IMG/VR virus record: IMGVR_UViG_3300034198_008807
Span: 1-24,942 of that record
Length of the DNA: 24,942 nucleotides
Reading direction: 5' to 3' (one strand)
Origin: a virus
Positions 1-24,942 of the stretch are shown here, one piece after another. How positions within the stretch are numbered: the first letter of the stretch is position 1; the number at the start of each line of letters is the position of its first letter. The position numbers and the translations under genes were made by a program. The notes beneath the pieces are model-generated. The model had not been told where the DNA came from and searched no databases. It saw only the letters and a program-made list of their open reading frames with translations.

Positions 1-114
1 CCCGAGGTGGCGGCAGAGTTCAAGAGCGCCCCGGAGTATCCCGGTCATTGGGAGCGGGCTGAAAAGGGTGTCACCTATCGTCTGCCTGATGGCAGCTTCA
101 TCAGGCACAACTGA
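1..114 (+). CDS. 3' end of unidentified phage gene upstream of scaffold
   Basis: The window opens inside an open frame that reads 37 codons to a TGA at 112-114, ending in a hydrophilic tail (last residues SFIRHN). It shares its stop with the next start (TGATG), so the two genes are probably translationally coupled. In T7 the gene before the scaffold gene encodes the portal (head-tail connector). Position therefore suggests the portal or a small accessory head gene, but the 37 visible residues show no motif I recognise. The product is left unassigned. Confidence 0.6.
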   Translation, partial: PEVAAEFKSAPEYPGHWERAEKGVTYRLPDGSFIRHN

Positions 115-860
115 TGGTTGACAGCGTAACGATCTCCTCTGCACCTACCGGACCAGACGCTCCGGTGGCACAGCCCGAAACCGCTGCGAAGGCAAAGCCG
201 CAGTGGCTCCCCGAGAAGTTCTGGGACAACACCAAGGGCGAAGCGAACTATGAGTCGCTCGCAAAATCTTACGGCGAACTCGAGAAGAAGCAGGGAGGTA
301 AGCAGCCTGAAGAACCAAAGGCAAAGACGCCCGAGCAGAACAACGAACCTGCCAAGGAAGCGGCAGAATCCGCCGGCCTCAACTTCGAGAGTCTGCAGAA
401 CAAGTACTACGAAACCGGTCAGCTTGAGGACAGCGATTACGAGGCCCTCAGCAAGATCGGTATTCGTAAGGAGATGGTGGACAACTACATCTCTGGCATT
501 GAGTTGCAGGTTCGTCAGTTTGCCGAGAACATCGTATCGACCGTTGGCGGCAAGGAGCAGTACGCTCAGATGACTGCTTGGGCCAAGGAGGCCATGACAC
601 AGGATGAAATCACAGCTTACAACGAAGCCGTCAACAGCGGGGACTACCACCGCGCCGTTACCGCGGTGAAAGCATTGAAGTCTGATTTCATGTCAGCCAA
701 GGGTTCAGAACCGTCTTTGGTTACAGGCCGGCAGACAGCCACCGAAGACGCATACACGAGTTGGCGTCAGGTAACCCGCGACATGTCCAATCCCGAGTAC
801 CGGAAAGACCCAGCGTTCAGAAAGACCGTTGAGGAAAAGATCCGGCGCTCGAAGCTATAG
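114..860 (+). CDS. capsid assembly scaffolding protein (T7 gp9-like)
   Basis: 248 residues; T7 gp9 is about 307. Scaffolds guide procapsid assembly around the portal and are absent from the mature virion. Residues 1-30 are Ala/Pro-rich and probably disordered. They are followed by the segment PEKFWDNTKGEANYESLAKS, a pattern I associate with T7-type scaffolds (PEKFWD, then YxSLAKSYxELEKK). The rest is charged and helical, and the C-terminus is basic (EEKIRRSKL), as expected for a capsid-binding tail. The ATG overlaps the previous stop (TGATG). A modest AGG lies about 9 bases upstream. The position two genes before the capsid gene supports the call. Confidence 0.88.
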   Translation: MVDSVTISSAPTGPDAPVAQPETAAKAKPQWLPEKFWDNTKGEANYESLAKSYGELEKKQGGKQPEEPKAKTPEQNNEPAKEAAESAGLNFESLQNKYYETGQLEDSDYEALSKIGIRKEMVDNYISGIELQVRQFAENIVSTVGGKEQYAQMTAWAKEAMTQDEITAYNEAVNSGDYHRAVTAVKALKSDFMSAKGSEPSLVTGRQTATEDAYTSWRQVTRDMSNPEYRKDPAFRKTVEEKIRRSKL

Positions 861-869
861 GGTAACACG

Positions 870-1241
870 ATGACAACTTACCTCAACGCAGTCCGGTATC
901 AGACGCTGACAATTCCTGCAGCAGGATCCGTATCGAACGCTGTTCCTGTTGGCGCAGGAGCAGTTATTGTCGGGCTTGCCATGCCAGCAGCATGGGATGC
1001 CGCAAACATCACGTATCAAGGGTCTGTTGACGGAATAAACTTCCAAGACATCTATGATACGGCCACCAACGGTACGTCGAACGAGTGGAGTACGGCGGCA
1101 GTAGCCAACCGGCTCATCATGCTCGACACGTCACTTTCAGATTCTTTACAGCAGATCCGATTGAGGTCTGGCACCAGTGCTACACCCGTCAACCAGACTG
1201 CTGCAAGAACGATAACCCTGATCATCAGGGATCTCGCCTAA
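870..1241 (+). CDS. putative capsid decoration or head-associated protein
   Basis: 123 residues, rich in Ala, Thr, Ser and small hydrophobics, with alternating beta-type stretches and very few lysines. It starts MTTYLNAVRY and contains GSVDGINFQDIYDTATNG and AANRLIML-like strands, suggesting a compact all-beta domain. T7 has no gene between scaffold (9) and capsid (10). This insertion resembles small head-decoration or head-fibre genes placed beside capsid genes in other podophages. That role is inferred from position and composition only. An AGGG overlapping the scaffold stop (859-862) gives good Shine-Dalgarno spacing to ATG 870. It could instead be a tail-associated beta-sandwich protein. 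Confidence 0.6.
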   Translation: MTTYLNAVRYQTLTIPAAGSVSNAVPVGAGAVIVGLAMPAAWDAANITYQGSVDGINFQDIYDTATNGTSNEWSTAAVANRLIMLDTSLSDSLQQIRLRSGTSATPVNQTAARTITLIIRDLA

Positions 1242-1332
1242 CCAAGCCTACCACCACACTCGCAAACACCATGACCCTACGCTCCGCATCCGAGGATGCT
1301 GATGAGCGCGGACAATCTTGCGCGTGAACCGA

Positions 1333-1366
1333 GTGTTGGAGAGAGCTTAATCAAACTTTCCAACAC
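1333..1366 (+). promoter_or_regulatory. hairpin in the capsid gene leader
   Basis: Arms at 1333-1343 and 1356-1366 pair over 11 bp with one G-T wobble, closing a 12-base loop. The hairpin ends just before the AGGAG ribosome-binding site (1369-1373) of the capsid gene at 1381. A weaker hairpin lies upstream (1286-1290 with 1295-1299, possibly extended by 1281-1284 with 1304-1307). T7 has an RNase III processing site and a promoter in the equivalent leader. A processing or mRNA-stabilising role here is an inference. Confidence 0.5.
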
Positions 1367-1380
1367 ACAGGAGTACTGCA

Positions 1381-2340
1381 ATGACTGCAGCAACCCCGAC
1401 CCGTTTGGGTCAAATCAACGCGGCTGGTTCAGATACCGCGTTGTTCCTGAAGGTCTTCTCTGGTGAAGTCCTTCAGTCCTTCGAGCGTTACAGCGTTACC
1501 CTCGACAAGCACTTCGTCCGCACCATTGATAGCGGACGCTCTGCCCAGTTCCCCGTCCTTGGCCGAAGCTCCGCGAGCTATCACACTCCCGGCGCGGTTC
1601 TGACGGGCACGAATGTCAATGCCAACGAGCGAGAAATCTCCATCAACGGGCTTCTCCTCGCCCAGCACTTCATCGCCAACATCGACGAGGCCATGAACCA
1701 CTATGATGTACGCAGCGTGTACTCGAAGAGCATGGGCGAAGCCCTGGCCCTTCAGTGGGACCGCCACGTCCTTCAGACGTTTGTTCAGGCCGCTCTGGCG
1801 ACCGCCAACGTCGCTGATGCTGGTTACCCCGGCGGTACGGTGCTTACGAGCGCAAACGCCAACACGGTCGCGGCGGACCTCATCACTGCGCTGTTCAACG
1901 CAGCGACGGCGATGGACAACGCCTACGTCCCGGCTGAAGACCGTTACTGCTTCCTGCGTCCTGCCCAGTACTACCTCCTGGCTAACGCATCGAATGCGAT
2001 CCACTCGTACTTCAACGATCGCGGCAACGGCAACCTTGCCGAGGGCGTGGTTGCGCAAGTGGCTGGCTTTACGCTCGTCAAGACACCGCACCTTCCCACT
2101 ACCAACATCACCGGTACCGGTGTTGATGCTGGTGGCACGACCGCTCGTCAGGTTGTGAACGCCGCTAACGCTGTGGCCATCTGTGCCCACCGTTCTGCGG
2201 TAGGAACCGTGAAGCTGATGGATCTGGCGATGGAATCTGCCTACGACATCAATCGTCAGGGCACGATCCTCGTCGCGAAGTACGCTGCCGGCCACGGCAC
2301 GCTTCGCCCTGAAGCCTCCGTGTTTATCCGCACGGCCTAA
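1381..2340 (+). CDS. major capsid protein (T7 gp10-like, HK97 fold)
   Basis: 319 residues; T7 gp10A is about 345. It forms the icosahedral shell. The sequence carries the expected T7-type capsid pattern: an N-terminal FLKVFSGEVLQSFERYS segment, then a TIDSGRSAQFPVLGR-like E-loop region, YHTPG, EISINGLLLAQHFI (around residues 83-96), and the helix YSKSMGEALALQWDRH. The start is set by AGGAG at 1369-1373, seven bases from ATG 1381. Every Arg codon I checked is CGN, the opposite of the gene at 19707, consistent with high expression. It is flanked by a leader hairpin and by a terminator at 2350-2380. I saw no evidence for or against a 10B-type frameshift product. Confidence 0.95.
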   Translation: MTAATPTRLGQINAAGSDTALFLKVFSGEVLQSFERYSVTLDKHFVRTIDSGRSAQFPVLGRSSASYHTPGAVLTGTNVNANEREISINGLLLAQHFIANIDEAMNHYDVRSVYSKSMGEALALQWDRHVLQTFVQAALATANVADAGYPGGTVLTSANANTVAADLITALFNAATAMDNAYVPAEDRYCFLRPAQYYLLANASNAIHSYFNDRGNGNLAEGVVAQVAGFTLVKTPHLPTTNITGTGVDAGGTTARQVVNAANAVAICAHRSAVGTVKLMDLAMESAYDINRQGTILVAKYAAGHGTLRPEASVFIRTA

Positions 2341-2349
2341 GCCTAAGCT

Positions 2350-2380
2350 GGGGGAGTGGAGCAATCCGCTCCCCCTTCTT
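2350..2380 (+). terminator. intrinsic terminator after the capsid gene (Tphi position)
   Basis: An 11-bp stem (2350-2360 with 2365-2375, one T-G wobble) closes a GCAA tetraloop (2361-2364) and is followed by TTCTT at 2376-2380. The first pairs are five G-C pairs in a row. T7 has its Tphi terminator in the same place, after gene 10. Partial termination here would raise the ratio of capsid mRNA to downstream structural mRNAs. The ribosome-binding site of the next gene (GGAG, 2384-2387) lies just after it. Confidence 0.85.
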
Positions 2381-2394
2381 CATGGAGAAAAGAA

Positions 2395-2991
2395 ATGACT
2401 ACCCCCATCATCACTTCCGAGCTGGATGCAATCAACATCATGCTCTCCTGTATCGGAGAGGCACCTGTTGCCAGCATTGATACATCCATCTCCGAAGTGG
2501 AGATGGCGCAGCAGAAACTCAATCAGGTACTCCTTGAGGTGCTGTCTCGCGGAAGGCAGTTCAATCGCGAGGTTGAGTATGAATTGCTGCCTAACGAGAA
2601 CGGCGAGATCCTTGTTCCTGCCAATGTGCTTTGGCTGGATGTCTCCAAGTACGAAGAGAACAACTACGTACAGCGCGGAAACCGCCTGTACGATCGCGTG
2701 AACCACACCTACAAGATTTCAAAGTCTGTAGCGGCAGACATGCACATCGTGCTTCCCTTCGAAGAGCTTCCCCTCGCAGCACGCCTGTACGTAACGATGC
2801 GCGCAGCCCGTCAGTTTCAGGCGGACGTTCAGGGTAGCGAGACTATCTACAGGTTCTCGGCCAAGGCAGAGGAAGACGCAGAGCGCGCCTTCGAGGCTCT
2901 CGATAGCGAGGCTGAGGATGCAAACGTCCTCAACGGCAGCTACACGACCTACAACATCCTTCGCCGCTACAACGGCTACGGAACCTTCTGA
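2395..2991 (+). CDS. tail tubular protein A (T7 gp11-like)
   Basis: 198 residues, nearly identical in length to T7 gp11 (196). gp11 forms the dodecameric adaptor ring between portal and nozzle. The N-terminus ELDAINIMLSCIGEAPV is the hallmark opening of this family (ELDAVNxML..IGExPV). ATG 2395 is chosen over in-frame upstream starts because GGAGA lies seven to eleven bases upstream and the family opening follows at once. The upstream extension would run through the terminator hairpin. It ends in TGATG, overlapping the tail tubular protein B start. Confidence 0.93.
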   Translation: MTTPIITSELDAINIMLSCIGEAPVASIDTSISEVEMAQQKLNQVLLEVLSRGRQFNREVEYELLPNENGEILVPANVLWLDVSKYEENNYVQRGNRLYDRVNHTYKISKSVAADMHIVLPFEELPLAARLYVTMRAARQFQADVQGSETIYRFSAKAEEDAERAFEALDSEAEDANVLNGSYTTYNILRRYNGYGTF

Positions 2992-5348
2992 TGCTTCAGC
3001 AGATCGACCTTCAGAACCTGTTGAATGGGGTATCCAGACAACCGGACAACATCCGCCTATCGTCTCAAGCCGAGCAGCAGGTCAACGCCGTTTCAGACAT
3101 TGTACAGGGGCTGCGCAAGCGACCTGGTCTTGAACACATCGCCGCTCTTGCGGGGCCGGCTGCAAGCGCATCCTTTCACGTAATCGACAGAGACCCGAAC
3201 CGCCGCTTTATCCTCGGGGTGAGCAGCGGCGCTATCCGGGCGTGGAACCTGAACACAGGGGCTGAAGTGCCGATAACCAACGAGGCCTCCGTCTCGTACC
3301 TTAACTTCACAGGATCCTCGAATGAGGCTTTCCGGTTTCTGACAGTCGCCGACTACACCTTTGTCGTGAACACGCAGGTAGTCCCGGCCATGTCAGCGAT
3401 TTCGACAGGAAGGCCGAACTACTCGGCTATGATCTTCTTCAAGGACATCAGGGCCGGCCAGTGGCACGAGGTATTCATCAACGGTGTTCTCAGGGCCTCT
3501 GTTCCTTCCAATGAGTATGGAGAGGCTAGGGCTGTTGTGTCTGGGGCTGTTTCTCAGATCCTGAACTCGTTTCCTGTGTTTGAAAGGGTCAACTGGATCG
3601 TCAGGGACATCGGCAGCAACGTCGTGTACATCGAGCGTCTCGGTGGCCTTGACTTCACACTCAGGACGAACCAGAGCAACTCCAACATCGTGGTGATCAA
3701 GGAGCGCATTCAGGAGTTCTCGTCCCTTCCAGCCCGTGGCGTTGATGGCATGAAGATCAACGTCATCGGTAACAGCAACAACCAGTTCGATGACTACTGG
3801 GTTCGATACAGCAGCAAGTCGGATCAGGAGAGTGGTGTTTGGGAAGAGAGCAACGCACACGATCTTCTAACCACAATCAACAAGGCAACGATGCCTCATG
3901 CGATTGTCATAGATCCCTCCGGGACATCGTTGACATTCAAGCAGCTTGATTGGGGAACCAGAAACGTAGGTGATGAGAAGAGCGCCCCTATACCGTCATT
4001 CGTCGGCAACCCGATCACTGACGTGTTCTTCTTCAGGAACAGGCTGGGCTTCGTTGCAGACGAAAACGTCGTGATGAGCGAGGCTGGCGAGTTCTTCAAC
4101 TTCTTCGCTACCACAGTCACAGACCTCCTCGACAGTGACCCGATTGATGTGGCCACGTCACACACGAAGGTAACGCCGCTCAAGCGTGCTGTTCCGGTGT
4201 CTGAGCGGCTGGTGCTTCTGTCTGACAGGGCACAGTTCTTCGACAACATCGCCAACGATGACCTGCTCACGCCCAAGACCGCTGCCTTCAAGGCGAAGTC
4301 GGAGTATGAGGGGTACATAGGGCCGGCCAACACCGCGGTTGCAAAGACCACGCTGTTCTTCCCACAGAGGAACAAGGAGTGGTCTCGCATGTGGGAGATG
4401 ATCCCGGATGCAGACAAGAACCCTGGTCAGGATCTGGCGATTGACGTGACGGAGCATGTTCCAGACTACCTTCCAAACAACATCCGGGAGGTTGTCTACC
4501 ATCAGGGAACGTCCAGCCTTTACATCCTGTCCGATCTCCAGCCACGCAGGATATACATCTACAGGTGGCTGATAAAGGACAACAAGCGGGTACAGGCATC
4601 GTGGTCCTACTGGGAGTTCGTGGATCCTGTCATAGACATCCGGGACATGTTCGTCGTTGACAACTGGCTATACGTCGTAAGGACGGTAGGCAGCAGCACG
4701 GACTACCGGCTTGGCAGGATAGACCTCGAGAACCAGGGGGACTTCATCTCCTCGTCTCAGAAGTACCACATCCACCTCGACAACAAGATGCTGCTGACCG
4801 GCGTATACGATGCCGTCAACAACTGGACAACGTGGACCCTTCCGGTGCAGTGGGCGACCACCGTGCCGTTCGTTGTTATCCGCGGCCCGTCATTTTCAAG
4901 CCTGTCTGGCATTGACGTGAACGGCGTGTACAGATCCAGCACCACTCAGGTGCGCGCACCGGGCAACCACACAGAAGCTGCCTGTTTCCTCGGGACAGCT
5001 TACTCCTTCCGCTATCAGTTCTCACGCCTTTACTGGCGAGATGGCGAGGGTCAGGCCGTTGAGGATGGCCGTACAGCGTGCAAGTCAATCACGCTGTACC
5101 TGAAGGACACGGGCTATCTCAAGGCGATTGTGTCACGGGCAAAGCAGTCAGACAGGATCTACGAGATCGGCGTGTCTGTGGGAAACAGCATCAGGACGAT
5201 ACCGCTTCAGGACTTCGAGTTCCGAGTGCCTTTGTACACGAAGAACGAGAACCTGGAGTTCACTCTGGAATCAGACTCGCCTTACCCCCTTCAGGTGACC
5301 AAGGCGAGGGCGATCATTGAGTACACAAACATTGACAGGAGTGTCTGA
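2991..5348 (+). CDS. tail tubular protein B / nozzle (T7 gp12-like)
   Basis: 785 residues; T7 gp12 is 794. It forms the hexameric nozzle of the stubby tail. The N-terminus reads IDLQNLLNGVSRQPDNIRLSS then GLRKRPGLEHIA, the typical gp12 opening (NGVSQQPxxxR, QxxxxxNxxxxVxxGLxKRPG). A central block FVGNPITDVFFFRNRLGFVA is also characteristic of the family. The start overlaps the gp11-like stop (TGATG), and the stop overlaps the next ATG at 5348, giving a translationally coupled run. Arg codons are mixed AGG and CGN. Confidence 0.95.
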   Translation: MLQQIDLQNLLNGVSRQPDNIRLSSQAEQQVNAVSDIVQGLRKRPGLEHIAALAGPAASASFHVIDRDPNRRFILGVSSGAIRAWNLNTGAEVPITNEASVSYLNFTGSSNEAFRFLTVADYTFVVNTQVVPAMSAISTGRPNYSAMIFFKDIRAGQWHEVFINGVLRASVPSNEYGEARAVVSGAVSQILNSFPVFERVNWIVRDIGSNVVYIERLGGLDFTLRTNQSNSNIVVIKERIQEFSSLPARGVDGMKINVIGNSNNQFDDYWVRYSSKSDQESGVWEESNAHDLLTTINKATMPHAIVIDPSGTSLTFKQLDWGTRNVGDEKSAPIPSFVGNPITDVFFFRNRLGFVADENVVMSEAGEFFNFFATTVTDLLDSDPIDVATSHTKVTPLKRAVPVSERLVLLSDRAQFFDNIANDDLLTPKTAAFKAKSEYEGYIGPANTAVAKTTLFFPQRNKEWSRMWEMIPDADKNPGQDLAIDVTEHVPDYLPNNIREVVYHQGTSSLYILSDLQPRRIYIYRWLIKDNKRVQASWSYWEFVDPVIDIRDMFVVDNWLYVVRTVGSSTDYRLGRIDLENQGDFISSSQKYHIHLDNKMLLTGVYDAVNNWTTWTLPVQWATTVPFVVIRGPSFSSLSGIDVNGVYRSSTTQVRAPGNHTEAACFLGTAYSFRYQFSRLYWRDGEGQAVEDGRTACKSITLYLKDTGYLKAIVSRAKQSDRIYEIGVSVGNSIRTIPLQDFEFRVPLYTKNENLEFTLESDSPYPLQVTKARAIIEYTNIDRSV

Positions 5349-5806
5349 TGACTGACGCCTTCGTGCGTCCAGCGACACTTGCTGATGCACGAGCCTTGGC
5401 GGAAAACATCAGGCCGCACGACGCGGAAGAGTGCAGGGCATTCGGGCGAGAGCCGCTCGAATCCCTGCTTCTGCCGTTCTTTGCAAGACAGCAGGTTTAC
5501 GCAATCAGCGACCCCACCGACACCGTGTACGCGGTGTTTGGCGTTACGGACATGATAACGTGGGGTTGCCCGTGGATGCTCGCGTCCAACCAGTTCCACA
5601 AGATCGCAAGACCGTTTGCTTCGCGATGCCGGCAGTACTTCGACCTGATGTCTGCGGAGTATTCGTATCTTGAGAACAGGGTGTCAGCAAACAACCGTGT
5701 AGCGCACAGGTGGTTGAACCACCTCGGCTTCACCATTGAAAAACAGTCGCCTGAAGTGCATGGCGGCGTAACCTTCTATCCATTCTGGAAATACAACCGT
5801 GTGTGA
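5348..5806 (+). CDS. gp13-like protein with GNAT-type fold
   Basis: 152 residues; T7 gp13 is about 138. It begins AFVRPATLADARALAENIRP, the usual N-terminus of GNAT-like proteins, and later has VSANNRVAHRWLNHLGF, matching the C-terminal GNAT helix and strand (N.. A..fl..lGF). The family sits between the nozzle and gp14 in many T7-like phages and is named internal virion protein A or acetyltransferase. T7 gp13 is needed for proper assembly of the internal core. No acetyl-CoA pyrophosphate-loop motif (R/QxxGxG/A) is evident, so enzymatic activity is doubtful. AGGAG at 5337-5341 precedes the ATG, which overlaps the gp12-like stop. Confidence 0.82.
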   Translation: MTDAFVRPATLADARALAENIRPHDAEECRAFGREPLESLLLPFFARQQVYAISDPTDTVYAVFGVTDMITWGCPWMLASNQFHKIARPFASRCRQYFDLMSAEYSYLENRVSANNRVAHRWLNHLGFTIEKQSPEVHGGVTFYPFWKYNRV

Positions 5807-6305
5807 CCCAGTAACAATGTTCGCAGTATCTACTGCGCTGTCCATAGGAACAGGTGTAGCCGCGTATTCTGGGCAGCAGCAGCAAGCTAAGGCAGCGGCT
5901 CAGTCCGCTAACCGAGCCTACCAGCTTGACCGAGAAGCAGCGATCGCTCGCAGCTACGAAGAGTCAGCCACAACGGCACAGAAGCTTCTGGACAACAACA
6001 GAGCGGCCCTGCGTGCTAATGCGACCGCCACAACATCCGCTGGCGAATCCGGCGCATACGGCAACAGCGTGAACCGCTTGCTGCAGTCAATCGGGATGCA
6101 GGAAGGAACGATCTACTCAAGGGAAAAGCAGACCCTTGAGAACACGAACCGATCCCTCGAGTTCCAGAACCGGGCCGCTGCCATTCGCCGAGACAACACA
6201 ATCATTCAGAACCCGCGTCCCAACGCCCTTGGAACCGCCCTGAGTATCGGCGGGGACATCTTCGGGGCATACGACAGGTTCTTCCCTCAACCACCTAAGA
6301 AATAA
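5799..6305 (+). CDS. internal virion protein (T7 gp14-like)
   Basis: 168 residues; T7 gp14 is 196. It is an ejection protein expected to form a channel in the host outer membrane. GTG at 5799 gives the opening MCDPVTMFAVSTALSIGTG. T7 gp14 also opens with Met-Cys, which supports GTG over ATG 5817. The first 25 residues are hydrophobic with small residues, followed by an Ala/Gln-rich helical region (AYSGQQQQAKAAAQSANRAY). It overlaps the gp13-like gene by eight bases. The Shine-Dalgarno is weak (GGAA at 5787-5790), as often in overlapping genes. Confidence 0.85.
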   Translation: MCDPVTMFAVSTALSIGTGVAAYSGQQQQAKAAAQSANRAYQLDREAAIARSYEESATTAQKLLDNNRAALRANATATTSAGESGAYGNSVNRLLQSIGMQEGTIYSREKQTLENTNRSLEFQNRAAAIRRDNTIIQNPRPNALGTALSIGGDIFGAYDRFFPQPPKK

Positions 6306-6313
6306 AGGTAGAC

Positions 6314-8167
6314 ATGGCACCCCGCAAACAGGTTGATGACCTTCAAGGTGTGACCTCAGTATCGGCACCGTCAACTTCGGTACAGGGTGCCATTGCTTTC
6401 GGGCCACGCGATAACGCGCTGCTGGACCTGGCTCAGTCGCTGAAGGGCATCAACAGGCAACTCGGCGACTACGCCGACAAGGTTATAGAGCAGGAGAATG
6501 CCGCCCTCGTTGAAGAGGGCAAGCGCATGGCGATGCTCGATGACGCTAAATCATTCAAGCAGTACGTCGAGAAGGGTGGAGAGCCGATGGCATCCCCGTG
6601 GGTCGTGTACGGCTACAAGCAGCAGAAGGGTCGCGTACTGGGTCAGTCCTATCAGGCCTTTATAGCTGATAAGAAGATGAACTGGGCAGGATCTGGTTCA
6701 GATGACATCGACGGACAGGCGCTTGTAAACGAGCTTCCAAAGTGGCGGCAGGAGTTTCTGCAGTCTCAGGGAGAGATCGACCCTGTCGAGATGACCGGGT
6801 TCGATGCTTACTCGGTATCCGAAGAAGACAACATGCTGCGCCAGCACATTGCCGAGGCGAGGCAAACGGCAACCGAGAACCTCGGCACGCAGATCTACAA
6901 CGAGTTCTACAACCTGCTGGGAAAGCCGGGGATCAAGAAAGAGGAACTCTACGCAAGGTTTGACGAGATCTACAACCGGCAAGACTTTATCGGGTTGCGA
7001 AAGCAGGTCGGCCCCCTGCTGCTGCGTGCAGTATCTGACTACGCAGAAGAGAGCGGCGATGCCAATGCCGTCGATATTGTAGAGGGCTACACGCGCAGGG
7101 ATGCAAACACAGGGCAGGTTCTGAATGTCATGAAGAACACGCGCGCTGCTGCAGAACTCGACAAGGCCCGAACGCGGGCACTCAGCCGATCGGTACAGCT
7201 TGACAACCTTCGCCAGCAGCAGGAAGCGGATGACCGCAACAAGGCAACCCGCAATGTCGTAGACCAGACCATCGAGGACATCGTCACTAACCGTGCCCCT
7301 GTCGATGCCTTCAAGATCGCCAAACTGGCGAAAGACAGCGGCGGTGATGCAGCCCAGGCATTAAGTCAGGCCAGTGCCATCAACTCTGTTCTCAGAAACG
7401 AGAGGACAGGGCGATCTGCTGATGCCATGCGGGATGTGGTCTTCGACATCATGACCAACCCACGGATCGGCGACAAGAACGAGGTTCTGAAAAGGATCAC
7501 GCCATTCGCCGACACCGGAGACCTAAAAGAGTTCCACGAGGTTTGGAAGACCTTTCAGGACGGCGGTGAGACCCTCTTCGCCAAGTACCCGTCTCTGGAG
7601 ATGCTGGCCATGAACAGCACGATTGCGACGGACACTGGTACGAAGAGAATGCCAAAGGATCTATCAACCAAGCTCATGGTGGACTCTGTCAGGCAGGTCA
7701 CGAAAATGAACGTGAAGCCAGAGGCCTTCGAGCAGGAAGTCCGCAAGAAGTTCAACGAGCTGAAGAAAGAGACCTTTGATCCGTTCTCGGTAGTCCCTGA
7801 AGCGGGGGTGGATGTGAACGGCGTTCCAATGGGCGCAAGCAAGCCACAGGCAGCAGCGGATGCAAAGACCAGCACGCTGTCGCTCAATGTTGCAACCATA
7901 TCAGAGATCAGGGCCGTAGCCGGCAAGCCGAGAGAACAGGTTGACGTTCTTCTGCGGGCAAAGCCGCTTATGCCGGCGGCACAGTTTATCAGTGCCATAA
8001 GTCAGATGCGCGCAAACCAGCAGGGCATTGAGCGCCGAAAACTCATCAGCATGATGTCCTCGATAGGTATCGACACCTCAAACGAGGTGAGCGCCCTCAA
8101 AGAATTTCTGAGGCGGGGTCAGGCCAGGTTCTACCCGGCAGCAAACCAGAGACCGAATAAGCAATAG
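6314..8167 (+). CDS. internal virion protein (T7 gp15-like)
   Basis: 617 residues; T7 gp15 is 747. It is predicted to be part of the internal core, ejected with gp16 to build the periplasmic part of the DNA conduit. The protein is soluble, strongly alpha-helical, rich in Ala, Glu, Lys and Arg, with no membrane segment. The N-terminus (SVSAPSTSVQGAIAFGPRDN, then LLDLAQSLKGINRQLGDYAD) resembles this family. AAGG at 6306-6309 precedes ATG 6314. Gene order gp14-gp15-gp16 is the main support, and homology is inferred without an alignment. Arg codons are mixed. Confidence 0.8.
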   Translation: MAPRKQVDDLQGVTSVSAPSTSVQGAIAFGPRDNALLDLAQSLKGINRQLGDYADKVIEQENAALVEEGKRMAMLDDAKSFKQYVEKGGEPMASPWVVYGYKQQKGRVLGQSYQAFIADKKMNWAGSGSDDIDGQALVNELPKWRQEFLQSQGEIDPVEMTGFDAYSVSEEDNMLRQHIAEARQTATENLGTQIYNEFYNLLGKPGIKKEELYARFDEIYNRQDFIGLRKQVGPLLLRAVSDYAEESGDANAVDIVEGYTRRDANTGQVLNVMKNTRAAAELDKARTRALSRSVQLDNLRQQQEADDRNKATRNVVDQTIEDIVTNRAPVDAFKIAKLAKDSGGDAAQALSQASAINSVLRNERTGRSADAMRDVVFDIMTNPRIGDKNEVLKRITPFADTGDLKEFHEVWKTFQDGGETLFAKYPSLEMLAMNSTIATDTGTKRMPKDLSTKLMVDSVRQVTKMNVKPEAFEQEVRKKFNELKKETFDPFSVVPEAGVDVNGVPMGASKPQAAADAKTSTLSLNVATISEIRAVAGKPREQVDVLLRAKPLMPAAQFISAISQMRANQQGIERRKLISMMSSIGIDTSNEVSALKEFLRRGQARFYPAANQRPNKQ

Positions 8168-8176
8168 GAGAATTGA

Positions 8177-11100
8177 ATGGCAGACCAGACAGTTCCCGAG
8201 GGAGCCGCGGTAAGCCCTACGAACGAGCAGGATGATTGGGGGCAAATCGACGCTATGCTGTCCGCGGGCAGCAATACGGATGTTGAACAGCTTCCAGCAC
8301 CACCGCCGTCGCTTACCCCGCAGGAGGACGAAGTCCTAAGCCGGGGTGTAGACTACTACACAGCCTCTCGTGAGGAGAGGCAGATAAAGAATACTGCGGA
8401 GCAGAAGCTCAAGCAGCTTGACGATTACACGAGGATGAACGCCGCCGCTGCACCATCGGATCCGTGGGGCGATCAGATTGAGCGGTCTGTACTCGGGTTC
8501 TCACCGAACGCTGTAGCACGCCGAGGAATAGAGACAGCCTTTCTCGAGCTTACCCGATCCGTTCAGGACATTGCCGACTCTACGGGCATCTCTGATGCAC
8601 TTGGGTTCGAGCAGGGCCGCGGCGCAGAAGCCATTCAGCAGTGGGCCGACAGCATTCCCAACGCCGGTCCAGGCGAGAAGGCTATGTCTGACATCTTCGC
8701 CTTTGTGGCGTCGTTTGCCGGGTACAGCAAGCTCCTGAAGGGGTTTGGTGTGGCAAGCAACGCGGTTCGCTGGGGTACGGCTGGCGGACTCGCAGATGCC
8801 TTCGGTCAGGATCCTTTCGCAGAGGGTATCGCAGACCTTCTCAAGGACGCTCAGATCCCCGGCATCAGCGACAGCGACTTCATTACGTGGCTGGCCAAGG
8901 ACGGAAATGAATACGACAACGTCTGGGAACAGCGGTTCAGAAACCTCGTTGAGGGAACCTTAGTCGGTGAAGCGGTTGGTGGAACGGCATACCTTGGTGG
9001 AAAGCTGTGGGGCGTGGTCAAGTCAATGCGGGATGCCCGCGTTGCCGCTCAGAAGGGCGACACAGCCGCCGCACAGGCCGCTATGGATGCCGCCACAGAA
9101 GAAGCTGATGCCTTTGCCAGGGATAGCGGTCAGGCATACTTTGACCCTGACAAGATGGCGTGGCAGCAGAACCTCTACCGTCAGCCAGACCTCACTGTTA
9201 AACAGGGTGACCCGTTCTACCAGAGGCGCATCGAGAGTGCGCCGTTGGAAGCAGAGTTTCAGGGTGCACCCAGAACGCAGCCTCTAGATGCTGAAATCAG
9301 CGTGGTGCTGCGGGACATTGACCTCAGCAAGAACGCGGAACTGACTCAGTGGCGAGATCCTCTACTGAAGCTACAGGCCAAAGAAGCCGCAATCACGGCT
9401 GAACTGGACGATGTGGCGTCGGGCGTCAAGAAGCTTGAGGCCGACGAGGCTGCTGCAAAACAGGCATCAGAGAAGGCCGCTGCAGAGGCTGCTGCAAAGG
9501 CTGAGAAGGCCGCTAAGGCAGAGGCTGAGAAGGCCAAGCTGGATGCCGAGAAGGCTCAGGTTGAGGCTGCTAACAAGGCTGAGAGGGAGGCTATTGAAGC
9601 CGCCAACAAAGCCGAGAAGGAAGCCGTCAAGGCCGCTAAGGAGGCAGAAGCTGCTGCCAGTGCTGTCAAGGCGTCAGCACCAAGTGAACCCGCAAAGCCC
9701 CTTACCGAGAAGCAAGCTGCTGCTGCAAAGGCACGCGAAGAGAAAGCTGCCGCTGCTGCCAAGGTTGCGAAGGAAAGGGAGGCTGCTGCCGCTGTCGCAA
9801 AGGCACAGAAAGACCGTGCCGTTGCAGCCGCCAAGGCCGAGAAGGAAAAGGCCATTGCCAAGGCCAAGGCCGATAAGGCTGCAGCACTTGCGAAAGTGGA
9901 AGCAGAGAAGGCACAGGCTGCAGCTAAGGAAGCCAGCGACAAGGCGGCTCAAGCCGCACAGGCTTCAAAGGAAGCGGCAGAACAACTGGGGTGGCGGCGA
10001 GAGGGTATATCCCTTCGGCAGACCGTACTCAGGAACGAGCTTGAGCAGATCAAGTCCAACATTGGTGGATACCCAAAGCCACCTGAAACCCCTGACACCC
10101 TCCCCGGTGTTGTTAAGCAGGGCGGTGTCGATCAGGTACAGGCTGAAAAGGTCCGCTTCAAGTACGTGTTTGGTGGCGAGCTTGAAAAGGCCAAGGCCCG
10201 CCTTGCGCGCGAGCGTGCAGCCGAGAAACCTCAGGGTGCAAAGGCCGAGAAATCTCAGGGTGCAAAGACCACTGAGCCGGCGGCTGGTACAGATGGGCGG
10301 GGCCTAGTTACCCCGACTGTCAGCACCACCGTCAGGAGGGGTGCTAGACCCGGCACGGAGCAGGCACTGAACAGCTTCGCATCTGCTGTAGGCAAGGGGG
10401 ATCCAGAGGCAGCTTTGGAGGCCTTTGGGCGTACCTTCAACCCCTTCCGCATGAACACCTCTGATGACGTGTCTGTCATCATAGGTCAGGCTGCAGACGC
10501 GCTGCGTCAGGCTGGCGTCAAGGTGGATCACAAGACCACTGAGGCGGCTATCCGCGACACTGCTCGGATTATGGGCAAGTCCCCAGCCAAGGTGATGGAG
10601 TCGATCGCTGCTCTCGCAAGTAACGTAGATGAAGCGCCGGCAATCCTTGTTGCAGCACGTAACATGATCAAGACACTCGGCAGGGACATCCACGATATCT
10701 CCAAGCAGATTGTCAGCAACAAGGCCGCGGGCAAGGACACCTCGGCTCTCCGGGAGCAGTTGCGGAAGCGCATGGCGCAGTTGGTGACCGCGTTGCCAGA
10801 TACCACAATGGTCAGGCACCGCACGGCTACCACCACCTGGTCTGGCAATATGCTGGCCGAGGAGACCACTCACGCAGAGCAGATCGCGTCACTCATCAAG
10901 CGGCTTGAGGGCGATGAGGATGGAGCCGTTGAGCTTATATCCCGTCTGTCCCCCGATCAGGCTGCAGAGGCTGCGAGGCGTATTGTCAAATCCTCAAGCT
11001 GGATGGATGCTCTGGTGCAGTGGCGCACAGGCGCGCTGCTGTATGGTCCACGGACTATGGTGACGAACCTGCTTGGTACTGGATTGTGGGCAGCTACAAA

Positions 11101-12859
11101 GCCGGGACTTCGCGTGCTTGGATCCATTGTCCTCGGGGACAAGACCACCCTCAAGGACAGCCTTCACCTGTACTCGGGCATGATGTCCTCTGTTGGTGAC
11201 TCGTGGCGCATGTCAAAGCGCGCCTTCATCGAGGACAAGTCGATCCTCGACATGGGCAACAAAACGAGCGAGGTCAACAACCGCGCATTCAGCGTTCTAG
11301 CTGAAGGCAAGGGAGATGCATTTCAGAAAACAGCCGCGTACATGGACGGCTTCTCTGGCTTCCCGATGAGGATGCTGACAGCGCAGGACGAACTCTTCAA
11401 GCAGATTGCATATCGGTCGTTTATCCACTCAAAGGGTACTCGGCTGGCAATGCAGAAGGTTGAGGACGGAACCCTGAAAGCTGCAGACGTTGATGACTTC
11501 GTCAAGAAGTTCGTGGACGACTCGTTCTCACCGGACGGGCAGTTTGTTGACATGGAGGGCATCCAGTATGCCCGCGAAAGCACGTTCACTCAGGATCTTG
11601 GCCCGATCGGTCAGGACTTCCAGAGGTTCGCGAACAAGCACCCTGCAATCAAGCTGATCTTCCCGTTCATCAGGACGCCGGCCAACCTTCTTTCTGAAGG
11701 GTTCCAGTTGACGCCAGGTCTGCAGTTCCTGTCATCGAGGTTCCGAAAGGATTTCTTCGGAGACGATATTCAGAGGCGAGCAGAGGCCGTAGGCAAGATG
11801 TCCTTCGGGGTAGCAGTCAGTGCTTCGGCACTGGTCTATGCGCTGTCTGGAAACGCAGTTGGCGCAGCCCCAATGGAGCCTGAAGCCAGAAAGAGGTTCG
11901 AGGAGTCTGGCCGCAAGGCATACTCGTTCTATGACACGATCTCTGATCGGTGGATCCAGTTCAACCGAATGGACCCATATGCGCTCCCTGTCGGCATTGC
12001 GGCTGACATTGTGTCTGCCTCTTCGTCAGAGGATTTCAACATCCTCGATGCGTTTCCGGCTATGGCGATCGCCATCGCTGGTAACATCAGGGACAAGAGC
12101 TACCTGACTGGCCTGTCTGACTTTATGAACCTCATTGGCGACGGTCTTTCGGGAGATGCGGACAGGCAGGAAAACCTGTTCTTCAAGACCGTTGGTCAGC
12201 AGGTTGGCACCCTTGTCCCGAACTTCGCTTCGCAGCTAAGTCCAGATGATTACGTGCGGGAGACCCGAACGATGATGGACGAGATCCTGCGCCGTATACC
12301 CGTCTTTGGAGATGCATCGCTTCCTCCAAAGCGTGACGCACTCGGCATTCCGGTGATGAAGGGTGATGGTTGGTTTCTTGGGCTTGAAACCCCCAATTGG
12401 CTATCACCAATGGCCGCGGCTCTGCCACCAGACTCCCCAGTAAGGGAGCAGTTGTTTGAGATGCAAGCCAGCATCCAGAAGCCGGCAAGCAAGATCGGCA
12501 ACCTTGATCTGCGTGACTTCACAAACGACAAGGGGCAGTCAGCGTATGATCGCTGGCTTGAGCTAACTGGAACCCTCAAGGATTCCAGCGGCAAGACCGT
12601 CCTCAAGCGACTGGAAGAGATTGTGCCGAAACTTCAGGAGAAGTACGGCAACATCCGGCCTCAGCGAGACGCTTCAGGCAACGAGTACAAATCACCCGCA
12701 CAAGAAGCGATTACTGCAATTGTAGGCAGATACCGCAACGCTGCGCGGGCGCAGATGTACAAGGAGTTCCCCGAGGTCTACTCGGCTATCAATCAGGAAA
12801 AGCGCAGGGCCTCAAGAGCCGGTCGCGCCAATGCAGCCACGCTGCTGCAGCAACAGTAA
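8177..12859 (+). CDS. large internal virion/ejection protein (T7 gp16-like, no SLT domain)
   Basis: 1560 residues against 1318 in T7 gp16. This position encodes the giant ejection protein that crosses the cell wall and inner membrane. Residues 1-110 are acidic and Pro-rich. Residues about 170-300 hold Gly/Ala hydrophobic stretches. Residues about 413-605 are a TolA-like Ala/Lys/Glu heptad-rich coiled coil. After residue 950 come mixed hydrophobic segments (WRTGALLYGPRTMVTNLLGT, near 955). T7 gp16 carries a lytic transglycosylase domain at its N-terminus. I see no ES catalytic motif or GLMQ-type signature here, so wall-degrading activity appears to be missing or elsewhere. AGGAG at 8166-8170 overlaps the gp15-like stop and sets ATG 8177. 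Confidence 0.82.
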   Translation: MADQTVPEGAAVSPTNEQDDWGQIDAMLSAGSNTDVEQLPAPPPSLTPQEDEVLSRGVDYYTASREERQIKNTAEQKLKQLDDYTRMNAAAAPSDPWGDQIERSVLGFSPNAVARRGIETAFLELTRSVQDIADSTGISDALGFEQGRGAEAIQQWADSIPNAGPGEKAMSDIFAFVASFAGYSKLLKGFGVASNAVRWGTAGGLADAFGQDPFAEGIADLLKDAQIPGISDSDFITWLAKDGNEYDNVWEQRFRNLVEGTLVGEAVGGTAYLGGKLWGVVKSMRDARVAAQKGDTAAAQAAMDAATEEADAFARDSGQAYFDPDKMAWQQNLYRQPDLTVKQGDPFYQRRIESAPLEAEFQGAPRTQPLDAEISVVLRDIDLSKNAELTQWRDPLLKLQAKEAAITAELDDVASGVKKLEADEAAAKQASEKAAAEAAAKAEKAAKAEAEKAKLDAEKAQVEAANKAEREAIEAANKAEKEAVKAAKEAEAAASAVKASAPSEPAKPLTEKQAAAAKAREEKAAAAAKVAKEREAAAAVAKAQKDRAVAAAKAEKEKAIAKAKADKAAALAKVEAEKAQAAAKEASDKAAQAAQASKEAAEQLGWRREGISLRQTVLRNELEQIKSNIGGYPKPPETPDTLPGVVKQGGVDQVQAEKVRFKYVFGGELEKAKARLARERAAEKPQGAKAEKSQGAKTTEPAAGTDGRGLVTPTVSTTVRRGARPGTEQALNSFASAVGKGDPEAALEAFGRTFNPFRMNTSDDVSVIIGQAADALRQAGVKVDHKTTEAAIRDTARIMGKSPAKVMESIAALASNVDEAPAILVAARNMIKTLGRDIHDISKQIVSNKAAGKDTSALREQLRKRMAQLVTALPDTTMVRHRTATTTWSGNMLAEETTHAEQIASLIKRLEGDEDGAVELISRLSPDQAAEAARRIVKSSSWMDALVQWRTGALLYGPRTMVTNLLGTGLWAATKPGLRVLGSIVLGDKTTLKDSLHLYSGMMSSVGDSWRMSKRAFIEDKSILDMGNKTSEVNNRAFSVLAEGKGDAFQKTAAYMDGFSGFPMRMLTAQDELFKQIAYRSFIHSKGTRLAMQKVEDGTLKAADVDDFVKKFVDDSFSPDGQFVDMEGIQYARESTFTQDLGPIGQDFQRFANKHPAIKLIFPFIRTPANLLSEGFQLTPGLQFLSSRFRKDFFGDDIQRRAEAVGKMSFGVAVSASALVYALSGNAVGAAPMEPEARKRFEESGRKAYSFYDTISDRWIQFNRMDPYALPVGIAADIVSASSSEDFNILDAFPAMAIAIAGNIRDKSYLTGLSDFMNLIGDGLSGDADRQENLFFKTVGQQVGTLVPNFASQLSPDDYVRETRTMMDEILRRIPVFGDASLPPKRDALGIPVMKGDGWFLGLETPNWLSPMAAALPPDSPVREQLFEMQASIQKPASKIGNLDLRDFTNDKGQSAYDRWLELTGTLKDSSGKTVLKRLEEIVPKLQEKYGNIRPQRDASGNEYKSPAQEAITAIVGRYRNAARAQMYKEFPEVYSAINQEKRRASRAGRANAATLLQQQ

Positions 12860-12862
12860 CTC

Positions 12863-12882
12863 GTGGGGGCTTAGTCCCCCAC
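12863..12882 (+). terminator. GC-rich hairpin between the gp16-like and fibre genes
   Basis: A 7-bp stem (12863-12869 with 12876-12882, five G-C pairs in a row) closes a six-base loop and starts four bases after the gp16-like stop. The downstream ACTTCATT is only weakly T-rich, so this may be a partial terminator or a 3'-end stabilising hairpin rather than a strong intrinsic terminator. The fibre gene's AGGAA (12892-12896) follows. Confidence 0.5.
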
Positions 12883-12901
12883 ACTTCATTCAGGAACAGA
12901 C

Positions 12902-15900
12902 ATGCCATACAGTTTCGCCCGCTACACGTCTGCGGGGAGCGCGGGGCCGTACACGGTTCCGTTCTCATACCGGCAGAGGAGCGATGTTCTGGTCTACGTA
13001 AACGGCGTATCCGTTCCGTTTACATGGCCCACCTCTTCAACCGTTACACTCAATTCCGCTCCTGTAGCTGGTGCCCTTGTTGAAATCCGACGAGAGACCA
13101 GTGAGGACGCGCGTCTTACACAATGGTCTTCGATCAACCAGATCGACGCAGACAACCTTGAAACGATGTCTGTGCAGTCGTTCAACCTTGCGCAAGAGGC
13201 AATCGACACCGCTCGAGACGCCAAGGCGAAGGCTCTCCGAGTAGCGGACAGGGAGGCGGACATTGGTCCTATCCCCAGTGCTACGGCTCGCGCCAACAGA
13301 TACCTGGGCTTCGATGCCAGCGGCAACATCACTCTCTATCAGGGTGAGCAGCTTGGTGGCACAATCGATCCAAACACCGCTCCGCGCGCGTCACAGTATG
13401 TGGTGATGACGGCAGATGCCACGCTGACGAACGAGCGTGTGCTTGCTGTCGGCACGGGCCTGTCTCTTACTGACGGCGGGGCAGGCGGCAGTGCAACCAT
13501 CGCTGTGCCGAACGACGGCATCACAAACACGCAGCTAAACAACATGGCGCAGAACACGCTCAAGGGGCGTGTTTCGACAGGCACCGGAGATCCAGAGGAT
13601 CTGACTGCTGCACAGGTAATCTCGCTTCTGACTGCAGCAGATGGCCCCGGCTCTCTGCTTGACGCTGACACGGTAGACGGCATTCAGGGATCTGCCATTG
13701 TTCAGAATACGCGGCAGGTTATTGCTGGTGCCGGCCTTGAGGGCGGCGGCTCACTGTCGGTTGACAGAACGCTGGGTATCAGCGGCGGCGGTGTTATCAA
13801 CACCATGCTGGCCAACATTCCGCAGAACACCATCAAGGGACGCATTTCACCCGGCGTGGGTTCTCCTGAAGACCTCACCGCGGGGCAGTTGATCACCATG
13901 CTGCAGATTGCAGATGGTGCAGGTTCTGGACTTGATGCTGACACTCTGGACGGCCTTCAGGGGTCCGCGTATCTGGCTGCTGTCCGTCAGGTGCAGACAG
14001 GGGCGGGCCTGACAGGGGGCGGCGACCTGACAGAGGATCGCACCATTGCTGTAGCCACAAACGGCATCACAAACACGCTGTTGGCACAGGTTGATACCGC
14101 CACGATAAAGGGCCGTTTTGCTGCTGGAACTGGCAACGTGCAGGATCTTACCCCGGCACAGGTTGTAAGCATCATTCATCAGGCGGACGGACCAGGCTCT
14201 CTGCTTGACGCCGACACCCTTGACGGGATTCAGGCCGCTGCGTTTGTGCAAACAACGAGAAGTATCAACACGACGGGTGCCCTGACAGGCGGCGGATCTC
14301 TTGCTGCTGATCTCACCCTCAGTATCAGCCCCGGCAGTGTCACTGACGCTATGCTGTCTCAGGTAAGCTCCGGTATCATTCGCGGTCGCGCATCCGCTGG
14401 TAGCGGCAACATCGAGAACCTGAGTGCGGCACAGGTCACTGCGCTGCTCAACAACATGGTCGGTGCCACGGCATTTACTGCAGGCACGAAGGGACTTGTT
14501 CCTGCGGCTGCAGCCGGTGAGCAGTCTCTGTTCCTGCGTGGCGACGGTACGTGGCAACCTGCAGCAGGTGGCGGTGGCGGCTCTGGTGCACCAATCGCCG
14601 GCAAGTACATCGCCTATGGCTCTGACACGGGCCTGTCTGACGAGCGTGTTCTGGCTGTCGAAGCGGGGGCACTGACGCTTACGGATGCTGGCGTAGGTGG
14701 TGGCAACATCACAATCGCAGTAGCAACCAACGGCATCACGAACGGCAAGCTTGCCACGATGACGGCGGGAACGATCAAGGGACGCAACACAGGCACGGGT
14801 TCACCGGAAGACCTGACGGCTACCCAAGTAACGGCCCTCCTCAATAATATGGTGGGTTCCAACGGCACCGTCGCTGGAACCAAGGGACTTGTTCCCGCAC
14901 CGGGGGCCACCGACAACACGCTTTACCTGCGTGGCGACGGTACGTGGGCGGCTCCATCTGGATCCGGCGCTCCGACAACGGCGACCTACGTCACCATCAC
15001 GACCGATGCCACACTGACGAACGAGCGAACCCTTGCTGCTGAAGCGGGCGTCCTCTCGCTCACGGATGCGGGTGCTGGTCTTGCGGCTACGCTCGGTGTT
15101 GCTGCCAACGGCATCTCCAATGCCAAGCTGCGGCAGGGTGCGGCACTGTCTGTCATTGGCAACGCAACAAACGCCACTGCAAACGTGGCAGACATTGCGG
15201 CTGCTACAGACGGACATGTGCTTCGCAGGTCTGGCACGGCTCTCGGCTTCGGCACCATCGCAACGGCTGGTATCGGCGACGATCAGGTGACCTACGCCAA
15301 GCTGCAGAACATGACCACGCAGCGTCTCATCGGGCGTACAACGGCAGCAGCCGGTGACCCAGAAGAACTGTCAGTCACAGCACCTCTGACCCTTGTGGCC
15401 GGCTCTGGAACGCTGAACTTCGACCAGACGGCAGCGATCGGAAACAACGCCCGCGTTGCTGTACTGAACAATGGTGCTGCTGTCGGCACACGGCGCGGAA
15501 TCAACCTGATCCCAGGATCCGGCGTAACATACTCTATCGCGGATGACTCTGCGAACGAGCGCGTCAACGTCACAATCAACTCGTCCGCAACAGGTGCGCC
15601 GGCTGGTGCAGCCTACTTAACACTTGCCCTTGATGGCACACTCACCAGCGAGCGTGTCCTTGCCGCAGGAACGGGAATATCCCTGACGGATGGTGGTGCA
15701 AATGGCAACGCCACCCTAGCGTTGAATGTCAACGGCCTCACCACTGCTGCAAGTTCAAGCTATTTGAACGACTTCGTAGCCATCCACAGCGCATCTGAAG
15801 GTGGTCCACGGAAACTGGCTCTTCAGAACATCAAGCCGACAGAAGCCATCGTTGTAGCTTGTTCTGACGAGAATACGGCTGGCATCACACTCAGCACGTC

Positions 15901-16216
15901 CGTGCCGAAGGTGAGATTCAGGATGCCGTATGCATTCACGCTTACGGACATCAAGGCATCGCTGAATGCCGCACAGGCATCGGGAGCAACACTGTTCACC
16001 GTAGACGTGCGAAAGAGTGGTTCAACTATCTTCACCACGCAAATGACCTTTGACAACACGGAAACAACTACCGTTACTGCGGTTACACCGCGTGTTCTCA
16101 CAGCAAACCCGACAACCTTCACTGCCGACGAGGAAGTCACGATCTTCGTGTCAAACAACACGGCAGGAAACGTCGCGGCTGGTCTCAAGGTCACTATGAT
16201 TGGGTCGAGGACGTAA
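12902..16216 (+). CDS. tail fibre protein with T7 gp17-like N-terminus and repeat shaft
   Basis: 1104 residues, twice the T7 fibre (553). Residues 1 to about 150 match the T7 fibre attachment domain: SAGPYTVPFSYRQRSDVLVY, then a VNGVxxPFTW segment and a helix with TMSVQSFNLAQEA. The shaft holds repeats with TNERVLA, LTDGG, (G/V)I(T/S)N..L, TIKGR..G.G.PEDLT..Q, LDADTLDG, TKGLVP and LRGDGTW. Repeat starts lie near 13517, 13792, 14062, 14336, 14729 and 15108. Residues about 984-1104 form a beta-rich end domain (VRFRMPYAFTLTDIKASLNA onward), of a type I recall at fibre ends in other podophages. It should bind the tail through its N-terminus and the receptor at the distal end. The stop overlaps the next ATG (TAATG). 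Confidence 0.92.
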   Translation: MPYSFARYTSAGSAGPYTVPFSYRQRSDVLVYVNGVSVPFTWPTSSTVTLNSAPVAGALVEIRRETSEDARLTQWSSINQIDADNLETMSVQSFNLAQEAIDTARDAKAKALRVADREADIGPIPSATARANRYLGFDASGNITLYQGEQLGGTIDPNTAPRASQYVVMTADATLTNERVLAVGTGLSLTDGGAGGSATIAVPNDGITNTQLNNMAQNTLKGRVSTGTGDPEDLTAAQVISLLTAADGPGSLLDADTVDGIQGSAIVQNTRQVIAGAGLEGGGSLSVDRTLGISGGGVINTMLANIPQNTIKGRISPGVGSPEDLTAGQLITMLQIADGAGSGLDADTLDGLQGSAYLAAVRQVQTGAGLTGGGDLTEDRTIAVATNGITNTLLAQVDTATIKGRFAAGTGNVQDLTPAQVVSIIHQADGPGSLLDADTLDGIQAAAFVQTTRSINTTGALTGGGSLAADLTLSISPGSVTDAMLSQVSSGIIRGRASAGSGNIENLSAAQVTALLNNMVGATAFTAGTKGLVPAAAAGEQSLFLRGDGTWQPAAGGGGGSGAPIAGKYIAYGSDTGLSDERVLAVEAGALTLTDAGVGGGNITIAVATNGITNGKLATMTAGTIKGRNTGTGSPEDLTATQVTALLNNMVGSNGTVAGTKGLVPAPGATDNTLYLRGDGTWAAPSGSGAPTTATYVTITTDATLTNERTLAAEAGVLSLTDAGAGLAATLGVAANGISNAKLRQGAALSVIGNATNATANVADIAAATDGHVLRRSGTALGFGTIATAGIGDDQVTYAKLQNMTTQRLIGRTTAAAGDPEELSVTAPLTLVAGSGTLNFDQTAAIGNNARVAVLNNGAAVGTRRGINLIPGSGVTYSIADDSANERVNVTINSSATGAPAGAAYLTLALDGTLTSERVLAAGTGISLTDGGANGNATLALNVNGLTTAASSSYLNDFVAIHSASEGGPRKLALQNIKPTEAIVVACSDENTAGITLSTSVPKVRFRMPYAFTLTDIKASLNAAQASGATLFTVDVRKSGSTIFTTQMTFDNTETTTVTAVTPRVLTANPTTFTADEEVTIFVSNNTAGNVAAGLKVTMIGSRT

Positions 16217-16821
16217 TGGCTGTTACCTTTATCAACTCGTTCTGGAGCGGGTTTACCCCTGTAACCAGAACATACAACTCTGGTTCCGGCACTGAAACGG
16301 TGCCTACGGGTGCAACACAGGTTCTCATCTCCGTCTGGGGCGGCGGGGCGAGCGGTCAAAGAACATTGGTTGTTGGATCGGCTGGTGGTGGTGGTGGCGG
16401 CTTCACTCAAAGACAAATTGCCGTCACAGGCGGCAACACAATGAGTTACGCTGTTGGCACAGGTGGGGCAGGAAGAACCACAAGCGGTGTGCAAAACCCC
16501 GGCAGCAACTCGACCGTGACCGGGACTGTTTCTGGTGGAAGCGTAAGTATGACAGGTGGAGGGGCTTCAGGCTTTTCAGGCGGAACAGCCTCTGGGGGAA
16601 CTACGAATGTGAGTGGCGTTGATGGGCAAAGTGGTGAGCTTAGTGCGTTCAACGGAGCTGGTGGAGCGGCTGGTGGAATTGCTGGTTTCATAGGAGGCAC
16701 TGGCGGATCTCAGGGAACAAACGGAATCCAGCCAGGAGGTGGAGGCGGCGGTGGCGATAACACAACCCCGATGAACTCTGGCGCTGGTGCGGCTGGCCGC
16801 ATCATCTTCACATACACATAG
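16216..16821 (+). CDS. glycine-rich protein, probable fibre tip or second receptor-binding protein
   Basis: 201 residues. After an N-terminal part (MAVTFINSFWSGF, TETVPTGATQVLISVWGGG) the sequence is dominated by Gly, Ser, Thr and Ala, with runs of six to seven Gly (positions 16385-16400 and 16736-16755). The C-terminus is GAAGRIIFTYT. Such glycine-rich domains, with polyglycine type II helix packing in phage S16 gp38, occur in adhesins at fibre ends. It is coupled to the fibre gene by TAATG, supporting a joint role in host recognition. It may alternatively be an independent virion protein. It has no signal peptide. Confidence 0.7.
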   Translation: MAVTFINSFWSGFTPVTRTYNSGSGTETVPTGATQVLISVWGGGASGQRTLVVGSAGGGGGGFTQRQIAVTGGNTMSYAVGTGGAGRTTSGVQNPGSNSTVTGTVSGGSVSMTGGGASGFSGGTASGGTTNVSGVDGQSGELSAFNGAGGAAGGIAGFIGGTGGSQGTNGIQPGGGGGGGDNTTPMNSGAGAAGRIIFTYT

Positions 16822-16832
16822 AGCACTTCAGA

Positions 16833-17090
16833 ATGGAATGGCTTTCTCCCGCCGTGGTCACTCTCGGGTTGTTCGTTGTCACCCAGTTTGCCTACCTGAC
16901 GTGGCAACTGGCACGACTGACACACACAGTGGCACATCACTCCCTGCAGCTTGAGGACATCAGGAGGCAGGAAATCCCGACATCGCTGGCAGTCCTTCGC
17001 GAGCAGTACACCTCACACAGGGAGGTCACTGCCGATATGCGCGAGCAGCTTATGCGAATTGAACATAAACTCGATGAAATGAGGAAATAA
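16833..17090 (+). CDS. small single-TM coiled-coil membrane protein, lysis cassette
   Basis: 85 residues. Residues about 5-27 (SPAVVTLGLFVVTQFAYLTW) form one membrane segment. The remaining 55 residues are charged and coiled-coil-like (VLREQYTSHREVTADMREQL, then MRIEHKLDEMRK). Position directly before a holin-like gene suggests a holin, antiholin or holin partner, but no family motif fixes this. No clear Shine-Dalgarno is seen before ATG 16833. The stop shares bases with the next start (TAATGG). Confidence 0.65.
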   Translation: MEWLSPAVVTLGLFVVTQFAYLTWQLARLTHTVAHHSLQLEDIRRQEIPTSLAVLREQYTSHREVTADMREQLMRIEHKLDEMRK

Positions 17091-17308
17091 TGGAAATCAT
17101 TTACAATACACTCGCCGCTATTAAAGGCTACCGCACCTACGTATCCGCGGGTGCAACAGTTCTGCTCGCCATCGCCTACACGTTCTTTACGTGGGACCTG
17201 GCTGGTGGGGCCGCGCTGATCGGCCTGTCAGCGCAAGCCGCGTCTCTCCGTGCTGCCATCAACGACTTCAAGAAGGGCGTTGATGAGAAGCTATTCGGCA
17301 CGGATTGA
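17090..17308 (+). CDS. putative holin
   Basis: 72 residues. A short N-terminus is followed by about 35 mostly hydrophobic residues (YVSAGATVLLAIAYTFFTWD, then LAGGAALIGLSAQAASL). These could form one long or two short membrane spans. The basic/acidic C-terminus is NDFKKGVDEKLF. T7's holin (gp17.5, 67 residues) sits at the same place, after the fibre and before terminase. Holins permeabilise the inner membrane at the timed end of infection. AGGAAA upstream and overlap with the preceding stop support the start. The neighbour at 16833 is an alternative holin. Confidence 0.7.
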   Translation: MEIIYNTLAAIKGYRTYVSAGATVLLAIAYTFFTWDLAGGAALIGLSAQAASLRAAINDFKKGVDEKLFGTD

Positions 17309-17682
17309 TGTCGTGGGTCAGCTTGAGGTGGGGGGCACTGCTCCTCACCTCAGCGGCCATCTTCCTTGCCGGATACAAGGTGGCCGAGTGGCGGAATGAT
17401 GCGGCAAGGCTTGCGGAGTACAAGGCGGCACTTCAGGCTCTGGAAGATGATCGCCGGCTTCAGGGTATGCAATCAAGAAACCTGATGCTGCAGAACCTGC
17501 AAAGCAGTGCGCTTTTCCGTCAGGAAGAAGCAAAAACCACAGTCCTCTATCAAAACACGATCAAGAAGGTAGTCAGGTATGTACCGAACAGTCGGAACTG
17601 CGATGTTCCTGCTGCTGCTATCGGGATGCGGAACGACATCGCCAGTTCATACTCAGGCATGTCTGCTGTCGGTTCCAAGTGA
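17308..17682 (+). CDS. inner-membrane spanin (Rz-like)
   Basis: 124 residues from ATG 17308, which overlaps the holin stop. A TTG three bases upstream is possible but less likely. Residues about 8-23 form a single N-terminal membrane anchor (WGALLLTSAAIFLAGY). A long periplasmic helix rich in Ala, Glu, Gln and Arg follows, and the C-terminal part has NCDVPAAAIGMRNDI, the usual Rz pattern (CxxPxxxxxxxND). It joins with the outer-membrane spanin to fuse the two membranes in the last step of lysis. The last 104 bases contain the start of the o-spanin gene in another frame, the classic Rz/Rz1 arrangement. Confidence 0.9.
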   Translation: MSWVSLRWGALLLTSAAIFLAGYKVAEWRNDAARLAEYKAALQALEDDRRLQGMQSRNLMLQNLQSSALFRQEEAKTTVLYQNTIKKVVRYVPNSRNCDVPAAAIGMRNDIASSYSGMSAVGSK

Positions 17683-17836
17683 TCTGCTGCAGGAACCAAT
17701 CCCAACGTCACAACTGCCTGTCAGGGACACCCCTCTGCCCGAAGTATTTGAGGACTACCTGAAGGTAATCAGGGACAAGAACGAAAACGACGCCAGGACA
17801 AGGCTGCTTGTCTCGGCTGTAAGGAGATGCCTATGA
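17579..17836 (+). CDS. outer-membrane spanin lipoprotein (Rz1-like)
   Basis: 85 residues beginning inside the Rz-like gene in a different frame and running 154 bases past its end. Residues 1-16 are a lipoprotein signal with lipobox LLSGC, Cys17 being the lipidated residue. The mature part is Pro-rich (LQEPIPTSQLPVRDTPLPEV), as in Rz1 proteins, with a helical C-terminus. The protein would sit in the inner leaflet of the outer membrane and pair with the i-spanin. AAGG lies upstream of ATG 17579. Its TGA overlaps the terminase small subunit ATG (ATGA). Confidence 0.9.
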   Translation: MYRTVGTAMFLLLLSGCGTTSPVHTQACLLSVPSDLLQEPIPTSQLPVRDTPLPEVFEDYLKVIRDKNENDARTRLLVSAVRRCL

Positions 17837-18039
17837 ACAACAGGGATAACCTCCTTGATGCACTGTTCGATGCGACACTCAATGACCTCCTGGGGCGCAT
17901 AAACTCTGGAGAGGCGAGTGCCGCCGACATCAGCAACGCACTGAAGTTCCTTCAGCAGAACGGGATCAGCGCGTCAGCTTCAAAGAAGCCGGCCATAGCT
18001 ACGCTGGCAGGAAAGGTACTGCCCTTCGCAAAGGGGTAA
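17833..18039 (+). CDS. terminase small subunit (T7 gp18-like)
   Basis: 68 residues; T7 gp18 is 89. It recognises concatemeric DNA and regulates the packaging motor. The start is chosen as ATG 17833, not ATG 17827. AAGGAG occupies 17821-17826, touching the first ATG but six bases from the second, and the second overlaps the spanin stop as ATGA. The protein is helical (NLLDALFDATLNDLLGRINS) and ends LPFAKG. Assignment rests mainly on size and its place immediately before the large terminase gene, since such subunits diverge widely. Confidence 0.8.
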   Translation: MNNRDNLLDALFDATLNDLLGRINSGEASAADISNALKFLQQNGISASASKKPAIATLAGKVLPFAKG

Positions 18040-18042
18040 CGC

Positions 18043-19710
18043 ATGAGCGTTTTACCTACTGAACTGCATGACTTCAGGAACTTCCTATTCCTCGCGTGGG
18101 AGTATCTCAACCTCCCGCCTCCCACCGACATCCAGTATGACATAGCGGACTACCTTCAGGCTGGCCCACGCCGTCGCGTCATTAAGGCCTTCCGCGGTGT
18201 AGGCAAGTCGTGGATTACCTCTGCCTATGTCTGCTGGAGGCTGGGGATGGACCCGCAGGTCAACATCTTCGTGGTCTCGGCCAGCAAGCAGCGTGCCGAT
18301 GACTTCACCACCTTCACAAGGCAGCTTATCGATCTGATGCCTGAACTGCATGCCCTGAAGCCGCAGGACGGGCAGAGAGATTCAAAAATCAGCTTTGATG
18401 TCGGTCCAGCCCTGCCTGACCACGCCCCAAGCGTCAAGAGTGCAGGTATCACTGGACAGCTATCCGGTAGTCGTGCTGACGAGATCATCGCCGATGACAT
18501 CGAGGTGCCAAACAACTCTGCAACCCCGGACATGCGTGACAAGCTGGCTGAACTCATCAAGGAGTTCGACGCCATCCTCAAGCCCAACGGCATTATCACC
18601 TATCTGGGTACACCGCAGACAGAAGAGACGATCTACTCCCGCCTTCAGGAAAGAGGCTACGAGACGCGCATATGGCCCGCCAGATACCCCGACAAGAGAA
18701 TGCAGGATATCTATGGCGACAGGCTGGCCCCGCGGATTGCCACCGCTGTTGAGAAGACACAGCGGCTTATCGGCAAGACCACTGACCCCAAGAGATTCAG
18801 CGACACTGACCTGCTGGAGCGCGAACTGTCCTATGGCAGGTCAGGCTTTGCCTTGCAGTTCATGCTCGACACAAGCCTCTCAGATGCCAACAAGTACCCC
18901 CTGAAGCTCAACGATCTTGTGGTGATGTCAGGTGTCTCAACGTGGACACAGGCACCTATAAGTTACCAATGGGCATCGGGACCAGACCAGAGGAAACTCG
19001 TAGAGCACCTGGCATCGGTTGGACTGCGTGGTGATTACTACGTAGGTCCAATGAGAGTCTCCGAGACCTTCCAGCCATTCCAAGGCTCCCTGATGTACAT
19101 CGATCCATCAGGAAAGGGTGGGGACGAACTGGCCTACGCAGTGGTCAAGCTGCTGGCCGGCAACCTGTATCTCACTTGCTGGGGAGGATTGCAGGGTGGT
19201 TACACGGACCAGAACCTCATCAGGCTGTGTGAGATAGCCAGAACCCAGAGGGTGAACCACTGCCAGATCGAGGCAAACTTCGGTGATGGCATGTTCACCC
19301 AGTTGCTCAAGCCTCACATGAACAGGATCTACCCCCTGCACCTTGAAGACGTGAAGGTCGGGGGTATGCAGAAGGAACTCAGGATCATCAGTAACCTTGA
19401 ACCCGTCCTCAACCAGCACAGGCTTGTGGTGGCTATGGAGGGCATCAAGGCTGAACTGGCTGACGATCGTGACTACCAGCTTATGTACCAGATATCCCGC
19501 ATCACCAAGGATCGTGGTGCCTTAAGGCATGATGACCGCATCGATGCTGTGGCTGGTGCTGTCAGCTACTGGACCAAGTACCTTCAGGTTGATCAGACAC
19601 GAGCAGAGGAAGACCACAGGGAGGCCCTCCTTCAGAAGGATCTGGATGCCTTCATGGAGACGGCCATAGGCAGGAAGCCGAGGCCAGTGGTGTGGGCCAG
19701 TGTCAAATGA
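18043..19710 (+). CDS. terminase large subunit (T7 gp19-like)
   Basis: 555 residues; T7 gp19 is 586. It is the ATP-driven packaging motor and DNA-cutting enzyme. The N-terminal ATPase has Walker A at about residues 49-56 (AFRGVGKS, as in T7) and Walker B around 148-154 (IIADDIE, with Asp152 and Glu154). The C-terminal RNase H-like nuclease shows MYIDPSGKGGDE (Asp354) and the late acidic motif HDDRIDAVAGA (Asp497, Asp498, Asp501). AAGGGG precedes ATG 18043. Arg codons are mixed, by my count about 22 AGR to 16 CGN. CpG thins out toward the 3' end. The stop overlaps the next ATG (ATGA). Confidence 0.96.
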   Translation: MSVLPTELHDFRNFLFLAWEYLNLPPPTDIQYDIADYLQAGPRRRVIKAFRGVGKSWITSAYVCWRLGMDPQVNIFVVSASKQRADDFTTFTRQLIDLMPELHALKPQDGQRDSKISFDVGPALPDHAPSVKSAGITGQLSGSRADEIIADDIEVPNNSATPDMRDKLAELIKEFDAILKPNGIITYLGTPQTEETIYSRLQERGYETRIWPARYPDKRMQDIYGDRLAPRIATAVEKTQRLIGKTTDPKRFSDTDLLERELSYGRSGFALQFMLDTSLSDANKYPLKLNDLVVMSGVSTWTQAPISYQWASGPDQRKLVEHLASVGLRGDYYVGPMRVSETFQPFQGSLMYIDPSGKGGDELAYAVVKLLAGNLYLTCWGGLQGGYTDQNLIRLCEIARTQRVNHCQIEANFGDGMFTQLLKPHMNRIYPLHLEDVKVGGMQKELRIISNLEPVLNQHRLVVAMEGIKAELADDRDYQLMYQISRITKDRGALRHDDRIDAVAGAVSYWTKYLQVDQTRAEEDHREALLQKDLDAFMETAIGRKPRPVVWASVK

Positions 19711-20117
19711 CAGCCAAGAGGTACATGCAGATAGCCAAGAGGTACAAGCCGGGTAAGTGCAGGGTAAGGTTCAGGAGGGGGAAGGAGATCATCCCCGCTC
19801 ATGCAGTCATTCATGCAGATGGGACCAGGGAGATATATGTTCCAAGACCCACTACAAGGGACGCCCTGTTCGTCTACCTGCATGAGTGTGCCCACCTGTT
19901 CCTTGGTCACTGTAGCCCAGGTTACAACGAGCCTCTCTGGAAGCAGGAATATGAGGCAGAGCAGTTCGCTACCTCAATCATGAGGCTGGAGGGTGTCAGT
20001 GTCTCTAGGAATATGCTGCACATGGCCAAGGATTATGTCAGGGAGTGCATCAAGCAGGACAAGAGGGAAGGTAGGCCTCTTCCCCCCTACAAGGTAAGGA
20101 GATGGTGTAAGTCCTAA
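19707..20117 (+). CDS. HExxH zinc metallopeptidase-like protein (M78/ImmA-like)
   Basis: 136 residues from ATG 19707, whose ATGA overlap with terminase decides the start. Residues 59-63 are HECAH, an HExxH zinc-binding and catalytic motif, within LHECAHLFLGH. Glu81, Glu83 or Glu85 (EYEAEQFA) could supply the third ligand. This short spacing and the AxxFA segment recall ImmA/IrrE (M78) peptidases. Those cleave repressors or antitoxins in other phages, but no repressor partner is visible here. All 16 Arg codons are AGR (14 AGG, 2 AGA) and CpG is nearly absent, unlike neighbouring genes. The N-terminus is very basic (RYMQIAKRYKPGKCRVRFRR), suggesting nucleic-acid contact. Substrate unknown. Confidence 0.72.
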   Translation: MTAKRYMQIAKRYKPGKCRVRFRRGKEIIPAHAVIHADGTREIYVPRPTTRDALFVYLHECAHLFLGHCSPGYNEPLWKQEYEAEQFATSIMRLEGVSVSRNMLHMAKDYVRECIKQDKREGRPLPPYKVRRWCKS

Positions 20118-20176
20118 TGTCTCTCCTGTTGTTGTAGTTGTATGTCTCACCACCCCTCACTACCACACACCAACCT

Positions 20177-20211
20177 CACAGGGGCCTCTGTTAGGGCACA
20201 GGGGCCTCTGT
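20177..20211 (+). repeat. 20-base tandem duplication with 15 identical bases
   Basis: CACAGGGGCCTCTGT occurs at 20177-20191 and again at 20197-20211, a period of 20 bases. It lies 60 bases after the last late gene. Short repeat arrays flank the terminal redundancy of T7, and this may be an equivalent. Confidence 0.85.
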
Positions 20212-20264
20212 ATCCCCTCATTAACCATCTATATCATGCACTACAGTACTTACCCCTCTCACCA

Positions 20265-20298
20265 CCCCTCAGACCCCCTCACAGTCCCTCAGACCCCC
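20265..20298 (-). repeat. tandem repeat with G-quadruplex-capable minus strand
   Basis: CCTCAGACCCCC occurs at 20267-20278 and 20287-20298, again with a 20-base period. On the minus strand the tract has G-runs of 5, 3, 5 and 4 separated by loops of 5, 7 and 5 bases, which fits the G3+N1-7 quadruplex pattern. The plus strand could form an i-motif. Confidence 0.75.
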
Positions 20299-20355
20299 AC
20301 AGTACCAATCAATATGTATCCGGTGGGTTTGTTCCAAACACGGTCCAGGCGGAAA

Positions 20356-20396
20356 GTAGGGTTATTTACCCCCATGACAAGTAGGGGTTATTACCC
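20356..20396 (+). repeat. two near-identical GTAGGG..TTATT..ACCC units, 25-base period
   Basis: The units at 20356-20371 and 20381-20396 are each 16 bases and differ only by the placement of one G and one T. Each also has GGGT/ACCC ends that can pair. They may be protein-binding sites or part of a phage promoter. There is no direct evidence for either. Confidence 0.75.
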
Positions 20397-20815
20397 GATA
20401 TCGTATGGAACCTGCAGCAGGGAATGATGCGATAAGGGATAGCAGGCCTCTCTGGTTCGATTAGAAGCCCGTACAGCGGGGTGTAGGGGGTTGGGGATGT
20501 CGAGGTAGCGGAAAGAGGGCAGATTGGCTGCATGGCCTTCTGTGGCCTTCTGGGAGGGTATCGGGTATTTTGGCACAAAAATCTGAGAGGGGTACTCGAC
20601 TACGCCCTGTGTGCGCGCCCCCCGTGGGGGACCAGCCTGGCGCACGGTAGGAGGCCGGCCAGGGGGAGATGGCCCTGCCGGCAATCGGCTGCCAGTCCTG
20701 CCGGATTGCGGCAATCGCCACACGATTCGCCACGCTATGCCGTGTGATCCGCAGCATCCCGCCAAGCGCAATAGACTAATGATCTATACAGCCGCCCTGC
20801 AGGGCATAGTGACGG

Positions 20816-20842
20816 CGGGTTATAGGGGCGGGTTATAGGGGC
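20816..20842 (+). repeat. 13-base tandem repeat CGGGTTATAGGGG
   Basis: Two exact copies start at 20816 and 20829 with a shared C. The TTATAGGGG part recalls the initiation segment of T7-class promoters (CTATAGGG), but the rest of that consensus is absent. A promoter role is a guess. Confidence 0.8.
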
Positions 20843-20995
20843 AGGGTGCGCCGCATGAGAACACGGAAGGGCAAGGCGCATCTTTTCTGTGCTTGTGTGT
20901 GATTTGGTGCGTTTTTGCTTTTGCTGCGTCATCCGGTCGCATGATTTTCTGCTAATCGGGCATGCAGTACCGGATTGAACCCGGCAGCGCATTGT

Positions 20996-21034
20996 GCGCA
21001 GTATCGCCACACATTCACGAAGGGAAACGCTATG
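20996..21034 (+). promoter_or_regulatory. early-gene leader module, copy A (divergent)
   Basis: GCGCAGTATCGC (20996-21007) is followed by CACGAAGGGAAA (21017-21028) and ATG 21032. It matches the better copies at 21599 and 22382 in the CAGTA core, the CACGAAGGGA ribosome-binding segment and their spacing. A second partial core, GCATGCAGTAC, lies at 20960-20970. Confidence 0.6.
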
Positions 21035-21544
21035 ACGTTCACAGATGCTGATTTCACAACCATTTGCACACTGGATACAGCCTTCTTTCGGCTTTGTACC
21101 GATGCTAGCACAGGAGAGGAAACCGCGTGGTACGCTGATATTAGCGACCTTACCGCATCAATCTCACCCTGCAATGAAGGCTATAGGTTGCGTCTTGGCG
21201 TTGACGTGTCGAACAACGCCGAAGAGGCGTTTGACTGCCTCCGCACCTTTGTCGTCGCAGATCTTTCCATGGCAATCGAAAAGGTGCACGCATACCTCAA
21301 TGCGTCACTGCCCCTCGAAGTGCGTCCGGGACCATCGGATGCGTATATGCTGGATGTTGCAGGCACGCACTATGCCGTGTGGCTCGCCATATGGTGCGAG
21401 TCGCACACGCTGGACGCATCCGCACCCAATTGGATCTTCGGCCACGTTACCCGCGACAACAACGCCTACCCAATAAGCGATGCACTCAGTGCGCGCTATG
21501 CCCTGCTTACCGCCGCCGCGTATCTCATATCCAAGGGATACTAG
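21032..21544 (+). CDS. acidic protein of unknown function, first early gene
   Basis: 170 residues; I do not recognise the family. By my count it has about 22 Asp/Glu against 9 Lys/Arg, so it is clearly acidic. It has no signal peptide; the hydrophobic stretches (YAVWLAIW, YALLTAAAYLI) are short. ATG 21032 is set by GAAGGG at 21019-21024, part of the leader shared with later genes. A longer TTG-initiated frame upstream lacks such a site. It is the first gene after the non-coding junction, the position of the acidic antirestriction gene 0.3 (Ocr) in T7. A similar host-defence role is only a positional guess. Its Arg codons are mostly CGN. Confidence 0.72.
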   Translation: MTFTDADFTTICTLDTAFFRLCTDASTGEETAWYADISDLTASISPCNEGYRLRLGVDVSNNAEEAFDCLRTFVVADLSMAIEKVHAYLNASLPLEVRPGPSDAYMLDVAGTHYAVWLAIWCESHTLDASAPNWIFGHVTRDNNAYPISDALSARYALLTAAAYLISKGY

Positions 21545-21616
21545 TCCACTATCTAGCCACACCACACTGTGGCTAGCCATGTGCACTAGTGCACTAACGC
21601 ATGCAGTACTGCATGC
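21541..21616 (+). promoter_or_regulatory. three consecutive palindromes with four CTAG sites
   Basis: Right after the stop at 21544 come a hairpin with 9-bp arms (21553-21561 with 21568-21576, six-base loop), a perfect 14-base palindrome (21581-21594, centre CACTAGTG) and a perfect 18-base palindrome (21599-21616, centre AGTACT). CTAG, usually rare in bacterial and phage DNA, occurs at 21541, 21553, 21573 and 21586. The hairpin may terminate or stabilise the upstream mRNA. The two perfect palindromes look like operators for a dimeric regulator. Confidence 0.75.
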
Positions 21617-21641
21617 ATCACACGAAGGGAAACAAGCCATG
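21599..21641 (+). promoter_or_regulatory. early-gene leader module, copy B
   Basis: The perfect 18-base palindrome (21599-21616) is followed by ACACGAAGGGA (21620-21630) and AGCCATG (start codon 21639). From the core to the start codon it closely matches the leader at 22382-22419. Confidence 0.8.
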
Positions 21642-22382
21642 AAGCTTCTAACGATAGGCAATCCGAAAACGCTCAAAGGCCAAGCGCAAGGCTACATCAC
21701 AGCCGTGTTGCACCTTGCCCCTGCATCAACCTCTGGGTGGAATGTTTGCCCTATGGCCACGAAGGGATGCAAAGCGGCTTGCCTCAATACCGCGGGCAGG
21801 GGCGGTATCGCTGCGGGCAATGCGACGTTCGAGAGTGCAGAGGGTTCGCTCCCTGATAACGCAATCCAGAAGGCACGCATTGCTCGCACGAAATGGTTTT
21901 TCACAGACCGTGAAGCCTTCATGGCGCAACTTGTCACTGAGGTTTACGCATTCGTGAACAAGGCCAAGAAGGCAGGGCTTATCCCATGCGTTCGCCTCAA
22001 TGGCACGTCTGATATTCGCTGGGAGCGTATCCCGTGCAATGGCCTTGAAAATATCATGGCAGAGTTTCCCGCCGTGCAATTCTACGACTACACCAAGCTT
22101 GCGAACCGCAAGGGCGTTCCCTCGAACTATCACCTCACCTTTAGCCTCGCAGAGGATAACGATGCACACGCTGCGTCCGTTCTCGCTGCTGGCGGCAATG
22201 TCGCAGTGGTCTATCGCGACAAGGCTTTGCCGCAGACCTATGCGATAGCGGGAACAACGCGAGAGGTTGTTTCCGGCGATGATAGCGATCTGCGGTTCCT
22301 AGATCCGCGAGGCGTGATTGTTGGCTTGTATGCCAAGGGCAAGGCAAAGCGCGACACGCTCGGATTCGTGCGTCCCAATTAA
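21639..22382 (+). CDS. GP88-family phage protein
   Basis: 247 residues. It resembles the phage gene product 88 family (GP88): MKLLTIGNPKTLKGQAQGYI opening, then a cysteine block CPMATKGCKAACL with Cys37, Cys44 and Cys48, an RLNGTSDIRWE segment, and FYDYTKL. The three clustered cysteines could bind zinc or an iron-sulfur cluster; no biochemical role is established to my knowledge. Start ATG 21639 follows GAAGGG. An in-frame upstream extension would cross the palindromes and is rejected. It is followed without a gap by another copy of the same leader, whose first base is shared with the stop codon. Arg codons are almost all CGN. Confidence 0.8.
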   Translation: MKLLTIGNPKTLKGQAQGYITAVLHLAPASTSGWNVCPMATKGCKAACLNTAGRGGIAAGNATFESAEGSLPDNAIQKARIARTKWFFTDREAFMAQLVTEVYAFVNKAKKAGLIPCVRLNGTSDIRWERIPCNGLENIMAEFPAVQFYDYTKLANRKGVPSNYHLTFSLAEDNDAHAASVLAAGGNVAVVYRDKALPQTYAIAGTTREVVSGDDSDLRFLDPRGVIVGLYAKGKAKRDTLGFVRPN

Positions 22383-22419
22383 TGCAGTAACGCATATAAC
22401 ACGAAGGGATAAAGCCATG
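22382..22419 (+). promoter_or_regulatory. early-gene leader module, copy C
   Basis: ATGCAGTAACGCAT (22382-22395) overlaps the GP88 stop codon by one base and is followed by ACACGAAGGGA (22400-22410) and AGCCATG (start 22417). The palindrome is reduced to ATGC/GCAT ends, but the spacing and the ribosome-binding part match copy B. Confidence 0.8.
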
Positions 22420-22998
22420 AGAGTATTGGTAGCTTGTGAGAGTAGCGGCACAGTCCGCGAGGCATTCAGGGCAAAGGGACATGAGGCGTGGTCATGCGAC
22501 CTGCTGCCAGCAGATGACGGATCACTCTTTCATCTGCAGGGTGATGCTAGGGATATTCTGCGCGATGGGTGGGACATGCTGATCGCACACCCACCATGCA
22601 CGCGCCTCACGAATAGCGGCGTGAGGTGGCTTCACGAGAGGAACCTATGGGATGAACTGAGGGAGGCGTGCGACCTGTTTAACGCTTTCCTGCACGCTCG
22701 CATCCCGCTCAAGTGCATCGAAAACCCTATCCCGCATCGCTACGCGCTCGAGCGTATCGGCCGCCGCTATGATCAAATAATTCAGCCTTGGCAATTCGGC
22801 CACGGGGAGACGAAGGCCACATGCCTATGGCTCAATGGTTTGCCCAAGCTTGCGCCGACCAACATCGTGGAAGGGCGCAAGGGGTATTGCCACAGTCTGC
22901 CGCCCTCGCCTGATCGCTGGAAGCTTCGCAGCAAAACCTACCAAGGGATTGCGGATGCAATGGCTGATCAGTGGTCCGCAGTTTACAAGCACGCATAG
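22417..22998 (+). CDS. C5-methyltransferase-like protein lacking the target recognition part
   Basis: 193 residues, with the order of motifs seen in cytosine-5 methyltransferases: a VLVACESSGTVREAF segment in place of motif I, WSCDLLP (motif II-like), LQGDARDI (motif III-like), DMLIAHPPCTRL with Pro59-Pro60-Cys61 (motif IV), and CIENPIP with Glu102-Asn103 (motif VI). Full enzymes exceed 300 residues. Motifs VIII-X and a target domain are not visible, and the normal FxGxGG SAM-binding loop is altered. It may modify a nucleotide or RNA rather than a specific DNA site, or be inactive. Such short proteins recur in phages. The start is fixed by the GAAGGG leader. GAACCTATGG-type codon use is not unusual here. 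Confidence 0.72.
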   Translation: MRVLVACESSGTVREAFRAKGHEAWSCDLLPADDGSLFHLQGDARDILRDGWDMLIAHPPCTRLTNSGVRWLHERNLWDELREACDLFNAFLHARIPLKCIENPIPHRYALERIGRRYDQIIQPWQFGHGETKATCLWLNGLPKLAPTNIVEGRKGYCHSLPPSPDRWKLRSKTYQGIADAMADQWSAVYKHA

Positions 22999-23008
22999 GG
23001 GAGCAGCC

Positions 23009-23203
23009 ATGTACTATCAAAACGTAATCCGCCAGATCGATCCGTCGATCGATGCCGCAGCCGTCGAGGCATGGATGCGATTGCAGTACCACACGCTCAA
23101 CCATCTGCCTCATGAGACATTCGTGGCTGAGGTGGCGCTATACAAAGAGGCGCGCATGACATTCGATCAGGCGCGGCGGCTGAAGCGATCATTCGGATTG
23201 TGA
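23009..23203 (+). CDS. small protein of unknown function
   Basis: 64 residues, not recognised. It is predicted helical and amphipathic, with an acidic first half (IDPSIDAAAVEAWM) and a basic end (FDQARRLKRSFGL). The start ATG 23009 follows GGGGAGC (22998-23004), ten bases after the methyltransferase-like stop, so the two genes are probably co-transcribed. Longer in-frame extensions run back inside the upstream gene and are rejected. No membrane segment. Confidence 0.65.
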   Translation: MYYQNVIRQIDPSIDAAAVEAWMRLQYHTLNHLPHETFVAEVALYKEARMTFDQARRLKRSFGL

Positions 23204-23244
23204 GGCCACGGCCAGGAAACTGCGACAATTTGGCATGGTGCATC

Positions 23245-23296
23245 ATATGCAGTAATGCATATTATGGCGACAACAAGAGAGAAGGGAAAAAGGATG
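23245..23296 (+). promoter_or_regulatory. early-gene leader module, copy D
   Basis: ATATGCA (23245-23251) and TGCATAT (23256-23262) are perfect inverted arms around GTAA, giving a core ATGCAGTAATGCAT (23247-23260) that differs by one base from copy C. The ribosome-binding part is AGAAGGGA (23279-23286), farther from the core than in copies B and C, and precedes ATG 23294. Confidence 0.75.
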
Positions 23297-23551
23297 CTCG
23301 AAGAGATTATCAGAGAACTGGCAGGGCAGCCTGTCAGCATAGGCACAGCACGTGATTACAGTGTCACGTTCTGGTCTTCACGGTTGAACGGATACCTGTC
23401 TGTAACCCACAGACAGAATCCAAGCGGTGGCTATCTCACCGCGTCACTGGATGGCTGGTCGATGCATATCGACGGGATCGATTGGTACGACAGCCTCGCA
23501 GATACCAGCCACCTCGAAAGCCTGATTAGTTCTTACATGGGGAGCGAGTGA
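23294..23551 (+). CDS. small protein of unknown function
   Basis: 85 residues from ATG 23294. Earlier in-frame ATGs at 23255 and 23264 lie inside the palindrome or too far from AGAAGGG, which is eight bases from 23294. The protein has a short N-terminal helix (LEEIIRELAGQP) followed by a beta-rich middle (DYSVTFWSSRLNGYLSVTHR, then GGYLTASLDGWSMHIDGIDW). No signal peptide or motif is recognised. It overlaps nothing and its TGA is followed one base later by the PAPS-reductase-like start, so the pair may be translated together. Confidence 0.68.
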   Translation: MLEEIIRELAGQPVSIGTARDYSVTFWSSRLNGYLSVTHRQNPSGGYLTASLDGWSMHIDGIDWYDSLADTSHLESLISSYMGSE

Positions 23552-23552
23552 C

Positions 23553-24356
23553 ATGGCGGAAAAGGCAGCACTGCGTCCTGATGCATGCGAAACCGCAACT
23601 GATGCGGCGCATGGCATGATCGCTGTATGGTTTTCGTGCGGGGCAGCATCCGCCGCCGCCGCCAAACTGACCATTGACAAGTACGGCGCGGCCAGGGTGC
23701 GCGTGGTCAATTCTCCGGTGGTCGAGGAACACCAAGACAATCGCCGCTTCTTGATGGACGTTCAGCAGTGGCTGGGTGTCGAGATAGAAACTGCGATCAA
23801 CAGCAAATACCAAGACTGTTCTGCCGTGACAGTGTGGGACAAGCGCAAGTTCATGTCAGGTCCGCGCGGTGCGCCGTGCACTGTCGAATTGAAGAAAGAG
23901 GCGCGCTACCAGTGGGAGCGTGAGAACAACCCGGCTTGGCATGTGCTGGGGTTCACGGCGGAAGAAAAGAAGCGCCACGAGCGCTTCACCCTGACAGAAC
24001 GCAGCAACGTGCTGCCTGTTCTCATTGACGCCGGGCTGACCAAAGCCGATTGCAAAGAAATGGTGCGCGCTGCTGGCATTGCGCTGCCCGCTATCTACGC
24101 CCTGGGCTACCCGAATGCCAACTGCATCGGCTGCGTGAAGGCGACAAGCCCCGCGTATTGGAACCTTGTGAGGCGCACCTTCCCGGACGTTTTCGCAGCA
24201 CGCGCAAAGCAATCGCGCCGCTTGGGTGCAATGCTCACGCGCTACCGCGGAGAGCGGATCTATCTAGATGAGCTTCCTCGCTCGCATGCTGAAGGGCAGA
24301 TGGAAATGCAATTCGATTGCGGCGTGTTCTGTGAAGAACCCAGTGCGGGAGAGTGA
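23553..24356 (+). CDS. PAPS reductase-family (PP-loop) protein
   Basis: 267 residues. Residues 26-33 (WFSCGAAS) form a PP-loop that binds the pyrophosphate of ATP or a related adenylate (SxGxxS with Cys29). Later come PCTVELKKEA (Cys109), a CIGC pair (Cys191, Cys194), and CGVFC near the end, a four-cysteine pattern able to hold an iron-sulfur cluster as in sulfur-transfer members such as DndC. Phages often carry such genes; proposed roles include sulfur metabolism and nucleic-acid thiolation, none shown here. ATG 23553 follows GGAG (23541-23544). A second start at 23616 would still keep the PP-loop. Confidence 0.82.
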   Translation: MAEKAALRPDACETATDAAHGMIAVWFSCGAASAAAAKLTIDKYGAARVRVVNSPVVEEHQDNRRFLMDVQQWLGVEIETAINSKYQDCSAVTVWDKRKFMSGPRGAPCTVELKKEARYQWERENNPAWHVLGFTAEEKKRHERFTLTERSNVLPVLIDAGLTKADCKEMVRAAGIALPAIYALGYPNANCIGCVKATSPAYWNLVRRTFPDVFAARAKQSRRLGAMLTRYRGERIYLDELPRSHAEGQMEMQFDCGVFCEEPSAGE

Positions 24357-24360
24357 CAGA

Positions 24361-24612
24361 ATGCCAAACCGAAAGCTTCGCCAGATGCCCGTCTGGTTCG
24401 ATCCTGACCCTGACAGTGTCGCTGGTCCCGTCATCAAGGGGCGGTTCCACGTCCGCGGCAAGGTCTACGTGATCTACGCAAATCAAAACGCCCTGCAGAT
24501 TGTTTTCGTCCGCGGATGGCGTGGACGCCTTCACCCTCTGATCGAGGGCAAGACCAAGCAAGCACTGCGTCAATTCTGGCGCATGCTGCACAACATGGGA
24601 GAAAGCAGATGA
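24361..24612 (+). CDS. small basic protein of unknown function
   Basis: 83 residues, not recognised. It is rich in Arg, Lys, Trp and aromatics (VWFDPDP, GRFHVRGKVYVIYANQNALQ, FVRGWRGRLHPLI), with a short beta-rich core and a helical end (KQALRQFWRMLHNMG). The basic, compact make-up would suit nucleic-acid binding, but no domain is identifiable. ATG 24361 follows GGAG (24347-24350), which lies within the end of the preceding gene. The stop overlaps the next start (ATGA). Confidence 0.68.
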   Translation: MPNRKLRQMPVWFDPDPDSVAGPVIKGRFHVRGKVYVIYANQNALQIVFVRGWRGRLHPLIEGKTKQALRQFWRMLHNMGESR

Positions 24613-24866
24613 CTTATTGCAAAACGAAGCAGCACATCCTCACTGAGGATATCCGCTCCTGCCTCCTGCCGCTTAACCCCGCCAAGCCAGGGGATGCGGC
24701 ACAGAACATCACCGCGCTGTCTCAGGTACTGAGCGAGTACGTGGCTGAGGTTACGCCTTACGAAAACGTGCCCGCATCGCTTGAGGCCATCATCAAGATG
24801 CTGATCAAGGCCACGCTTCTGCGCTCCGAGATTATGCAGAGGGAGGTAGAGCGTGAGCGTCAATAA
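24609..24866 (+). CDS. small helical protein of unknown function
   Basis: 85 residues, not recognised. It is mainly helical (NITALSQVLSEYVAEV, then LEAIIKMLIKATLLRSEIMQ) and ends in a highly charged tail REVERERQ. The ATG overlaps the previous stop (ATGA) and GGGAGA (24597-24602) lies upstream. It contains the start of the next gene in another frame. The longer frame that begins upstream lies within the previous gene and is not supported. Confidence 0.68.
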   Translation: MTYCKTKQHILTEDIRSCLLPLNPAKPGDAAQNITALSQVLSEYVAEVTPYENVPASLEAIIKMLIKATLLRSEIMQREVERERQ

Positions 24867-24942
24867 CGTCATCATCGGCACACTGGCCCTGACCCTCGCT
24901 GCCCTGCAGATGCATGACGCCTCTGCCCCTGAGACAGCGGCA
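24853..24942 (+). CDS. 5' end of a probable membrane or exported protein
   Basis: A GTG at 24853, seven bases after GGGAGG (24841-24846), opens a frame of 30 codons that runs off the window end. The N-terminus has a hydrophobic stretch (VIIGTLALTLAALQMHDASA) that could be a signal peptide or membrane anchor. It overlaps the previous gene by 14 bases. Family unknown because only 30 residues are visible. Confidence 0.5.
   Translation, partial: MSVNNVIIGTLALTLAALQMHDASAPETAA

Follow-up and report, generated by a model that had tools for sequence, protein, structure and literature searches.

The window analysed here is a whole stretch of 24,942 nt and spans the entire virus record IMGVR_UViG_3300034198_008807. 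Its gene order consists of structural genes, a T7-type terminase (18043-19710), a metalloprotease-like gene, about 900 nt free of genes, and early genes starting at 21032, 21639 (GP88 family), 22417 (phrog_757), 23009, 23294, and 23553 (PAPS-reductase-like). The assignment of the phage as T7-like follows from its terminase, which matches Terminase-T7_RNaseH-like, and a close match is absent among 50,697 phage records. The gene at 21032 has no relatives in the viral contigs. The record stops short of the region expected to hold the regulator, the integrase, and the RNA polymerase. Features of the early region are listed in Table 1, together with the corresponding sites of the relative G001 and the leader motifs of other T7-like phages.

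Table 1. Genes and sequence elements of the window, sites of G001 (coordinates on the reverse complement, rc), and leader motifs of other phages
Feature	Sequence	Position	Strand	Remarks
Early gene, 170 aa		21032..21544	+	no family found
GP88 family gene		21639..22382	+	PF17338, phrog_1617
'DNA methyltransferase'-type gene		22417..22998	+	phrog_757
Small early gene, 85 aa		23294..23551	+	start uncertain: in-frame ATG at 23255 falls within site D
Shine-Dalgarno stretch of gene 21032	GAAGGGA	21019..21025	+	from sequence
Shine-Dalgarno stretch of GP88	GAAGGGA	21624..21630	+	from sequence
Shine-Dalgarno stretch of methyltransferase-like gene	GAAGGGA	22403..22409	+	from sequence
Shine-Dalgarno stretch of gene 23294	GAAGGGA	23281..23287	+	from sequence
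Operator-like site A	ATGCAGTACCGGAT	20962..20975	.	upstream of gene 21032; leave-one-out score tops all other non-site positions
Weaker tandem site	GTGCACTAACGCAT	21589..21602	.	12 bp 5' of site B; 12-bp tandem also in G001
Operator-like site B	GCATGCAGTACTGCATGC	21599..21616	.	perfect palindrome; core ATGCAGTACTGCAT at 21601-21614; G001 counterpart GCATGCCGTATCGCATGC
Operator-like site C	ATGCAGTAACGCAT	22382..22395	.	G001 counterpart ATCCGATACCGCAT after its GP88 stop
Operator-like site D	ATATGCAGTAATGCATAT	23245..23262	.	core ATGCAGTAATGCAT at 23247-23260; 7-bp arms around GTAA
G001 site		32986	rc	before GP88; weaker tandem TTGCACTATCGCAT at 32974, 12 bp upstream, as in window
G001 site		33768	rc	at GP88 stop, like window site C
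G001 site		40425	rc	before RNA polymerase; weaker, fails leave-one-out
G001 site		74 (= 42903)	rc	three nt past RNA polymerase stop; score 28.3
G001 site		7364	rc	before reductase gene
LUZ100 leader motif	ATCCACTAGCGCAT			de novo search
RHEph01 leader motif	ATCCACCCGTGGAT			de novo search
TRX32-1 leader motif	ATCCACGGGTGGAT			de novo search
YIMV22061 leader motif	TCTCGCTTCCGAGA			de novo search
RHph_I20 leader motif	CACATTCCGATGTG			de novo search
Pasto leader motif	TCACTCAAGGGTGA			de novo search

The initial annotation had described one leader, a palindromic core followed by a ribosome-binding stretch, in front of four early genes. Three of its cores (21601, 22382, and 23247) are present as described, each with a start codon 20-35 nt downstream, whereas the copy placed at 20996 (GCGCAGTATCGCCA) was outscored by 242 non-site positions in the leave-one-out test and so failed it. 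The actual site of gene 21032 is site A, which lies 34 bp farther upstream and 56 nt 5' of the ATG. With up to three mismatches, the consensus ATGCAGTANYGCAT has 34 matches where 11.3 would be expected; with one mismatch at most, it is confined to 20962, 21601, 22382, and 23247, all four in early leaders. In the final test, a symmetric 14-bp matrix was trained without the tested site and ranked against non-site positions, and each of sites A-D outscored all remaining non-site positions in the 24.9-kb record. The late and structural genes of the window have no site at the level of these four members.

The half-site of the window is ATGCAGT, and the four sites have a mean dyad symmetry of 5.8 of 7 pairs, where chance gives 1.75. 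Both strong palindromes of the initial annotation, the perfect 18 bp of site B and the arms of site D, are confirmed. The likeness between the leaders of B and C also holds over about 38 bases, provided that a 2-nt gap is allowed. A duplication of the leader could yield such likeness, and the palindrome would then be a functionless by-product of duplication or of chance similarity. The leave-one-out ranks speak against this explanation, as does the relative G001, which occupies matching places with an altered sequence, and its probability is close to negligible. The first A of site C is the final base of the GP88 stop codon, and TATAAC comes next. A hexamer (TATAAC or TATTAT) starts on the last base of each of the sites C and D, like the -10 element in the promoters P1 and P2 of phage LUZ100. 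Its reading as a -10 element in the window is only suggestive, with no convincing -35 seen; a sigma-70 scan and inspection gave no good -35 hexamer beside the window sites. Several sites sit between the end of a gene and the next ribosome-binding site, where a recognisable promoter is absent.

The stretch (CAC)GAAGGGA had been counted as a part of the shared leader. It does precede the starts, but exact copies also occur within genes, at 14485 and 21758, and its distance from the core is not constant (8, 6, and about 20 nt). The intragenic copies and the variable distance identify it as a separate part, and CACGAAGGGA is an ordinary Shine-Dalgarno stretch distinct from the operator. The shared leader is thus probably composite, with a 14-bp dyad-symmetric DNA operator in addition to the Shine-Dalgarno stretch.

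An RNA element had been offered as a second reading of the repeats; it would be a hairpin at the 5' end of the early messages that controls translation or stability. Sites B and D are able to form 7-bp hairpins just 5' of the ribosome-binding site, and leader D is more stable than its shuffles (z -2.66). For the other three leaders (A, B, and C), the fold is not better than that of shuffled sequences, an Rfam match is absent, and in LUZ100 the P1 and P2 sites lie upstream of the mapped transcription start. In G001, several sites are not self-complementary (ATCC..GCAT, AGTT..GCAT) and cannot pair, and the right and left halves are not kept complementary. The RNA reading is consequently very improbable.

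G001 (IMGVR_UViG_3300048670_000236) is 42,956 nt long, carries a direct repeat of 127 bp at its termini, and is the only close relative found; probes with the terminase gave no other. Its identity to the window is 73% in GP88, 78% in the methyltransferase-like protein, and 81% in the terminase. The protease-like gene was also used as a probe, and its other matches fell outside this kind of T7-like phage. All five G001 sites are noncoding, and four of them (the exception being 40425) beat all other non-site positions in the leave-one-out test. The site positions before and after GP88 are conserved in this relative. The late genes of G001 have no site upstream of them. The half-site in G001 is ATGCGGT instead of ATGCAGT, and this change is symmetric, on both arms.

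A search for leader-restricted repeats in G001 alone did not single out the motif, which was located from its position and then verified with the matrix. The matrix trained on the window places four true G001 sites within its top six, together with 7222 and the intragenic 39698, at scores of 15.0-17.5, where six shuffles reached 15.8; this cross-test is supportive, not decisive. In the reverse direction, site A is the best window match of the independent G001 matrix (16.0 versus at most 15.1 in six shuffles). An extended 21-bp matrix scores the G001 sites at 21.8 or higher and four shuffles at 11.8 or lower. It mixes strand-specific flanks, and for this reason the final test used the symmetric 14-bp matrix. 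Exact motif matches in viral contigs (L164 and L165) both fall inside an opposite-strand gene and were rejected as chance, and the 25 contig matches of GCATGCNGTANYGCATGC, including G001, are by estimate about the chance number.

The gene at rc 38490-38819 of G001 specifies a winged-helix, MarR-like protein of 110 aa. This protein matches phrog_9665 ('transcriptional regulator', E 3.6e-22), Pfam MarR_2 at 7.8e-6, slightly below the cut-off, and weakly a MarR protein in the PDB. A single-sequence structure model of the protein was poor (mean pLDDT 61) and was not used. The gene is followed directly by a tRNA-Leu remnant that was identified by eye; next come a PF00589 tyrosine integrase, a hairpin resembling a terminator, and the RNA polymerase gene. 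The relatives of the protein carry MarR-family annotations in integrase-bearing T7-like phages (LUZ100, RHEph01, HTVC019P, and others), and the regulator/integrase cassette is also present in LUZ100, RHEph01, TRX32-1, and HTVC019P. TRX32-1 is on record as induced from a lysogen. According to the available parts of the LUZ100 study (PMC10134795), the MarR-like gene and the integrase are co-transcribed, lysogens were not obtained, and MarR binding sites were only hypothesised. The same source restates a hypothesis from earlier work, in which the MarR-like protein represses the polymerase via sites flanking its promoter (PMC10134795).

Other T7-like phages were searched de novo for repeated dyad-like 14-mers in leaders, with 30 shuffles per phage. 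LUZ100, RHEph01, TRX32-1, YIMV22061, RHph_I20, and Pasto each have one phage-specific motif in 4-7 leaders that exceeds all 30 shuffles. RHEph01 and TRX32-1, whose MarR proteins are near-identical, have one common motif. The motifs of the pelagiphages are inseparable from the AT-rich background. A copy 3-7 nt past the polymerase stop is found in G001, LUZ100, RHEph01, YIMV22061, and RHph_I20; at this place Lo5R7ANS has a borderline motif and HTVC019P the palindrome TATGCACACCTGCATA. TRX32-1 carries a copy just after its GP88-type gene, and RHEph01 and YIMV22061 carry one after the gene in the corresponding place. Two LUZ100 sites, at 378 and 579, occupy the 17-bp spacers of P1 and P2, host promoters whose positions have been mapped (TTGACA-N4-ATCCACCAGCGCA-TAAGAT), and no site lies inside the annotated phage promoter intervals phi1-phi5. 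RHEph01 and TRX32-1 have one such promoter-spacer arrangement each, as judged by sequence (TTTACA, 17 bp, TATATG or TAGGTA).

The repeats might instead be promoters read by a single-subunit RNA polymerase that the phage itself encodes, as they are repeated, stand in leaders, and include one directly after the polymerase gene as in T7. The same leader-repeat test used as a control also detects the phage promoters of T7 and gh-1; an element repeated in leaders is therefore not necessarily an operator. The initial annotation had dismissed such promoters as not palindromic, an argument that does not stand: promoters of single-subunit polymerases may be partly palindromic, as in T7 CTCACTATAGGGAG. 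What excludes them is absence from the late genes. T7-like phages need promoters across their structural genes, and the absence of window sites there argues against a phage promoter; in G001, likewise, no comparable site precedes the late genes. For LUZ100, the promoter map argues against a phage promoter, as it puts two of the sites in host promoters and none in phi1-phi5. The dyad symmetry is 5.8 of 7 pairs in the window but 2.7 in T7 promoters, 3.8 in gh-1 promoters, 3.6 in LUZ100, and 3.8 in Pasto, and the symmetry of the LUZ100 and Pasto motifs is not above that of gh-1 promoters. The spacing between core and GAAGGGA is also variable. Taken together, phage promoters are an improbable explanation of the window sites.

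The palindromes of the window probably form the operator array of a MarR-type lysogeny repressor, whose dimer would repress the early genes. The suggestion of the initial annotation, a repeated operator for a dimeric regulator, here probably a phage-encoded one, appears well founded in view of the dyad symmetry, the restriction to early leaders, the positional conservation in G001, the symmetric change of the half-site, and the MarR-like gene of G001. We infer that a MarR-like protein is the binder, that binding leads to repression, and that the window phage carries the regulator, whose expected place lies beyond the end of the record. A dimer of the phage MarR-like regulator would bind the dyad sites and shut off early transcription, and in G001 the bound regulator would likewise keep transcripts from running into the polymerase gene or out of it. 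Both effects would favour lysogeny. When the regulator is absent or released, the early genes would be expressed and lytic growth would follow. Sites within host promoters would block initiation, and those right after stop codons may act as roadblocks or cover internal promoters.

The operators could also serve another dimeric regulator, either a host repressor or a phage protein other than the MarR-like one. The window record is without a regulator gene, and ATGCRGT half-sites do not by themselves point to a MarR protein. Repeated palindromes are carried by the phages L291, L293, and L295, and a MarR/integrase search of L291 and L293 gave no match, so such arrays may not need MarR. Against this, the motif varies among phages yet is common to RHEph01 and TRX32-1 with their near-identical MarR proteins, and MarR-like proteins are the common factor of the temperate set. 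Another regulator is therefore unlikely, though it deserves some weight. On the preferred reading of a MarR-type repressor, a broader proposal is tentative: temperate T7-like phages may share a genome-wide silencing grid, in which operators keep conserved places (on both sides of early genes, shortly past the polymerase stop, and within host promoters). Their spelling would change along with that of the matching MarR-like protein, lineage by lineage, so that immunity groups arise, and some of the sites would be roadblocks instead of promoter operators.

Among known systems, the array resembles the stoperators of Cluster A mycobacteriophages (L5 type), which also place many repressor-type copies in short intergenic gaps and shift in sequence between relatives. 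Stoperators are asymmetric sites of an unrelated repressor and stop elongation. In comparison, the sites described here are dyad-symmetric, fewer, and located in a T7-like phage; their positions just past stop codons would fit a stoperator-like role. The promoters of T7 and gh-1 are likewise short repeated leader elements with one directly after the polymerase gene. Unlike the window sites, these promoters are less dyad-symmetric, have a fixed relation to the start site, and are present before late genes.

The closest counterpart is the MarR lysogeny control proposed for temperate T7-like phages such as LUZ100, and its cassette order of MarR-like gene, tRNA-Leu, integrase, terminator, and RNA polymerase matches G001 (PMC10134795). 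Sites were proposed there near the polymerase promoter, and dyad-type sites are found in LUZ100 here. In the available text of PMC10134795, the sites mentioned all flank the promoter that precedes the polymerase, whereas the present sites also surround the first early genes, follow the polymerase, and occur at further genes. In contrast to the LUZ100 hypothesis, each phage has its own motif, and the window record stops before the regulator. As a kind, the MarR-type lysogeny module with binding sites has already been proposed. The present analysis adds an uncultivated lineage with sites, a wider spread than in the accessible parts of PMC10134795, sites that keep their positions while their sequence changes, and the occurrence of sites inside P1 and P2 of LUZ100; a 2022 Virology study may already contain some of these points.

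A contig called T7-like by its structural genes may thus belong to a temperate lineage. Candidate target sequences are ATGCGGTACCGCAT and ATGCAGTACTGCAT for the MarR-like protein of G001, and ATCCACCAGCGCAT in P1 for gp10 of LUZ100; in TRX32-1 (locus L372), candidate sites of the regulator are at 3000, 6385, 6473, 6790, 7573, and 8934. The analysis bears on how T7-like phages stay quiet as prophages, and these candidate sites now allow a direct test of the MarR model and of lineage-specific immunity.

Three distant T7-like phages (L291, L293 and L295) each carry a perfect palindrome in 6-10 copies, the sequence of which differs from phage to phage (TGTAGnnCTACA, TGGGAnnTCCCA and TTGTCnnGACAA in this set). 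The positions in L291 and L293 correspond to each other, and in both phages some copies lie within open reading frames, while one is found immediately 5' of a TACACT hexamer upstream of RNA polymerase. No integrase match was obtained in any of the three records, and no MarR match among the tested proteins of L291 and L293.

In the window, a 9-bp perfect inverted repeat, CTAGCCACA-ccacac-TGTGGCTAG, lies between the early gene at 21032 and the GP88 family gene and is devoid of a T run. Two copies of CACAGGGGCCTCTGT, 20 nt apart, are located in the noncoding region 3' of the metalloprotease-like gene.

HTVC019P has a non-palindromic 13-nt repeat, AAATCAACAATCA, in several leaders, which could be the phage promoter. 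In the close relative G001 (IMGVR_UViG_3300048670_000236), exact copies of CGCAAAATCAAAC are located upstream of a capsid-region gene (13163) and of an early gene, and the capsid gene of the window is preceded by AATCAAAC; this element is a candidate part of the phage promoter. The noncoding left regions of the window and G001 have in common a block of ~45 nt (consensus CTGCGTCAnCCnGTCGCATGATTTTCyGCyAAnnnGGGCATGCA), which is possibly the early promoter region.

Positions of repeated and shared noncoding elements (rc, reverse-complement coordinates)
Feature	Record	Position	Remark
Palindrome copies	L291	11782-16380	
Palindrome copies	L293	11797-16803	
Palindrome copies	L295	3352-4059	
Inverted repeat	window	21553-21576	
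CACAGGGGCCTCTGT copies	window	20177-20211	
AAATCAACAATCA repeat	L373 (HTVC019P)	1548, 1888, 2356, 7360	one copy 3' of RNA polymerase
CGCAAAATCAAAC	G001	rc 13135, 36463	
AATCAAAC	window	1349	
~45-nt block	window	20925-20969	
~45-nt block	G001	rc 32521-32570
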